Part shown: positions 1-64,000 of the stretch, piece after piece
How the letters are laid out: the number at the start of each line of letters is the position of its first letter
Position numbering within the stretch: the first letter of the stretch is position 1
NCBI RefSeq assembly: GCF_006494715.1
Contig: NZ_CP041151.1
Location: 1,488,001 to 1,552,000 of the forward strand
Reading direction: 5' to 3'
Source of the DNA: Shewanella sp. SNU WT4
Lineage (GTDB): Bacteria; Pseudomonadota; Gammaproteobacteria; Enterobacterales; Shewanellaceae
DNA: 64,000 nt
The notes under the pieces: generated by a model
What the model was told of the DNA's origin: nothing
The model's database searches: none
What the model saw: only the letters and a program-made list of their open reading frames with translations
Program-made: the position numbers and the translations under genes

Positions 1-859
1 GCATTTCGCCATTTTCTTGCGGGCCGCGGTAAAAACTTGAATAAGTCGTAATCGGCTGGCCAGTAGCATTACGTGCTAAGGTGCGCAGCAGTACGCCTGA
101 GCTTGCAAGGTCAGGTAATACTTTATCAATACCCATGGAGTGCAATTGTAACTTGGGCAAGTTAGCACCCATATCGGCATTGCCTTCATTGGTACAGACA
201 ACCACAGCGCCTTGGTCAGCAATGGCCATATTTACGCCTGTCATGGCGGCATCGGCACTTAAAAATTGCTCACGTAAATGGGCTCTTGCGGCGCGGGTCA
301 GGTAAGTTGGATCTGACGCACCTTTCTCTGTGCCAAGCTTTTCATGGAACAGCTCACCCACTTCTTCTTTTTTAAGATGAATGGCAGGCACGACAATGTG
401 CGATGGCGGCTGCTTTTTCAGCTGAATAATGCGCTCACCTAAGTCAGTGTCGATAACTTCAATGCCGCGCTCTTCTAAATAGGGATTGAGGTGACATTCT
501 TCTGTCAGCATTGACTTAGATTTCACCAGTTTTTTAACCTGATGCTTAGCTAAAATGCCGTGCACTATTTGGTTGTGCTCATGGCCATCTTTCGCCCAGT
601 GCACTTGAATGCCATTGGCTAAACAGTTTTTTTCAAACTCTTCTAAATACTGGCCAAGGTTACTTAAGGTATGAAGTTTAATCTCGCTACCTAAGGTGCG
701 CAGTTGCTCCCACTCAGGCAAGCTGCCCGCGGCGCGGTCGCGTTTTTCGCGCAGCATCCATAAGGCTTTAGAATGCCAATCGACTCTGGCTTCATCTTGG
801 CAAAATTTAGCGGCACGCTCGGCATGAGTGAGCCCTTGGTCTGCATGTGTCATCGACAT
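1..859 (-). CDS. lldF: Lactate utilisation iron-sulfur protein LldF/LutB (partial, C-terminus outside window)
   Basis: Reading inward from 859, 286 codons stay open to the window edge, so the C-terminal part is missing. The protein begins MSMTHADQGLTHAERAAKFC and contains the LutB/LldF block with LTEECHLNPYLEERGIEVIDT, 'GVNMAIADQGAVVVCTNEGN' and the SSFYRGPQENGE stretch. In the LldEFG (LutABC) L-lactate dehydrogenase this subunit carries the 4Fe-4S clusters; those cysteines would lie past the left edge. A GGAGAATTCC leader precedes the ATG. Only about 10 bases separate it from lldE, so the two are one transcript. Family assignment is firm; the exact start could also be the ATG two codons in. 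Confidence 0.9.
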   Translation of the reverse strand, partial: MSMTHADQGLTHAERAAKFCQDEARVDWHSKALWMLREKRDRAAGSLPEWEQLRTLGSEIKLHTLSNLGQYLEEFEKNCLANGIQVHWAKDGHEHNQIVHGILAKHQVKKLVKSKSMLTEECHLNPYLEERGIEVIDTDLGERIIQLKKQPPSHIVVPAIHLKKEEVGELFHEKLGTEKGASDPTYLTRAARAHLREQFLSADAAMTGVNMAIADQGAVVVCTNEGNADMGANLPKLQLHSMGIDKVLPDLASSGVLLRTLARNATGQPITTYSSFYRGPQENGEM

Positions 860-869
860 GGAATTCTCC

Positions 870-1613
870 TTACAGGGCCGCGTTCAGCACTTGGGCTATG
901 TGGCGGGTTTGAATGAGTAAATGTTGGCGACGCATCATGCCATCAAGATGTAACAAGCAAGAAGGGTCAAAACCTACGGCATAGACAGCGCCAGTATCGG
1001 CGTGAGCTTGGGCTTTATCTTTGCCCATTTTGGCAGATACTGCGCCTTCATCGACCGCAAAGGTGCCACCAAAACCGCAGCACTCGTCATGGCGTTCTGG
1101 ATAGACGATTTCAATGCCAGCAATTGGCGCTAACACAGCTTCAACTTTATTAAACTTAGGGCCCATAGATTCAGATGGGCTAGCTAAGTTGAGCATGCGA
1201 ATACCATGGCAGCTTAATTGCAAACTGATCTTATGCGGGTAAGGGCGGGCAAATTGCTTGATAGGCGCGACATCGTGCAGAAATTCAGTTAACTCATACA
1301 GTTTATCAATTACAGCTTGCGCTTCAGGTGATGAGTCAAATTCATGGAAGTTTTCTTTGGCGGCCACAAGGCAAGAGGCAGCAGGGCAAACAATGGCATC
1401 GCACTCAACCCCTTTAAAGGCATTGAGTAATTTTAAGGTGGTTTTCTTAGCTTCGTCGTAACAGCCCGAGTTAGTCATAGGTTGACCGCAGCAGGTTTGG
1501 CCTTCGGGTAGGATCACTTGATGGCCTAATTTTTCAAGTAGTTCTAAGGTAGCTATCGCCACCTCTGGCATCATTTGATTGACTAAACAAGGTATAAACA
1601 GAGCAATTTTCAT
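870..1613 (-). CDS. lldE: L-lactate dehydrogenase complex Fe-S subunit LldE (LutA-like)
   Basis: A 247-residue protein of two cysteine-rich CCG domains: CCGQPMTNSGC near residue 40 and CCGFGGTFAVDEG near residue 180, the heterodisulfide-reductase-type cluster ligands. It is the small subunit of the LldEFG complex that oxidises L-lactate to pyruvate and passes electrons to the quinone pool. I use the ATG at 1613 (MKIALFIPCLVNQ) because a GGATGTG sits in front of it. An in-frame ATG five codons upstream has no ribosome site. lldF follows 10 bases downstream. lldG is not in the window. Confidence 0.92.
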   Translation of the reverse strand: MKIALFIPCLVNQMMPEVAIATLELLEKLGHQVILPEGQTCCGQPMTNSGCYDEAKKTTLKLLNAFKGVECDAIVCPAASCLVAAKENFHEFDSSPEAQAVIDKLYELTEFLHDVAPIKQFARPYPHKISLQLSCHGIRMLNLASPSESMGPKFNKVEAVLAPIAGIEIVYPERHDECCGFGGTFAVDEGAVSAKMGKDKAQAHADTGAVYAVGFDPSCLLHLDGMMRRQHLLIQTRHIAQVLNAAL

Positions 1614-1942
1614 GGTCACATCCAGCATGTTGTGGCGATAACTCGCCTAGGTGTCTTGTGAACTCGAGTCGCGCGTGATTATTAAGAACTAAGCGTCTGC
1701 ATATTAGCACTCGCTGACTCGCTAATTTATCGGTGTTAAATATAGCGTAAAACCTTACAAATAATAGTGTTGTTTTGGTAAAGAATCCTGGCTATTTTTG
1801 CAAAAATGAGAAAGCGGTAAGTCAATGAAATTAAAGTGATTTAATCTATGATTGGATGGTTTTTATAAAATTCACAACTAGAAAATATAAAAGTGAAACA
1901 CAGGCGCTAGGGCCTGTGTTTCTTTATCACTTTAGTTGCTGT
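1614..1942. other. Intergenic region between dld and lldE
   Basis: About 330 bases separate the stop of dld from the start of lldE. The part next to dld holds a perfect hairpin (1895-1922). The rest is AT-rich and should hold the lldE promoter, although I cannot assign a convincing -35/-10 pair. No open frame of interest is seen. Confidence 0.6.
1895..1922 (-). terminator. Hairpin terminator downstream of dld
   Basis: Two 11-base arms (GAAACACAGGC and GCCTGTGTTTC) match perfectly around a six-base loop. On the minus strand the hairpin follows the dld stop by about 20 bases and runs into a T-rich stretch. It suggests that lldEF is transcribed mainly from its own promoter rather than only by read-through from dld. 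Confidence 0.7.
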
Positions 1943-4738
1943 TTAGCGGGTACACTCTTCGAGTAAATAGGCTAAGTGGCGATAAGAAATACCACTGTGC
2001 TGGCTAAGTCCGACTTCACAGGTGCGGTTAGCGTAGTAACCTTCGCTGATGTCTTGCGGCAGTAACTTTTTGATATTGCGCAGGGCACTGGCATTGATTT
2101 CAGGTTTATACAGGCCTTTTTCGCCAGCATAACCGCAGCACTCAATTCCCTCTGGGCGCACAATTTCTTTGGCGCAGGCATTGGCTATGGCCAACATCTT
2201 ATCTTCCATATGCATATGCTTAGCCGAGCAACCTAAATGCAGTGCGACTTGCGCTTTGGGCGTAACACTCAGCTTTGGCAGCAAGTTATCGTGCATAAAC
2301 TCCACCATATCGATTAATTCGATATTAGGATTCCCTTGCAAGGTGCGCTTAGTGCAAGACAGAGCATCTATGATCACAGGTAATTTGCCTGAGCCTGAGA
2401 TTTCACTCATGGCTTGGATGAGTTGCAAACGCTTAGCATCGGCATTTTTAAAATCACCCTTAGATTCCCACATTTGGCCGCAACATAAGTCTCGGGTATT
2501 GTCTGGAATAATGACGTTATAGCCACCGCGCTCCAGCAAGGTGATGATTACCTCTGACAAGCTGCGCTTATCTGTATCTTCTGGCGTCACGCCAAAGGTG
2601 CGACCGCCACAAGCGGGGAAATAGACTACGGTTTTTTGGTCGGCTTTTGGCATGCTAGGTGTAGCTATGCTGGCGCCTTTGGGGAAACTTGGGTTCCAGT
2701 AAGGCACTTCTTTAGTGACCATGCGCCCCACATTCATCAACCCTTGGGTAAATTTATCGCCTGTGAGCTTATGGATAGTGCCAAGGACATTAAAGCCAGT
2801 GCTTATCACTTGATTGACGACACCATAGTGCTTGGCTTGAAAATCTAACACTTTTTGCTCAGTGCTAGTGATGTAAGGCGTGCGCAGTTTACGCACCAAT
2901 TGCCCCATTGCATTATCGACAGGGCAGGCGATAGTACACAGCTGACAAGCCGCGCAAGTATCCAGCACATCATATTTAGCGGCAGCGCGCATTTCAGCGG
3001 CGGCAGTTTTATCACCGCTTTGCTCTAAACGCTCGATTTCGCGTAAGGTGGCAATGCGTTGGCGCGGCGACATATTGAGCGCTGAAGTTGGGCAAGTTTT
3101 CTCACAAAAACCGCACTCGATACAGCGGTCAATATAATCATCCACCACAGGGCAAGGCTTAATGTTTTTGACATGCACTTGGCTGTCATCATTAAGAATT
3201 ACCCCAGGGTTTAACAAACCTTCTGGGTCGAACAATTGCTTAATGTTTTTCATCAACACATAAGCATCATGGCCCCATTCCATTTCCACAAAGGGCGCGA
3301 CCGCGCGGCCAGTGCCGTGCTCGGCTTTCATTGAGCCATCGTATGTATTAATCACCATATTGGCCACATCTTGCATAAAGTGATCAAAACGTTCGATATC
3401 GGCCGCTGAGGCAAAGGTCGGGGTGATAATAAAGTGGAAGTTACCCGCTAATGCATGGCCATAAATCACGCCTTCTGGGTAGCCGTGCTTATGGAATAAT
3501 TCAGTTAAATCGCGAGCGGCAGCGGCTAAATGCTCAAGTTCAAACGCCACATCTTCGATAATGACAGAGGTGCCTTTGGGGCGAGCGCCACCAATAATAG
3601 GGAATAAGCCTGAGCGCATGGCCCAATATTTACCGTAAACCGCAGGATCGCGACTAAAGCTGATTGGGCGCTCAGTGTCGATATGCGCAAGCTTAGCAAT
3701 CACATCAGCCGTATATTGGCTAAGGGTATCGGCGTCATTGGCGCGCGATTCAATCAACAAAATAGCGGCGCCGTCAGGCAAGTCGCTGAGCCACTCTGGC
3801 ATGCCAGGCTTACCTGTGATGGACTTAATTGACGCCCAATCAAGTAACTCCACCGCAGCAACACTGTCACCGACTAATGGCGGCACAGCGCGGGCGGCAT
3901 CTTCCATATTGAAAAATACGGCTAAGGCTGAAGCTTTACATAAAGCCTCATCAACTGTGTGATAAGTAACTTCTTCAACAAAGGCTAAGGTGCCCTCAGA
4001 GCCCACTATCAGATGATTGATAATATCGAACGGGTCATTAAAATCGATGAGCGCATTGAGGCTATAGCCAGTCGTGTTTTTAATGGCGTATTTCTTGCGG
4101 ATACGGCTTGCGAGCTGAGTGTTAGTTTGCGTCATGTGCGCGAGCTCAGTTAACTGCTTCAGCAGTAAACCATGGCTTGCGGCAAAGGCGGCTTTTGAAT
4201 GCGAGCAGCCCGTATCCAGCAGGGCGCCATCAGCAAACATTAGCTTGGCGGCCGCTATGGTTTGATAGCTGTTTTGCGCTGTGCCACAACACATGCCAGA
4301 TGCATTGTTACACACTATGCCGCCCACTTTAGCTGAGGCTAAGGTGGCTGGATCTGGACCTATCTTTTTATTGAAAGGTTTAAGCTTGGCGTTGGCATCG
4401 GCGCCAATCACGGCGGCGCCGAGGCGTATTTGGGTCTTATCTTCATTGACTTCCATGGTACGAAAGCCATCAAATCCCAGCATTAATAAAATGCCGTCAC
4501 CCACAGCTTGACCAGAAAGACTGGTACCTGCGGCTCTAAAGGTTACTGGAACCTTATACTCGCGGGCGGTGGCTAAGGTTGCTTGGACATCGGCTAAGGT
4601 ATCGGCATGCACTACCCACTGCGGCACTATGCGAAAATAACTCGCATCGGTTGACCAGGCAAAACGGCGCACCGGGTCATTAGTGACCTTATCGCCGAGT
4701 ACGCTGCGTAATGCATTGAAAATCACTTCAGAATTCAT
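1943..4738 (-). CDS. dld: FAD/4Fe-4S D-lactate dehydrogenase (Dld-II type)
   Basis: A 931-residue fused enzyme. The N-terminal half is an FAD-binding type 4 domain (FRAAGTSLSGQAVGDGILL, IVCNNASGMCCGT) plus an FAD-oxidase C-terminal domain (VIYGHALAGNFHF, MKAEHGTGRAVAPF). Next come two 4Fe-4S motifs, CIECGFCEKTCP near residue 538 and CAACQLCTIACP near residue 595, and then CCG domains (CCGQMWES, CCGYAGEKG). This architecture is that of the membrane-associated D-lactate dehydrogenase known as Dld-II in Shewanella, which oxidises D-lactate to pyruvate. It lies between the permease and lldEF. About 130 bases separate it from lldP, so co-transcription is likely. Length and motifs are complete. Confidence 0.93.
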   Translation of the reverse strand: MNSEVIFNALRSVLGDKVTNDPVRRFAWSTDASYFRIVPQWVVHADTLADVQATLATAREYKVPVTFRAAGTSLSGQAVGDGILLMLGFDGFRTMEVNEDKTQIRLGAAVIGADANAKLKPFNKKIGPDPATLASAKVGGIVCNNASGMCCGTAQNSYQTIAAAKLMFADGALLDTGCSHSKAAFAASHGLLLKQLTELAHMTQTNTQLASRIRKKYAIKNTTGYSLNALIDFNDPFDIINHLIVGSEGTLAFVEEVTYHTVDEALCKASALAVFFNMEDAARAVPPLVGDSVAAVELLDWASIKSITGKPGMPEWLSDLPDGAAILLIESRANDADTLSQYTADVIAKLAHIDTERPISFSRDPAVYGKYWAMRSGLFPIIGGARPKGTSVIIEDVAFELEHLAAAARDLTELFHKHGYPEGVIYGHALAGNFHFIITPTFASAADIERFDHFMQDVANMVINTYDGSMKAEHGTGRAVAPFVEMEWGHDAYVLMKNIKQLFDPEGLLNPGVILNDDSQVHVKNIKPCPVVDDYIDRCIECGFCEKTCPTSALNMSPRQRIATLREIERLEQSGDKTAAAEMRAAAKYDVLDTCAACQLCTIACPVDNAMGQLVRKLRTPYITSTEQKVLDFQAKHYGVVNQVISTGFNVLGTIHKLTGDKFTQGLMNVGRMVTKEVPYWNPSFPKGASIATPSMPKADQKTVVYFPACGGRTFGVTPEDTDKRSLSEVIITLLERGGYNVIIPDNTRDLCCGQMWESKGDFKNADAKRLQLIQAMSEISGSGKLPVIIDALSCTKRTLQGNPNIELIDMVEFMHDNLLPKLSVTPKAQVALHLGCSAKHMHMEDKMLAIANACAKEIVRPEGIECCGYAGEKGLYKPEINASALRNIKKLLPQDISEGYYANRTCEVGLSQHSGISYRHLAYLLEECTR

Positions 4739-4868
4739 CAGTTGAAATATTTCCTGTAGAAGAGATAGTTAAATATGCGAGCCTAGGCTTAAGTTACTTT
4801 AGTTAAGTGCTTAAGTTAAGTGGCTTAATTTGAGTGGCTTAGACTCGCACATCATTTATTGTGTCTCG

Positions 4869-6524
4869 TTAAAAACCGCCCCAAATATACGCCAAGGTGC
4901 CAGCTACTAAAGCGTAGGCCAAGGCTACAGGCATGGTTTTACGAATAATTTCTGATTCACGCCCAGCCATACCCACAACCGTGGCAGCGGCAACGACGTT
5001 CATCACACACATCATGTTACCGGCGTTCGCGCCTATACCTTGCAAGGCTAAAATCATGGCGTGATTGGCGCCAATATTATCGGCAACACTGTATTGCAGC
5101 CCAGAGAACATCATGTTGGAGAAAGTAGCGCTGCCTGAGAGGAAGGCACCAAAAATACCGACGATAGGTGCCATCCAGCTCCATACCGCGCCCATGGAGT
5201 TAGCCAGTAAATCCGCCAGAGCCACAGGCATAGAAGCAAGGCCTGAGCTGTTTTCGCCTGAGTTCAAGAAGATTTTCACCATAGGCACAGAGGCACCAAG
5301 GGAAATAATGGTAGGCAGCATAGCTTTAGCTGAATCAGACACTGATTGCTTGATAGCGACTTTATTCATGTTAAACAGCCAGAAACCTAAGATACACACG
5401 GCCACAAAGAAAGCGCCTGGGGCATACAGGGTGGCAAAGCTTGCCTTAAGTTCTGTCCCTAACAGGCCGGTCCAATTAATGTTAAAGCCAGATAAGAAGC
5501 TCTTAATTGGCGCAACTGTGCGCGATAACACCAATAAGGCTGCCATCACTAAATACGGCGTCCATGCGGCAAGCTGTGAAAACTTGGCGGCTTTAAGCTC
5601 AGGTTTACCTGCGCTCGCGTTGGGCTCACCATCATTTTCAGCAAAATCAAACCAAGGGGTTGCTGGTAATAACCAGCCTTTTTTCGCCACTGGGATAACG
5701 AGCGCCATACCGATTAAGGCGCCAATCACAGATGGGAACTCAGGGCCGGCAAAATAGTTGATTAACCAGGCTGGTATTGTGAAGGACAGACCGGCGAACA
5801 GGGCAAACTTCCACACTTGTAAGCCTTCTTTAAACGACTTATTGCGCCCAAAAAAGCCGGTCAGCATAGCGGCCATGACCACAGGAATTAAAGTGCCGAC
5901 AAACAAGTCTAAGGTGATCATGTGCATAGCAATGAACTGCGCATAATCATTAAAATTGCCGCCGTGCGCTGCAATTTGCTCGGCAGCCATGTTGACGCCG
6001 CCTTGGGTTAGGCCTTGCTCCATACCAAACAGCACAGGTAAACCAATGGCGCCAAAAGAGACTGAAGTTGAGTCAGCAATTAAAGCCACTACCGCGGCTG
6101 CGATTGGCGGAATGCCGAGCAGTACCAGTAATGGCGCGCCGATAGCAGCTGGGGTACCAAAACCGGCTGAGCCTTCAATAAAGGAGCCGAACAACCAACA
6201 AATAATTATCACCTGCACCCGCGCATCGGCGCTGATGTTAGTGAAACCTGCGCGTATAGTATCCATGGCGCCAGAATGTTTAAGGGTATTAAGTAAAAAC
6301 ACCGCGCCAAAAATAATTGAGAGCGGTGTTAATGCCGATAATAAGCCTTCAACTATGGAGGCAGATAAGAAGCCTACGTCCATTTTCCAAATAAAGACGG
6401 CGGCTAACGCAGTCAGTATTAATGAGATTGGCATAGCTTTAGAGGCGGGCATTCGCATTAACACTAAAAATAACATCACGCTTATCACAGGGGATAAACT
6501 GGCAAGTATTTGTAAAATCGTCAT
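4869..6524 (-). CDS. lldP: L-lactate permease, LctP family
   Basis: A 551-residue, highly hydrophobic protein with a dozen or more predicted membrane segments. It carries LctP family signatures such as WLFGSFIEGSAGFGTPAAIGAPLL (residues about 110-133) and the C-terminal ALQGIGANAGNMMCVMNVVAA. It imports lactate (and probably glycolate) with protons across the inner membrane. It heads a minus-strand run lldP-dld-lldE-lldF, so uptake and both lactate oxidases are encoded together. The ATG at 6524 starts MTILQILASLSPV. The long upstream gap carries a large inverted repeat that may be its operator. Confidence 0.92.
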   Translation of the reverse strand: MTILQILASLSPVISVMLFLVLMRMPASKAMPISLILTALAAVFIWKMDVGFLSASIVEGLLSALTPLSIIFGAVFLLNTLKHSGAMDTIRAGFTNISADARVQVIIICWLFGSFIEGSAGFGTPAAIGAPLLVLLGIPPIAAAVVALIADSTSVSFGAIGLPVLFGMEQGLTQGGVNMAAEQIAAHGGNFNDYAQFIAMHMITLDLFVGTLIPVVMAAMLTGFFGRNKSFKEGLQVWKFALFAGLSFTIPAWLINYFAGPEFPSVIGALIGMALVIPVAKKGWLLPATPWFDFAENDGEPNASAGKPELKAAKFSQLAAWTPYLVMAALLVLSRTVAPIKSFLSGFNINWTGLLGTELKASFATLYAPGAFFVAVCILGFWLFNMNKVAIKQSVSDSAKAMLPTIISLGASVPMVKIFLNSGENSSGLASMPVALADLLANSMGAVWSWMAPIVGIFGAFLSGSATFSNMMFSGLQYSVADNIGANHAMILALQGIGANAGNMMCVMNVVAAATVVGMAGRESEIIRKTMPVALAYALVAGTLAYIWGGF

Positions 6525-7138
6525 TTGGGTCTCAGTTTCTTGTTTATTGGTTTAATGCATAGTGAGCGCTGCCAGTATTAATAGGGTTACTTGCTCTGGC
6601 TTGGCTTGACATACTCTATTGTTTTATTAAGGCAAAATTGATCTAGATTAATTTCTTATGGGTTGATAATTAAAACATATGTAAAGTGTGATCATCCTCT
6701 AAATCGCCCCGGGAGGTAGCGCAAGATTTAGCGTTTGATGCCATAAATCGACCGTTAATTTACCTTTAATTATGAGCGCTGCATCATTAATAATTTATCA
6801 CTCGTGATCGTTATCACTAAATTAGTGATAACGGTAAGTTAGGGAATATAACTAATTGATAATACGAATTAATATTATTGGTAAGTGAAAGGAAGATCGC
6901 AGGAAAGTCCCACCCAAACTGAGTCTCAGTAAAAGGTGAGTGATGGCTATATCAAGTGATGGTTATGTTAAGTGGATAGTTAAAGCAGGGCGGGTAATAA
7001 ACATAACCACTAGCGCAAGCTAAGCAACTGATTCAATAGATGGCAGTGAACAGTCAACTTAAGCTAGCGCTTTAATGGCTATAGCGTTTATTGCAATTAC
7101 ACTCATTGTAATAACAGTAAGTGCAATAATATTCGGGG
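6525..7138. other. Gene-free 614-base region upstream of lldP
   Basis: This stretch separates the 3' end of nadK from the start of lldP, both on the minus strand, so it must hold the lldP promoter. It is AT-rich. It contains a perfect 12-base inverted repeat at 6809-6833, a smaller ATCAC/GTGAT dyad at 6798-6809, and a TGTGATCATC half-site near 6688 that resembles half of a CRP site. No open frame with coding character is seen on either strand. Confidence 0.6.
6809..6833. promoter_or_regulatory. Perfect 12-bp inverted repeat, probable operator of the lactate genes
   Basis: CGTTATCACTAA and its exact complement TTAGTGATAACG flank one central A. It is about 285 bases upstream of the lldP start and has no T-run, so it looks like a protein-binding dyad rather than a terminator. 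The regulator is not identifiable here; GntR- or LysR-type lactate regulators are the obvious candidates. Confidence 0.5.
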
Positions 7139-8017
7139 TTAGAACAGCTTGCTCCCCCAGCCTAATTTAGTGCGCAGTACATGAAAGTAATTATGATTGG
7201 TTGGGTGCACTAAGGTTAACTTCTCTGGGCTGCGCTTAATGATGATTTCATCCCCTGGCAGCACAGCTAAATGCACGTGGCCATCACAACTCACTTCGAG
7301 GTTATCGGCATTGTCAGGTGAGACTAATAACTTAATGGTACTGTTAGCATCCACCACAATCGGCCGGCAAGACAGGGTATGCGGGAACATAGGCACTAAG
7401 ATCATCGCCTGTAAATTCGGGGTTAAAATGGCGCCGCCTGCCGATAATGAATAAGCCGTTGAACCTGTCGGCGTTGACACTATCATGCCATCCGCGCGTT
7501 GGCTGTACATGAACTGATCGTCGATATACACTTCAAATTCAATCATATGGGCAATTTTGCCCGGATGCAGTACTGCTTCATTGACCGCTGAATTACACGC
7601 CTTTAATTCATGATGGCGATACACTTTCGCTTCCAGCAAGAATCTTTGCTCGGTAATGAACTGGCCGTCTAATACTTCGGCTAATGAGGCTTCAAAATCA
7701 TTGGGGGGTAAGTCGGTTAAAAAACCCAAATTGCCACGGTTAACGCCAATTACGCCAATATCAAAGCGCGCTAATACTCGAGCCGCCCCGAGCATATTGC
7801 CATCACCACCAACGACTATGGCAAGATCGCATTGTTTGCCAATCTCAACGATTTCAGCCGCTGTCACATGTTGGCCAACTTCCGCCGCCACTCGCTCTTC
7901 AACCAGCACACTATAGCCTTGGACAGTGAGCCAATGATGCAGTCGCTTTAATGTCTTGTTGGTGCCCGCATGATGGGGTTTACCGATTAGACCAATTGTT
8001 TTGAACTTGTTTTTCAT
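7139..8017 (-). CDS. nadK: NAD kinase
   Basis: Phosphorylates NAD to NADP with ATP in the cytosol. The protein shows the NadK signatures [14 protein letters not shown] (GGDG nucleotide site), [11 protein letters not shown], the NEAVLHPG stretch and [16 protein letters not shown]. From the ATG at 8017 ([16 protein letters not shown]) it has 292 residues, the same length as the E. coli enzyme, with matching N-terminus. The frame stays open to an ATG at 8071. That extra leader overlaps the sigma-32-like promoter of the divergent grpE gene, which argues against it. Neither start has a strong ribosome site. nadK next to grpE is the usual gammaproteobacterial arrangement. Confidence 0.93.
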
Positions 8018-8043
8018 AGAGTTTACGCGCTTTGTGGCCTTAG

Positions 8044-8074
8044 CCCTTGAAACGACAGAATTGATCCCCATAAT
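8044..8074 (+). promoter_or_regulatory. Sigma-32 (heat-shock) promoter of grpE
   Basis: CCCTTGAAA at 8044-8052 and CCCCATAAT at 8066-8074 are 13 bases apart. This is very close to the RpoH consensus (CTTGAAA, 12-14 bases, CCCCATNT). It ends about 45 bases before the grpE start and reads toward it, as expected for a DnaK co-chaperone gene. Confidence 0.8.
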
Positions 8075-8119
8075 AGGCTGTGAGTTTGCAGAAACAAAGC
8101 ATTTTTGCTGGAGTTAGGA

Positions 8120-8713
8120 ATGACCAACGAATCAAAACAGGCGCAAGCCGACAATGAAGAAGTGATTACTGAAGAAATGGTAATCAATCAGGAAGGCGCT
8201 GATGAGTCGAATTTAATTGACGAATTAACTCAGGCTAATTTTCGAGTTGAAGAGTTAGAGCAACAATTGCTTGCTGCTGAAGCTACTGTCGTTGAACAGA
8301 AAGATTCAGTCGTACGCGCTGCTGCTGAAGTTGACAATATTCGTCGCCGCTCAGCCGTTGAGGTAGAGAAAGCGCGTAAGTTTGCACTGGAAAAGTTCGT
8401 TTCTGAATTATTACCTGTGATTGACAACATGGAGCGCGCATTAGCTGCGGGCAATCCAGATGATGAAGCCACTAAGGCGATTCATGAAGGTGTTGAGCTG
8501 ACCTTAAAAACCTTAACTTCGGCCGTGGCCAAGTTTGGTGTGGTGCAAGTCGACCCTATGGGTGAAGCGTTCAACCCTGAGCAACATCAAGCCATTGGCA
8601 TGCAGCCAAGCACTGAATTTGCGGCTAACACCGTAATGATGGTGATGCAAAAAGGCTTTATGTTAAATGAGCGTTTATTGCGCCCAGCTATGGTCATGGT
8701 GTCACAAGGCTAA
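8120..8713 (+). CDS. grpE: Nucleotide exchange factor GrpE
   Basis: A 197-residue protein, the same length as E. coli GrpE. It has an acidic N-terminus, a long helical coiled-coil region (residues about 35-90, with [21 protein letters not shown]), and the C-terminal beta domain ending [18 protein letters not shown]. It releases ADP from DnaK in the heat-shock chaperone cycle. The ATG at 8120 follows GGAGTTAGGA. A TTG start five codons upstream is possible but has no ribosome site. The gene stands alone between a heat-shock promoter and a strong terminator. dnaK is not in the window. Confidence 0.95.
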
Positions 8714-8797
8714 GCCCAAGGCATCAACCTAAGACATCACAGAGTTGAGTGAGTTAATTAAATTCCTCAACGGTTAGCGCCACAAAATTAGCGCAAC

Positions 8798-8826
8798 AAA
8801 AAGGACAGCTTAAGCTGTCCTTTTTT
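8798..8826 (+). terminator. Rho-independent terminator of grpE
   Basis: A self-complementary stem AGGACAGCTTAAGCTGTCCT is flanked by A-run and T-run, about 85 bases after the grpE stop. With A and T runs on both sides it could also work on the opposite strand. Confidence 0.85.
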
Positions 8827-8873
8827 ATTTGCTTATTTAAGCGTTTTTTACACTTGAGCGCTTATTTGAGCGT

Positions 8874-8896
8874 GGCTATTTAATGCTTAAATAGCC
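8874..8896 (-). terminator. Hairpin after dxs
   Basis: GGCTATTTAA and TTAAATAGCC form a 10-bp stem around TGC just beyond the dxs stop. It lacks a clear T-run on the minus strand, so its terminator activity is uncertain. Confidence 0.4.
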
Positions 8897-8902
8897 TTAG
8901 AC

Positions 8903-10771
8903 CTAAATGGCCATATACGCCTTGATTTGCGCTAACATGCCTACGCTATCAAGCTGTAAGTCATGCTTGATTTCATCAGGGCCACCATGCTTGATAAATT
9001 CATCCGGCAGGCCGATTTGCAGTACCGGTTTACCCACTTTGTGTTTAGCCAGTAATTCCAGCACGCCGCAGCCTGCCCCGCCCGCGATGGCATTTTCTTC
9101 AATAGTGACTAATACATCATGGCTGCGCGCAAGTTCAAGCACTAAGGCTTCATCTAAGGGCTTCACAAAGCGCATATCGGCCACACTGGCATCTAACTCA
9201 TCTGCCACGATTAAGGCATCGGCTAAGGTTGTACCAAAGTTAATCAAAGCAATCTTCTGTCCTTGACGCACTAAGCGACCTTTACCAATTTCCATGGCTG
9301 TCATAGCTTCAACTTGCTCAGCACCGGTCGCACTGCCACGAGGATAGCGCACCGCACTTGGGCCATCTTGATAGCAGTAACCTGTGTACAGCATTTGGCG
9401 ACATTCGTTTTCATCGCTTGGCGTCATGATCACCATGTTAGGGATGCAGCGCATAAACGAGATATCAAACGCCCCTTGATGGGTTGGGCCATCGGCGCCA
9501 ACAATGCCACCGCGATCGATAGCAAACAGTACCGGCAATTGCTGCAAGGCAACATCGTGAATGAGCTGATCGTAACCGCGCTGCAAGAAAGTCGAGTAAA
9601 TGGCAACTACGGGCTTATACCCTTCACAGGCAAAACCTGCGGCTAATGTCACCGCATGTTGCTCGGCAATGGCCGCATCAAAATACTGCTCAGGGAAGCG
9701 CTGTGAAAATTCCACCATACCTGAGCCTTCACGCATGGCAGGGGTAATGGCTAACACTTTTTCATCGGTGGCGGCAATATCACATAACCATTTACCAAAC
9801 ACTTGTGAAAAGGTTGGTAAACCTTGTTTAGTGGCCGGTTTTTTAAACTGACTTGGGTCAAATTTAGGCACAGCATGCCAGCCGATAGGGTCTTGCTCCG
9901 CTGGGGCGTAGCCTTTACCTTTTTTGGTCATAATATGCAGAATTTGCGGCCCTTTGAGGTTACGCATATTACGCATGGTTTCGACCATAGCATCGACATC
10001 ATGGCCATCAATCGGGCCGATATAGTTAAACCCTAACTCTTCAAACAAGGTGCCAGGAACTACCATGCCTTTAAGGTGTTCTTCAGTGCGCTTAGCCATC
10101 TCTTTGATGACAGGCATACCTTTAAGCACCTTCTTACCACCTTCGCGTATGGTGGTATAAAAGCGGCCAGACATTAATTTAGCGAGATGATTGTTGAGGG
10201 CGCCAACGTTCTCTGATATCGACATTTCGTTATCATTGAGCACCACTAACATATCTTTATGTAAGTCACCGGCGTGGTTCATGGCTTCAAATACCATGCC
10301 GCCTGTCATGGCGCCATCGCCAATCACAGCCACGACTTTACGGCCAGCAGCTTCTTTATCCGCGATAACCGCCATAGCTGTTGCCGCACTGATAGAAGTG
10401 CCTGAGTGACCCACACTGAAGGTGTCGTATTCACTTTCTGGGCGCCATGGAAACGGATGCAATCCATTTTTTTGACGTATGGTGGGCATACGGTCACGGC
10501 GGCCAGTCAAAATCTTGTGCGGATAGGCCTGATGACCCACATCCCACACTAAACGATCAAACGGAGTGTTATACACGTAATGCAGCGCGACAGTTAATTC
10601 AACTGTCCCAAGGCCTGAGGCAAAGTGACCGCTAGAAATGCCCACGGATTTTAACAGAAACTCTCTGAGCTCATCTGCCAGTTGCGGTAACAATTCCTGA
10701 GGCAGTTTTCTCAGGTCTTCTGGGGTATCGGCTTGGGCCAATAATGGATATTGAGATATGTCCAGAGTCAT
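8903..10771 (-). CDS. dxs: 1-deoxy-D-xylulose-5-phosphate synthase
   Basis: A thiamine-diphosphate enzyme that joins pyruvate and glyceraldehyde 3-phosphate, the first step of the MEP isoprenoid pathway. It shows the N-terminal [20 protein letters not shown], the ThDP motif starting [18 protein letters not shown], and transketolase-type pyrimidine ([15 protein letters not shown]) and C-terminal domains. The ATG at 10771 ([13 protein letters not shown]) gives 622 residues and aligns with the known N-terminus. An ATG four codons upstream has a slightly better AGAG leader and cannot be excluded. It follows ispA by about 20 bases and is third in the operon xseB-ispA-dxs, the same order as in E. 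coli. Confidence 0.94.
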
Positions 10772-10793
10772 AGTGAGATTCATTGTCTCTATG

Positions 10794-11675
10794 TTATGTT
10801 CTTCGCGCGATGATATATCGGGCGAAGTTGGCAAGAAGCTGGCTATTGTACGGTAACTTAGTCAGCGCTGATAGTGCATCCTGGATTAGCGCATCGGCGC
10901 ATTGCTGCGCGCCGGCTAACCCTAAGAGCTTAGGATAAGTACTTTTATTGGCTTCAGTATCTGAGCCTTGGGGTTTACCCAGCTCTTCGGTCGTCGCCGT
11001 AATGTCTAAAATGTCATCGTGCACCTGAAACGCTAAGCCTACGGCATTGGCATAATCAAGTAAGGCCGCACTGGTGGCGTCATCGGCATCGGCGCAAATC
11101 AGTGCCATTTCAACGGCGCAGCGAATTAACGCGCCTGTCTTCATGGTATGCAGCTGCGTTAAGGTCTCAAGATCAATGGTGCGATTGGTAGAATTAAGAT
11201 CTATGGCTTGACCGCCGCACATGCCTTGAAAACCAGATGCTTTGGCTAAACAGCGCACTAACGCCAATTGCTGCGCAGGACGCAGGGGTAAATCTTGGCG
11301 ACTAATGATTTCAAACGCTAAGGTTTGCAGCGCATCGCCCGCTAAAATGGCATTGGCTTCATCAAAAGCAATATGCACCGTCGGTTGGCCGCGGCGTAAG
11401 TCATCATCATCCATGGCTGGTAAATCGTCATGAATGAGCGAGTAAGCATGAATACATTCAATGGCAGCGGCGCACGGGTCGAGTTTAGCTAAGTCGACAT
11501 TAAGCATTTCGCCAACGCTGTAGACCAAAAATGGCCGAATGCGTTTGCCCCCTAACAGGGCTCCATGGGTCATGGCGGCTTGTAATGGCGCATCGATACT
11601 CGGCAAACCTGCCAAATGTTCAGTTAATTGCTCATCGATACGAGCTTGGTATTTTTCTATCGCAACAGCTAGCAC
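10794..11675 (-). CDS. ispA: Farnesyl diphosphate synthase (geranyltranstransferase)
   Basis: Condenses isopentenyl diphosphate with DMAPP and GPP to make farnesyl diphosphate. Both aspartate-rich motifs are present: [14 protein letters not shown] (first, near residue 85) and DDILD (second), with [11 protein letters not shown] and [12 protein letters not shown] choose a GTG start at 11675, 293 residues. It lies two bases past the xseB stop and AGG is spaced correctly inside the end of xseB, a translational-coupling layout. An ATG at 11687 overlapping xseB is the main alternative. It supplies FPP downstream of Dxs, its operon neighbour. Confidence 0.92.
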
Positions 11676-11676
11676 G

Positions 11677-11916
11677 TTAGGCCTCATCACCATCAAAAGA
11701 ACTGAGGGGAGCATTCCCGTCATTGGCCATCAGGATACTGACTTTTTGTTGGGCTTGATCCAACTTGTTTTGACTTTGACGAACTAAGGCAATGCCGCGT
11801 TCAAATTGCTTTAAAGCGTCATCGAGCGAGATCTCGCCTTGCTCAAGATTGGCAACAATTTGTTCAAGTTCAGCCAGCGATTGTTCAAAACTTAAATTTT
11901 CAGGTTTTTTAGCCAC
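11677..11916 (-). CDS. xseB: Exodeoxyribonuclease VII small subunit
   Basis: A 79-residue helical protein with the XseB signature LSFEQSLAELEQIVANLEQG and LDDALKQFERGIALVRQSQ. It pairs with XseA to make exonuclease VII, which degrades single-stranded DNA. The GTG start at 11916 is preceded by AGAGGAAA at good spacing and gives the family length of about 80. The longer frame from 11973 adds a leader that does not fit the family. It is first gene of the xseB-ispA-dxs operon. Confidence 0.9.
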   Translation of the reverse strand: MAKKPENLSFEQSLAELEQIVANLEQGEISLDDALKQFERGIALVRQSQNKLDQAQQKVSILMANDGNAPLSSFDGDEA

Positions 11917-12270
11917 GTCAGTTTCCTCTGTTTTAGCGGGTGACAAGGTATAACAGGGCGGATATAGGGTCAAATCGAGTCATTGGATATTTGCACGAAA
12001 GCACGCTTTAGCTCTGATTTTTTTTAAGAAAAAGTAAAAAGTAGCTAAACTTGCTCCAAGGACTTCCGATATAACGATGACAGCGAATAGGGATTTTGCC
12101 GTGACTCATCATTATCACATGAATACTAGCCCTGTCGTAATAGCGCTATTAATGACAATTATACCCCTAGTGGTTAACAAACAGGGGACTTTTTGAGTTA
12201 GATGGCATGGAAAAAGCATGCGGATAACTTGATTTTAGGGCGTTAGTGCCAAGGGAATGGGGGAGAAACT
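11917..12270. other. Divergent promoter region between xseB and pomA
   Basis: These 354 bases separate the minus-strand xseB operon from the plus-strand pomAB operon and must carry both promoters. I see AT-rich tracts around 12018-12045 and a sigma-54-like element at 12203-12218. There is no coding frame in the gap. Confidence 0.5.
12203..12218 (+). promoter_or_regulatory. Possible sigma-54 (-24/-12) element upstream of pomA
   Basis: TGGCATGGAAAAAGCA has the GG-N10-GC spacing of RpoN promoters and matches TGGCA at -24, but shows AAGCA instead of TTGCA at -12. It ends about 50 bases before the pomA start. It is a weak single match, so treat it as a suggestion. Confidence 0.3.
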
Positions 12271-13038
12271 GTGGATTTAGCAACGCTCATCGGCCTTATT
12301 GGCTCATTCGGTTTCATCATTATGTCCATGATACAAAGTGGCGGCATAGGAATGTTTATTGATATTCCTTCGGTAATGATTGTGTTTGGTGGGTCGTTTT
12401 TCGTCGTGATGATGAAATTTAATATGCGGGCTTTCTTTGGGGCTGGGGGCATTGCCGCCAAAGCCTTCTTCTTTAAAATTGATAAACCGGAAGACTTAAT
12501 CGAGCAATCAGTCACCATGGCTGACGCTGCCCGTAAAGGCGGTTTTTTGGCGCTAGAAGAAGCGCAAATTAGTAATCCGTTTATGCAGCGCGGCGTCGAT
12601 ATGCTGGTGGATGGTCACGATGGCCAAGTAGTACGCTCCGCTCTTGAGAAAGATATTACCCTCACGGAAGAGCGCCATAAACTTGGCGTCAAAATATTTA
12701 GAGCTATCGCCGACGTAGGACCTGCCATGGGCATGATAGGTACCTTAGTCGGTTTAGTGGCCATGCTAGGTAACATGTCAGACCCTAAATCCATTGGACC
12801 TGCGATGGCGGTTGCTTTATTAACCACGCTTTATGGCGCCATGTTATCTAACATGTTCGCCATTCCCATTGCTGATAAGCTCGAAATACGCATGGCGGAA
12901 GAAGTCATGAACCGTAACTTGATTATGGATGCCGTGCTTGCCATTCAAGACGGACAAAACCCTAGGGTGATTGAAAGTTTCCTTAAGAATTACTTATCTG
13001 AGAAAAAACGTAAAGTTGATACCACGGGCGGAGAATAG
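12271..13038 (+). CDS. pomA: Flagellar motor stator protein PomA (MotA family)
   Basis: A 255-residue inner-membrane protein with four membrane segments: two near the N-terminus (DLATLIGLIGSFGFIIMSM, PSVMIVFGGSFFVVMM) and two around residues 145-205 (ADVGPAMGMIGTLVGLVAML, AMAVALLTTLYGAMLSNMF). The charged cytoplasmic loop between them contacts the rotor protein FliG. With PomB it forms the ion channel of the stator. The GTG start follows GGGGGAG. Two bases separate its stop from pomB, so they are co-transcribed. The Na+-type assignment rests on its partner PomB. Confidence 0.94.
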   Translation: MDLATLIGLIGSFGFIIMSMIQSGGIGMFIDIPSVMIVFGGSFFVVMMKFNMRAFFGAGGIAAKAFFFKIDKPEDLIEQSVTMADAARKGGFLALEEAQISNPFMQRGVDMLVDGHDGQVVRSALEKDITLTEERHKLGVKIFRAIADVGPAMGMIGTLVGLVAMLGNMSDPKSIGPAMAVALLTTLYGAMLSNMFAIPIADKLEIRMAEEVMNRNLIMDAVLAIQDGQNPRVIESFLKNYLSEKKRKVDTTGGE

Positions 13039-13040
13039 CC

Positions 13041-13973
13041 ATGGGTAAGTGCGTATGTCCACCGCCTGGAGCGCCGGGCTGGTTGGCGACATTTGCTGAC
13101 CTGATGTCGCTGCTTATGTGCTTCTTCGTATTGCTGTTGTCATTTTCTGAAATGGATGTGATCAAATTTAAGCAGCTGGCAGGTTCGATGAAGTTCGCCT
13201 TTGGGGTGCAAAATAAAATTGACGTTAAAGATATTCCTAAAGGAACTTCTGTCATTGCCTTGGAGTTTCGCCCAGGACGCCCTGATCCCACGCCCATTGA
13301 AATAGTGACGCAACAAACCAATGAAATGACTGAACCTGTGCTCGATTTTCAAGCTGGTGAAGATGACAGTGCTGGTGGTATGCAGGAGCAGCAAGGTGAA
13401 CAGCGCGGTGGGGAATCCGCTGCCAGTGGCCGCGAAACCGCTATGGATGTGACCCAAAGTAGCCAAGGCGAGAATCAGGCGCAACAAGAGCAAGTGAATA
13501 ATGAAGCCAAGAAAATTGCCGAGAAATTAGAAAAAGAGATAGTTGATGGTGCCATTGAGGTGGAATCATTAGGCCAGCAAATTATTATCCGCATTCGCGA
13601 AAAAGGGGCGTTTGCCTCAGGCTCTGGCTTTATTCAACCTAAATTTAAACCTGTGGTGCAAAAAGTCGGTGAGATCTTAGTAGATATCCCTGGGATTATT
13701 ACTGTCTCAGGCTATACCGATGATATGCAAATCAGTAACGAGCTCTATAGCTCTAACTGGGACTTATCCAGTAAGCGCGCTGTGGCTGTGGCTCATGAGT
13801 TTTCTAAAGTCAAAGGCTTTGAGCAAGGGCGGATGAAAGTGGTGGGTATGGCATCGACCAATCCATTGGTTGCCAATACCAGTGAAGAAAATCGCTCTAG
13901 AAATCGGCGGGTGGAAATCGGCATAGAGCAAGGCAAAGCCAAAGAGTCCGATGAAATTAGTGTGGCTAAATAA
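13041..13973 (+). CDS. pomB: Sodium-type stator protein PomB (MotB family)
   Basis: A 310-residue protein with one membrane segment (residues about 16-36, ATFADLMSLLMCFFVLLLSF) bearing the ion-binding Asp20. A plug and linker region unusually rich in Q, E and G follows (residues about 105-155), then an OmpA/MotB peptidoglycan-binding domain (residues about 170-300, with VSGYTDD and NRSRNRRVEIGI). The membrane-segment sequence with C-F-F is that of Na+-driven PomB rather than proton MotB. It anchors the stator to the cell wall. It is the second and last gene of the pomAB operon. Confidence 0.94.
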   Translation: MGKCVCPPPGAPGWLATFADLMSLLMCFFVLLLSFSEMDVIKFKQLAGSMKFAFGVQNKIDVKDIPKGTSVIALEFRPGRPDPTPIEIVTQQTNEMTEPVLDFQAGEDDSAGGMQEQQGEQRGGESAASGRETAMDVTQSSQGENQAQQEQVNNEAKKIAEKLEKEIVDGAIEVESLGQQIIIRIREKGAFASGSGFIQPKFKPVVQKVGEILVDIPGIITVSGYTDDMQISNELYSSNWDLSSKRAVAVAHEFSKVKGFEQGRMKVVGMASTNPLVANTSEENRSRNRRVEIGIEQGKAKESDEISVAK

Positions 13974-14005
13974 GCAGAGTAATGTGTGGGTAAATATAAA
14001 CAAAC

Positions 14006-14038
14006 AAGCCAGAGCACCAGTGCTCTGGCTTAATTTTT
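14006..14038 (+). terminator. Terminator of pomAB
   Basis: An 11-bp stem AAGCCAGAGCA / TGCTCTGGCTT with a four-base loop is followed by TAATTTTTAG, about 30 bases after the pomB stop. Confidence 0.85.
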
Positions 14039-14122
14039 AGTGATAACTATGAAGAGACTGCGCCTTTTGCAGTGATTTTGTTATAATCCCCACATTGCCG
14101 TATAAAAGAGTTGTCTAGTCCC

Positions 14123-15577
14123 ATGAAGTTTGTCGTTAAGATTTACCCAGAAATTATGATGAAGAGCAAGCCAGTGCGCATGCGCTTTATTAAGATGCTT
14201 GAAACCAATATCCGCAATGTATTGCGTCACATAGATGAAGGCGCCAAGGTGCAACGTCAATGGGATCGCATAGTTGTTATGGTGCCGCCGACTAAGCCTG
14301 AGCTGCTGGATGTGTTCGCTGAACGCTTAACTTGTATTCCAGGTATTGCCCATAGCTTGCAAGTGGCTGAGCACACTTTCACTACGGTTGATGATATTTA
14401 TCAAATCGTACTGCCTATCTATCGCGAAGAACTGAAAGGTAAGACATTCTGCGTACGCGCTAAGCGTAATGGTCAGCATGAGTTCACCTCAAGCGAAGTG
14501 GAGCGTTATGTTGGCGGTGGCTTAAACCAGTTTACTGAAGCCCTGTGCGTTAAGCTTAAAGATCCTGACATGACAGTGCACTTAGAAATCGATCACGAAA
14601 AACTGTACGTGGTTGAAAAGCGCATTGAAGGTTTAGGCGGTTTCCCTATCGCGACTCAAGAAGATGTGTTGTCGCTGATTTCTGGTGGTTTTGACTCTGG
14701 CGTGTCGAGTTTCCAATTCATCAAGAAAGGTTGCCGTACTCATTACTGCTTCTTTAATCTTGGTGGCGCGCAGCACGAAATCGGCGTTAAGCAAGTGGCT
14801 TATCACTTGTGGAAAACTTACGGCGAATCACACAAGGTTAAGTTTATCTCTGTGCCATTTGAGCCAGTAGTGGCTGAAATTTTAGAGCGCATTGATAACG
14901 GCCAAATGGGCGTGATTTTAAAGCGCGTAATGATGCGCACCGCCGGCAGAATTGCTGATCGCATGGGTATTCAAGCGTTAGTGACAGGTGAAAGTGTTGG
15001 CCAAGTATCAAGCCAAACCTTAACTAACCTCAATGTGATTGACCGCTGCGTTGATAACTTAATTTTGCGTCCGCTGATTGCCATGGATAAGCAAGATATC
15101 ATCAATGAAGCGCGCCGCATTGGCACTGAAGACTTTGCTAAAACCATGCCTGAATATTGCGGCGTGATTTCTCAGCGTCCAACGGTAAAAGCAGTATTAA
15201 GCAAAATTGAAGCAGAAGAGCTTAAGTTCTCTGAAGACTTAATCGATAGAATTTTGGCTGATATTGAAATCATCGATATTAAGGAAATTGCTGCCAATAT
15301 GGATACTAAAATCACTGAAACTGAATCAGTAGATACAGTAGCGGCCAATGAGATTGTCATTGATATTCGCGCGCCTGAAGAAGAAGACAAAAAGCCGCTG
15401 GAAATTGATGGCGTTGATATTAAAGTGATTCCTTTCTTTAAATTAGCGACTCAATTTGCAGACCTTGATAAGTCTAAGACTTATCTTTTGTATTGTGAGC
15501 GCGGCGTAATGAGTAAATTGCAAGCCTTGTATCTGCTGGAGCAGGGCTATGACAATGTGAAAGTTTACCGTCCATAA
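14123..15577 (+). CDS. thiI: tRNA 4-thiouridine / thiazole sulfurtransferase ThiI
   Basis: A 484-residue enzyme with an N-terminal ferredoxin-like and THUMP region, a PP-loop ATPase domain ([15 protein letters not shown], residues about 185-200), and a C-terminal rhodanese domain. The active cysteine is in [11 protein letters not shown] (Cys458, equivalent to E. coli Cys456). It transfers persulfide sulfur from IscS to U8 of tRNA and to ThiS for thiazole synthesis. The rhodanese tail shows that it is the long enterobacterial type. The ATG at 14123 ([13 protein letters not shown]) matches the family. The TTG four codons upstream is an artefact. It is flanked by terminators on both sides, so it is transcribed alone. 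Confidence 0.95.
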
Positions 15578-15618
15578 GACAGTCCATTTTCAGCTCGCCT
15601 AATCGCGAGTGAATAACT

Positions 15619-15646
15619 AAAACCGCAGCCACGCTGCGGTTTTTTT
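15619..15646 (+). terminator. Terminator of thiI
   Basis: AAAACCGCAGC and GCTGCGGTTTT form a stem around CAC, followed by a run of T, about 45 bases after the thiI stop. Confidence 0.88.
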
Positions 15647-15794
15647 ATAAAAAAATATCCGCCAGTAGTCACCATTAAATCCCTAGCCCACTGAATTGTT
15701 GGGAGGGAGTGATTTAAAAAACTAGTCAATCCCCCCGCGGCAATGCCACAATACGGATTAGAAAAACTTATACAAAGACAGGGAATGGAATAGT

Positions 15795-16706
15795 ATGTCA
15801 AGACGTTTGCCGCCTCTCAATGCGGTTAAGGCATTTGAAGCCGCAGCCCGCCATTTGAGCTTCACCCGCGCCGCCGAAGAGCTGTTTGTGACTCAAGCCG
15901 CGGTCAGCCATCAAATTAAGGCATTAGAAGACTTTTTGGGGCTTAAATTATTCCGTCGTAAGAATCGCTCATTATTATTGACCGAAGAAGGTCAAAGCTA
16001 TTTCCTCGAAATCAAAGACATCTTTATTCATCTTGGTGAAGCCACCGACAGGTTACTGGCGCGCTCTGCGATTGGCTCGCTGACGGTGGCTATGTCACCA
16101 AGCTTTGCCATTCAGTGGTTAGTGCCGCGTCTTGCCAAATTCAGTGAGAAAAACCCTGACATTGACGTGCGGATTAAAGCCGTGGATTCAGATACCGCCA
16201 GCATTACCGACGATATCGATGTCGCCATTTATTATGGCCAAGGCAATTGGGCCGGTATGCGCAGCGATAAACTGCGTAATGAAGTGCTCATTCCTATGTG
16301 CTCACCTTTACTGCTTAAAGGCCCTAAACCATTAACTAAGCCGAGTGATTTAAAATTTCATACCTTATTGCATGATACCAGTCGCCAATATTGGCAAGCG
16401 TGGTTTAGGCAAACTGGCGTGACTGACATTAATGTTAATCAAGGGCCGATTTTTAGCCATTCATCCTTAGTGCTGCAAGCGGCCGCCCATGGTCAAGGCG
16501 TGGCGCTGGGGTATAGCGTCTTGGCTAAGCCTGATATTCAAGCGGGGCGCTTAGTGTGTCCTTTCCCCGATGTATTGCTGAGTAAGGATGCCTATTACTT
16601 AGTGTGTCATCAAAGCCATGCTGAGCTGGGTAAAATTGTCGCCTTTAGAGAGTGGATGCTAGATATGTTTGCAGAGGAGCTACGCAGTGAAATGCTTCCT
16701 GGATAA
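15795..16706 (+). CDS. gcvA: LysR-family regulator GcvA
   Basis: A 303-residue LysR protein. The N-terminal winged helix (LPPLNAVKAFEAAARHLSFTRAAEELFVTQAAVSHQIKALE) is nearly the E. coli GcvA sequence, and a periplasmic-binding-like effector domain follows (residues about 90-295). GcvA activates or represses the glycine cleavage operon in response to glycine with GcvR. The gene order gcvA, DUF423 (ygdD), rlmM is conserved with E. coli and supports the name. Start ATG at 15795 after GGAATGGAATAGT. The next gene overlaps its last 20 bases. Confidence 0.9.
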   Translation: MSRRLPPLNAVKAFEAAARHLSFTRAAEELFVTQAAVSHQIKALEDFLGLKLFRRKNRSLLLTEEGQSYFLEIKDIFIHLGEATDRLLARSAIGSLTVAMSPSFAIQWLVPRLAKFSEKNPDIDVRIKAVDSDTASITDDIDVAIYYGQGNWAGMRSDKLRNEVLIPMCSPLLLKGPKPLTKPSDLKFHTLLHDTSRQYWQAWFRQTGVTDINVNQGPIFSHSSLVLQAAAHGQGVALGYSVLAKPDIQAGRLVCPFPDVLLSKDAYYLVCHQSHAELGKIVAFREWMLDMFAEELRSEMLPG

Positions 16707-17349
16707 GATTGCGGATGATATTAGCCGTGGCGATGCTTGCTACCTTGGGCCAGAATCTCCTGATACGTTAATTTTGCTGGCCCATGGCGCTGGCGCGGAT
16801 AGTTTTCACCCTTTTATGGAAGCTATGGCGCAAGGTTTAGCCGCTCAAGGTTTTGGCGTATTTCGCTTTGATTTCCCGTATATGCGCCTGCGTCGGCAGT
16901 TAGGGTCGCGCCGGCCACCGGATCGCGCCCCTAAGCTGTTGGAATGCTTTAGTCATTATGTGGATATCGCGAAACAAAGTTCAGCCACCAAAGTAGTGTT
17001 AATGGGGAAATCCATGGGTGGGCGTATGGCCGCCACCCTGGCCAACGAAGTTAACGTTGATGGCGTCATTTGTTTGGGCTATCCCTTTGTCGCCTTAAAA
17101 GGCAAAGAGCCACGGCTGGCGCCATTGCAAGCGCCGTTATGCCCAGTGTTAGTGCTGCAAGGTGAGCGCGATAAGTTTGGCGGTGTTAGCGAAGTGGCGC
17201 AGTGGCCGTTAGCGCCTAATGTGCAAGTGCAATGGATTACTGACGGCGATCATAGTTTTGTGCCGCGCAAGTTATCAGGCACCACCACAGACGCTAATCT
17301 ACAGGCTGCCATAGTGGCTTCAAGTGAGTTTATAGGACGATTAGCATGA
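16687..17349 (+). CDS. Alpha/beta hydrolase of the KANL3/Tex30 type
   Basis: About 220 residues with an alpha/beta-hydrolase core: oxyanion region LILLAHGAGADSFHPFM, nucleophile elbow GKSMGGRMA, an acid in LVLQGERDKFG, and catalytic His in DGDHSFVPR. The substrate is unknown; family members are annotated as hydrolases or dienelactone-hydrolase-like proteins. I take a GTG start at 16687 because GAGGAG sits seven bases upstream inside the end of gcvA. Its stop overlaps the start of the next gene by four bases (ATGA), so it is tightly coupled to both neighbours. It is inserted in the otherwise conserved gcvA-ygdD order. Confidence 0.8.
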   Translation: MKCFLDKIADDISRGDACYLGPESPDTLILLAHGAGADSFHPFMEAMAQGLAAQGFGVFRFDFPYMRLRRQLGSRRPPDRAPKLLECFSHYVDIAKQSSATKVVLMGKSMGGRMAATLANEVNVDGVICLGYPFVALKGKEPRLAPLQAPLCPVLVLQGERDKFGGVSEVAQWPLAPNVQVQWITDGDHSFVPRKLSGTTTDANLQAAIVASSEFIGRLA

Positions 17350-17735
17350 TAAAAGGTTTGATGATATTGGCGGCGCTGAATGGTTTATTGGCCGTGGCGC
17401 TCGGGGCATTTGCCTCCCATGGGTTAAAACATATGATCAGCAGCGAGATGATGACAATTTTTGCCCTTGGGGTGCAATATCATTTCTATCATGTGTTTGC
17501 CATGGCGTTAGTGGCCCTGTGCGGGATCAGCATTCACTCTAAATTGCTCTATTGGAGTGGCGGTTTGTTTATGGCCGGCATTACCTTCTTTTCAGGCTCC
17601 TTATACGTTTATGCCTTAATGGGCACTAAGTGGATGGGGCCGATTACCCCCCTTGGCGGCTTTTGCTTTATGTTAGGTTGGCTGCTGCTGGCATTAGCTG
17701 TGTGGCGCAGCCGCGTAACGGTGGATGCAAGCTAG
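17346..17735 (+). CDS. DUF423 inner-membrane protein (YgdD-like)
   Basis: A 129-residue protein with four hydrophobic helices, starting MIKGLMILAALNGLLAVALGAFASHGLK. The G-A-F-x-S/A-H-G-L and the downstream Y-H motif (GVQYHFYHVFAM) are typical of DUF423. Its function is not known. The start overlaps the hydrolase stop (ATGA), so translation is coupled. It lies directly before rlmM, as ygdD does in E. coli. Confidence 0.85.
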   Translation: MIKGLMILAALNGLLAVALGAFASHGLKHMISSEMMTIFALGVQYHFYHVFAMALVALCGISIHSKLLYWSGGLFMAGITFFSGSLYVYALMGTKWMGPITPLGGFCFMLGWLLLALAVWRSRVTVDAS

Positions 17736-17846
17736 GTTAGAAGCATTGGAAATGGATGGCGGGTAAGCGCAGACAAATTCTACAATAGTGCTATAATGCC
17801 CGCCGTTTTGATTGTGACTATGCCCTGATTGCGGCTCGAGAAAAAA

Positions 17847-18932
17847 ATGAAGAATTTGGTGTTATATTGCCGCGGTGGCTTTGAAAAAGACTGCGCAGCG
17901 GAAATTCAAGTCCGTGCGGCTGAGTTAAACATTGGTGGTTTTGTTAAAACCGTGACCAACCAAGCCTATGTAGTCTTTGAATGTTTTGCCGAGGATGATG
18001 GTGAAGTTCTGGCGCAAAAGTTATCGTTAGATTCTCTCATCTTCGCGCGCCAAATGTTTGCCGCGGGCCCATTACTGACTGATTTACCAAGTGATGATCG
18101 CGTATCACCTCTTGTTGAAGCATTAGCAAATATCAGCAAGGCTGGTGAGCTTAGGGTCGAAACTCCAGACACCAATGAAGCTAAAGAATTGTCGGCATTT
18201 TGCCGCAAATTCACTGTGCCTTTACGCCAAGCGCTGAAGAAACGTGACATCTTGCTAAATAAAGAAAGCCCTAACCGTCCAATTATCCACGTGTGTTTTG
18301 TGGCGCCAGGTCAGGCTTATGCTGGTTATTCATTCAGCAATAACAGCTCACCGCATTTTATGGGCATTCCCCGTTTAAAATTCCCAAGTGATGGTCCAAG
18401 CCGTTCAACCTTGAAGTTGGATGAAGCTTTTATCCATTTTCTTAAGGAAGAAGATCACGAAACTCGCTTGCATTCAGGCATGAAGTCAGTGGACTTAGGT
18501 GCTTGCCCAGGCGGCTGGACTTATCAGTTAGTACGCCGTGGCATGTTTGTTGCCGCTGTGGATAACGGCCCTATGGATGAAAAGCTGATGCAAACCGGCC
18601 AAGTAAAGCATTACCGTGAAGACGGTTTCCGCTTTGAGCCGCCACGCAAAAATATTTACTGGTTAGTGTGTGACATGGTGGAAAAGCCAGCGCGCGTAGC
18701 TGAACTCATGGAAGCTTGGGCAATTAATGGCTGGTTTAAAGAAGCCATCTTTAACCTTAAGTTACCTATGAAGAGCCGCTATAAAGAAGTCAGCACCATT
18801 CTGGCGACCATGAGCACTATTTTAACTGAGAACGAAATTCCGCATAAGTTAGCTTGTAAGCACTTGTACCACGACAGAGATGAAGTGACAGTGCACTTGT
18901 GGCTGCGTCCAGAAGTGCAGTGCGGTTTCTAA
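17847..18932 (+). CDS. rlmM: 23S rRNA (cytidine-2498-2'-O) methyltransferase RlmM
   Basis: A 361-residue enzyme with an N-terminal THUMP-like region and a C-terminal Rossmann methyltransferase domain. SAM site is SVDLGACPGGWTYQLVRRGM (residues about 217-236), and the K-D-K-E tetrad region continues to FNLKLPMKSRYKEV. It methylates C2498 of 23S rRNA. The ATG at 17847 (MKNLVLYCRGGFEKDCA) matches E. coli RlmM. The frame opens six codons earlier without support. A strong terminator follows, and then the accessory island. Confidence 0.94.
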   Translation: MKNLVLYCRGGFEKDCAAEIQVRAAELNIGGFVKTVTNQAYVVFECFAEDDGEVLAQKLSLDSLIFARQMFAAGPLLTDLPSDDRVSPLVEALANISKAGELRVETPDTNEAKELSAFCRKFTVPLRQALKKRDILLNKESPNRPIIHVCFVAPGQAYAGYSFSNNSSPHFMGIPRLKFPSDGPSRSTLKLDEAFIHFLKEEDHETRLHSGMKSVDLGACPGGWTYQLVRRGMFVAAVDNGPMDEKLMQTGQVKHYREDGFRFEPPRKNIYWLVCDMVEKPARVAELMEAWAINGWFKEAIFNLKLPMKSRYKEVSTILATMSTILTENEIPHKLACKHLYHDRDEVTVHLWLRPEVQCGF

Positions 18933-18962
18933 TCTAACGCTTAGTCGTTAGATGTGAGCGAA

Positions 18963-18988
18963 AAAAAGGATGCCTAGGCATCCTTTTT
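18963..18988 (+). terminator. Terminator of rlmM (left copy of a duplicated terminator)
   Basis: AAAAAGGATGCC and GGCATCCTTTTT form a 12-bp stem around TA, about 30 bases after rlmM. A copy differing by one inserted T lies at 22506-22532 next to icd. The two copies bracket the accessory island. Confidence 0.9.
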
Positions 18989-19138
18989 GTTTGCTAGGTT
19001 TTTGTTATATGTATAGGTTGTCTAGCTAAATGTAATTAAGTAAAGTAAATTTATAAGGTTGTATCTAAAGGCTCCCATTTATCCGAAGAAACTAAACTGT
19101 TTAAAGCAGGCCTTAAGTGCGTCAATCTACAAATCAGA

Positions 19139-19147
19139 CTCTAATGG
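19139..19147. repeat. Target-site duplication, left copy
   Basis: CTCTAATGG stands directly before the left end of the insertion sequence and is repeated exactly at 20686-20694. Nine bases is the duplication length of IS50/Tn5. Confidence 0.95.
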
Positions 19148-19166
19148 CTGTCTCTTGATCAGATCT
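19148..19166 (+). repeat. Inside-type terminal end of the IS50-like element
   Basis: The 19-base end CTGTCTCTTGATCAGATCT is the Tn5 inside-end sequence, and its last base meets the transposase stop codon. Confidence 0.92.
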
Positions 19167-20593
19167 CATAGCGTTTCTCCGGCTTCAAATAGGGCTTTGG
19201 CTAAGCGATACCCCTTTACCTGAGCCTGAAGATCATCCCATCCCTCCCAAATCGTGGACCAGCTGGCCATTCCCGTGCGCTTGCTATCATTAAAGCCTCC
19301 TAGTTTGGCCAAGGATTGATAAGCCCACTTCATATTTGGGGCTTCTTTGCCTTTATGTCCCCTTGGCTTGTAGAGCTGCATCAGTACTCGCCATTCATCA
19401 TTCTCTAAGACATTGCTGCAGCTTTGATTTTCCATGCTTTGCGCTGCTTCGATTTGCCCTCTTTTTCTCAGATAAATTGGCTGGCTCATCACTTCCCGAA
19501 GTTGCAGTAGCCGCACACCAATAAAGCAAAGTATCGAGGCCGCTCGCTCAAGGTTGTCTGGCGATGTCATGCGTAACCTTTCAACCCCCGCGCCGGTTTT
19601 CCACGCCTTATGAAAGTCCTCAATGCGCCATCTAGTGGTATAAATATCAATCACATGAAGTTGCTGCGCCAACGTGTCAATCGGCTCACTGGTCAGTAGC
19701 ATCCAAGATAGTCCATCTTCACCTTGGGGAGGATTGAGCTCTTGTGCGTACACCACATTAATCGCATGCTGCTGACGATTATGTTTGATGTTAACCGCAC
19801 TGGCTTTGAGGGTGAGTTTGGCTGTTCGCGAGGGACGATTCTTGCTTTTCCCACTGGCTTCCTTTATGCCTTTTTGTGGGATGGCGATGGTGTATCCGCC
19901 GGTAACGGGATGACTATCCATGTGCTCAAACAGCTTAGCCTCGTATTCTACTAGGTTTCTTGCATGTTTTGCCCGCACCACAAACCGTTCACTATGTGAT
20001 TGTTTATCCGATAAATAATGCATGATATCCGCTTCTCTATCACACACTGAGATCACTCGCGACATGTGAGCCTGCAAGCGTTGCCGCGTAAAATAGGATG
20101 CATCGGCCCATTTACCGCTCTCTTTTTCATCGGCCTCGTTGGGATTATCAGGTCGACACCACCAATCTTGGTGGATCAAGCCCAAGGTCCGAGAAGTATG
20201 GCTATCCAGTAGCAAGACAGAATGAACCCACCAACCACGAGACTTATCGGTAGGTTTGCCTAATTTCCCTAATTCAGACGCCACACTGTGCTTATAACTC
20301 AGGGCTGTCGTGTCTTCGAGAGCAAGTATTTCATTTATATTTTCAATCGCTTGGGCGGTGCGAGCAAAACCGGCGGCTCTGATCATAGATGGGCTAACAT
20401 TATCATTGCGGATCAATCGATAGGCTCCTTCGAGTTTGGCATCTTCACCATTACAAGATCTGGCAACCGATTTACCGCTGCCAACCGCCATGTGTTCAGC
20501 GACGACGGTTAACCTTGCCGCTCGTCGTTTATCACCTAGCTCAGCATGATGAAAGTGATCATATGCCCATTTGTTCGGGTTAAAAATTGACAT
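19166..20593 (-). CDS. IS50/Tn5-like DDE transposase (IS4 family)
   Basis: A 475-residue transposase, practically the length of Tn5 Tnp (476). Domain order is the N-terminal end-binding domain (WAYDHFHHAELGDKRRAARL), then the RNase H-like catalytic core. The DDE residues appear in LEDTTALSY (first Asp), VCDREADIMHYL (second Asp) and the Y-(2)-R-(3)-E-(6)-K signature YTTRWRIEDFHKAWK. It cuts and pastes the element using the 19-bp ends. The frame is undamaged. An internal start producing an inhibitor, as in IS50, is possible but was not resolved. Confidence 0.93.
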   Translation of the reverse strand: MSIFNPNKWAYDHFHHAELGDKRRAARLTVVAEHMAVGSGKSVARSCNGEDAKLEGAYRLIRNDNVSPSMIRAAGFARTAQAIENINEILALEDTTALSYKHSVASELGKLGKPTDKSRGWWVHSVLLLDSHTSRTLGLIHQDWWCRPDNPNEADEKESGKWADASYFTRQRLQAHMSRVISVCDREADIMHYLSDKQSHSERFVVRAKHARNLVEYEAKLFEHMDSHPVTGGYTIAIPQKGIKEASGKSKNRPSRTAKLTLKASAVNIKHNRQQHAINVVYAQELNPPQGEDGLSWMLLTSEPIDTLAQQLHVIDIYTTRWRIEDFHKAWKTGAGVERLRMTSPDNLERAASILCFIGVRLLQLREVMSQPIYLRKRGQIEAAQSMENQSCSNVLENDEWRVLMQLYKPRGHKGKEAPNMKWAYQSLAKLGGFNDSKRTGMASWSTIWEGWDDLQAQVKGYRLAKALFEAGETL

Positions 20594-20666
20594 TAAAAAT
20601 GATGAAGTGAGTGAATTTGCATGATCTGATCATCGCCAGTCAAGAAAGTTCCATTTTTTGCTAATA

Positions 20667-20685
20667 ATTTGTGTAGAAGAGACAG
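20667..20685 (-). repeat. Outside-type terminal end of the IS50-like element
   Basis: Read inward on the minus strand it is CTGTCTCTTCTACACAAAT, close to the Tn5 outside end CTGACTCTTATACACAAGT. It lies upstream of the transposase gene, as the outside end does in IS50. Confidence 0.9.
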
Positions 20686-20694
20686 CTCTAATGG
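20686..20694. repeat. Target-site duplication, right copy
   Basis: CTCTAATGG directly after the right end of the element, identical to 19139-19147. Confidence 0.95.
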
Positions 20695-20836
20695 TAGTCA
20701 AAACATATAATGCAGAAGAAACTTGATGCATTGCTAGCCTTTTGAGACCGTATTCTCTTATCTCTTCCCACATGGATTTCGACATTTAAAATTTTATGGT
20801 AGCTTAAGTTCCTCAATTTCTGATAGTTATAGCTAT

Positions 20837-21553
20837 ATGGTTTACATAGAAAGAATAGTTAGAAAGATGAACCAGGGGCAGACAGGTCCATATCTCTGTG
20901 TCGGAAATAATGGCATGCATTATATTGTAAAGGGTCCGAATACAACTTACCGAGGTTTAATCCGTGAATTTGTATGTGGAAAGCTTGGCAAAGCGATCGG
21001 ATTACCAGTACCTGACTTTGAAATTGTATATGTTGATCGTTCTTTACTGGAATATGGGAACTATGAGCTAAGTGAAGGGGATTGGTTCGCTTCAAAATAT
21101 GAAGAAAACATCCAAGATGTCCCCTATCAAAGGTTAAGTGACTTAGATGCCAATGGCTTGAAACTACTGTTTCTTTTTGATTATTGGATAAAGAATGATG
21201 ACCGAACCCTTACTGAAAGTGGTGGCAACCCCAATTTATTTATACGATCGGATCTTACTTCTTTTATCGTACTTGATCATAACTTGGCTTTTGCAGCAGA
21301 CTATGATGATTGCTTTGAGGAACGTAAAAACCTCCATGTTAGTGCAAGTATTTGGTTTTCTCAGCAAATGTCTTTATTTGATAAAGAAAACTACGAAGAA
21401 CTGCTCGGCAAATGCTTTGAACAACTAGATCCAATGTTGGATGCTATCCCAGATGAATGGCTCGAAAACTGTGGAGATGATGGTATTGTAGATGGGATTC
21501 GAGTAACATTGGCGCGCTTCAAAACCGCAGAATTTTGGGAGGGTATAAAATGA
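20837..21553 (+). CDS. HipA-like kinase (HipA_2 type), partner of a DUF3037 protein
   Basis: A 238-residue single-domain protein of the HipA/PI4-kinase-like fold. I see a GQTGPYLC glycine loop (residues about 14-21), a nucleotide-site lysine in HYIVKGP (Lys32), a catalytic segment WIKNDDRT...GGNPNLF (residues about 118-137; Asp and Asn of the HipA N-x-D/N signature), and a metal-binding LDHNLAF. No HipB-like DNA-binding partner lies upstream. Instead the stop overlaps the start of a DUF3037 gene. The ATG at 20837 lacks a good ribosome site but fits the family N-terminus. The region is AT-rich and forms an island with the IS50-like element. The substrate is unknown; a toxin-like or defence role is inference. 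Confidence 0.75.
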   Translation: MVYIERIVRKMNQGQTGPYLCVGNNGMHYIVKGPNTTYRGLIREFVCGKLGKAIGLPVPDFEIVYVDRSLLEYGNYELSEGDWFASKYEENIQDVPYQRLSDLDANGLKLLFLFDYWIKNDDRTLTESGGNPNLFIRSDLTSFIVLDHNLAFAADYDDCFEERKNLHVSASIWFSQQMSLFDKENYEELLGKCFEQLDPMLDAIPDEWLENCGDDGIVDGIRVTLARFKTAEFWEGIK

Positions 21554-22395
21554 AAAATTTAGTCCGTTATTCAGTAATTCGTTTTATGCCTTTTACTGAA
21601 ACTCAAGAGTTTGCAAATGTTGGTATTATTATTCATGCCCCGCAAACAGGTAGTGTGCTTTTTAAGTTAGCTAACAAACGATTTAGTCGTGTTTCTCAAT
21701 TTTTTGATGATCTTGATGGTCAGCTTTATTCTAATGCGATTGAAATGTTTTTCTCTGAACTTCAAAGAATTAAAGATTTCTCTAAAGGCATGCGTGGTAA
21801 AGAATTAGCAGGTTTTATTGATGAAGTTACGAGGCAACGAGAAGGATTTTTAACTTTTAGTCAAACGGGTGCTCTGTTGACTGAGGATCCATTAGAGCTT
21901 GTTTTAGAAAAGTTGTTTGAACAATACGTTGGCAGAAACTTTAACACGAAAGAACATCGTGAAACGCTTTTAGTAAGAAGCCTGAAGAAAAAGTTGGATA
22001 ATATCAGTAAGTATCCGTTTACTAAGAGCAAACTTAACGCTAATTATGTTTCTTTTGAATTGCCATTGGTTGCTTCAGATACTTTTACAACAAAAGCTAT
22101 CAAGCCTTTGAGTTTTTATCAGGATAAGCCTCTGAAATTGATAGACCATGGTGAATTTTGGATATCTAGAGTTAAGCATCTCTTAAACTCTAAAACGCTA
22201 ACTGCGAGTAACTTCCTTTTTGCAATAGAACGTCCTGAATATAAAGATAAAAATCTCGAGGCAGCTTTTAATTCTTTGTCAAATGAAATGAAGTCTTTGG
22301 GGGTTAATGTTTATGATGTTAATGACTTACATAGTATCGAGAGTTTCGCAAGATTTGACTCTGAATGTGCAGAGAATTTCCAATTATCGCATTGA
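21550..22395 (+). CDS. DUF3037 family protein
   Basis: A 281-residue protein starting MKNLVRYSVIRFMPFTETQEFANVGIIIH, the DUF3037 opening motif (YSVIRF.P...EFVNVGV). Its function is unknown. The start overlaps the HipA-like gene (ATGA) with GGGAGGG at ideal spacing, so the two products are made together and probably act together. The C-terminal half (residues about 170-281) is helical and less characteristic. Base composition is noticeably AT-richer than in rlmM or icd, a sign of transfer. Confidence 0.75.
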   Translation: MKNLVRYSVIRFMPFTETQEFANVGIIIHAPQTGSVLFKLANKRFSRVSQFFDDLDGQLYSNAIEMFFSELQRIKDFSKGMRGKELAGFIDEVTRQREGFLTFSQTGALLTEDPLELVLEKLFEQYVGRNFNTKEHRETLLVRSLKKKLDNISKYPFTKSKLNANYVSFELPLVASDTFTTKAIKPLSFYQDKPLKLIDHGEFWISRVKHLLNSKTLTASNFLFAIERPEYKDKNLEAAFNSLSNEMKSLGVNVYDVNDLHSIESFARFDSECAENFQLSH

Positions 22396-22397
22396 TT

Positions 22398-22422
22398 GCT
22401 TTACCATTTTAAATGGTAAAGC
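22398..22422 (+). terminator. Hairpin after the DUF3037 gene
   Basis: GCTTTACCATTT and AAATGGTAAAGC are perfect 12-base arms around one T, starting two bases after the stop. The tail is AT-rich but not a clean T-run. It most likely ends the two-gene transcript. Confidence 0.65.
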
Positions 22423-22503
22423 TAATAAATTGTTTGATAATGATTTTAATATTTAGCGTATAAGTTATGTGTTGTTTTTTTGTTGTAGAATGACTTGAGT
22501 AAC

Positions 22504-22534
22504 GCAAAAAGGATGCCTAGTGCATCCTTTTTGC
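22504..22534 (-). terminator. Terminator of icd (right copy of the duplicated terminator)
   Basis: GCAAAAAGGATGC and GCATCCTTTTTGC form perfect 13-base arms around CTAGT, 30 bases past the icd stop. The core is the same as the rlmM terminator at 18963-18988 apart from one inserted T. Confidence 0.88.
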
Positions 22535-22564
22535 ATTACTGGGTCAAAATTCGGGAGTAGAGGC

Positions 22565-23575
22565 TTAACCCAATCTATCCATAACCGCTTGGGTGAAATC
22601 GGTAGTGCCGTGGGTGCCACCTAAGTCGCGGGTGGTTCTATCGCCGCTGGCAATCACTTCGGATACCGCTTTGCGGATTTGCTCTGCCTTATCGGCCATG
22701 CCTAAATATTCCAGCATCTGAATCGAGGCCAAAATCACTGAGGTTGGGTTGGCTAAATTCTTGCCAGCAATATCTGGGGCGCTGCCATGTACGGCTTCAA
22801 AAATGGCGGCATCTTTACCTATGTTAGCGCCAGGAGCCATGCCTAAACCGCCCACTAAGCCTGCGCACAGGTCGGATAAAATATCGCCAAACAAGTTGGT
22901 GGTGACTATTACGTCAAAAATTTCAGGGCTCATCACTAGCTTCATGCAAGTGGCATCGACAATCATTTCGTCAGTAATAATATCTGGGTAGCGCAAAGCC
23001 ACTTCGCGGGCGACTTTCAAAAACAAGCCAGAAGTAGATTTCATGATATTGGCTTTGTGCACTATGGTGACTTTTTTGCGGTGCTCTTTGCGCGCCAGTT
23101 CATAGGCGAAGGTGGCAATTTGCTCGGCGCCTTGACGGGTAATCACGCTAGTAGCTTCGGCTGTGCTGCCGTCGGCCGAGATTTTTTGGCCTAAGCCTGA
23201 GTACATGCCTTCGGTGTTTTCACGTACTGTGATGATATCTATGTTGTCGTATCTAGCTTGGGTACCGGCAAATGACAATACTGGGCGGACGTTGGCGTAC
23301 AAGCTAAATTTTTTGCGTAAAGTGACGTTGATTGAGGTAAAGCCTTCACCCACCGGGGTAGTCAGTGGGCCTTTGAGGGTAATACGGTTTTTTTCAATCA
23401 AATCTAAGGTGCGCTGTGGCAGTAATTCACCGTGTTTTTCTAAGGCAGCTAATCCAGCATCGGCGAATTCATATTCGAAGTTACAACCCGCTTTATCGAG
23501 AATTTTAATGGCGGCATCAATAATACTTGGACCTATGCCATCGCCTGGGATGACAGTAATGGTTCTTTTTGACAT
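22565..23575 (-). CDS. NAD-dependent isocitrate dehydrogenase
   Basis: A 336-residue beta-decarboxylating dehydrogenase (IVPGDGIGPS-type start TVIPGDGIGPSIID). It has the isocitrate/Mg signature DIITVRENTEGMYSG, the lysine of KVTIVHKANIMKSTSGLF, and NLFGDILSDLCAGLVGGLGMAPGANIG. Its length and the C-terminal HGSAPDIAGKNLANP fit the monomer-size NAD-type enzymes rather than the about 415-residue NADP Icd of E. coli. It oxidises isocitrate to 2-oxoglutarate in the citric acid cycle and competes with AceA, encoded 38 kb away in this window. Related 3-isopropylmalate or tartrate dehydrogenases are less likely. Start ATG at 23575 (MSKRTITVIPG). Confidence 0.88.
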   Translation of the reverse strand: MSKRTITVIPGDGIGPSIIDAAIKILDKAGCNFEYEFADAGLAALEKHGELLPQRTLDLIEKNRITLKGPLTTPVGEGFTSINVTLRKKFSLYANVRPVLSFAGTQARYDNIDIITVRENTEGMYSGLGQKISADGSTAEATSVITRQGAEQIATFAYELARKEHRKKVTIVHKANIMKSTSGLFLKVAREVALRYPDIITDEMIVDATCMKLVMSPEIFDVIVTTNLFGDILSDLCAGLVGGLGMAPGANIGKDAAIFEAVHGSAPDIAGKNLANPTSVILASIQMLEYLGMADKAEQIRKAVSEVIASGDRTTRDLGGTHGTTDFTQAVMDRLG

Positions 23576-23820
23576 GAAACGTCCTTTTACTGTTAATTGT
23601 TACTGCTTGTGTTGAGTCATGTTTTTATATGACTTAAAGTTGGTGCGGTTGCTGCTATCTGCTTGCTATTTTAAACACTTTTATACATTTTTCACAGGAT
23701 TTGCTGAGTTAAGTCACAGTATTTAGTGCGCCTAAGTGGTGTCAAACCATAGCAGACATGCTGATGTAAGGCCAAAGTGCTAAAAAATCTTTAGTCTAAT
23801 AACAATAAAAGAGGCTCCCT

Positions 23821-26676
23821 TTGAAGTTATTACCCTTAACCTTAATCGCAAGCTTAGTCTTGGCTGGCATAGCGCCAGACTTGAGTATCGCTGCGACCGC
23901 GCGCACCCTTGAGTTAACCGATGTGATGCAGTTTAAATCGCTCGCTGCGCCGCAGTTATCAGCCAATGGTGAAGTGTTGGCGGTGGAAGTGAGTCCTGAT
24001 CGCGGCGATAGCGAAGTACTCATTAAGCGCACAGATAATAGCGTTAGCTATCAAATTGCTAACGCGAGTAACCCGCAAATTAGCCGCGATGGTCGCTTTG
24101 TGGCAGTGAAATTACCCTTAAGCTTATTTGATCAAGAATCTAAAGATAAACAGACCCTCAAAAAGTTAACCGCGGGCATGGCGCTACTCGATACTCACAC
24201 AGGCCACAGACAAACCTTTGCTGGGGTCGAATCCTTTGCCTTTAATCCAAGTGGCACAGTATTAGCGATTTGGTTTGAGGCACCTGAACCAGATAAAAAA
24301 GCCGTTAAGAACGAGTTAAGTGCTAACGCTAGCAAGCAAGAGGTTAAAGATGCTGACGGACATAAGCCAGCTAAAGATGATATCGGTCGGCCTTTGACCT
24401 TAGTGCTGCTGGATAGTGCGAAGCAAGTGCACTTTGATGCCGTAAGCCGCTACGCCTTTGCTAAACATAGCCCTAAGGTGCTACTGGCTGAGGTAAGCAA
24501 AGAGGGCAGCCATATCATGCTGGTGGATGGTATCAGTGGTGATAAATCATTTGTGTATGAGGCAGCTAGCGCAACTGGCAGTATCACTCCTATCGTTGGG
24601 GCGCTTGCTATTAGTGATGATGGCAAGCAGCAAGCCTTTACCTTGGGCGATAGCCGTTTGCATATTGATGCGCGTCACTATCAATTGTGGTTAACCCCGC
24701 ATGAGCGCCTCATGCCGATAAAGACAGATGCTAATTGGCCACTTAATCGCTACGCTCAGCTGCGCTTTAATGAGGTGGGCGATTATTTATTCTTTGGCCG
24801 CGTGCCTGAAGTGAGTCGCATTTTGCCGCTCGCTAAAATTAGCCAGCAAGCTGAGCTGTTTAACATTGATAAAGTCACCGCCCAGCGTGAACTTAATGTA
24901 TGGCATGGCGACGACCCGCGCATTAAGCCCCATGAAATTAAGCAATACAACAGCAAGCTTGAACATAACTATTGGGCGGCATTGAACACTAAGAGCCTAA
25001 CCGTGCAGCAATTAGCCGATAGTGAAGTCGCGACTGTGCATTGGCCGCAGATGGGTAATCAAGTGCTGATGAGTAGTGATAAGCCCTATTTAACGATGAT
25101 CACTTGGGCGGGGTTTTATCGTGATTATTATCTGTTTGATTTAACCACAGGTTCGCGCCGCTTAGTGCTAACTCAGCAAGACAGCGACCAAGCGCCAAGT
25201 CTGTCACCTAATGGCCGCTATCTAGTGTATTTTCATCAAGGCCAAGTCAAGCTTTACGATGTCGCGGCGCAGAAGCATTCAGTATTAACCGCAGCTATTA
25301 GCACGCCTTTTGCCGATGAAGATAATGATTACCCTAAGGCTGCCCCGGGTTATGGGGTCGGGCCTTGGCTTGATGATGACTCGGCCGTGCTTGTGTATGA
25401 TAAATACGATGTTTGGCAGTTATCTAGCTTAGGGAAAGCGCCGCTTAAGCTCACCTCAGGACGTGAGGCGGCAGAACAATATCGAGTGCAAGCCTTGGTG
25501 GATGATGTCATAAGCGCTGATAGTAAGCGCCCCGCCACAGTGCGCGCTGGCGAGGCTGTGTTAGTGCATGCTTATAATGAGCGCACGAAAAGCGATAGCT
25601 TGCATCAGCTTAACGTTGGTATTCTCGGTACTAAAGCATTAGCAGGCAGTGCTCCTCAATCCGCCAAAGTAAAAATTAAGCTACTGGCGCGCGCAAGGGA
25701 TGCTGATACGCTAGTCTTTAGCCAAGAACGCTTTGATTTATATCCAGATTTATATGTCAGCCCATTACTTAAGCCGCAGCAAGCTGTGCGCCTGACTGAG
25801 CTGGATAAGCAGCGCCAAGCCTTTGACTGGGGAGCGGCGCAATTAGTGCAATGGCAAGGGGCGGATGGTAAACCTCTTGATGGCGTGCTTATTACCCCAA
25901 CCAACTATCAAGCGGGTAAACCTGTGCCTGTGTTAGTGTATTTTTATCGCTTTATGAGCGATAGATTGCACGCCTTTCCTGAGATGAAAATTAACCATCG
26001 CCCCAATTTTGCCTGGTATGCCGCTAACGGCTACGCCATATTTTTGCCCGATATTCGCTTTGAAATCGGCGCCCCTGGGCATTCATCCACTTTGGCCTTA
26101 ACCTCGGGCGTACAAAAGCTGATTGATATGGGCATAGCCGATGCTAATGCTGTGGGGATCCATGGCCATTCATGGGGCGGGTATCAAACGGCGTTCGTGG
26201 TGACTCAAACCCCTATGTTTAAGGCGACGGTGAGCGGCGCACCTGTGAGTAATATGACCAGTGCCTATTCAGCCATTCGTCACGGCACTGGCCTTGCGCG
26301 TCAATTTCAATACGAAACTGGCCAAAGCCGCATAGGTGATAGCTTGTTTGAGTCGCCGCAAAAGTATATTGAAAACTCACCAGTATTTTATGCTGACCGC
26401 ATCACCACCCCTATGATGATAATGTTTGGCGATAAAGATGATGCTGTGCCGTGGGAGCAAGGGGTTGAGATGTATTTAGCCATGCGCCGCGCTGGCAAAG
26501 AAGTGGTTATGCTGCAATATCAAGACGAGCCACATCATTTGAAAAAGTACCCAAATAAGCTCGATTACAGCATAAAAATGAAACAGTATTTTGACCATTA
26601 CCTTAAAGGTAGCGCCGCGCCGCAGTGGTTATCTGCTGGTGAAGCCTATCAACCTAGGCCCAATGCTGAGGAATAG
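23821..26676 (+). CDS. Secreted S9-family serine peptidase (prolyl oligopeptidase type)
   Basis: A 951-residue protein with a signal peptide (LPLTLIASLVLAGIAPDLSIAATA), a long beta-propeller region (residues about 40-620), and a C-terminal alpha/beta-hydrolase domain. The triad can be read: Ser784 in GHSWGGY, an Asp in GDKDDAVPWEQG (about 873), and His905 or His906 in DEPHHLKKY. Such enzymes release dipeptides or acyl-amino acids in the periplasm. The start is a TTG preceded by GAGG at six bases; no nearby ATG gives the signal peptide. It ends with a good terminator. It is one of three large peptidase genes in 15 kb. Confidence 0.88.
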   Translation: MKLLPLTLIASLVLAGIAPDLSIAATARTLELTDVMQFKSLAAPQLSANGEVLAVEVSPDRGDSEVLIKRTDNSVSYQIANASNPQISRDGRFVAVKLPLSLFDQESKDKQTLKKLTAGMALLDTHTGHRQTFAGVESFAFNPSGTVLAIWFEAPEPDKKAVKNELSANASKQEVKDADGHKPAKDDIGRPLTLVLLDSAKQVHFDAVSRYAFAKHSPKVLLAEVSKEGSHIMLVDGISGDKSFVYEAASATGSITPIVGALAISDDGKQQAFTLGDSRLHIDARHYQLWLTPHERLMPIKTDANWPLNRYAQLRFNEVGDYLFFGRVPEVSRILPLAKISQQAELFNIDKVTAQRELNVWHGDDPRIKPHEIKQYNSKLEHNYWAALNTKSLTVQQLADSEVATVHWPQMGNQVLMSSDKPYLTMITWAGFYRDYYLFDLTTGSRRLVLTQQDSDQAPSLSPNGRYLVYFHQGQVKLYDVAAQKHSVLTAAISTPFADEDNDYPKAAPGYGVGPWLDDDSAVLVYDKYDVWQLSSLGKAPLKLTSGREAAEQYRVQALVDDVISADSKRPATVRAGEAVLVHAYNERTKSDSLHQLNVGILGTKALAGSAPQSAKVKIKLLARARDADTLVFSQERFDLYPDLYVSPLLKPQQAVRLTELDKQRQAFDWGAAQLVQWQGADGKPLDGVLITPTNYQAGKPVPVLVYFYRFMSDRLHAFPEMKINHRPNFAWYAANGYAIFLPDIRFEIGAPGHSSTLALTSGVQKLIDMGIADANAVGIHGHSWGGYQTAFVVTQTPMFKATVSGAPVSNMTSAYSAIRHGTGLARQFQYETGQSRIGDSLFESPQKYIENSPVFYADRITTPMMIMFGDKDDAVPWEQGVEMYLAMRRAGKEVVMLQYQDEPHHLKKYPNKLDYSIKMKQYFDHYLKGSAAPQWLSAGEAYQPRPNAEE

Positions 26677-26752
26677 ACCGTAGGTTTTGGTTGGTTCGGG
26701 GGCAAGCCTGATAATCAACCCAATAGAGAAATAAAGGCATAAAAAACCTATA

Positions 26753-26785
26753 AAAAAGAGTGGCTGTGTAGCCACTCTTTTTATT
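26753..26785 (+). terminator. Terminator of the S9 peptidase gene
   Basis: AAAAAGAGTGGCT and AGCCACTCTTTTT form a 13-bp stem around GTGT, about 75 bases after the stop. It reads well on both strands and may also serve the convergent DUF3192 gene. Confidence 0.85.
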
Positions 26786-26845
26786 TTAATTTTTTACGTT
26801 TAGCGTCTAAAGCGTTAAGGCGCGTGATTACTTAGCCAATTTACT

Positions 26846-27238
26846 TTAATTGGCGAGTGCAAAGGGGCTATCAAGAAACGATTGGTAACTGTCATTGCCC
26901 CAAGCCGTGAGCTTGTTATCTAAAAATAGCAGCGGCGTACATTCATCACGGCTGGTTTTACCGTCCGATGACACATGCTGAGTGCGGTAGAACAATACAG
27001 TTAAGCTGCCATTAGTTACAGGCTTGGCCTCAGAGATGTCGGCAGGGCCGAGCAAAGTAATGATCTGCTGTTTCTCTTGGCCGAGTTCAAGTTTGGCTAT
27101 GGTTTGCTGATTAAATAGTTGCCTATCATCCCAATCTAAATCTTGCGGCTGCGGCTCATACATAAACACCACCACAGCGACAAATACGACATAAGCTACA
27201 AAGAGGGTGGCAACCACCCAAGCGAGTTTGAATTTCAT
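26846..27238 (-). CDS. DUF3192 family membrane-anchored protein
   Basis: A 130-residue protein with one N-terminal hydrophobic helix (LAWVVATLFVAYVVFVAVVVFM) and then a small periplasmic domain. The segment LELGQEKQQIITLLGPADISEA resembles the BamE/SmpA-type helix (K-G-M-s...v..llG.P). That is the reason for the DUF3192 call. Function is unknown. The ATG at 27238 follows AAGGATATC; six extra codons upstream are unsupported. It stands alone, convergent to the S9 peptidase gene. Confidence 0.75.
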   Translation of the reverse strand: MKFKLAWVVATLFVAYVVFVAVVVFMYEPQPQDLDWDDRQLFNQQTIAKLELGQEKQQIITLLGPADISEAKPVTNGSLTVLFYRTQHVSSDGKTSRDECTPLLFLDNKLTAWGNDSYQSFLDSPFALAN

Positions 27239-27364
27239 AATGATATCCTTAAACAATATGGTTTAAAGATAACGCGAGAATCACCCAGTCACAAAATGCA
27301 ATTGTTACCTTTTGTTGCAACTAGTTAACAACTGCCGTTTGGATGGTTGTGAACAATACAGTGT

Positions 27365-28117
27365 TTAGCAGCGAAATTGATTAAGGCTGACCGCGAGCGG
27401 TAACTCTTGATTCAGTTTGGCGAGCTTATAGCTAAGCCTTGCTAGCTCTTTGCCAGCAATCAGTTTTTGCTGCAGTTTATCTGGCACTTCATCGATATGC
27501 TGATACAGATTCGCTAAGTGCTGATACTGCTTTAACAATTCTGCGGCGGTTTTACCGCCTATGCCTGTGATCCCAGGGATCTTATTGCCGCTATCACCCG
27601 CCAGCGCAAAAAAGTCGAGTAACTGATTAAGCTCTATGCCCAATTTGGCGCACAGCGCCGCGTGATCAAATGGCGCCTTAGAAAAGTAATCCCACTGGCG
27701 AATATGCGGATGCAGCAACTGACTAAAGCCTTTATCGGTGGAGACTATGATGGCATGGCCTTGATGGGCCGTAAGCTTGCACGCTAAGGTGGCGATGACA
27801 TCATCGGCCTCACTTTCTGCCTGTAAGCCGTAAAATCCTTGCGCTGTGAGGGCCTGCTTTATTGCGGGCAAGACTTGCGCGAGATCTTCAGGCATAGGCT
27901 TACGCCCTTTTTTATAGTCTGGGTATAAATGTTTGCGCCAAGAAATAGCATCACCATCCCACACTATTACTAAGTGGCTAGGTTGATGCAAACGTTTAAG
28001 TTTTTCACAGGCATGTTCTAGGCGCAGTTGTAATTGAGCCCCATCAAGCGGGGCTCCCATGGTGGCATGTAATCGTCGGGTGAGATTCATGCCGTCTATG
28101 ATTAATAAATTGTTCAT
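27365..28117 (-). CDS. xni: Flap endonuclease Xni (ExoIX)
   Basis: A 250-residue 5'-nuclease domain lacking a polymerase. It starts [17 protein letters not shown], has the metal acidic cluster [11 protein letters not shown] and [10 protein letters not shown], and a helix-hairpin-helix [16 protein letters not shown] that grips DNA. It cleaves 5' flaps and complements Pol I 5'-nuclease. The length matches E. coli Xni (251). Its start overlaps the ppnN stop by four bases, and xni-ppnN are also neighbours in E. coli (ygdG-ygdH). Confidence 0.93.
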
Positions 28118-29472
28118 TTCACTATTTTATAACAGGGCACATAGGCACTGCCGGGAAGCTTCATTCGTTGTTGACTGACAAAGGCTTGTAATAACTTATC
28201 CATGCGTTCCATTAATTGTGGATCGCCATGAATTTCAAAGGGTCCCTGCTGCTTTATGAGCGCTAAAGTATCGGCTTTCACATTGCCGGCCACAATAGCA
28301 GAAAAGGCGCGTCTTAGGTTAGCCGCTAACTTAGCTTTATCTTCACAATCAAGCTGTAATGCTAAATTAGCCACTACATCATGGGTTGGAATAAAAGGTA
28401 ATTGAAATTCTGGTTCAATTTTAAGCGCCCATTGGTATTGATAAGCGTCTTTAGTTGCGCGTCGATAGGCTTTGATTTGATCCATGCTTTGCTTCATGTA
28501 AAAAGCCACAGCACTTGGATCATCAACAATGATTTGGTACTTAGCTTGTGCCTCTGACCCTAAAGTAGCGTGAATAAAGGCATCAATCTCTTCAAAATAG
28601 GCGCGGCTTTCTTTGGGCCCAGTTAATACCAAGGGGAAGGGGATATCTTCATTCTGCGGATTAAGTAAAATCCCCAGTAGATATAACAGCTCTTCAGCGG
28701 TACCGGCGCCCCCTGGGAAAATCACTATGCCATGACCAAGGCGCACAAAGGCTTCAAGGCGTTTTTCAATGTCTGGCAAAATCACCAGTTCATTAACTAT
28801 TTGATTGGGCGGCTCGGCCGCTATGATGCTGGGTTCAGTTAGGCCAATATAACGGGCATTATGCAGGCGCTGCTTAGCGTGGCCTATGGCGGCGCCTTTC
28901 ATGGGGCCTTCCATAGCGCCAGGACCACAACCAGTACAAATGTCGAGCTTTCTTAGTCCCATTTGATAGCCGACTTCGCGGGTATAGTTGTATTCAATCT
29001 CGTTGATACTATGACCGCCCCAGCACACTACTATGTTGGGGTCGCGATTGGTGGGCAGCACTTTAGCATTGCGCAAAATATCAAACACGACATCGGTAAT
29101 ATGGCTCGAATTACTGAGGTTAATATGATTAAGGCTGTCGTATTTATTGCTGACATAAAGTAAGTCGCGCAGTACAGAAAACAGGTGTTCTTGCAGACCT
29201 AAAATAATCTCACCATCCACAAAGGCTTGCTCGGGCGGATTGATTAATTCCAGTTGTAAACCGCGCTCACGGGTGAGGACGTTTACTTGGAAATCTCGGT
29301 ATTTATCAAATAATACTGAGGCGTTGTCGGTATGCATACCTGAGGCGAGTACCGCTAACGAACAATTGCGGTACAGTTGGTAAAGATCGCTTTGAGAACT
29401 TTGTTTAAGGCGCTGAACTTCTAATTGCGACAGTTGGTCCATGCTGCCTTTGGGGCTGATTCTCACTATCAT
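28114..29472 (-). CDS. ppnN: Nucleotide 5'-monophosphate nucleosidase PpnN (YgdH, LOG family)
   Basis: A 452-residue protein with the lysine-decarboxylase-like Rossmann core of the LOG family. It carries [16 protein letters not shown] and the diagnostic [15 protein letters not shown] (residues about 254-268), flanked by PpnN-specific N- and C-terminal domains. E. coli PpnN has 454 residues and splits IMP, GMP and other nucleoside monophosphates into base and ribose 5-phosphate; (p)ppGpp binds the enzyme there. Its stop overlaps xni, so they form one unit. The diguanylate cyclase gene ends 43 bases upstream and may be in the same transcript. Confidence 0.92.
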
Positions 29473-29515
29473 AAGCCACTCCTTGCTGAGTGAATATCAC
29501 TTCACGGTCCCATGA

Positions 29516-31066
29516 TTAGTCGATAATGACGCGGTCTCGATGTTGGTGCTTGGCTTGGTAAAGAGCGGCATCGGCTCGCTCAAAGGTATCTTGGATGGTT
29601 TCTGAGCTAGCAAGCTGCGCTGCGCCTATCGACACCGTTATTATCACGGGTTGTTGTTTAAATTTGAATTGAACATTTTTTATTTTTTCACGAACACGAT
29701 TAAGTAATTGCTCAATATCATCTTGGCATACTCCTGGTATTAACAACACAAATTCTTCACCGCCATATCGGGCCACAAACTCGCTTTCCCTGAGACTTTG
29801 ACGCAGGGCGGTGGCTATGACTTGCAGCGCTTTATCTCCCGAGGTATGACCATAGGTGTCATTAATCTCTTTAAAATGATCGATATCGAGTATGGCGAGC
29901 CACAAGGTATGTTGCTGGCGAATGGCGCTGCGATATTCAATTTCCATTTTTTGATCAAGCGCGGCGCGGTTCGGCAATTGGGTTAAGCAGTCGAGCATAT
30001 TGATTTTTTGCTGCTCGAAAAAGCGCTCTTTATAGCTTGTGGCCTCATTGTTAAGGTTGTCGATTTTTTTATGGAGGCCATCCATGGTCTTTTGCAGCAA
30101 TAGCTGCTCGCGCTGCTCTATGGCATCTTTACGCGTTAAGGTGTTGTGGATGCAGGCCAGTTGTTCAGTCACTAGTTGCTTAAGTTGCTCTATCGGCTGT
30201 GAGGTTAAGCTTTGGCGACTTAAGTCATCAATGCGGGTAAAGATTTCGTGGTTTAATTGGGTCTTAAGCTGCGAGCTGCGTTGATACTGAGTCATGCTTT
30301 GACCGACGGCATCGCGCACTGTGGTTAAGGTATGATTGAGCGCGAATAAAAACTCTTGGGACGCGGTTTTTTCTTGATAAATAGTGTCGATGACTAAGGT
30401 TAATAACTGCTGATAAGTGAGTAGCAGTTGGTCGGCATTCAAGTCATGTTTGAGGATAGACACAAGGTCATTTATTTGGGTTTGCTGGGGGGCTGGGAAC
30501 TCAATTTTGGCAAGCAGTTCAAACAAATCCTCGGCCAGTAATTGATACTTAGGTAAGACATTCAGCTCAGTATTGGCCGGTAGCTGGCTACTTAGCAGGC
30601 TGTGAAACTGCTCCAGCAATAGCTCAAGTTTAGGTATGTATTCCCATACATTGCTATAGGGCTGGCTATTGGCTTGGCGAAAATAGCTGAGTTCATGACG
30701 ACTGGGACCTTCTAACTGCTGCACGCTTAACAGTTCTTGGGTCAGGTCATTTATATGGCTGCGCCCTGATTCAAGCCGCACTAATACTTCACTGGCATGC
30801 CCCTTAAGTAAGCGTTGCAAATCAATAATATCGGCGGCGACAAACTCAAATTTGTCGTAACTATTGAGCTGGTTTTTAAGCTTATTGAGGCGATTATCAA
30901 GCTCAGTGTTGTGGCCCTTACAGGCGCTACTTAAGTGATTAATCAGGGATAATAAGGTTTGTAGTTTGGCGTCGCGGTCAGCTTCTAACTGCAGCATTGC
31001 TTCTTTAGCCAGTTGCAGCTTGTGCTTGAGATGTGCCGCTTGCGTGTTGTTGGTCAAATTATCCAT
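29516..31066 (-). CDS. Diguanylate cyclase with helical N-terminal region
   Basis: A 516-residue cytoplasmic protein. The first 350 residues are helical and coiled-coil-like with no membrane segment. The C-terminal GGDEF domain (residues about 350-515) has DIDHFKEINDTYGHTSGDKAL and the active signature RYGGEEF near residue 432, so c-di-GMP synthesis is expected. The inhibitory RxxD site before it reads RESE, so product inhibition may be weak or absent. The N-terminal sensor is not a recognised PAS or GAF. It sits between a TPR membrane protein with a decayed GGDEF tail and ppnN, all minus strand. Confidence 0.88.
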   Translation of the reverse strand: MDNLTNNTQAAHLKHKLQLAKEAMLQLEADRDAKLQTLLSLINHLSSACKGHNTELDNRLNKLKNQLNSYDKFEFVAADIIDLQRLLKGHASEVLVRLESGRSHINDLTQELLSVQQLEGPSRHELSYFRQANSQPYSNVWEYIPKLELLLEQFHSLLSSQLPANTELNVLPKYQLLAEDLFELLAKIEFPAPQQTQINDLVSILKHDLNADQLLLTYQQLLTLVIDTIYQEKTASQEFLFALNHTLTTVRDAVGQSMTQYQRSSQLKTQLNHEIFTRIDDLSRQSLTSQPIEQLKQLVTEQLACIHNTLTRKDAIEQREQLLLQKTMDGLHKKIDNLNNEATSYKERFFEQQKINMLDCLTQLPNRAALDQKMEIEYRSAIRQQHTLWLAILDIDHFKEINDTYGHTSGDKALQVIATALRQSLRESEFVARYGGEEFVLLIPGVCQDDIEQLLNRVREKIKNVQFKFKQQPVIITVSIGAAQLASSETIQDTFERADAALYQAKHQHRDRVIID

Positions 31067-31205
31067 AATTTTTCCGAGTCACCTAAGGTATCAGTCTCTT
31101 AACTGTGAGTGAAACTAATGTAATAGTATCTAAAGCTCAATGAAGTGCAAATGTAACCTACGGAAAATACATAAAAATTCATCTGAGCTTTGAAATTTAC
31201 GCATC

Positions 31206-33338
31206 TCACTCTGTGCTCTGTGACTGCGCGCCACTACTTGGCCAAGTAATTTGCTGTTTATCACAACTGCAAGTCACCCGAATTAAGCCGCGATTGATGG
31301 CTTGGGTTAAACGCATATACAGCTGAGTGGTAAAAATAGTGGGCGGAGTGAAATCTAAGGTATGAAAACTCACAAAGGCTTGATGCTGCTGCAAACTTAA
31401 GGCGCCAGCGCAGGCAAATTGCAGACATTGATACAAGGTTTTAGCATTAATCGGCACATCTTTATTGGCTAGAAATGGCAGGTTTACCAGCCCTAACGAC
31501 CACTTCTGCGCTGATGTCCACGCTGACTCTATGATGCTAACAAGTTCATCGGGCGTCAGTACTTGCTGGCTGTAAATTCCGATGAGACCTGGCCTTAAGG
31601 CAAAGATTTCAAGCTCGGATAATGCGGCCAGTTCACCCAGTTGCTGCTGAAAATAGTGACTGAAATCCTCTTGCCCCAGTAACAAATCCTGATTGGGATT
31701 CGATTGGACTGTCATTAAGGCAATCGTGCCTGGCTGGCTTAACCAAGAATTTTCAAGGTTGGCAATAAATGAGTTGTACCCAGGGTATAAGGTAATAGGT
31801 TCTTGCAGCGCTTGGCGTGTTAAGTAACTTAATTGTTTTGCGTTTAAATAATGCTTACGCCAAATGGTGGCTAACACTAATAAGGCGGTTAACAGCCCAA
31901 GGGTACTAAACAGCGCCGCAATTTGGGCGAAATGCATGTTTCTTTCTTGCTTAGCTACGCGGCTCTTGGCGGTATCTAACTCAATTTTTAAGCGCTGTTG
32001 TTGCAGCGCCGCATTCACATCATCGTGGGGCTTAGCCTGCTGTATTAATTGTTTATTTAGCACTAATACTTGTTTACTCAAGGTGAGGGCTTTAGTGATT
32101 TCGCCTGAGCGCTCTAATGCCAAAATTAAATGCTGTTTGGCCTCGACTTCCACCTCAAGATTGTTACTTTCAAGGGCCAAGGTAATCGCCTTGTTGGCGT
32201 GCTTAATGGCTTCTTGATAGTTTTGTTGTTTATTGCGAATTTGCGCCAGCAATACCTCGTTATGAATCAAATAATGGTTAGTGTTTTTATTGGTAAACGT
32301 TTGATTTGCTTGTAATAGTGATGAGATTGAAGCGTTTAAATCGCCAATATTGGCATAAGCCTCACCCAGATTATGATAATTTAAGGCCATGAAGATAATG
32401 TTTTGACGGCGCTTATCTATGGCTTGGGCATTAAGGTAATAATCAATGGCTTGTTGCCATGATTCTTGTTTGGCATAAATCATGGCGATGGCGCTCATGG
32501 CTTGTGACAAATAGGCATCATCCTTTAACACCATAAAGCTATCGGCGGCCATGTGGGCATGCTGGAGAGCATCTTCCAGTTGGCCAAGCTCTCGGTAAAC
32601 CTTAGATATTCGAAAATTAATCAGGGCTAATAATTTGGGCGATTGGGTAGTGCTGGCCAATTGGTGCGCTTGGGAGAAGTATTGCAGCGCTTGTCTATGC
32701 TGCTCAAATTGGGTGTGAAACTTGCCAAGGCGTGAATTGGAATATGCCAATAAGTAGGACGATGATAAGTGCAGCGCGCGCTCACGCATGGCTTCAAGGT
32801 GCTGTAATGCAGGTTGTTTTTGATTAGTTAATAACAACAAGGAGCCGAGATGATCATGAATAGTGAATCTAAGCAGCCGCGCTTCTTGCGAGCTGTTCTC
32901 TTTAATTAACGCTAGCGCGGCTTGATAGTGAGTTTCTACCTGTGGGTAGTTGTATTGCTCTTTACCTATGATGCGCCCTTTGAGCACTTCAATTACAGCT
33001 TGTTGGTATGGGGTCTTGGCAAATGACGCTAACATCTCAATCAGCTTCGAGTTATTAGGATGGCTTGACGGCACAGTCACCCCAGGCTCCATGCTTAAGC
33101 GAATAAACAGATAGTATTGGCGGAACAAGGCGTCTTGATTTAGCCCCCAGCTGCGGTGACTCAAGCGGGTCAGGCTTAATGGTTTACTGTCACTATTAAG
33201 TTGTAGATTTAAGTTGTCATATAAGGCTTGCGGTGTTTCTCTGACGGCAATTTCATCGTCAATAGTTACGCTTGCGTGAACTTGACCTGCGAACAAGACA
33301 AATAAAACAATAAACCATTGAATGGCAAATAAGGGCAT
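31206..33338 (-). CDS. TPR membrane protein with a degenerate GGDEF-like C-terminal domain
   Basis: A 710-residue protein with a signal peptide (LFAIQWFIVLFVLFAGQVHA), a periplasmic TPR array (residues about 100-430, for example HALQYFSQAHQLASTTQ and AMNYHNLGEAYANIGD-type helices), one membrane helix (residues about 470-490) and a 200-residue cytoplasmic domain. The strand LEIFALRPGLIGIYS falls where RxGGDEF would be, and WSLGLVNLP where the next strand lies, so I read it as a GGDEF fold without catalytic residues. A signalling or scaffolding role is inference. The active diguanylate cyclase follows 140 bases downstream on the same strand. Confidence 0.75.
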   Translation of the reverse strand: MPLFAIQWFIVLFVLFAGQVHASVTIDDEIAVRETPQALYDNLNLQLNSDSKPLSLTRLSHRSWGLNQDALFRQYYLFIRLSMEPGVTVPSSHPNNSKLIEMLASFAKTPYQQAVIEVLKGRIIGKEQYNYPQVETHYQAALALIKENSSQEARLLRFTIHDHLGSLLLLTNQKQPALQHLEAMRERALHLSSSYLLAYSNSRLGKFHTQFEQHRQALQYFSQAHQLASTTQSPKLLALINFRISKVYRELGQLEDALQHAHMAADSFMVLKDDAYLSQAMSAIAMIYAKQESWQQAIDYYLNAQAIDKRRQNIIFMALNYHNLGEAYANIGDLNASISSLLQANQTFTNKNTNHYLIHNEVLLAQIRNKQQNYQEAIKHANKAITLALESNNLEVEVEAKQHLILALERSGEITKALTLSKQVLVLNKQLIQQAKPHDDVNAALQQQRLKIELDTAKSRVAKQERNMHFAQIAALFSTLGLLTALLVLATIWRKHYLNAKQLSYLTRQALQEPITLYPGYNSFIANLENSWLSQPGTIALMTVQSNPNQDLLLGQEDFSHYFQQQLGELAALSELEIFALRPGLIGIYSQQVLTPDELVSIIESAWTSAQKWSLGLVNLPFLANKDVPINAKTLYQCLQFACAGALSLQQHQAFVSFHTLDFTPPTIFTTQLYMRLTQAINRGLIRVTCSCDKQQITWPSSGAQSQSTE

Positions 33339-33458
33339 CAGCTATTCCAAATAAGGTGGTGCATTATGTTAATTGTGTTAATTAATGCTGAGGTGATTGA
33401 TTTTACTTGTTATACTCCAGCAACTTTGTAAGAGGGATGATAACAGAAGGGTTAAGCC

Positions 33459-35237
33459 ATGAAACCTGATTTTCGCGTATTTGTTGCGATAGGTACCTTT
33501 TTTAGCTTTGCCGCCTACAGCGATGTCCAATATAACATTGATTTGACTCGGCCTGAGCATCAACTGGCTAATGTAGAAGTTATTTTTCCCGAAACTGTGG
33601 CGTCAGCCCTCACCATTAACTTGCCCGTGTGGCGCACTGGTAAGTATCAAATACTGCCGTTGGCTGATGGTTTGCGTGAATTTAAGGCCTATGACGCCCA
33701 AGGGAAACCACTGAGTGTTAACCGAGTGGCGAGCGGTGAGTGGCAAGTTGAGTTAACTGCGCCCACCAGTGTGCGAGTGACCTATCAACTGCATGCCGAT
33801 TTACTGGGGACTCGGGTGCGCCATATTGATGCCAGCCATGCATTTTTAGATGCCAGCGGTGTGTTTGTTTACAGTCCAGAATTTCGTGAAGATAGCCTGC
33901 GCGTTAATATGCAAGTGCCTAACGAGTGGCGCAGTTATTCCGGCATGACCTCAGGCTGGCAGCCTCACTCTTTTGTGGCGCCCAATTATGATGTGCTAGT
34001 GGACTCGCCCATTGAAACCGGTATTAGTCAGGTGCGCACATTCAGTGCCGATGGCCGCGATTATGAGCTCGTGGTGTGGGGCGAAGGTAATTACGATCTT
34101 GATCAAATAGCGCTCGATCTTAAAAAACTCAGTGGCAGTGCCAGCGCCATTTGGGATGATTATCCGTTTGAGCGCTACGTCTATATGGTGCATGCCACGA
34201 GCGGCGAGCGCGGCGCCACTGAACATTTAAATTCCACCATTATTCAGTTGCCTAGGTTTAATTTTAGGGAGCGCAAAGACTATCTCGGCTTTATCGGCAC
34301 AGCGTCTCATGAATTTATTCATACGTGGAACGTGAAGCAATATCGCCCTGAAGGTTTAGCTAAGTATCGTTATCAGCAAGAAACTATCACGCCCTTGTTG
34401 TGGCTTTCTGAAGGCTCCACCAGTTATTTTCAATACCAGTTATTGCTGCGCGCTGGCGTCATTACTCATCAAGAGTTTATGGAAGACTTAGCCAAGCGGA
34501 TTAACGATAACCTTAACCGCCCCGGTGCTCGGCAGCAGTCGGTGGCCGAAGCCAGTGAATCCACTTGGGTCGAGCAAGGCGGCGATTACGGTACTAACCA
34601 TGGGGTAAATATTTATTCCGAAGGTTACTTAGTGTCATTAGCCTTAGATTTTAATCTGTTAGAAGATACTGGCCTTAAGCATTCTTATCGCGATGTGCAT
34701 CAGCGTTTATATCGTGACTACCGCTTACCGGCGGCGTTTGGGGTGGCAGATGTTAAAGCTATCTTAGCCTCGTTAGCGGGTAAATCTTACGACGCTTGGT
34801 GGCAAACCCATATCGATAGCCCGTGGCAAGCCAATTACCCTGAACTGCTGGCCATGGCGGGCTTAAGCATTACTTATGGCAAAGAAGAGGCGGTTAAGGC
34901 TAACTTTGGGGTTAAAGCCGCCAAAGACAGTTTGAAGCTTGAGCATGTTAAACGTGATGGCGCGGCGTGGCGCGCAGGCCTGCATGAAGGCGATGAACTG
35001 GTGGCCATTAATGGCCTTAAAGTCACCCCTGATGGCTTAACTAAGCGGTTTGAAGATTTTGAGCCGGGCGATAAAGTGGAGCTCAGTTATTTCAGTAACG
35101 ATAACCTTAAAACCACCACAATGATTTTAGAGGAAAAATCACAGGGCAAGCTTGAGATTAAACCTATGGCTGGGGCGAGTGATAGTCAAAAAGCCTTTTT
35201 CAAGGCCTGGCTTGGCATCGATTGGCCGTATAAGTAA
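33459..35237 (+). CDS. M61-family metallopeptidase with PDZ domain
   Basis: A 592-residue secreted protein with a short signal peptide (FVAIGTFFSFAAYS). A beta-rich N-terminal domain is followed by the zinc site SHEFIHTWNVKQYRP (His284, Glu285, His288) with the downstream glutamate in WLSEGSTSYFQYQ, and a C-terminal PDZ domain (residues about 480-560, VKRDGAAWRAGLHEGDELVAINGL). The family name is glycyl aminopeptidase. It acts on peptides in the periplasm. It is followed by its own terminator and then by the tricorn gene, which suggests linked roles in peptide breakdown but separate transcription. Confidence 0.9.
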   Translation: MKPDFRVFVAIGTFFSFAAYSDVQYNIDLTRPEHQLANVEVIFPETVASALTINLPVWRTGKYQILPLADGLREFKAYDAQGKPLSVNRVASGEWQVELTAPTSVRVTYQLHADLLGTRVRHIDASHAFLDASGVFVYSPEFREDSLRVNMQVPNEWRSYSGMTSGWQPHSFVAPNYDVLVDSPIETGISQVRTFSADGRDYELVVWGEGNYDLDQIALDLKKLSGSASAIWDDYPFERYVYMVHATSGERGATEHLNSTIIQLPRFNFRERKDYLGFIGTASHEFIHTWNVKQYRPEGLAKYRYQQETITPLLWLSEGSTSYFQYQLLLRAGVITHQEFMEDLAKRINDNLNRPGARQQSVAEASESTWVEQGGDYGTNHGVNIYSEGYLVSLALDFNLLEDTGLKHSYRDVHQRLYRDYRLPAAFGVADVKAILASLAGKSYDAWWQTHIDSPWQANYPELLAMAGLSITYGKEEAVKANFGVKAAKDSLKLEHVKRDGAAWRAGLHEGDELVAINGLKVTPDGLTKRFEDFEPGDKVELSYFSNDNLKTTTMILEEKSQGKLEIKPMAGASDSQKAFFKAWLGIDWPYK

Positions 35238-35282
35238 TTAGGCTTAATTGACTGCGTTTATCTATTGACTGCGTTTACCTAA

Positions 35283-35306
35283 GGTCAGCTCGCGCTGGCC
35301 CTTTTT
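35283..35306 (+). terminator. Terminator of the M61 peptidase gene
   Basis: GGTCAGC and GCTGGCC pair (one G-U) around TCGC, followed by CTTTTT, about 45 bases after the stop. Confidence 0.75.
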
Positions 35307-35476
35307 ATGGGCGTGCGCTGAATTGATGAATTGATAAATAGATGAACTCTAACAATAAGCGTTGGCTGCAAACTCTCACGACAAACTTTGCTCACAAACT
35401 CTGACTATAAATCCAGCAGTCAATTTGCTAAGTTATTGTCACAAAAATAAAACAATAGTTTAGGGATGCTGAAATT

Positions 35477-38400
35477 ATGACGTACCGCCCGCTTTATTTA
35501 CTCTGTAGTCTACTGCTCACTGCGCCGTTATTCTCCTTGGCAGCTGCTGATGGTGCTGCCAACACCCAAGCGCTAGGCGCTGATTTAAGCTCAGCAACTG
35601 GCCTTGGCTATTATCGGATGCCAGATATCCATCAAGATACTTTAGTGTTTACCGCTGAAGGGGATATTTGGAAACAAACCCTTAATCAAGGCGCTGCCAC
35701 TCGGTTAACCAGTCAAGCGGCGCTTGAATCCCATCCGCATATTTCGCCAGACGGTAAGCTGCTTGCTTTTGTCGCCAATTATGATGGCGCCGATGAAGTC
35801 TATGTGATGAGCATCAATGGCGGCGTGCCTAAGCGCGTGACCTTTGAAGATCATCGCGTTCGCTTGCAAGGCTTTACTCCAAGTGGCGATATTTTATATG
35901 CCACAGATAAAACCGTTGGACCATCAAACCGCTGGCTGCTCAAAACTGTGTCGCCTCTCAGCTTGATAACTCAAGATGTGCCGCTAGTGGATGCCATCGA
36001 AGGCGATATTGCCAGTGACGGCAAGCGGGTGTTCTTCGTGCGTTTTGGTCTGCAAGCCAGCGGCGATAATGCTCAGGTGTATCGCGGCGGCGCTAAGGGC
36101 GAGATTTGGCAATATCAGTTAGCGACAGACACTGAGGCCACTCGTTTGCTCGCTGAACATCAAGGCTCACTGCGCCAACCTATGCTGTGGCAGCAGCAAA
36201 TGTATTTTATTAGTGATGAGAGTGGCTTAGATAATATTTGGCGCTTAAATCTTGATGATAATCAGCTAACGCAAATCACCCATTACACAGATTATCCTAT
36301 CCGCCAAGCCAACCTTAAACATGGCAAACTGGTGTGGTCGCGAGGCGCTGATATTGAAGTGCTGGATATCGCAAGCGCAAGCGTTACTCAGCCTGCCATT
36401 AGTTTGCAATCCGATTTCAGCCAAAAACAGCCTAATCGCATTAGCGATCCTTTAGCCTATTTATCCCATGTCAGTTTTGCTGCCAATGGCCGCCAAGCCA
36501 TAGTCACAGCGCGCGGGAAAATAGCGGTAGTGGGTGAAAAGGGGCGGCGTTTAGTGAGCGTTGCCAGCCCAGATAATGCCCGCATGAGTCAAGCCATTAT
36601 GAGCCCAGATGGGCAGTGGATTTATGCTATTGGCTCCCAAGCCGGACAGCAGCAATTGTGGCAATTAGCCGCTGATGGCAGTCAAGACGCCACTCAGCTG
36701 ACCGAAAAGGGCGATACCTTGCGCACCGCCTTAGCAGTATCTCCCGATGGCCGCTATTTATTGCATGATGATTATCAAGGCAATATTTGGTTATTCAGCA
36801 TTAAGGCGCGCACCAATCAGCTCATTTTATCGGGCAGTGAAGGCTTAGGACCGCACCCTGATTTAATCTGGTCACCCGATAGTCGCTTCATTGCTATCAC
36901 TCAGGCTAAAATTGGCCAGCAAAGGCCGCAAATCCTTTTGTACTCGCTAGTGGATAAACGCACTGAGTATTTAACCTCAGATAAATACGAGTCGTTTTCA
37001 CCAAGATTTAGTGACGATGGCAAGTGGCTGTATTTCTTATCTAACCGTGAATTTAGCTCGAGTCCTACTAGCCCGTGGGGCGATCGAAACATGGGGCCAG
37101 TGTTTGATCGCCGCAGCCAAATTTTTGCCTTAGCCTTAACTAAAGAGGCGCAATTTCCATTCGCGCCCGTGACAGAGTTAACCCCTGAGCCAGCGAAATC
37201 TACGAGCGATAAAACCCCATCACCACTTGTTAGTGTGGACTGGGAGGGATTAGCGCAAAGGTTATGGCAAGTGCCGGTCGCGAGCGGTAATTACCAGAAT
37301 CTGCAACCCACAGATAAAGGCTTATATGTATTAGATAGCGACAATAAGCCTGACAGTCAGCCCAGTTTGCAGTTTATTAGCTTTGAGGCAGGTAAAGCCA
37401 GCGCGACTAAAGTGGCTGATAACATAGCCTATTTTGCGCTGTCACCAGATAAAAAACGCTTGTTATTACAGCAGCAACTACCAAAACCCAGTTTAGTCAT
37501 TGTGGATGCCAGCGATAAGTTACCCAGCTCTCTGACTGAGGCGACCCTATCATTAAGTCCGTGGCAATTGAGCTTAGATCCTGTATCTGAGTGGCAGCAA
37601 TTGTTTGATGATGCTCACCAAATGCATCAACATCAGTTTTATGATCCTAAGATGCGCGGCCTTGATTGGCAGGCCGTTAAACAAAAATATCAGCCATTAT
37701 TGGCGCGGGTAACCGACAGATATGAGCTCAATGACTTATTTGAACAAATGATGGCTGAGCTTAATTCACTCCATAGCCAAGTGCGTGGCGGCGATGTCAG
37801 TAAGCAAGCGGATTTACCTAAAGTCGCAAGTTTAGGTGGGCAACTTAAGCAAACGGCGAATGGCGTGGTGTTGGCATCCATTTATGGACATGACGCAGAA
37901 TTGCCTAATGCCGCGCCGCCTTTGGCAAAACCTGGGGTGAATGCCAAAGTCGGTGATATGTTGGTGGCGATTAATGGCCAGCGGGTGCGCTCTATGGCCG
38001 ATGTTAGCCGTTTACTCAGTAATCAAGTGGCGCAACCTGTGTTACTCACCTTAAGTCGCGCGGATCAAACCCATCAAACATTAGTCACGCCTATCTCCGC
38101 CGAGGATGATGCCAAACTGCGTTATCAAGACTGGGTGGTGGCCAATCGTCATTCAGTATCAAGCAGTACGACCAATAAGGTCGGCTACTTGCATCTTTAT
38201 GCCATGGGGCACAATGATATCAATGATTTTGCCCGAGAGTTTTACACCAATTATGACAAACAGGGCTTAATTATTGATGTTAGGCGTAACCGTGGTGGCA
38301 ATATTGATAGCTGGATTATTGAGAAATTATTGCGCCGCGCCTGGGCGTTTTGGCAGCCCACTCAAGGCACGCCTTACGTCAATATGCAGCAGACATTCCG

Positions 38401-38794
38401 CGGCCACTTAGTCGTGCTTACCGATCAGTTAACCTATTCAGACGGTGAAACCTTTGCGGCGGGTATTAAGGCCTTAGGGTTAGCGCCGCTCATTGGCAAG
38501 CAAACCGCCGGCGCTGGGGTGTGGTTATCTGGGCGCAATACGCTTGCGGATAATGGCATGGCACGAGTGGCTGAATATCCGCAGTACGCTATGGATGGTC
38601 GCTGGATAGTCGAAGGCTTAGGCGTGAGTCCAGATATTGAAGTCGAAAACTTACCTCATGAGAGCTATAAAGGTGAGGATGCGCAGCTGCAAGCGGCAAT
38701 GCGTTACTTAAATGAAAAAATTAACGCCGAACCTGTGCCCGAGCTTAAGGCCTTGCCTTTACCTAAGGGCACTAAAGCGCAAGATATTAACTAG
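35477..38794 (+). CDS. Tricorn protease homologue (S41 family)
   Basis: A 1105-residue exported protein. After a signal peptide (LLCSLLLTAPLFSLAAA) come two propellers of WD/PD40-like repeats (DGKLLAFVANYDGADEVYVM, SPDGRYLLHDDYQGNIWLFS and similar, to residue about 690). Next are the tricorn C1 domain with HQHQFYDPKMRGLDW, a PDZ domain (residues about 790-880) and the S41 core. The nucleophile Ser988 is in TYSDGETFAAG and the oxyanion stretch is DVRRNRGGNIDSW. Tricorn cuts peptides made by larger proteases into short pieces. Its C-terminus PVPELKALPLPKGT is typical of the bacterial group. It is a single-gene transcript. Confidence 0.9.
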   Translation: MTYRPLYLLCSLLLTAPLFSLAAADGAANTQALGADLSSATGLGYYRMPDIHQDTLVFTAEGDIWKQTLNQGAATRLTSQAALESHPHISPDGKLLAFVANYDGADEVYVMSINGGVPKRVTFEDHRVRLQGFTPSGDILYATDKTVGPSNRWLLKTVSPLSLITQDVPLVDAIEGDIASDGKRVFFVRFGLQASGDNAQVYRGGAKGEIWQYQLATDTEATRLLAEHQGSLRQPMLWQQQMYFISDESGLDNIWRLNLDDNQLTQITHYTDYPIRQANLKHGKLVWSRGADIEVLDIASASVTQPAISLQSDFSQKQPNRISDPLAYLSHVSFAANGRQAIVTARGKIAVVGEKGRRLVSVASPDNARMSQAIMSPDGQWIYAIGSQAGQQQLWQLAADGSQDATQLTEKGDTLRTALAVSPDGRYLLHDDYQGNIWLFSIKARTNQLILSGSEGLGPHPDLIWSPDSRFIAITQAKIGQQRPQILLYSLVDKRTEYLTSDKYESFSPRFSDDGKWLYFLSNREFSSSPTSPWGDRNMGPVFDRRSQIFALALTKEAQFPFAPVTELTPEPAKSTSDKTPSPLVSVDWEGLAQRLWQVPVASGNYQNLQPTDKGLYVLDSDNKPDSQPSLQFISFEAGKASATKVADNIAYFALSPDKKRLLLQQQLPKPSLVIVDASDKLPSSLTEATLSLSPWQLSLDPVSEWQQLFDDAHQMHQHQFYDPKMRGLDWQAVKQKYQPLLARVTDRYELNDLFEQMMAELNSLHSQVRGGDVSKQADLPKVASLGGQLKQTANGVVLASIYGHDAELPNAAPPLAKPGVNAKVGDMLVAINGQRVRSMADVSRLLSNQVAQPVLLTLSRADQTHQTLVTPISAEDDAKLRYQDWVVANRHSVSSSTTNKVGYLHLYAMGHNDINDFAREFYTNYDKQGLIIDVRRNRGGNIDSWIIEKLLRRAWAFWQPTQGTPYVNMQQTFRGHLVVLTDQLTYSDGETFAAGIKALGLAPLIGKQTAGAGVWLSGRNTLADNGMARVAEYPQYAMDGRWIVEGLGVSPDIEVENLPHESYKGEDAQLQAAMRYLNEKINAEPVPELKALPLPKGTKAQDIN

Positions 38795-38819
38795 TTGCAT
38801 CTAGGCGTTAACAGATAGC

Positions 38820-38858
38820 GTTAACTCTTAGCGCTAATGGATAGCGCTAAGAGTTAAC
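38820..38858. repeat. 16-bp perfect inverted repeat after the tricorn gene
   Basis: GTTAACTCTTAGCGCT and its complement are separated by seven bases. GGCG and CGCC at the outer edges (38804 and 38870 regions) extend it imperfectly. It has no T-run, and a separate terminator follows 50 bases on. It may be an RNA-stabilising hairpin or an interspersed palindromic repeat. Confidence 0.6.
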
Positions 38859-38906
38859 GATAACAGCGCCCCCATGTAAGACGTGGCACCAATAAAGCCA
38901 AAGCAT

Positions 38907-38935
38907 AATAAAGGCCTGCACTGCAGGCCTTTATT
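38907..38935. terminator. Bidirectional terminator between tricorn and the PepSY operon
   Basis: AATAAAGGCCTGCA and TGCAGGCCTTTATT are perfect 14-base arms around a single C, between two convergent transcription units. The flanking T-rich sequence suits either direction. Confidence 0.8.
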
Positions 38936-38970
38936 TATGCTAATGACGAGTTAGATTTAAGCGGCAGTGA

Positions 38971-39249
38971 TTAATAGTTGCCGCTATTGATTGTTGGCCA
39001 GTAACTTAAAGCAATCATTATTAGCGCCGCGACGGCAAGCAGTAAGGTCCATACAATCAAACCGTAAGCCCCTGCTGTCATTATCATCATTAAGGCGCTA
39101 ACGCTTAATAGTATAGAGGCTAAGTATTTGCACTTGGTCCGCGCCTTGGCGTTAAGCTTAATGCCAAAGCGTTTGGCTACGCCTTGCTGGCTCACCACTG
39201 AAAATAAGCCCATGGCAACTAGCATGACACTAAAAATGATGAGGCTCAT
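38971..39249 (-). CDS. Small membrane protein, DUF3325-like
   Basis: A 92-residue protein with three hydrophobic segments. Residues about 55-85 (GAYGLIVWTLLLAVAALIMIALSYWP) look like the end of DUF3325 proteins, which accompany PepSY membrane proteins in iron-uptake loci. Its start overlaps the stop of the PepSY gene by four bases (ATGA). The biochemical function is unknown. It is the last gene of a three-gene operon behind a Fur box. Confidence 0.6.
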   Translation of the reverse strand: MSLIIFSVMLVAMGLFSVVSQQGVAKRFGIKLNAKARTKCKYLASILLSVSALMMIMTAGAYGLIVWTLLLAVAALIMIALSYWPTINSGNY

Positions 39250-40877
39250 GATTGTGCTCCATTAAGCTTAGGGTTAGCTGCTCGTTTGGCCTTAACGGCA
39301 AGATTAGCGCTGTTGCCTTTAGCAGTAACATTCACATTTTGGCGCTGCGCATAAGCATACCAAGCGGCGCCAAACAACATGCCAGCTATCAGTAACGCAA
39401 GTATATCTACCCGTACTAACGGCCATTGGCCAAGGGCGATATTGCTGATGAGGTGCTTAGATGTCAGGGCATTAATGACGGGCACGGCCAGCCAAGCAAG
39501 CGCTGCCAGTAGTAAGCCGCTAAACCATGAACCAAGGCCGAGTAAATTCAAGAGTAGCCAAGCGCCAAGGGCGATAAAAAAGCAATGCACTTCCCAATCG
39601 GCGCGCTGGGCTAAGTCTGGTAACAATAGGCGATTACTCAGTAAAAACACCGCAGTTGCCAGCGGTAAGCCGCTAATAAAGCCTAGATTTAAGCGCTGCA
39701 CTAGGCTTAAACCAACATTGTCAGCCGCGCTCATAGTGCGTTTTTGTAGGCGCTTTTTCACCCATAAAATATTGCCTGAGGCTATCATCAAGCAGCCTAA
39801 TAACCCGGCAAACCCTAATAATAATCGTAAGCCATTGTTGGCAAAGCGACCTGTATGCAGCGCCAGTAAAGTGTCATAGGTTTCAACTATGATGGATGAC
39901 GAAAGTGGCGTTTGGCTAATCAGCTCACCGCTTACGCCGTTAAACACCCATTTAGGTTCTTTTTCAGTAATTTGCTGCTCGGTATTAGCTTCAATCACTA
40001 CCTGACTGTTAACGCGCCCTGGGTGCTGCACACTAATGCGGCGCACAGGTAAATTGGCCCATAAGTGCTGATTGTTGTGAATTAGGCTAGCTATGTCGAT
40101 GACGGGCTCAGCACTCATTTCGAGACTTGCCTCAGTGCGCACAGTGGTTGGGTCCACTTGTGCATGCATCTGCTGCCTATCGCCCTTAAATTCTAAGTCC
40201 AGCGGTAGCGGCATGTATAAAAACATTAACGCAATCAATCCAGTAAAACTAATCACTAGATGATAAGGCAAACCAAACACTGAGCTAATCGTGTGGCTGT
40301 CTAGCCAAGATCTATGGCCTTTATTGAATTTTAATGCGAAGAAATCTTTAAAGAAGCGCTTATGAATAACAATGCCGCTGATAAGCGCAAACAGCATAAA
40401 GACAGTGGCAATACCTATGAGGTAGCGGCCAAGATTGCCGGGCAAATAATGCAAATCAAAATGCAGGCGATAGAAGAAATTGCCGCCTTTGCTATCGCGA
40501 GTATCGGTAATCACTTGATTGTCATGGGTAATAAAATGACTGACGCTTTTACCGCGGGATTTGCCTTCAGGTTTAGGCTCGCTCCAACCCACGCTGATAT
40601 AAGGTTGGCGTTGGCGCGGCAATTGAATGCTCCAACTGGCGGCGTGACTGGCATTAGCGCTTAAGTAGTGCTGCGCTTGTTGCACTTGGCTGCTAACACG
40701 GCTGCTAGCGTAATCTTGCAACACGTCTTGGTGGATCTCAGGCTTACTCCACACATTAAAGTCATAGCGAAAATAACTTAAGGTACCAGCAAAAAATACC
40801 AGTAGTAATAGCCAAGATAACAGTAAGCCAAACCAGGTATGGATCCACAGCATGGAGCGATAAAGGGTTTCTTTCAT
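39246..40877 (-). CDS. PepSY-associated transmembrane protein (iron-uptake type)
   Basis: A 543-residue protein starting ETLYRSMLWIHTWFGLLLSWLLLLVFFAGTLSYF, the N-terminal helix with conserved W-H-x-W-x-G of PepSY_TM proteins. A periplasmic domain and several further membrane helices follow. Conserved histidines sit at helix edges (HTWFG, FRLHFDLHYL, LALHTGRFAN). Relatives act as siderophore-associated or ferric reductase-like membrane proteins. It lies between DUF3649-like and DUF3325-like genes with overlaps at both ends, and a Fur box precedes the operon. Direct function is inference. Confidence 0.8.
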   Translation of the reverse strand: MKETLYRSMLWIHTWFGLLLSWLLLLVFFAGTLSYFRYDFNVWSKPEIHQDVLQDYASSRVSSQVQQAQHYLSANASHAASWSIQLPRQRQPYISVGWSEPKPEGKSRGKSVSHFITHDNQVITDTRDSKGGNFFYRLHFDLHYLPGNLGRYLIGIATVFMLFALISGIVIHKRFFKDFFALKFNKGHRSWLDSHTISSVFGLPYHLVISFTGLIALMFLYMPLPLDLEFKGDRQQMHAQVDPTTVRTEASLEMSAEPVIDIASLIHNNQHLWANLPVRRISVQHPGRVNSQVVIEANTEQQITEKEPKWVFNGVSGELISQTPLSSSIIVETYDTLLALHTGRFANNGLRLLLGFAGLLGCLMIASGNILWVKKRLQKRTMSAADNVGLSLVQRLNLGFISGLPLATAVFLLSNRLLLPDLAQRADWEVHCFFIALGAWLLLNLLGLGSWFSGLLLAALAWLAVPVINALTSKHLISNIALGQWPLVRVDILALLIAGMLFGAAWYAYAQRQNVNVTAKGNSANLAVKAKRAANPKLNGAQS

Positions 40878-41182
40878 AATGGCATGGCCTCAAATGGAGC
40901 CAAGCAGCGAACTGTGGCGAGAGATAACAGGCTTAAGCCAGTAAGTAACCCCAGCACTTTAGGTAAAGAGCGCAGGCAAAGACTTAGCAAACTTAAAAGG
41001 ATGAAGATAACAAAGGCTAACATGGTCACTAGATAGACTTTATCCAGTGGCGCGAGCGTTAATACCTGATGCAGCGCCGCGCAAATAGCGAGCGTGCAGC
41101 CATAGCTGCCAATGCTGGCTGCAAGCAGTCTGAGGCTAAACGATAATGTGGAAGACTGTAATCTAAACACCAACAAATCCAA
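40874..41182 (-). CDS. Small membrane protein, DUF3649-like
   Basis: About 100 residues with three hydrophobic helices (LRLLAASIGSYGCTLAICAALHQVL, VYLVTMLAFVIFILLSLLSLCL and a third at the C-terminus). The pattern L-R-L-L-A-A-x-x-G-x-Y resembles DUF3649 proteins that precede PepSY genes. The start is uncertain: the frame opens at TTG (41182), and a GTG four codons in (41170) has a slightly better leader. Its end overlaps the PepSY start by four bases. First gene of the Fur-box operon. Confidence 0.6.
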   Translation of the reverse strand: MDLLVFRLQSSTLSFSLRLLAASIGSYGCTLAICAALHQVLTLAPLDKVYLVTMLAFVIFILLSLLSLCLRSLPKVLGLLTGLSLLSLATVRCLAPFEAMPL

Positions 41183-41229
41183 ACACCAACAGCAAAAGAG
41201 GACTTATTGTAAACAAACAAAACTCAATT

Positions 41230-41248
41230 GATAACTATTTTCATTATC
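41230..41248. promoter_or_regulatory. Fur box
   Basis: GATAACTATTTTCATTATC matches 15 of 19 positions of the classical Fur box GATAATGATAATCATTATC. It is about 50 bases upstream of the minus-strand PepSY operon and about 180 bases upstream of the plus-strand histidine kinase gene. Iron-repressed expression of the membrane operon is the natural reading. Confidence 0.75.
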
Positions 41249-41429
41249 ACTTGCACTGCGAGTGCTCAAATGTGTGGCCATGGGCACATATTTTTAACCC
41301 AGAACAATGGCCGCAAGCCTTGTTGGTTTGAGCTGACGCATGATAATTGGCTGGGATTTCTTAATCGAAAATTCATCAACTTAACTAAGCTTGGCTATAC
41401 TCTAGTTTATCCAATTATGGAGATGCTGG

Positions 41430-44400
41430 ATGTTAGGGATAATGTCATTTAGGAGTCAATTATTACTAGGGATGGGGTTATTGCTACTCGTGCCTATCGG
41501 TTGGCTATGGCTGCAATTCCAGCATCAAGCGCAAACGGGTCATACTCAACATCAAGCCCTGATTGACTATCGCGCCCAAGACGTGGGCGATGCCTTAGGT
41601 AAACAATTAATTGCATGGCAACAACAAGCCATACTGGCTACCACTGCGTTTGATGAGCTTAAGTTTGCCGAAGATATCAGTGACAGCGATAAGTTAGGAC
41701 AATTAGCTCAGCTTTTCCCCGAATTTGATTTTATCGGCCTCTATGATACCGCTCACCAATTGGTGACTCATCACGCCAATGCGCAGTTACTTGATGACCC
41801 AAGCGTACATGCCTCTGTGCTACCTGCCTCTTTATCTCTGTCTGCGGCTAAGGTGAATCAAATCTACGCCGAGGTTTGGCAGCAAAACCCGCGCATCACT
41901 CACAGTGCCCCGAGCTTGTATGCCTTAGTGGTTAACGACAAGGCGTGGCAGCAATTAGCATTTATCACTAAAGCCAAAGTTGGGGGTCATTATTTATTGT
42001 GGCTGATTGATGCAGAACGCTTGTTATCCTTTCTAAAAGTGCAGCAGCAACAAGACAAAAAGGCCTTTGGCTGGCAATCGCTATTATTAAGCGATGATAA
42101 GGGGTTGCTGCAATGGCGCATTGATTATGCGGCGCGTGAATCGAGCACGCCAAGCGAGGGCGGTAAGCTCAATTCACCCACAGTCGCCTTTTATCCAAGC
42201 TTACAGCCGCTGCATCCTTGGCATTTACAATTGGCGATGACGCCATTGCAAGCCTCCCCAGAATTATTACAGCAAGACTGGTTTTGGCGCTCATTGCAGC
42301 TGCTCATCTTATTGCTCGTGTTAACGGCAGCATGGTTTATTTACATCACCCGCGGCCTTAATCGCTTATTGCAGTTATCGCACTATGTCATAGAGCAAAG
42401 CGGGTCAGCTAATGCGGCGCCGCAAAGCATGAATTTAAAATTACCGCGCGCAGTAACAGCGGCTTGGCAGCCGTTGCTAGAGTTACTTAAACAATATCAA
42501 ACCATGCAGCAAGATTATCTTAAGCTACAAGATGCTAATCGTTATCTTCGCCAAGACTTACAGCTTAAAGATGGCGCTATGGCGACATCGACCATTAGCC
42601 TAGCGATCCTTGATACCGCAGAATTTCATTTCCCTGTGGTTTATGCCAATCAAACCTATAGCCAAGGACATGACAATGCGGTGGGCACTATCATTGGGCA
42701 AACGTGCCGTTATTTAGACAGTGAATTTACCCCAGCATCAACGGTAACCACGCTCACTCAAGCCATCGCTAATAGTGAGTGCGCAGATGTGTTACTTAAA
42801 GATGCCACCAACCCTAATAATCCTTCTTGGCTACATGTGCACTTTGCGCCCATTAATACCAGCGAGCACCTTAAACGCTACTATGTGGCGGTAGGCACAG
42901 ATATCACCCAACTCAAGGCTTATGAAAAGCGGGTGCGCGATTTAAATATGTCGCTGGAGCAAAAAGTGAATGTCCGCACGTTAGCCTTGCAGCAAGCCGA
43001 GCATCAACTGCGGGCCACCTTAGATACCATGAGTGATGCGCTGTTAGTGGTTGACCCTGATGGCACTATTAAAGAGGTGAATCGCACCGCGATAAATCTG
43101 TTTGGCTTTCGCGCAGAAGAGATCTTTGGCCAGAACTTAGCGTTAGTCATGGCGGACTGCGATCATATCCCGAATATCGATGCTTGGTTTACTAGCTTGT
43201 TAGTCGGCACCACTAAAAAAATGCGTTCGCAAGTGGAAACACTCGCCATTAATAAGAGCGGCGCCCTGTTTGCGGTAGAAGTATCTGTGACCTGCGTGCG
43301 CAGTAAATACCAGCAAACTTACACTATGGTGCTTAGGGATATTAGCGACAGAAAAGCCGCCGAAGTACGTTTGCGTAACGCCAAAGATGAGGCGGAATTA
43401 GCCAACCGTACTAAGTCAGAGTTTTTGGCCAATATGAGTCATGAACTGCGCACCCCAATGAATGCTGTCATCGGCATGACAGAAATAGTGCTAGATACTG
43501 AGCTGACGCGGGAGCAAAGACGCCATCTCACGACAGTCTCTAAATCAGCGCATTCTTTGCTGGGCTTATTAAATGACATTTTAGATTTAACTAAATTAGA
43601 GCGCGGCTCAGTGGAGCTTGAGCGTTTAGCCTTTGATATACGTCGTACCTTAGGTTCTGTGATTAATCTCATGGAGCTACAAGCTCTGAAAAATGGCTTG
43701 AAAATTAGTTATCAAGTGGCCGCTAACGTGCCCAATTTAGTGGTTTCTGATCCCGCCAAACTGAGGCAAGTGCTGATTAATCTTATTGGAAACGCCATTA
43801 AATTTACCGAAAAAGGCGAGATTAAAGTAAGTGCTTACCTGACCGATAGTAGCCAAGGCGGCCTAGTCAATTTTGTGGTGGCAGATACTGGCATTGGAAT
43901 TTCAAACGATAGGCTAGAGCATATTTTTAAACCTTTTGTGCAATCAGATGGCTCTATTTCGCGCCGTTATGGTGGCACCGGGCTTGGCACAACCATTTCC
44001 CGCGAATTGGTGGAAAAAATGGGCGGGCAAATGTGGGTTGAAAGTGAGCTTGGTGTTGGCTCGCGCTTTTATTTCACCATTTATGCACCGGCGGCCAAAG
44101 ATCAAACTAAGGTGCAGTTTCAAGAAGAAAATCCGCTTACCTGCTATCGATTGCTTGAGCCGTTAAAAATCTTGTTGGCAGAGGATGTGGCGGTTAATGC
44201 CGAATTAATTCAGACCCGTTTAGGCCGAGAGAAGCATCAGATTGATTGGGCAAAAGATGGTCTTGAGGCAGTGGAATTATTTGAGTTAGCCGAAGGTCAG
44301 TACGATCTGGTGTTAATGGATATTCATATGCCCAATATGAATGGCTTTGAGGCCCATAAACGCATTAAGGAATATGCAGCTAAGCAAGGGCGCCCAGTGC

Positions 44401-45227
44401 CAGTAATCGCCTTAACGGCAAGCGGCATGCGGCGCGATGTTGACCAATGTCTTGATGAGGGCATGGATGGCTTTGTGATAAAGCCAGTTGATTTTGCACA
44501 TCTTAATAGTGAAATGGCCAAATTAGTTCCTTTGCATTTTGAGCTATCCAGCGCTGATAGTGTGCTCACTCCAGCGCAAGAAGCACTCGAACAACATGAC
44601 AGATTTGTTAATGTCCGCCACTGTATTCAAGTCGATAAAGCCTTGCATAATTGGGGCGATGAGAGCCTGTATTTAAAAATGTTGCGGGAATTTCCAAGCC
44701 ATTGGCAAAGCTTGGTCACTGAAATTAATCAATGCCTAGAAAAGAATGAGTATCAGCGAGCTAAGGGCGCGACTCATAAACTTAAAGGGGTCGCAGGCGG
44801 GCTTGGCATGGCAAATTTGTATGATGCTACGCGACTACTCGACGATGCCTTAAGTGACTCGGCGCCAGGGGCTAAATTATTAGGCTTATTAAGCGAGTTA
44901 GAAGATGCCTTGTTTGCGGTCACATCAGCCATTAACAAGTTACCGCTTGAGCCGCAAAAAAATCTAACGTTAGACTCGAATATTGAGTTGATAGAGATTG
45001 ATGAATTATTAGCAAGATTATTGATTTTTAGGGAAAAACTAGAGCGAGGCATGCTTGATGATGCAGAGCTTGAATGTTTGAGCCAGCAGTTACTCGGCTA
45101 TGGATTAACCGAGTTAGCGGGTTTGCTGGTGGAGTTAACCGAAGATTTTGATTTTACCGGCGCAATTGGGGTTATAGATCAAAGTGCAGAACAACTAAAC
45201 CAGCAAATGGAGCAATCCCATGGATAG
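41430..45227 (+). CDS. Hybrid sensor histidine kinase (PAS, HisKA, HATPase, REC, HPt)
   Basis: A 1265-residue membrane kinase. Two membrane helices (residues about 8-26 and 288-308) enclose a periplasmic sensor domain. Then come a PAS-like region and a PAS domain (residues about 520-640, TLDTMSDALLVVDPDGTIKEVN), the HisKA box FLANMSHELRTPMN (His671), the HATPase with GNAIKFTEKGEI, VADTGIGIS and RYGGTGLGTTIS, a receiver (Asp964 in LMDIHMPNMNG) and an HPt domain (His1116 in THKLKGVAGGLGM). This is a complete phosphorelay in one chain, able to pass phosphate to the response regulator gene that overlaps its 3' end. The ligand is unknown. Start ATG 41430 after GGAG; ATG 41442 also has a good leader. 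Confidence 0.9.
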   Translation: MLGIMSFRSQLLLGMGLLLLVPIGWLWLQFQHQAQTGHTQHQALIDYRAQDVGDALGKQLIAWQQQAILATTAFDELKFAEDISDSDKLGQLAQLFPEFDFIGLYDTAHQLVTHHANAQLLDDPSVHASVLPASLSLSAAKVNQIYAEVWQQNPRITHSAPSLYALVVNDKAWQQLAFITKAKVGGHYLLWLIDAERLLSFLKVQQQQDKKAFGWQSLLLSDDKGLLQWRIDYAARESSTPSEGGKLNSPTVAFYPSLQPLHPWHLQLAMTPLQASPELLQQDWFWRSLQLLILLLVLTAAWFIYITRGLNRLLQLSHYVIEQSGSANAAPQSMNLKLPRAVTAAWQPLLELLKQYQTMQQDYLKLQDANRYLRQDLQLKDGAMATSTISLAILDTAEFHFPVVYANQTYSQGHDNAVGTIIGQTCRYLDSEFTPASTVTTLTQAIANSECADVLLKDATNPNNPSWLHVHFAPINTSEHLKRYYVAVGTDITQLKAYEKRVRDLNMSLEQKVNVRTLALQQAEHQLRATLDTMSDALLVVDPDGTIKEVNRTAINLFGFRAEEIFGQNLALVMADCDHIPNIDAWFTSLLVGTTKKMRSQVETLAINKSGALFAVEVSVTCVRSKYQQTYTMVLRDISDRKAAEVRLRNAKDEAELANRTKSEFLANMSHELRTPMNAVIGMTEIVLDTELTREQRRHLTTVSKSAHSLLGLLNDILDLTKLERGSVELERLAFDIRRTLGSVINLMELQALKNGLKISYQVAANVPNLVVSDPAKLRQVLINLIGNAIKFTEKGEIKVSAYLTDSSQGGLVNFVVADTGIGISNDRLEHIFKPFVQSDGSISRRYGGTGLGTTISRELVEKMGGQMWVESELGVGSRFYFTIYAPAAKDQTKVQFQEENPLTCYRLLEPLKILLAEDVAVNAELIQTRLGREKHQIDWAKDGLEAVELFELAEGQYDLVLMDIHMPNMNGFEAHKRIKEYAAKQGRPVPVIALTASGMRRDVDQCLDEGMDGFVIKPVDFAHLNSEMAKLVPLHFELSSADSVLTPAQEALEQHDRFVNVRHCIQVDKALHNWGDESLYLKMLREFPSHWQSLVTEINQCLEKNEYQRAKGATHKLKGVAGGLGMANLYDATRLLDDALSDSAPGAKLLGLLSELEDALFAVTSAINKLPLEPQKNLTLDSNIELIEIDELLARLLIFREKLERGMLDDAELECLSQQLLGYGLTELAGLLVELTEDFDFTGAIGVIDQSAEQLNQQMEQSHG

Positions 45228-46215
45228 AAAAATACGGGTTCTTGCTGTCGATGACGAACTGGCAAATTTAAAATTACTGCGCAGTATTTTAGGCTCAGAT
45301 GAGTATGATGTGGCCTTCGCCTTAAATGGTGCAGATGCCATTAAATTATTAGAGTCAGATATTTACGATGTAGTGTTATTGGATATCATGATGCCAGAAA
45401 CCGACGGTTATAAGGTGTTAGAGCGCTTGCGCCGCTGGGATCGGATTTGGCGCACGCGGGTTATCGTGTTATCAGCACTTGATGATGTGGAAGGCAAGCT
45501 CAAGGCATTTTCCTTAGGCGCGGTGGATTATGTCACTAAACCCTTTAATAAGAATGAGTTAATCTCAAGAATTAAAGTGCGGTTAATGCAACCGACCGCG
45601 CTTGAAATGATAAGTTTGTCTATTCGCATGTTAAGTCATGAACTTGCGCAAAATAAAGAAGCCATAGTCGCGCTTAATAGTGATGCCCCGAGCTGCTTGC
45701 CGATTTTAACTAAAACCGAAAAGCGCCTTAATCAATTACTCTTGTATTTTCATCTTAAAAAGACCGAAATTCGCTTAAATGCCGTGCCAGTTAAGCGCTA
45801 TTTGAGTGACTTGCTGACGTCGGTAAAAAACCAACATGCCATTGAGGCCAATATCGAAAGTACCTCTGGCTTAACGCTGGCGGCGGATAACAGTCTGTTA
45901 GATAAGATGTTTAGGGCGGTGCTTAGCTTTATGTCCGGGCGCTCAAGCGACACAGTTCAACTTTCGGTGCGTGATTTGGACACACATGCCGATTTTATCT
46001 TTAGTCATAAAGGCCCTATGGTGTCCATGGATGCCATTGAAGCATGGAGTGACCCCTTGGCCGATACACATGATACCTCTGATGTGTTCGTGAGTTTTGC
46101 CATGGCCAATGCCTGCGTCATAGCCCATAAGCATGGCGGTAAGATCAGTTGCCAATCGCAAGCTACTCATACCCAAATCCATATTGTGTTACCACTACGG
46201 GCAGGGTCACAATAA
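45220..46215 (+). CDS. Response regulator with a degenerate histidine-kinase-like output domain
   Basis: A 331-residue protein. The N-terminal receiver (residues 1-125) is intact: DD at 11-12, Asp55 in LLDIMMPETDG, and Lys in VTKPF. The C-terminal part has an HisKA-like helix pair (LSIRMLSHELAQNKEAI, residues about 132-148) and a HATPase-like end (FAMANACVIAHKHGGKISCQS... IHIVLPL). The N, G1 and G2 ATP-binding motifs are missing or degenerate, so it is probably not a kinase. The start overlaps the hybrid kinase by eight bases, and the HD-GYP gene begins one base after its stop. It may relay or modulate signal between its neighbours; that is inference. Confidence 0.8.
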   Translation: MDRKIRVLAVDDELANLKLLRSILGSDEYDVAFALNGADAIKLLESDIYDVVLLDIMMPETDGYKVLERLRRWDRIWRTRVIVLSALDDVEGKLKAFSLGAVDYVTKPFNKNELISRIKVRLMQPTALEMISLSIRMLSHELAQNKEAIVALNSDAPSCLPILTKTEKRLNQLLLYFHLKKTEIRLNAVPVKRYLSDLLTSVKNQHAIEANIESTSGLTLAADNSLLDKMFRAVLSFMSGRSSDTVQLSVRDLDTHADFIFSHKGPMVSMDAIEAWSDPLADTHDTSDVFVSFAMANACVIAHKHGGKISCQSQATHTQIHIVLPLRAGSQ

Positions 46216-46216
46216 T

Positions 46217-47239
46217 ATGACTAACATCTTGGTGGTGGATGATATTAAAGAGAACTTATTGCTGTTTAAGGCGATTTTGGAGTCAGCGAATTACTGCGTG
46301 TATTTCGCGCAATCTGGCAAAGATGCAATTAGTCGCCTAGAGAACCTTAAATATCCCGCCATAGATATTATTTTGCTTGATGTGATGATGCCTGACATGA
46401 CAGGGTTTGAGGTCTGTAAGCACCTTAAACACAATCCGCGCACCGCTAAAATTCCGGTTATTTTTGTCACTGCCTTAGTCGATGAACCCAATGAAACCTT
46501 AGGTTTTGAGGCGGGAGGCGTTGATTATATTACTAAACCTATAAGCGCCGCGCGCGTGCTCGCCCGGGTTAAAAACCATTTATCCTTAGTGCGGTTTGAA
46601 GAATTAGAATCAACCCGTTTATTGATTATTCAAAAGCTTGGCCGCGCCGCCGAATATAAAAATAATGAAACTGGTTACCATGTCATTCGTATGAGTCATT
46701 ACAGTCGTTTGCTTGGGCTTGCCTATGGTTTATCGGACATTGATGCGGATATTTTGTTTCATGCCGCGGCTATGCACGATGTTGGTAAAATCGGCACGCC
46801 GGATCATATCTTGCTAAAACCTGGGGCGCTTGATGAAAGTGAATGGAATATCATGAAGCTGCATCCGATTATCGGCGCGGAAATTATCGGGGATCATGAT
46901 ATTCCCTTATTAAAAGCCGCGCGCGATATCGCCTTAACTCATCACGAAAAATGGGACGGTAGTGGTTATCCCTTTGGTTTAGCAGGCGAAGAAATCCCTT
47001 TATTTGGCCGCATAGTTGCCATTGCCGATGTATTTGATGCTCTAACTAGCTGCCGCTCCTATAAGGATTCTTGGTCACTTACCGACACCTGCCAAGCCAT
47101 AGCCGATGGCGCAGGCCTGCAGTTTGACCCGACCTTAGTTGCCTTGTTTTTACAGCCACAAATGCTTGAAAAAGTAAAACAAGTGCAAATCGACTGGCAA
47201 GAAAGCCATCCGAATGACAGAAGTTCTAGCTGCGCCTAA
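46217..47239 (+). CDS. Response regulator with HD-GYP c-di-GMP phosphodiesterase output
   Basis: A 340-residue two-domain protein. The receiver (residues 1-125) has Asp55 in LLDVMMPDMTG and TKPIS. The HD-GYP domain (residues about 145-330) shows HDVGKIGTPDHILLKPG, HPIIGAEI, THHEKWDGSGYPFGLAGEEIP and IADVFDALTSCRSYK, so all metal and GYP residues are present. It should hydrolyse c-di-GMP when phosphorylated. The ATG at 46217 is one base after the upstream stop. Longer frames are not supported. It is the last gene of a three-gene signalling operon. Confidence 0.92.
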   Translation: MTNILVVDDIKENLLLFKAILESANYCVYFAQSGKDAISRLENLKYPAIDIILLDVMMPDMTGFEVCKHLKHNPRTAKIPVIFVTALVDEPNETLGFEAGGVDYITKPISAARVLARVKNHLSLVRFEELESTRLLIIQKLGRAAEYKNNETGYHVIRMSHYSRLLGLAYGLSDIDADILFHAAAMHDVGKIGTPDHILLKPGALDESEWNIMKLHPIIGAEIIGDHDIPLLKAARDIALTHHEKWDGSGYPFGLAGEEIPLFGRIVAIADVFDALTSCRSYKDSWSLTDTCQAIADGAGLQFDPTLVALFLQPQMLEKVKQVQIDWQESHPNDRSSSCA

Positions 47240-47597
47240 TAGCTAGTCACAGTTAATTTTAAGGGGTAACCGCTTATGGTAAGCAATAGCCAAACCATTA
47301 AAAAGTAAGATGTTCTCCCATCCTTAAAGCAATAGTCGATATTGTTATCATGGGTCTAAAGTAAGTGATTGGTCTTTAGATTTATCAATCAGACTAATTA
47401 CCTGAATTAAAATCCCAAGTTAGCCCTTAGATAAACGCTCATCACAGTTCAGTCAGACCGTGAATTAATCCATGAATTTCAAGTCAACCTGTGAGTGACA
47501 CTGCCAAAATGGCTCAGTAGCCATGATACACTCTAGCTATTCGCGCTAAGTGATTGGCAGTTAATGCCTTTTAGGTAACCACCAGAGTAGAGTCAAG
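47240..47597. other. Intergenic region after the signalling operon
   Basis: About 358 bases between the HD-GYP gene and the methyltransferase gene. I see no clear terminator, palindrome or coding frame. It presumably holds the promoter of the methyltransferase-HNH pair. Confidence 0.5.
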
Positions 47598-48266
47598 ATG
47601 AGCCAGCGTTTTTATAATGATCATGCCAGCACGCTGGCCGAGCAGTATCACTCCACCAGTTTTAGCGCTGTGCATCAAGCATGGCTCAATGTGCTTGAAC
47701 ATGTACTTATCACTGCCGGCTGTGCTCCATCATTTGGTTGTTGCTTGCTGGATTTAGGTGCTGGCGCTGGCCGCGATGCTAAGTATTTGGCCGAGCTGTC
47801 AACCAATGAGCATCCTGTGCAAGTCTATGCCATTGAACCTGCCCAAGCGTTGGCGGCTATCGGTAAGACACATACCGCATCGCTACAATGCGAGCATCCC
47901 TTGCCTGTTATTTGGTTGGATGATGCCTTGCCAACGCTTGGGCTGACTCAGGCATTGGCTATCAAGTTTGATTTGATTTTACTTAGCGCCGTATGGATGC
48001 ATATTGAGCCAAGTGATAGAAGTGATGCTCTGGCAAATCTTGCCAGCCTTCTTAAGGCGCAAGGTAAACTCATTATTAGTTTGCGCCATGGCGATAGCCC
48101 TGATGAACGAGTCATGCATCCAGTGAGTCTTGATGAATTAACTCGTCTTGGTGAGCCACTAGGTCTGCATTTGCTGCAATCTTCTGCGCTAGAGCAAGAC
48201 CAATTAGGCCGCAACCAAGTGCAATGGCAAACAGTAGTACTAACTATGGAGGGTATTAAGGCGTAA
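47598..48266 (+). CDS. Class I SAM-dependent methyltransferase paired with an HNH nuclease
   Basis: A 222-residue single-domain Rossmann methyltransferase. Motif I is CCLLDLGAGAGRDAKYLAEL (residues about 50-70), the acidic end of strand 2 is in VYAIEPAQ, and FDLILLSAVWMHI is the motif IV region. It lacks the DPPY/NPPY of adenine-N6 DNA methyltransferases and has no target-recognition domain, so it looks like a small-molecule or RNA/protein methyltransferase (methyltransferase 11/12 type). Its stop overlaps the start of the HNH gene (TAATG). That pairing is the most informative thing about it. The substrate is unknown. Confidence 0.8.
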   Translation: MSQRFYNDHASTLAEQYHSTSFSAVHQAWLNVLEHVLITAGCAPSFGCCLLDLGAGAGRDAKYLAELSTNEHPVQVYAIEPAQALAAIGKTHTASLQCEHPLPVIWLDDALPTLGLTQALAIKFDLILLSAVWMHIEPSDRSDALANLASLLKAQGKLIISLRHGDSPDERVMHPVSLDELTRLGEPLGLHLLQSSALEQDQLGRNQVQWQTVVLTMEGIKA

Positions 48267-49324
48267 TGACACAAGTAAATGCCACCAAACAGCTGGAGTT
48301 TATTGGCTACCTGCAACGGCTGTTGGTGGAAGGGGACTTTGTTGCTACCTACAAGTTTGCCTTACTGCATGCCTTGGCAGATATTTGTATCGAACGGCCA
48401 CACCTTGATGATAAGACGTTGGGAAATCGCATTAGCATAGATGAATTAGTTGAGAAATTTATCGAGCTTTACTGGCAGCATTCACTCCCTTATGGCAGCC
48501 AAGGCCCACAATCCGTAATCTTGTGGCAAAACTCGGGTAGTCAGTCTGCACTTATCAATGCCTTGGCTGAGTTTCGCCGCCAAGGGGTGAATAGCATTAC
48601 ACAGTTAAAAGGCCACCCAGATTGGCGCAAACTCATGAGTAAAACCCGCACCACCTTTAAAAATGGCCCTTTGTGGCGCTTACAATTATTGGCTGGCCAA
48701 GCTGAGTGTTTTTACTACCCGCACCATAGCGAGCAAGACCATATAGTGCTCAATCCCGGCATAGCTTATTGTTTCCGCCGTTTTCATGATTTAGTGGTGT
48801 CATTGGCGCGTAGCCATTGGCTGCAAAAGGTATGTGATTATCCTGCCAATCATCAATTGATTGGCAGCCAAGGCAACTTGTCAGAGTTTTTATTTGGAAG
48901 CGATCGCAATGCTCTTAGCAAGGCAAGGCCTGTGCTGGCAGATATTCAGTCTGGCTGCTGTTTTTACTGTCAAAAACCGCTAAACGAATCAGGTGAAGTT
49001 GATCACTTTATCCCGTGGGCGCGTTACCCAAGCGATCTTGGTCATAACTTTGTGTTAGCCCATAGCCGCTGCAACAATGCCAAGCGCGATCATTTGGCCG
49101 CAATAGTTCATCGCGACCGCTGGTTTAGCCAAAATATTATCGAACACGGCCCAAGTATCAATGCTGAACTCGGTCGTTATTTCACGTGTGACAGTTTGCG
49201 ATCTCAAGCCATTAGTACTTGGGCCTATCAACTAGCTGAACACAATAACGCCCCATTGTGGCGCGAAGGTAAAATATTTAGCGCTTTTGAATCAATAGCC
49301 ATAGATCAAAGTGGCGCTGCGTAA
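48266..49324 (+). CDS. HNH endonuclease-domain protein
   Basis: A 352-residue protein. Near residues 230-275 it has a zinc/HNH module, CCFYCQKPL...EVDHFIPWARYPSDLGHNFVLAHSRCNNAKRDH, with CxxC, the D-H of the first strand, the central N and the C..N..K helix all present. The N-terminal 220 residues (LEFIGYLQRLLVEGDFVATYKFALLHALADI) are a conserved-looking helical region I cannot name. The product should bind metal and cut nucleic acid. The start overlaps the methyltransferase stop. Neither an R-M specificity subunit nor phage genes are adjacent. Confidence 0.8.
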   Translation: MTQVNATKQLEFIGYLQRLLVEGDFVATYKFALLHALADICIERPHLDDKTLGNRISIDELVEKFIELYWQHSLPYGSQGPQSVILWQNSGSQSALINALAEFRRQGVNSITQLKGHPDWRKLMSKTRTTFKNGPLWRLQLLAGQAECFYYPHHSEQDHIVLNPGIAYCFRRFHDLVVSLARSHWLQKVCDYPANHQLIGSQGNLSEFLFGSDRNALSKARPVLADIQSGCCFYCQKPLNESGEVDHFIPWARYPSDLGHNFVLAHSRCNNAKRDHLAAIVHRDRWFSQNIIEHGPSINAELGRYFTCDSLRSQAISTWAYQLAEHNNAPLWREGKIFSAFESIAIDQSGAA

Positions 49325-49404
49325 AAATGATTATCTAGTTTCACTGCCGCTACATATAACGCAGTGACTTAATGTTTACTTATGCCATAGGTTTAATCGA
49401 GACT

Positions 49405-49483
49405 AGCATCAATCAGCATCAATCAGCATCAATCAGCATCAATCAGCATCAATCAGCATCAATCAGCATCAATCAGCATCAAT
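49405..49483. repeat. 10-bp tandem repeat, seven perfect copies plus flanking partials
   Basis: The unit AATCAGCATC occurs seven times without a mismatch (49411-49480), preceded by AGCATC and followed by AAT. It overlaps the last codons and stop of the glutathione synthase gene. Because the stop codon is made by the first copies read, gain or loss of copies would not change the protein. Confidence 0.95.
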
Positions 49484-51006
49484 GAGTCAAGTACCCCTTG
49501 GCCGCTGTGTACGCCAGCTTCATTGACCTTGGCAGATTTGCTGCGAATTAAATAGCCGGCAAAACTTGAATTTGGAACCTGGCTGGCAAGGCTTGAACTT
49601 GGCATAGTCGTCATTGGCTTAGCTGATTCTTGCGGCAAAGTACAATTTGCTAGCGCTGGCTTACCGTCAAACCACACATTAAACATTCCCATTTCTGCGA
49701 CTAAATCATGTACCACTTCAAGCTCGCCATGGCGCACCACTAAGGTTGGCGTAATACTTGGGCGCGGATGAATACGGCGCATCAATAACCATTCGGGATA
49801 ATCAGCAGGGCTTAACTGAGCGAGTTTACTTGCTATATCGGCGCCAAATAGGCAGTGACCACCGCCTTCACCTTGGTTTTTTAACACCCAAGCATCAAGT
49901 GGGGCCGAGTTTACCTCATGAATACTGTTGGCATTGATGGCTAGCATGTCACCCAATATGGGTTTGATGAATGTGGCTTGCTCCAGAGTTAAGCCAAATT
50001 CACTGAAGCTTGAAGGCGTTAAGTGCGATAACAGCATTTGCACTCGTTTGCTGGTGGCAAGTTGCTGACTGACGGTGGCATTAACGGCGACCTTATGCCT
50101 TTCTATCAATACTCGAATGGCCATAAAATCTGAGTAGTTAGCGGTCGTGTTTGGCTTAAGATAATCCTTAAACTGATAACCTGTGCGTAAATACACAGTA
50201 TCAATACTGCCGACCCCATTGAGCATTAGTCGGTGCTGCGCGCCGGTTGTGAGTTGCCCTTCAAGCTCACTAAACGTGCGGCGGATAGTGTGAATGCCTA
50301 ATTGCTGCAATGCTTGCTCGAGTAAATACTGATCAAACACATTGTCTTCATCTTGCTGCACTAGCATCAAGAATCTTGCTGGTCCGTCATCATTAAAGGC
50401 GTGTTTTATCTTGAGGGTTGCAGCGGCTATGGCACTGGCTAAGCGCTCTATGGCTGGGTTTTCAATGAGTGCTGATTTTTTAATGTGTAAAGGCTGCGCT
50501 TGCTTTAGATGTTGTGCTGAATTTTGAGTTTGGTTTTGGTTTAGCTCGACATGGCCTTGGCTAAGCAAAAATTGGTGCAACTTATGGGCCATGGCCCCAA
50601 ATGGCCCCATGCCCGCGGCTATGCTGTTGGCTTCAACCAGCCTTGGGCCAAACACTTTATCATCTAAAAAATCGCTGCGGATCACAAGTAAAGGGACGCG
50701 CTCAGGCTTAGTGCTGGCTTGATAAAGACTGCGGTGCATCTTAAGTAAGGCAGCAAAAAAGGGATCATTGGCTGCCACCGGGCTGATGGCTTGATCTAAA
50801 AAGCTATCTTGGCGTGACACCGCATCCATCAACTTCGCGATTAACTCACTAGCGGCTTGTAATTGTTGATAGTTTTCAAGACTAATACCAGTTGGCGTTA
50901 GGCTAAAAGGCACGTGGCGGGCAGTGCTAGGTGATGCTTTAAATGCCATGCCATGAGCCAGTGCCCACTTAATGGCTTCATCTTTACTTGTGGCTGACAT
51001 CTTCAT
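49459..51006 (-). CDS. Eukaryotic-type glutathione synthase
   Basis: A 515-residue ATP-grasp protein that looks like animal and plant glutathione synthetase (GSS), not bacterial GshB (about 315 residues). Matching blocks are FDQYLLEQALQQLGIHTIRRTF, TVYLRTGYQFKDYL, the ATP-site glycine triad LKNQGEGGGHCLFG (human LKPQREGGGNNLYG), and the substrate loop YLIRSKSAKVNEAGVHSGQGVLD (human [22 protein letters not shown]). It would ligate glycine to gamma-glutamylcysteine. The start may be the ATG two codons in (MSATSKDE). The C-terminus ends in the 10-bp tandem repeat. It is monocistronic. Lateral origin is inference. Confidence 0.88.
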   Translation of the reverse strand: MKMSATSKDEAIKWALAHGMAFKASPSTARHVPFSLTPTGISLENYQQLQAASELIAKLMDAVSRQDSFLDQAISPVAANDPFFAALLKMHRSLYQASTKPERVPLLVIRSDFLDDKVFGPRLVEANSIAAGMGPFGAMAHKLHQFLLSQGHVELNQNQTQNSAQHLKQAQPLHIKKSALIENPAIERLASAIAAATLKIKHAFNDDGPARFLMLVQQDEDNVFDQYLLEQALQQLGIHTIRRTFSELEGQLTTGAQHRLMLNGVGSIDTVYLRTGYQFKDYLKPNTTANYSDFMAIRVLIERHKVAVNATVSQQLATSKRVQMLLSHLTPSSFSEFGLTLEQATFIKPILGDMLAINANSIHEVNSAPLDAWVLKNQGEGGGHCLFGADIASKLAQLSPADYPEWLLMRRIHPRPSITPTLVVRHGELEVVHDLVAEMGMFNVWFDGKPALANCTLPQESAKPMTTMPSSSLASQVPNSSFAGYLIRSKSAKVNEAGVHSGQGVLDSLMLIDAD

Positions 51007-51544
51007 TGTTAATCACCTAGGGTTATCTAAGAGTCGCATAATATTAAAAATCGCACGCTGTCGCCATGGTTAACATTATGCTATGCATGGCGGCAATCCT
51101 CTGATTTTAAAGAGAGCTTTCATTTAATGTAAGCCTTCTTAATCAAACTCGTCATGCTTAATATCTGTGTTCAAGCACGCTGCGGTGTTAAGTTTTGGCT
51201 TATTAATCATTTCCAATATTATCGAATAATAGTAGTAAGTACGGTGGCTGACAATACTTTATTTCTGGAATAGCAGAATTATAGATACACTATGATAAGA
51301 CGCGCATGTCGCATGTCGCATGTCGCATGAAGTGCTGAAGTGCTGAAGTGCTGTAATGTTGCAGTGCTAAAAGTGAAACCGTCTTAGTGCCAGCGCGATT
51401 AAGCACAGGCGCACTATTACTCTGGCAAAGTGCTACACACTTAATTCTTACCGTACGCGCTTGGTATTGTGCTGCCGGATTTATGCTCGCATTACTATAG
51501 ATATTTCTGGTACTATCGAATTAACTAACTGCATAGAGTCGCTT
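51007..51544. other. 538-base region with short tandem repeats before the arsenic locus
   Basis: This gap lies between the divergent glutathione synthase and first arsR genes. It holds the dyad TATTATCGAATAATA (51217-51231), with a related TATCGAATT closer to arsR (about 51514), and adjacent 7-bp and 8-bp tandem repeats (51304-51352). No coding frame is convincing. Confidence 0.5.
51304..51352. repeat. Adjacent short tandem repeats (GCATGTC x3 and GAAGTGCT x3)
   Basis: GCATGTC is repeated three times with a partial fourth, running straight into three copies of GAAGTGCT. They are non-coding and upstream of arsR. Confidence 0.9.
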
Positions 51545-51832
51545 ATGAATATTGATAGCGCTGCTAAAGTACTGAAAGAATTAGGTCATCCTACTCGTCT
51601 GGCGCTATTTAAAATCTTAGTGAAGGGCGGCCATGAAGGCGTAGCTGTTGGCGAAATTCAGCAATTATTGCACATTCCCGGTTCTACCTTGTCGCACCAC
51701 ATTAGTGCCTTAGTGTCAGCAGGCATTATCTCGCAGCGCCGTGAAGGCAGATTACTGTATTGCGTGCCGGATTATCAGTTGCTACAAGGCTTAGTGAATT
51801 TTTTGCAGGACGAATGCTGCACTGGTAACTAA
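51545..51832 (+). CDS. ArsR-family regulator (first copy)
   Basis: A 95-residue winged-helix protein: KVLKELGHPTRLALFKILVKGG, recognition helix PGSTLSHHISALVSAGI and wing SQRREGRLLYCVP. It lacks the ELCVCEL metal motif of the second ArsR but ends DECCTGN, so a C-terminal cysteine pair could bind metal. It opens the arsenic locus. The ATG at 51545 gives the family length; the frame's upstream part is not conserved-looking. The ligand is unknown, and it could sense something other than arsenite. Confidence 0.82.
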   Translation: MNIDSAAKVLKELGHPTRLALFKILVKGGHEGVAVGEIQQLLHIPGSTLSHHISALVSAGIISQRREGRLLYCVPDYQLLQGLVNFLQDECCTGN

Positions 51833-51886
51833 GGGCGTTAGCGAGCCCATTCATTCGTTCGCGCTTTGTTTATTTATTTGGCTATA

Positions 51887-51911
51887 CACATATGTGAAAT
51901 ATCATATATTA
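51887..51911. promoter_or_regulatory. ArsR operator candidate upstream of the second arsR
   Basis: CACATATGTGAAATATCATATATTA contains the core TGAAATATCA, the reverse complement of the core TGATATTTCA found before the GAPDH gene. ArsR sites are typically AT-rich dyads with TGA..TCA cores, so the pair likely marks autoregulation and control of gapdh-arsJ. Confidence 0.65.
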
Positions 51912-52032
51912 TAACTTGGTAGTGCTTAATAGTGATTGTATTCATGCTTGCATTGATGCTTGCAAGCATAAAAGTCACGGCATTAACGGCTTAGTCTACA
52001 AAGGGATTTGTAAAAAATTAGGATTGTAATGA

Positions 52033-52380
52033 ATGATTAACCCCACTCAGTTTTTTAAATGTTTGGCTGATGACACCCGCTTACGTTGCCTGATGTTAAT
52101 CCAGCAAGAAGGCGAGCTATGCGTGTGCGAATTAACCCAAGCGCTGCAAGATACTCAGCCTAAAATATCGCGTCATTTAGCGCAGCTGCGTCAATGTGGC
52201 TTATTACTTGATAGGCGCCAAGGACAGTGGGTGTTTTATCGAGTTAATCCTGAGTTATCTAGTTGGTGCCTTAGCGTGTTAGCTGAAGCTACAGTTAATA
52301 ATGCGCTGTTTCTTAAAGATAATATTCACTCGTTGCATACTATGGGTGGTCGGCCAGATAGGATTAAATCCTGTTGCTAA
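52033..52380 (+). CDS. arsR: Arsenite-responsive repressor ArsR
   Basis: A 115-residue ArsR/SmtB regulator with the arsenite/metal motif ELCVCEL (Cys30, Cys32) at the start of the recognition helix region. The winged helix ALQDTQPKISRHLAQLRQCGLLLDRRQGQWVFYRV follows, and the C-terminus ends KSCC. Metalloid binding to the cysteines releases the protein from operator DNA. Operator-like AT-rich dyads occur before its own gene and before GAPDH. It controls the gapdh-arsJ pair about 350 bases downstream. Start ATG at 52033. Confidence 0.9.
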   Translation: MINPTQFFKCLADDTRLRCLMLIQQEGELCVCELTQALQDTQPKISRHLAQLRQCGLLLDRRQGQWVFYRVNPELSSWCLSVLAEATVNNALFLKDNIHSLHTMGGRPDRIKSCC

Positions 52381-52443
52381 TGCTGCTGACAATGGCACGC
52401 GTTATAGGCATGGCTTTCTTGGTTTTTATTGGCATGGCATGAC

Positions 52444-52481
52444 TTTGGTATGGTATGAGTTTGGTATGAGTTTGGTATGAG
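52444..52481. repeat. 11-bp tandem repeat (TTTGGTATGAG)
   Basis: Two full copies with two degenerate partial copies in front, about 3.3 copies in total, in non-coding sequence. Confidence 0.85.
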
Positions 52482-52587
52482 TTAATTGATAAAGCCCTTG
52501 TTAAAGCACCTGTTAAAGACGCTGATTAACGCGTAACTGAGTTACGCGCGATGTAATGCAGTTTTTATGTGTAAAATCTAGAGTTAA

Positions 52588-52612
52588 ACATATGATATTT
52601 CATATATTTATT
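52588..52612. promoter_or_regulatory. ArsR operator candidate before the GAPDH gene
   Basis: ACATATGATATTTCATATATTTATT contains the dyad ATATGA-TATT-TCATAT with the TGATATTTCA core shared with the site at 51887-51911. It lies about 125 bases upstream of the GAPDH start. Confidence 0.65.
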
Positions 52613-52734
52613 CTATGTTTGGAGTAAAGCCCTATTGCTTGAGCGATAGATGCTTAGCATGGCGATAAAGACTTAGCATGGCTGCGCAGTTAACTATCAG
52701 CAATGACATGTACACAGAGAGAAAGGATATAACT

Positions 52735-53748
52735 ATGACCATCAAAATTGGGATCAATGGCTTTGGGCGCATGGGACGTTTAGCGCTGCGCGCCGCATGG
52801 AATTGGCCAGAGCTGGAATTTGTACAAATTAATGATCCCGCCGGGGACGCCGCCACATTAGCGCACTTGCTAACCTTTGATTCCGTGCATGGCCGCTGGC
52901 AGCATGAAGCCAGCAGTGACGGCGATGAGATAGTGATAGCGGGTAAACGTATTATTTGCAGTCGCAATCAAGCCATAAGCGATACCGATTGGTCTGCTTG
53001 CGATGTAGTGATTGAAGCCTCGGGCAAGATGAAAACCACCGCCGTGCTGCAAGGCTATTTAGCCCAAGGCGTTAAGCGCGTAGTAGTGACAGCGCCAGTG
53101 AAAGAAGAGGGCGTATTAAATATTGTGATGGGGGTTAATCATCAACTCTATGATAAAGCCATACATCCTATAGTTACTGCCGCATCTTGTACGACTAACT
53201 GTTTGGCGCCAATCGTTAAAGTCATCCATGAAAATCTTGGCATAGTGCATGGCTCTATGACCACAATTCACGACATTACCAATACCCAAACCATATTGGA
53301 TGCGCCCCATAAAGATTTACGCCGCGCGCGCGCCTGCGGTTTAAGTTTAATTCCAACCAGTACAGGTTCAGCTACCGCCATTACCCATATTTTCCCTGAA
53401 CTTAAGGGTAAGTTAAACGGCCATGCGGTGCGTGTGCCCTTAGCTAATGCCTCACTGACCGATTGCGTATTTGAAGTGAGTCGGCCAACCACTGAGCGCG
53501 AAGTGAATCAATATTTACAAGCGGCGGCGAGCGGCGCATTGCAAGATATTCTGGGTTATGAAGAGCGGCCATTAGTATCAGTGGATTATAAAACTGACCC
53601 GCGCTCAAGCATTATTGATGCCTTATCGACCATGGTGATCAATGGCACTCAGGTCAAGTTGTATGCTTGGTACGATAACGAGTGGGGATACGCCAATCGC
53701 ACGGCTGAACTGGCCTTAATGGTTGGCCGCATGGATAAAGCTAATTAA
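52735..53748 (+). CDS. ArsJ-associated glyceraldehyde-3-phosphate dehydrogenase
   Basis: A 337-residue GAPDH with the NAD-binding start [20 protein letters not shown], the active-site SCTTNCLAP (Cys152) and [15 protein letters not shown] at the end. In arsenic loci this isozyme uses arsenate in place of phosphate to form 1-arseno-3-phosphoglycerate, which ArsJ then exports. The ATG at 52735 follows AAAGGA at good spacing. An in-frame upstream extension is not conserved-looking. arsJ starts 12 bases after the stop. Its location in an arsenic operon rather than among glycolytic genes fixes the role. Confidence 0.9.
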
Positions 53749-53760
53749 CCACAGGACAAG

Positions 53761-54969
53761 ATGGCTATGTTGACGACATTATCTGCGCAAATGCGCCAAT
53801 ATTGGGTGGTTACTGGTAACTACTGGGCATTTACTCTTACTGATGGCGCGCTGCGCATGTTAGTGGTGCTCTACTTTTATGGATTAGGTTATAGCCCGCT
53901 CAACATTGCCATGTTGTTTTTGTTTTATGAGATTTTTGGGGTCATCACTAATCTCGTGGGCGGTGTACTCGGCGCCCGCATTGGTCTAAATAAGACCATG
54001 AATATTGGTTTGTTTTTGCAAATAGCTGCCCTAGCTATGCTGCTGGTGCCAACGGATATGTTAAGTCTGGTGTGGGTGATGAGCGCGCAAGCCTTATCTG
54101 GCATAGCTAAAGATCTCAATAAAATGAGCGCCAAAAGTAGCATTAAGCTGCTAGTGCCAGCGGATGCGAACGGGCAATTGTATCGCTGGGTCGCCATACT
54201 CACAGGCTCTAAAAACGCCTTAAAAGGCGTCGGCTTTTTTATGGGCGGCGCCTTACTTAGCCTCTTGGGTTTTCAATTGGCTGTGCTCACTATGGCGCTA
54301 GCATTAGTGCTGGTATGGGTATTTAGCTTAGTGAGCCTTAAGGCCGATTTAGGCAAAGCCAAACATAAGCCCAAGTTCACTGATATTTTGTCAAAGAGTC
54401 CAGCAATTAATCGCTTATCAGCAGCGCGATTATTTTTATTTGGCGCCCGCGATGTGTGGTTTGTGGTGGCGTTACCTGTGTACCTTACCGCTAATCTTGG
54501 TTGGGATCATTGGTCGGTTGGCAGTTTTTTAGCGGTTTGGGTGATGGGGTATGGTCTCATTCAAGGCTTAGCGCCGCGGATTACCGGCATGAGTCATGGA
54601 CAATTGCCTAATGGCAAGATGGCCGCTAGCTGGGCGGCGATACTCACGGCTGTGCCATTCTTGCTCGCTTTAGCGCTGATAGCTGATTTTCATGCCCGCA
54701 CCATATTACTCATAGGCCTGATGTTATTTGGCGCGCTCTTTGCCATTAATTCATCACTGCATAGCTATTTGATTGTCAATTATGCAAGCGATGATGGCGT
54801 GTCACTGGATGTCGGTTTTTATTATATGGCCAATGCCTTGGGGCGCTTAATTGGCACCTTATTATCGGGCTGGGTCTATCAAACCTCAGGCCTTGCCGCC
54901 TGTTTAGTGATTTCAGGGCTATTTACCGGTGTCGCCGCCATTATTTCCCTTAAATTGCCGCGGCAATAA
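53761..54969 (+). CDS. arsJ: Organoarsenical efflux permease ArsJ (MFS)
   Basis: A 402-residue MFS transporter with about 12 membrane segments. It starts ATLSAQ-type MLTTLSAQMRQYWVVTGNYWAFTLTDGALRMLVVLYFY and carries LSGIAKDLNKMSAKSSIK, the characteristic ArsJ loop. It exports 1-arseno-3-phosphoglycerate, which then breaks down outside to release arsenate. It is co-transcribed with the GAPDH. AGGA precedes the ATG. No arsenate reductase or ArsB is visible here, so this is a reductase-free arsenate route. Confidence 0.92.
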   Translation: MAMLTTLSAQMRQYWVVTGNYWAFTLTDGALRMLVVLYFYGLGYSPLNIAMLFLFYEIFGVITNLVGGVLGARIGLNKTMNIGLFLQIAALAMLLVPTDMLSLVWVMSAQALSGIAKDLNKMSAKSSIKLLVPADANGQLYRWVAILTGSKNALKGVGFFMGGALLSLLGFQLAVLTMALALVLVWVFSLVSLKADLGKAKHKPKFTDILSKSPAINRLSAARLFLFGARDVWFVVALPVYLTANLGWDHWSVGSFLAVWVMGYGLIQGLAPRITGMSHGQLPNGKMAASWAAILTAVPFLLALALIADFHARTILLIGLMLFGALFAINSSLHSYLIVNYASDDGVSLDVGFYYMANALGRLIGTLLSGWVYQTSGLAACLVISGLFTGVAAIISLKLPRQ

Positions 54970-55122
54970 GTCCTTGTTTGATGGCGAAACTTGATGGCTA
55001 ACTCATATCGACATGAATGCGAGTTAAGCTAATAGGCGCGAGTTATAAGTTGAAGCTAGTTACCATCAGCGAGGTCGCCAATTATTTCAGCTTGTTTTTG
55101 GCTGGCTCACCTGAGCAATAGT

Positions 55123-55530
55123 TTAGGCATCATCTTCAGGAAACCTATCCACTTCAGGTAACTCATCAATGTGCTTCATCCATTCAAGCCTTTCAGCAAC
55201 CTGCATTTGCAGTATTGGCGGCAGTGCATTTGGGTCGTCTAAGGTTGCAGATTGAATATCCACAATCCCGGGCATAACGTCGGCATTGCGATAAAACAAA
55301 CCGCTGCCACACTCTTGGCAAAAACTGCGCATAGCGGCGCCCGATGAATTAATGGTTTTGGGCTCTCCTTTTATTAATACCAGTGATGATTCATAAAATG
55401 ATGCCCAGGCCACTAGCGGCGCGCCAGCACTGCGCTGGCAATCTTTACAATGGCATAGCGCAATCAAGATTGGGCTTGCTGTCAGTTGGTATGTAATAGC
55501 GCCGCATAGGCATTGACCTTGGTAGTTCAT
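55123..55530 (-). CDS. GFA/CENP-V-type zinc protein
   Basis: A 135-residue protein of the glutathione-dependent formaldehyde-activating (GFA) family. Zinc ligands are in CLCGAITYQL (residues about 7-10) and CHCKDCQRSAGAP (residues about 36-45), plus CQECGSGLFYRNA near residue 85. The fold binds two zincs; most members have no proven activity. The ATG at 55530 follows GAGG. A longer frame from 55557 is unsupported. It stands alone. Confidence 0.85.
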   Translation of the reverse strand: MNYQGQCLCGAITYQLTASPILIALCHCKDCQRSAGAPLVAWASFYESSLVLIKGEPKTINSSGAAMRSFCQECGSGLFYRNADVMPGIVDIQSATLDDPNALPPILQMQVAERLEWMKHIDELPEVDRFPEDDA

Positions 55531-56241
55531 TGAGACCTCGTTACTGTACTTGAGCACGACAAGTTTGATGTTTATTCAGTGCATGGCAATGCTAATCAGC
55601 CTGTTCATGGCAAACACTCAGTTTATGGCGAACATGGCATAGGGAAGCCGTAACCAACCTTGTTAATGACTTAAGCTAACGTCTAGTAAAAAAGCCAGAA
55701 ACTGCGAGTTCTCTAAGGTCATTATTATTGTTGAAAATGCTTATATGCCGCACCGTTTTTGGAATTTGTGTTGAGTTGTACGAAAAGGGGAATGCGGGTA
55801 ATGAGGTTGTCAGCATGGTTAAACGTTGGGCACACACGAGTTAGTGTGAAGGTGCATGAGTTAATCACTAATACGCAAGGGCTAGCTTTAGGCAGGGAAT
55901 GGGAAAAAGGTGTGTGACTCACCCATTTGTTTTAGCGCTTTCCGCTTAAAACATTAGATAAAACATCAGATAACGTTTATTTGGGGGCGATCGACTCAAC
56001 GACATTGTTAACAAATTTGATTACCATTTGTAGCAACCCGCAGATTACAGCAATCATCAATAAACTTCTGTCATAAATGAAAGGAGAACATGACTCTCTT
56101 TTTTATCACTACGAAAGTGCAATAGCTTCGGACTGCAGCAATATTTTAAATATGTGTCGCCACTTTGTCGCCACCTTATATTTAAGTAATAAAAAAGCGG
56201 CTTAACCATCAGGTTAAGCCGCTGTTTCTATTAGGTTTATT
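55531..56241. other. Gene-free region between the GFA gene and ssrA
   Basis: About 700 bases. It holds the ssrA terminator (56197-56222) and a very short frame MTLFFITTKVQ (56090-56125) behind a strong AGGAGAA. I cannot support that frame as a gene. There is no integrase, although the 3' end of ssrA is a common prophage/island attachment site. Confidence 0.5.
56197..56222 (-). terminator. Terminator of ssrA
   Basis: GCGGCTTAACC and GGTTAAGCCGC form an 11-bp stem around ATCA. On the minus strand a run of six T follows. It is about 20 bases past the mature tmRNA end. Confidence 0.88.
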
Positions 56242-56596
56242 TGGTGGAGGCGGCGGGATTTGAACCCGCGTCCGAAAAACCTACGCTCAAGGCGCTACAT
56301 GTTTAGTCTTTCTTTTATTTAACCGTTTATCCTCCGAAAGACAGGATGACACCCGGTGAGCCTAGTACTATTTCGCGGTTCACCCCTAGACAGAGTTCCC
56401 TCGCTAGCACGATGTAAGATGACCGTCAGATCCACTGCCCATGTGCAAGACGTGTGGGTGACGGCTAGCGGCCTTAAGCTGCTAGAGCGTAGTTATCGTC
56501 GTTTGCAACTATAACTTTGCGGCTTTTTACGAGGCCAACCGCCCCTCGACATGCTCCCGGAGTTTCGCGAATCCCGTCGAATCCAGAATCGCCCCC
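56242..56596 (-). ncRNA. ssrA: tmRNA (ssrA)
   Basis: On the minus strand the RNA begins GGGGGCGATTCTGGATTCGA (5' end about 56596) and ends with the T-arm GGGTTCAAATCCC-type sequence and CCGCCTCCACCA (3' end about 56242), about 355 bases. The coded tag is ANDDNYALAA followed by TAA (56506-56474). It rescues stalled ribosomes with SmpB, whose gene is directly upstream on the same strand. The 5' and 3' ends pair to make the tRNA-like domain. Confidence 0.96.
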
Positions 56597-56686
56597 GTGA
56601 TTTGAAGTGTAACTCGTTGAGTTGAAATGTCTACTACTGAATTACATCCTCACTGCTAACTGTCCATTAACTGAACAATAAGCGGT

Positions 56687-57175
56687 TTATTTGTCCTTCA
56701 TGACTCGGGCTTTTTCAATCGACCATTCGCGCTGCTTAGTATCTTCGCGCTTATCGTGATCTTTTTTACCTTTACCTAAGCCAATTTCAATTTTAACCCA
56801 AGCTCGGTTGCGCCAATACATGGAAATTGGAATGATGGCATACCCTTGACGCTCTACTTGACCCGCTAAACGGTCGAGCTCGCGGCGATTAAGCATTAAC
56901 TTACGCACGCGGATTGGGTCACAAACCACATGAGTTGAGGCTGTATTTAAGGGTGTTATGTTGCAGTTATGCAAAAATGCTTCGCCATTTTTGAGCAGCA
57001 CAAAGCTTTCCGACAAGTTAATTTTGCCAACACGGATAGATTTTACTTCCCAGCCCATCAAAGACAGACCCGCTTCCAGTTTTTCTTCGATTCGATATTC
57101 GAAGGTTGCACGCTTATTGCGAGCAATCGTTGCTGGTGGGTTTTTAGCGGATTTTTTTGAGTTATTCTTAGCCAT
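56687..57175 (-). CDS. smpB: SsrA-binding protein SmpB
   Basis: A 162-residue basic RNA-binding protein. It starts [11 protein letters not shown] and contains the family blocks [26 protein letters not shown] and the basic C-terminal tail [21 protein letters not shown] that enters the mRNA channel. It delivers tmRNA to stalled ribosomes. The ATG at 57175 is preferred over one three codons upstream because the MAKxN start is typical. ssrA follows about 90 bases downstream, and ratA is divergent. Confidence 0.95.
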
Positions 57176-57358
57176 AGACCGCAATTATACACGCCGAGGG
57201 TGAATTTGGAATTGGCAGTATAACAATATTTTAGGCAATGGCTTAGGTTGAAAATTTGGTTGCTGGCTTTTTCGCCACTCTCTATGTGTGGTTGGTATAT
57301 TTTGCTGTGAGCATGGTAAACTATTGGCCGCATTAGCAATTGGATTTTGGACATAAGC

Positions 57359-57793
57359 ATGCCTAAGTTGAGTCGCAGTGCCTTGGTGAGAGCCAGTGCG
57401 TTGCAAATGTATGAGTTGGTCAATGATGTCGAGTCTTATCATGAGTTTTTACCTGGCTGTGTTGGCGGTAAAGTCATTGAGTTTGATGGTAAAACCATGT
57501 TGGCTTCGGTAGATGTCGCCAAAGCGGGTATCAAGAAAACCTTTACGACTCGCAATCAAGTGATCCCAGGTAAGCGCATTGAACTCAGGCTTGAAAATGG
57601 CCCGTTTAAACATTTGCAAGGCTATTGGCAATTTACTGAATTGACTGATGATGCTTGTAAGGTCGAGTTTGAATTAGATTTTGCCTTTTCTAGCCCGTTA
57701 GTGGCGCTGGCTTTTGGTAAAATATTTGAAGAGTTAGTCGGTTCTATGGTGCAAGCGTTCAGCCAGCGGGCCAAGGTTATCTATCCAAGGTAA
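57359..57793 (+). CDS. ratA: RatA, SRPBCC/Coq10-like protein (toxin of RatAB in E. coli)
   Basis: A 144-residue START-fold protein with the RatA blocks MPKLSRSALVRASALQMYELVNDVESY and EFLPGCVGGKVIE. E. coli RatA inhibits 70S ribosome assembly when overproduced; most homologues act in ubiquinone handling. The ATG at 57359 follows a GGAC leader. The gene is divergent from smpB and is followed three bases later by ratB, as in E. coli. Whether it acts as a toxin here is not shown by sequence. Confidence 0.88.
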   Translation: MPKLSRSALVRASALQMYELVNDVESYHEFLPGCVGGKVIEFDGKTMLASVDVAKAGIKKTFTTRNQVIPGKRIELRLENGPFKHLQGYWQFTELTDDACKVEFELDFAFSSPLVALAFGKIFEELVGSMVQAFSQRAKVIYPR

Positions 57794-57796
57794 GTT

Positions 57797-58129
57797 ATGA
57801 ATCCTAATCTAGATAAATTTAGTGTTGATGTTATTTATGCACTGCCAGACAGAGCCAAGGTAGTGAGTGTGATGGTCAATGGTGAGACCACAGTGCTTGA
57901 AGCTGTGGTTCAAAGCGGCATAGTCAATTTTTTCCCAGAAATCGATATCAATACCGTGAAGCTTGGCAGTTTTAGTCGCATGGTAAAATCTAGCGAGCTG
58001 TTAGTGCCAGGGATGCGGGTAGAAATATACCGCCCCTTGATTGCCGATCCTAAAGATGTGCGCCGTCGCCGCGCTGAGCAAGCCAAAGATGATGGTCGGC
58101 TTAATAAGATTACTGGCGCTAAACTTTAA
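57797..58129 (+). CDS. ratB: RnfH-family protein RatB
   Basis: A 110-residue beta-grasp (ubiquitin-like) protein of the UPF0125/RnfH family. It has SVDVIYALPDRAKVVSVMV at the start and the family end GMRVEIYRPLIADPKDVRRRRAEQ. Its role is unknown. It is translated just after ratA (three-base gap), so they form one unit. The convergent bamE gene follows past a long bidirectional terminator. Confidence 0.88.
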   Translation: MNPNLDKFSVDVIYALPDRAKVVSVMVNGETTVLEAVVQSGIVNFFPEIDINTVKLGSFSRMVKSSELLVPGMRVEIYRPLIADPKDVRRRRAEQAKDDGRLNKITGAKL

Positions 58130-58262
58130 GCAATGACTTTGGTCATTAGCTTTTAGCGTTAATGATGCACTTAGGACTATTTGCTGTGAGTTATCGCTTA
58201 AAGGGTGGCTGAAACACTATGGCCGCCATAGTGATTGTCACTCAGTAAAGTAGATAGACACC

Positions 58263-58298
58263 AAACAATAAGGCCCGCAATTGCGGGCCTTATTGTTT
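58263..58298. terminator. Bidirectional terminator between ratB and bamE
   Basis: A perfect 18-bp-arm palindrome centred on the GCAATTGC at 58280, GC-rich core with AAACAATA and TATTGTTT ends. It separates two convergent genes and should stop transcription from both. Confidence 0.9.
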
Positions 58299-58314
58299 CA
58301 GTCATGACTATTCA

Positions 58315-58815
58315 TTATTCACTATCTGTGGTCACAGACTGCTGTGATAACGGCTTTTCTTCTTCAATCAGTGGTTTAGCATCACCACGAGATTGCGGAA
58401 TCAAAGGTTCAGACGCCGGTTTATTGGTCATAGGTAAGCGGCTTTGCTCAAGCGGGGTGGCAAAGTCAGTATTCAGTTCATAATCACCCGTGACTTGGCT
58501 CAGGTTGCCATTAGCATCGAAGTTTAAAATCAATTCTTTGTGAATGATGCTGGCATCGCGGCCACTTTTGAAATGATAAACATAGTACCAAGTGTCATTA
58601 GCAAAGCTATCGCGCAGCACTGGGCGACCTAGAATATACTCGGCTTGCTCCTTGGTCATATCAATCCGCAGCTTTTCAACTTGTTGCTGCTCGACATAGT
58701 TACCTTGGGGAACGTCGGGCTTATACACTAGCCAATCAAACACACTGCAACCACTGATGCTGAGGCTCAATACGGTCAGGGCTAATACTTGTCTGGTACG
58801 TTTTATGGTTATCAT
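58315..58815 (-). CDS. bamE: Outer-membrane assembly lipoprotein BamE
   Basis: A 166-residue lipoprotein. The lipobox LSISGC (Cys at about residue 23) ends its signal peptide, and the BamE block LRIDMTKEQAEYILGRPVLRDSFANDTWYYVYHF is intact. It belongs to the BAM complex that inserts beta-barrel proteins in the outer membrane. The C-terminal tail (residues about 125-166) is proline- and acid-rich and longer than in E. coli (113 residues). In E. coli it is also next to ratAB (yfjGF). Start ATG at 58815. Confidence 0.92.
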   Translation of the reverse strand: MITIKRTRQVLALTVLSLSISGCSVFDWLVYKPDVPQGNYVEQQQVEKLRIDMTKEQAEYILGRPVLRDSFANDTWYYVYHFKSGRDASIIHKELILNFDANGNLSQVTGDYELNTDFATPLEQSRLPMTNKPASEPLIPQSRGDAKPLIEEEKPLSQQSVTTDSE

Positions 58816-59433
58816 TGGTCACTGCAAGCTATCGAGAATGGCCTCAATCATAACTAAGCAAAGGTATGACTGACAAGGGTTAATAGCATCAAGCCTTGAA
58901 ACTGAGGCGATTTTTTAGCGCCTTGCTTGAGCTTGCTAAATTGCTGCCTAGTTTTTACCGACATTCAAGTCGTTGCCTGTAAAAGGCTATGGCTGCTACA
59001 CATCTGCTTAAAGCGATTGGCTAATCACTTGCTAGACCATTGAGTAGTTAGCTATGCGCAGTAATAAGTATGATTAGCGAATGAGAGTATCGTGATACCA
59101 ATCTTTGGCGCTGTAGAGCTAATTATCGAGGGCCGTTAATCATCTAATCCTGCCGCTTAACATGTATTTATTATGCAAGATCAATGATCTGACAAGGAAT
59201 CAATGGTTTTATATAGAACCCAGACGCTATGTTAAATCAGTAACTGTGACCTAGCTAGTTTGGGCTAAATAAACCACACCCGCCGTCGGCACTAAGTCTT
59301 TAGTCTAAAATTGCATATTTATTAATTTATTTTGCAATTTGACCAATAAAATTTTGAATGTTGGCAAATTAACATTTTGTCTGTTCAGCGCCTTATGCTG
59401 CCTTTCGATAATCAAGTTGACGTAAAGGTAAGA

Positions 59434-59451
59434 TTTAAACGCTCGTTTGAT
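59434..59451. promoter_or_regulatory. PsrA-like binding site upstream of aceB
   Basis: TTTAAACGCTCGTTTGAT has the AAAC-N4-GTTTG form of the PsrA fatty-acid regulator site. PsrA is known to link fatty-acid breakdown with the glyoxylate bypass in Shewanella-type bacteria. It lies about 560 bases before aceB, so a distant promoter or chance match is possible. Confidence 0.4.
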
Positions 59452-59894
59452 TGATGGGTGTGGGCATTCAAATATAAGCTATTGTTTTAGGTTAGATAAC
59501 TTAGTTGCCGCTAGAGATAATCCTAAACACCTTAGTCTCTAATCTCCTCAAATATCCCATAAATAAGTGTAATCATATAATTACACAGTGAAATTATATT
59601 ACGGATTTAATAACAACCGTTCCTTGCTGGTGCAGTTGTCAGACAAGTCACTCGCTATCGTTTTAACCTTAATTTTCATCTTAATAAAGTTGATTAAAAA
59701 CAGATGCTTGAGTCACCTTTGTTCTTTGGTATTACCAATTTAATTCGCACGCCACATAAGTAAAGTGATTGCTAATGCTGTTGCCGGATTGTTGCTTTAA
59801 CAAATATTCAGCGATAGGGTTAGTACTAATTCAACATTTGCAGGTTGAGCTGCTAATGCGGTGAAGTTTCATGGTTTAGGTGCCACTAGCATGA

Positions 59895-59910
59895 GGTGGA
59901 TATATCCACC
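59895..59910. promoter_or_regulatory. 16-bp perfect palindrome upstream of aceB
   Basis: GGTGGATATATCCACC is fully self-complementary and lies about 100 bases before the aceB start, where an operator would be expected. The binding protein is unknown. Confidence 0.45.
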
Positions 59911-60010
59911 ACGCCAAGCACAGCCACCTAAGCGCTAGCAGCTAAGCCGAGCTTGCGAACAACCTAGTTACATTAGTTACTCATGAATTAAGGTATTAAG
60001 AGGTATAACA

Positions 60011-61633
60011 ATGACGGCGACATCTATGACTATGAGCGAACAACAGTCAGCACTAAAAATTGTTGGCAAAAATATACCTGGCGTTGATGCTGTGTTTACT
60101 GAAGGAGCCTTGTCGTTTGTCGAAGGCTTATGCCAGACCTTTATGCCAGAGCGCGATCACTTGCTTGAAGTGCGTAAACAAAAACAATTGCTGATTGATA
60201 ATGGTCAACTGCCTGATTTTTTACCGCAAACTCGATCTATTCGCGATAGTGAGTGGCAAATCCGTGGCATTCCCCACGACTTACGTGACCGCAGAGTCGA
60301 AATCACTGGGCCGGTTGAGCGTAAAATGATCATCAATGCGCTCAATGCCAATGTAAAAGTGTTCATGGCTGACTTTGAAGACTCATTAGCGCCGTCGTGG
60401 GAGAAGGTGATTCAGGGGCAGATAAACCTGCGTGATGCCGTTAATGGCACTATCACTTATACCAATGAAGAAACCGGCAAGTTATATCAGTTAAATGATA
60501 AGCCAGCAGTGTTGGTTAGCCGCGTTCGTGGTTTGCATTTGCCAGAGAAACATCTGCAATTTCAAGGGAAACCAATTCCTGGCGGACTACTGGATTTTGC
60601 CTTGTATTTTTATCATAACTATCGCCGCCTACTGAGCAAAGGCTCAGGCCCTTACTTCTATATTCCTAAATTGCAAAGCCATGAAGAAGCGCGCTGGTGG
60701 GCGAAAGTGTTCGCCTTTGCTGAAGAGCGTTTTTGTTTAGCACCCGGCACCATTAAATGCACCTGCTTAATTGAAACCTTACCCGCCGTCTTTGAAATGG
60801 ACGAGATTCTGTATGAATTACGCTCCAACATAGTCGCGCTTAATTGCGGTCGTTGGGATTATATTTTCAGTTATATCAAAACGTTAAAAAACCATAGTCA
60901 TAGAGTGCTGCCAGATCGCCAGCAAATTGGTATGGATAAACCGTTTTTAAGTGCTTACTCGCGGTTGTTAATTAAAACCTGCCATAAACGCGGCGCACTA
61001 GCCATGGGCGGCATGGCCGCCTTTATTCCGGCCAAAGATGAGCAAACCAATCAAGCTGTATTGGCCAAAGTTAAAAAGGATAAAGAGTTAGAAGCGCGTA
61101 ATGGCCATGATGGCACTTGGGTGGCGCACCCTGGTCTTGCTGATACGGCCATGGCGATATTTAACGATTACATCGGCCAAAATCATACCAATCAATTGCA
61201 TATTACCCGCGATGTAGATGCTCCAATTTTAGCGGCAGAACTGTTAGCGCCGTGTGAAGGCGAGCGCACGGAAGAGGGCATGCGCCTTAATTTGCGCATC
61301 GCGCTGCAATATATCGAAGCTTGGATTGGTGGCAATGGCTGCGTGCCGATTTATGGCCTGATGGAAGATGCCGCGACTGCCGAAATCAGCCGCACCTCTA
61401 TTTGGCAGTGGATCCGCCATGGCAAGCAATTATCCAATGGCAAATTAGTCACCAAAGACCTGTTTAAATCCATGTTGGTGGAAGAGCTCGCCAAGGTTAA
61501 AGAAGAAGTCGGCCAAGAAGCGTTTACTCGCGGCCAGTTCACTAAGGCTGCCGTACTGCTTGAACAAATCACTACCTCAGATGAGCTGGTAGATTTCTTA
61601 ACAGAACCCGGATACCAATTATTAACCGAATAA
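60011..61633 (+). CDS. aceB: Malate synthase A
   Basis: Condenses glyoxylate with acetyl-CoA to malate, second step of the glyoxylate bypass. The 540-residue protein (E. coli 533) has the type-A blocks VKVFMADFEDSLAPSW, VSRVRGLHLPEKH, CLIETLPAVFEMDEILYELR, GRWDYIFSYIK and the C-terminal region EDAATAEISRTSIWQW. The ATG follows AGAGG. aceA starts 64 bases after its stop, so the two form the aceBA operon, which lets the cell grow on acetate or fatty acids. Confidence 0.95.
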   Translation: MTATSMTMSEQQSALKIVGKNIPGVDAVFTEGALSFVEGLCQTFMPERDHLLEVRKQKQLLIDNGQLPDFLPQTRSIRDSEWQIRGIPHDLRDRRVEITGPVERKMIINALNANVKVFMADFEDSLAPSWEKVIQGQINLRDAVNGTITYTNEETGKLYQLNDKPAVLVSRVRGLHLPEKHLQFQGKPIPGGLLDFALYFYHNYRRLLSKGSGPYFYIPKLQSHEEARWWAKVFAFAEERFCLAPGTIKCTCLIETLPAVFEMDEILYELRSNIVALNCGRWDYIFSYIKTLKNHSHRVLPDRQQIGMDKPFLSAYSRLLIKTCHKRGALAMGGMAAFIPAKDEQTNQAVLAKVKKDKELEARNGHDGTWVAHPGLADTAMAIFNDYIGQNHTNQLHITRDVDAPILAAELLAPCEGERTEEGMRLNLRIALQYIEAWIGGNGCVPIYGLMEDAATAEISRTSIWQWIRHGKQLSNGKLVTKDLFKSMLVEELAKVKEEVGQEAFTRGQFTKAAVLLEQITTSDELVDFLTEPGYQLLTE

Positions 61634-61697
61634 TGCATGACCAAGTTAATGGGCGCGAACGGTTCGTGCCCATCCCCCAGTCTGAAGGAGCAAGTCT

Positions 61698-63017
61698 ATG
61701 AGTCAGTCACAACCAAATCGCCAGCAACAAATTGATGCGTTAAAAAAAGATTGGGCAGAAAACCCACGTTGGCAAGGTGTTCGTCGTCCTTATACCGCTG
61801 AAGAAGTGGTGAGTCTGCGGGGGTCATTTGTACCTGAAAATACTATTGCGCAGCGCGGCGCCGCTAAGTTGTGGCATTTAGTGAACGGTGGCGCTAAAAA
61901 AGGTTATGTTAATTCACTCGGCGCTTTAACTGGCGGCCAAGCAGTGCAACAAGCCAAAGCTGGGATTGAAGCGATTTATCTGTCTGGTTGGCAGGTAGCG
62001 GCCGATGCCAACTTAGCTGGCACCATGTATCCAGATCAATCTTTATATCCAGCCAACTCAGTGCCTGCGGTAGTATCACGCATCAATAATTCATTTCGCC
62101 GCGCTGATCAAATTCAGTGGAGCAATCAAATTGATGAAGGTAAGCCTGGTTACACTGATTATTTCCTGCCGATTATTGCTGACGCCGAAGCAGGCTTTGG
62201 CGGCGTGCTTAACGCCTATGAATTGATGAAGGCCATGATAGATGCGGGCGCCGCTGGCGTTCATTTTGAAGATCAGCTGGCCTCAGTGAAGAAATGCGGC
62301 CACATGGGCGGCAAGGTCTTAGTGCCAACTCAAGAAGCGGTGCAAAAACTGGTGGCGGCGCGTTTAGCGGCCGATGTCAGCGGTACCCAAACCTTAGTGA
62401 TTGCGCGCACCGATGCTAACGCGGCTGACTTATTAACCTCGGATTGCGACCCGTATGATCGCGACTTTGTGACTGGCGAGCGCACTAGCGAAGGCTTCTA
62501 TCGCGTTAATGCCGGTCTTGACCAAGCGATTTCTCGCGGTCTTGCTTACGCCCCTTATGCGGATTTAATTTGGTGTGAAACCGCAAAACCTGATCTTGAT
62601 GAAGCGCGCCGTTTTGCTGAGGCGATTCATGCCCAGTACCCAGATCAATTACTGGCATATAACTGCTCACCATCGTTTAACTGGAAGAAGAATTTAGATG
62701 ACGCCACCATAGCGCGCTTCCAGCAAGAGCTGTCGGACATGGGTTATAAGTACCAGTTCATCACCTTAGCAGGTATCCATAACATGTGGTACAACATGTT
62801 CGATTTGGCGTACGACTATGCCCGCGGCGAAGGTATGAAGCATTATGTGGAAAAAGTTCAAGAAGTAGAATTTGCTGCCGCAGCTAAAGGTTACACCTTC
62901 GTGGCACACCAACAAGAAGTAGGTACAGGTTACTTTGATAAGGTCACTACCGTTATTCAAGGTGGGCATTCTTCGGTGACGGCATTGACTGGCTCAACTG
63001 AAGAACAACAATTCTAA
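61698..63017 (+). CDS. aceA: Isocitrate lyase
   Basis: Cleaves isocitrate to succinate and glyoxylate. The 439-residue protein (E. coli 434) has the catalytic signature [10 protein letters not shown] (Cys200), [14 protein letters not shown], and [34 protein letters not shown] precedes the ATG. It is second in the aceBA operon and competes with isocitrate dehydrogenase for substrate. The IDH kinase gene aceK is not next to it, which fits the NAD-type IDH found in this window. A terminator follows 45 bases on. Confidence 0.96.
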
Positions 63018-63062
63018 CTATTTGTTTCTATATCGAAATAGTTAATGCTTTTGAAGTGAATT

Positions 63063-63088
63063 TGCGGCCTTAGTGCCGCATTTTTTTT
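63063..63088 (+). terminator. Terminator of aceBA
   Basis: TGCGGC and GCCGCA form a stem around a six-base loop, followed by eight T. Confidence 0.88.
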
Positions 63089-63135
63089 GGGCTTTCCTAT
63101 ACTCATAGAACTTGGATGCAATAGTAGAGCAGTGG

Positions 63136-64000
63136 ATGCCAGTAAAACACACCTCAAATCGCCTCGATTACTGGATAAACTATCTAGGCGAACAAGAACT
63201 CCCTGCATTATGTTCAAGTATTCGCAGCCTTGAATCCTTAGCTGATGATAATGTCAGTCCTCTTGCCAATATCAGCCGCAGTGTCATGCATGATAATGCG
63301 TTAACGTCGCGCATTTTACGGGTAGTTAATACTGTTACTTATCATAAGGGTGGCCCACCCATTACCACCTTGAGCCGCGCCGCTGTGGTGCTGGGCTTTG
63401 ATGTGATGCGCAATATTTGCCTAACCGCTAAGCTTTTAAGCACCACCATTGAAAAAGATTTAGTGACAGGCTCAGTGTATCAGATGCTACTTAGGCAAAT
63501 GGCGCGCTCGTTTCAAGCCGCCATGATAGGACGCATGATGCAGCAGCAACAAAAAGAGCCGCTGCGGGAAGAGGTCTTTATTGCTAGTCTGCTATTTCAT
63601 TTGGGAGAAACTGCTTTTTGGAGCAGCGCTCAGCCAGAAGTGAAGTCGTTAGCCATTAAGCTACAAATGTGCCTCTCGGACGCCGAGCAGCAACAAGCTA
63701 TTCGCGAAGTGATCGGGGGGCGATTTAATCAATTAACGCTTGGATTAGTCACGCAGTGGGGACTTGGCGCCTTGCTGCAAAGCGCGCTTAGTCAACATCA
63801 AAGCTGTCCACCTGAATCCTTAAGCATCATTAAGGCTAATGAATTGAGCGCCGCATTAGAGCAAGGTAATCCCGCTGAGATCGAAGCCTTAATCATTCAA
63901 TGCGCTGAGTTATTAGGGGAGGATATTCATGAGTTTACTGAACGTTTAGATAAGTGCTTAAAAGCCACGATTAAATTAACTCATGCATATGGCGCCAATG
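63136..64000 (+). CDS. HDOD-domain protein (partial, runs off the right edge)
   Basis: An open frame of 288 codons from ATG 63136 to the window end: MPVKHTSNRLDYWINYLGEQ, then ELPALCSSIRSLESLADDNVS, the HDOD hallmark blocks SRSVMHDNALTSRILRVVN and ITTLSRAAVVLGFDVMRNICL, and ASLLFHLGETAFW. HDOD proteins are related to HD phosphohydrolases but usually lack the metal residues. They take part in signalling and regulation. The C-terminus is missing, so a second domain (for example serine/threonine or GGDEF) cannot be excluded. It has a weak leader and follows the aceBA terminator, so it has its own promoter. Confidence 0.85.
   Translation, partial: MPVKHTSNRLDYWINYLGEQELPALCSSIRSLESLADDNVSPLANISRSVMHDNALTSRILRVVNTVTYHKGGPPITTLSRAAVVLGFDVMRNICLTAKLLSTTIEKDLVTGSVYQMLLRQMARSFQAAMIGRMMQQQQKEPLREEVFIASLLFHLGETAFWSSAQPEVKSLAIKLQMCLSDAEQQQAIREVIGGRFNQLTLGLVTQWGLGALLQSALSQHQSCPPESLSIIKANELSAALEQGNPAEIEALIIQCAELLGEDIHEFTERLDKCLKATIKLTHAYGAN

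Follow-up and report, generated by a model that had tools for sequence, protein, structure and literature searches.

The locus analyzed here raises the question of what a HipA-like kinase gene that overlaps a DUF3037 gene is for, and how the two genes came to lie where they do. They occupy positions 20837 to 22395 of a 64,000-nucleotide stretch from Shewanella sp. SNU WT4, called the window throughout; the genome comprises 4.13 Mb on two contigs. Judged by its sequence relationships, the pair is very probably a toxin-antitoxin type phage-defence module of the HipAD (PDC-M66) kind, held as a horizontally acquired two-gene cassette. The name HipAD is reportedly due to Brenes and Laub 2025. The original prediction, made from the letters alone, had cautiously suggested a toxin-antitoxin or defence module, and this was right, as it is supported by the PDC-M66 match and by homology to published tested systems. 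It had also claimed that no function was described for the pairing. That claim of novelty was wrong, since the pairing is known as PDC-M66, as DS-6/HipAD, as the Retron-Sda1 pair, and as HipA-HipD of phage PhiR5_1.

The first gene (20837 to 21553, forward strand) encodes a HipA_2 (HipA-like) kinase of 238 amino acids, the proposed HipAD toxin. A Pfam profile search matched PF20613 HipA_2 with E=4.2e-75 over residues 4-236, and the PADLOC models gave a match to PDC-M66A (4.2e-10) over part of the length, residues 6-154. Across 76 aligned kinases, N120, D122, R123, N131, N133, D147, H148, and N149 are invariant, and K32 is conserved in at least 90%. From what is known of HipA, we take these residues to serve ATP binding, catalysis, and metal binding. 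The second gene (21550 to 22395, forward strand, ATG at 21550) encodes a DUF3037 protein of 281 amino acids, the proposed antitoxin (HipD), which matches PF11236 DUF3037 with E=1.2e-20 over residues 7-127 and PDC-M66B with 1.9e-18 over residues 5-261. Structural databases add little: a PDB search with the single sequences of both proteins gave no meaningful match, a DUF3037 profile gave no credible match, and a kinase profile gave non-significant HipT-like matches, including HipT(Lp), with a best E of 0.082.

Four further features named in the original prediction are borne out. The HipA-type residues of the kinase are those listed above. The DUF3037 start overlaps the kinase stop in the sequence ATGA (21550-21553), behind the ribosome site GGGAGGG (21537-21543). 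The pair is AT-rich, the 1-kb step at 21001-22000 having the lowest GC in the window (0.365, followed by 0.375 at 59001-60000). Finally, apart from the pair there is no open reading frame of at least 80 amino acids between the IS transposase and icd, and hence no adjacent HipB-like gene.

Signals around the pair are less distinct. A perfect 12-bp hairpin without a T run, found as an inverted repeat, follows the DUF3037 stop directly (22398 to 22422, forward strand). A scan of 20600-22620 revealed one terminator-like site versus 1.1 in shuffled sequences, and a consensus promoter scan of the same region revealed two sites versus a shuffle mean of 6.7, thus not above shuffles. DNA similarity upstream of the pair extends to 20775, 20794, or 20835, depending on the relative, and the stretch from 20775 to 20836 (forward strand), which by alignment is partly shared with Vibrio copies, is a putative promoter or operator of the pair.

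Both genes belong to an insertion that separates rlmM from icd. As stated in the original prediction, the latter two are core genes that are usually adjacent: of 59 other Shewanella genomes, 48 have them in convergent orientation with no more than 334 bp between them, seven have a gap of 0.5-1.8 kb, and in four icd lies outside the covered stretch. The closest relative examined, whose RlmM is 92% identical, has an empty site: its rlmM and icd are separated by 80 bp that hold one GGATGC/GCATCC terminator. Pattern matching in the window revealed a left copy of this palindromic terminator on the rlmM side (18963 to 18989) and a right copy on the icd side (22505 to 22533), neither assigned to a strand; these two, one on each side of the insertion, are the only exact matches in the genome. 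The doubled terminator suggests an insertion with target duplication, the mechanism of the doubling being unexplained. At the rlmM-icd junction of another Shewanella (G125), transposase-like frames are seen at about 2741-3975 of L293.

An IS4/Tn5-type insertion sequence, recognized by transposase matches and a 9-bp repeat, lies on the reverse strand at 19148 to 20685 (transposase 19166-20593), and the direct repeat flanks it at 19139-19147 and 20686-20694. The genome contains 16 full-length, near-identical copies, 15 of them outside the window, a number which suggests a recent burst. The fresh IS that had been pointed out in the island is thus real, but it fails as a sign of mobility of the pair: having its own 9-bp duplication, the IS moved by itself and provides no evidence that it carried the pair. 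Its insertion is an event separate from the arrival of the pair. A composite transposon carrying the pair is ruled out by the same duplication and by the distance of about 200 kb to the nearest other IS copies.

Two observations support mobility of the pair itself: the site is empty in the closest relative, and the gene trees are discordant with the host genus. In a tree of 44 DUF3037 proteins, the window protein shares a group with copies from Vibrio and Photobacterium and a single one from Pseudoalteromonas (support 100/100; 67-85% identity), while other Shewanella copies show 44-51% identity and are placed elsewhere. The kinase tree agrees with the DUF3037 tree. The nearest named homologues of the pair are from Vibrionaceae, and DNA similarity to these copies covers the pair plus at most about 60 bp upstream. 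DUF3037 occurs patchily, in 9 of 129 Shewanella genomes. With an empty site in the relative, Vibrionaceae-like trees, a patchy distribution, and similarity confined to the pair, horizontal gain of the cassette is the most likely explanation of these sequence data.

The association of the two genes is highly constant among relatives. The adjacency survey proposed along with the original prediction found a kinase directly upstream and on the same strand at 75 of 80 DUF3037 loci in genomes (the best 80 of 244) and at all 80 loci in viral contigs (the best 80 of 94), many of the latter being alike and hence not independent. The other five genome loci comprise four without a kinase and one at a contig edge; a broader kinase profile did not reveal a kinase in these five either. 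For 69 pairs (the window plus 68 loci), the evolutionary distances of kinase and partner correlate with r=0.90, a value reached in none of 999 permutations; shared descent of the hosts contributes to this correlation. Relatives of the pair are also found on 21 plasmid records.

Several incomplete loci were observed. In G065 (L305, approximately 1712-5740), IS-like frames lie between the two parts of a split HipA_2 kinase and also ahead of DUF3037; the DUF3037 frame is whole, such that the toxin appears broken and the antitoxin kept. DUF3037 occurs without a detectable kinase in L144 (approximately 8586-10825) and L146 (approximately 8520-10831), where adjoining frames, read by eye, are presumably type I restriction subunits. 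Nitrincola tibetensis carries a shortened DUF3037 frame without a kinase (L085:9982-10432), 82% identical to that of the window over 142 residues.

Clustering near defence genes had likewise been proposed as a check. The near set comprised 137 proteins on either side of the pair in 23 loci (137/177 computed for 30 loci), and the far set 128 proteins (128/178) from the far ends of the same loci, after removal of the last locus and of any rows that also occurred in the near set. With a threshold of E 1e-15, 124 PADLOC models were hit by proteins of the near set versus 28 by those of the far set, a tally of models rather than proteins, in which a single protein may hit many models. None of the models had more than two near proteins matching it, and the far set contained restriction and CRISPR genes as well. 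The check therefore lends weak support to an enrichment near defence genes. By Pfam, no clear excess of mobile genes was found (Phage_integrase in 2 of 137 near versus 2 of 128 far proteins).

The junction between the two genes deserves separate consideration. The GGGAGGG site lies within the final codons of the kinase and is followed by the ATGA overlap (21537 to 21553 altogether, forward strand), as identified from the sequence and from anti-Shine-Dalgarno pairing. The computed pairing is -10.7 kcal/mol for the antitoxin versus +0.6 kcal/mol for the kinase start, for which no ribosome site is visible. Both in the window and in its nearer relatives, Phe-Trp-Glu and a few further residues form the end of the kinase; they are encoded by TTTTGGGAGG, right before the antitoxin ATG. 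An ATGA or GTGA stop-start overlap is found at 67 of 75 genome loci and 78 of 80 viral loci, and 50 of 69 pairs contain a Shine-Dalgarno-like motif within the final 18 bases before the kinase stop. The kinase ends with FWE in 38 of these 69 pairs and the Glu codon is GAG in all 38, versus 182 of 632 (29%) of the other Glu codons of these genes; of the two genes, the antitoxin has the stronger pairing in 55 of 64 pairs (the window plus 63 loci) and, among viral pairs, in 49 of 56, these totals being what is left of 76 and 80 when an ATGA/GTGA junction is required and the kinase start can be assigned; both the GAG and the pairing statistics overstate significance, as the pairs are related by descent. 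The ribosome site for DUF3037 thus appears to be located inside the C-terminal codons of the kinase. We read this arrangement as antitoxin synthesis that would be coupled to toxin synthesis and usually better initiated.

HipA_2 kinases also occur next to other proteins. Six Shewanella genomes reveal weaker HipA_2 matches and no DUF3037. In five of them (G023, G008, G094, G056, and G012, whose kinase misses the family cut-off) the kinase opens a two-gene unit; the second gene encodes 287-290 amino acids and overlaps the first by 4-7 bases or lies 3 bases apart (L300:3012-4639, L301:2666-4293, L302:368-2044, L303:2742-4418, and L304:2423-4050). The sixth, G097, has a kinase fragment with stops and stands outside the partner comparison. 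Four of the five partners were scanned and gave no Pfam match above cut-off and no PADLOC family. Partners were aligned in a group A of 5 proteins and a group B of 40 proteins. A1 against group B gave 8% in a first comparison, and the profile comparison of A with B gave 95% (E 2e-8). With group B, a 180-sequence DUF3037 profile reached 29% at a score of 34.6, the highest of 30 shuffles scoring 24.0; with group A it reached 0.7%, with a score of 19.7 that is below the best of 30 shuffles (20.2) and hence not above chance. Against A and B merged with six intermediate partners, the DUF3037 profile matched over 238 columns with 89%, E 2e-6, and a score of 51.3; as controls, none of 60 column shuffles scored above 17.4, and the icd, RlmM, and kinase profiles scored 14.5, 20.9, and 14.2, respectively.

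Among 398 Pseudomonadota genomes, 31 contain a HipA_2 match. A member of this broader set of partners is the next gene downstream of the kinase at 26 of 30 loci (one per genome, window included); seven of the 26 had entered the models, and earlier models without them still match six of these seven, the exception being L327. At the four loci without such a member (L329, L332, L333, and L336), the HipA_2 match is weak, and it exceeds the cut-off in two. For nine of the 26 partners (L317-L325), the match is confined to the DUF3037 domain. The frame of L325 measures 131 amino acids, which would make the DUF3037 domain the neutralising part, and a short form of this kind is a possible minimal antitoxin. 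Relatives of group B are found on plasmids of about 3.5 kb. One E. coli plasmid of 3,489 bp (L345, NZ_AP027872.1) has three annotated genes in all, two of which are a HipA-family kinase and a hypothetical partner that overlap by 4 bp (148-1835). A scan of viral contigs with a group-A partner revealed no relative.

These comparisons suggest that, where Pfam finds no DUF3037 partner next to a HipA_2 kinase, there is often an unannotated partner that appears to be related. We consider it rather probable that DUF3037 represents a single branch within a broader antitoxin superfamily, for the most part unannotated, whose members are usually encoded second after HipA_2 kinases throughout Pseudomonadota, that the branches without Pfam or PADLOC match and the short DUF3037-only forms are undescribed HipAD-like systems, and that a ribosome site in the C-terminal codons of the toxin is common in the DUF3037 branch. 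If so, HipA_2 kinases beside hypothetical proteins would be testable defence or plasmid-maintenance systems.

How would such a module work? The DUF3037 protein would bind and silence the kinase, and the strong ribosome site in the last codons of the toxin, with none visible for the toxin itself, would keep the antitoxin in excess, a simple account of how an operon with the toxin first stays safe. Infection would then remove or divert the antitoxin, either because a labile protein is lost after host shut-off or because a phage product is sensed. The freed kinase might phosphorylate an essential host factor, perhaps an aminoacyl-tRNA synthetase by analogy with HipA and HipT, and growth would stop ahead of phage release.

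Other readings account for part of the evidence. The pair could be a selfish addiction module that chiefly maintains itself, phage defence being incidental, as might be suggested by the plasmid records, the small group-B plasmids, and the patchy chromosomal distribution. We regard this as possible but on the unlikely side: according to the accessible parts of PMC12548924 and PMC13092281, relatives gave phage defence in tests by others, and the pair occurs at the viral-contig loci described above, one of them beside a prophage repressor. The roles of addiction and defence are, moreover, compatible with each other. A signalling or house-keeping kinase with its regulator, and no toxin, would suit a HipA_2 protein that is short, far from HipA by sequence, and without a significant PDB match. 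It is very improbable in view of the patchy distribution and the discordant trees, and partner loss was toxic in a relative (PMC12548924, accessible part).

A silenced remnant, with the promoter cut off by the IS or the kinase decaying, is a reading to which we give hardly any weight. The end of the IS and the kinase start downstream of it are indeed about 150 bp apart, and the terminal branch of the window kinase is longer than that of its partner (0.25 vs 0.053 in the gene trees). Yet the similarity to relatives starts no earlier than 20775, inside the IS junction, and both frames are open. At columns conserved to at least 85%, neither protein departs, and the dN/dS of the pair is approximately 0.05-0.1 versus four Vibrio and Photobacterium copies, wherever dS is unsaturated. 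Decay is ruled out by these kept columns and the low dN/dS; as far as such measures tell, both genes are intact and under purifying selection.

The defence module therefore remains our preferred reading, and the chromosomal locus can be identified, with this probability, as a recently acquired HipAD-type defence cassette. The pair itself holds limited surprise; the wider partner family and the ribosome site at the toxin end are worth following. Descriptions of the kinase target or the phage trigger were not found in the literature searched, and the window pair, a relative far from the E. coli pair, should be useful for finding both.

Among known systems, hipBA shares a HipA-type kinase with catalytic-type residues. 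It differs in its HipB helix-turn-helix gene, whereas the window pair has no adjacent HipB and the reverse order, toxin first; the HipA_C match of the window kinase is below cut-off (16.5 vs 30.5 bits). The likeness to hipBST lies in the short kinase and in HipT(Lp) being among the best, though non-significant, PDB sequence matches; hipBST, however, has three genes including HipS and HipB, neither of which is found among the window frames of at least 80 amino acids. Membership in either system is ruled out, as no HipB or HipS gene was found adjacent at this frame length. Ten organisations of Hip kinase operons are listed in PMC8262856, and the term "DUF" is absent from its main text.

The closer comparison is with HipAD. 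In its accessible part, PMC13092281 describes DS-6 as a HipA-related kinase with a DUF3037/DUF1829 protein which protects against phage and was renamed HipAD; a mutant in a catalytic residue lost protection, and contact between kinase and partner was predicted. DUF1829 is part of DS-6B as described there, but neither the window partner nor the HipD of PhiR5_1 matches it at E up to 10, and hence it does not define the family. According to the accessible part of PMC12548924, DUF3037 is strongly associated with HipA-like genes under the name PDC-M66, and one such pair adjoins Retron-Sda1 and was tested as a stand-alone toxin-antitoxin-like defence pair. There, DUF3037 deletion was toxic, kinase deletion abolished defence, and defence against phage Bas51 needed the kinase, with reverse transcriptase, ncRNA, and HTH gene dispensable. 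The Sda1 pair, from Sphingobacterium, has the same two domains as the window pair, but lies beside a reverse transcriptase; no such gene is among the frames around the window pair, which are rlmM, the transposase, and icd. In Escherichia phage PhiR5_1 (GenBank PV340545), the genes are labelled HipA toxin and HipD antitoxin and lie beside cI; "HipD" together with "antitoxin" was not found in the literature searched, which does not show its absence from print. Both PhiR5_1 proteins are related to those of the window over most of their length (HipA 31%, HipD 32% identical), and gene order, 4-bp overlap, and Pfam and PADLOC matches agree; the window pair is a marine chromosomal insertion as opposed to a prophage gene pair. 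Toxicity, neutralisation, and phage protection are reported for relatives (PMC13092281 and PMC12548924, accessible parts) and would extend to the window by analogy, the PhiR5_1 type being about 30% identical, and DS-6 and Sda1 being likened to the window pair by domain description. With a PDC-M66A-type HipA_2 kinase first and an overlapping PDC-M66B DUF3037 gene second, the window pair is, by its sequence features, a fresh instance of the already described HipAD/PDC-M66 kind.
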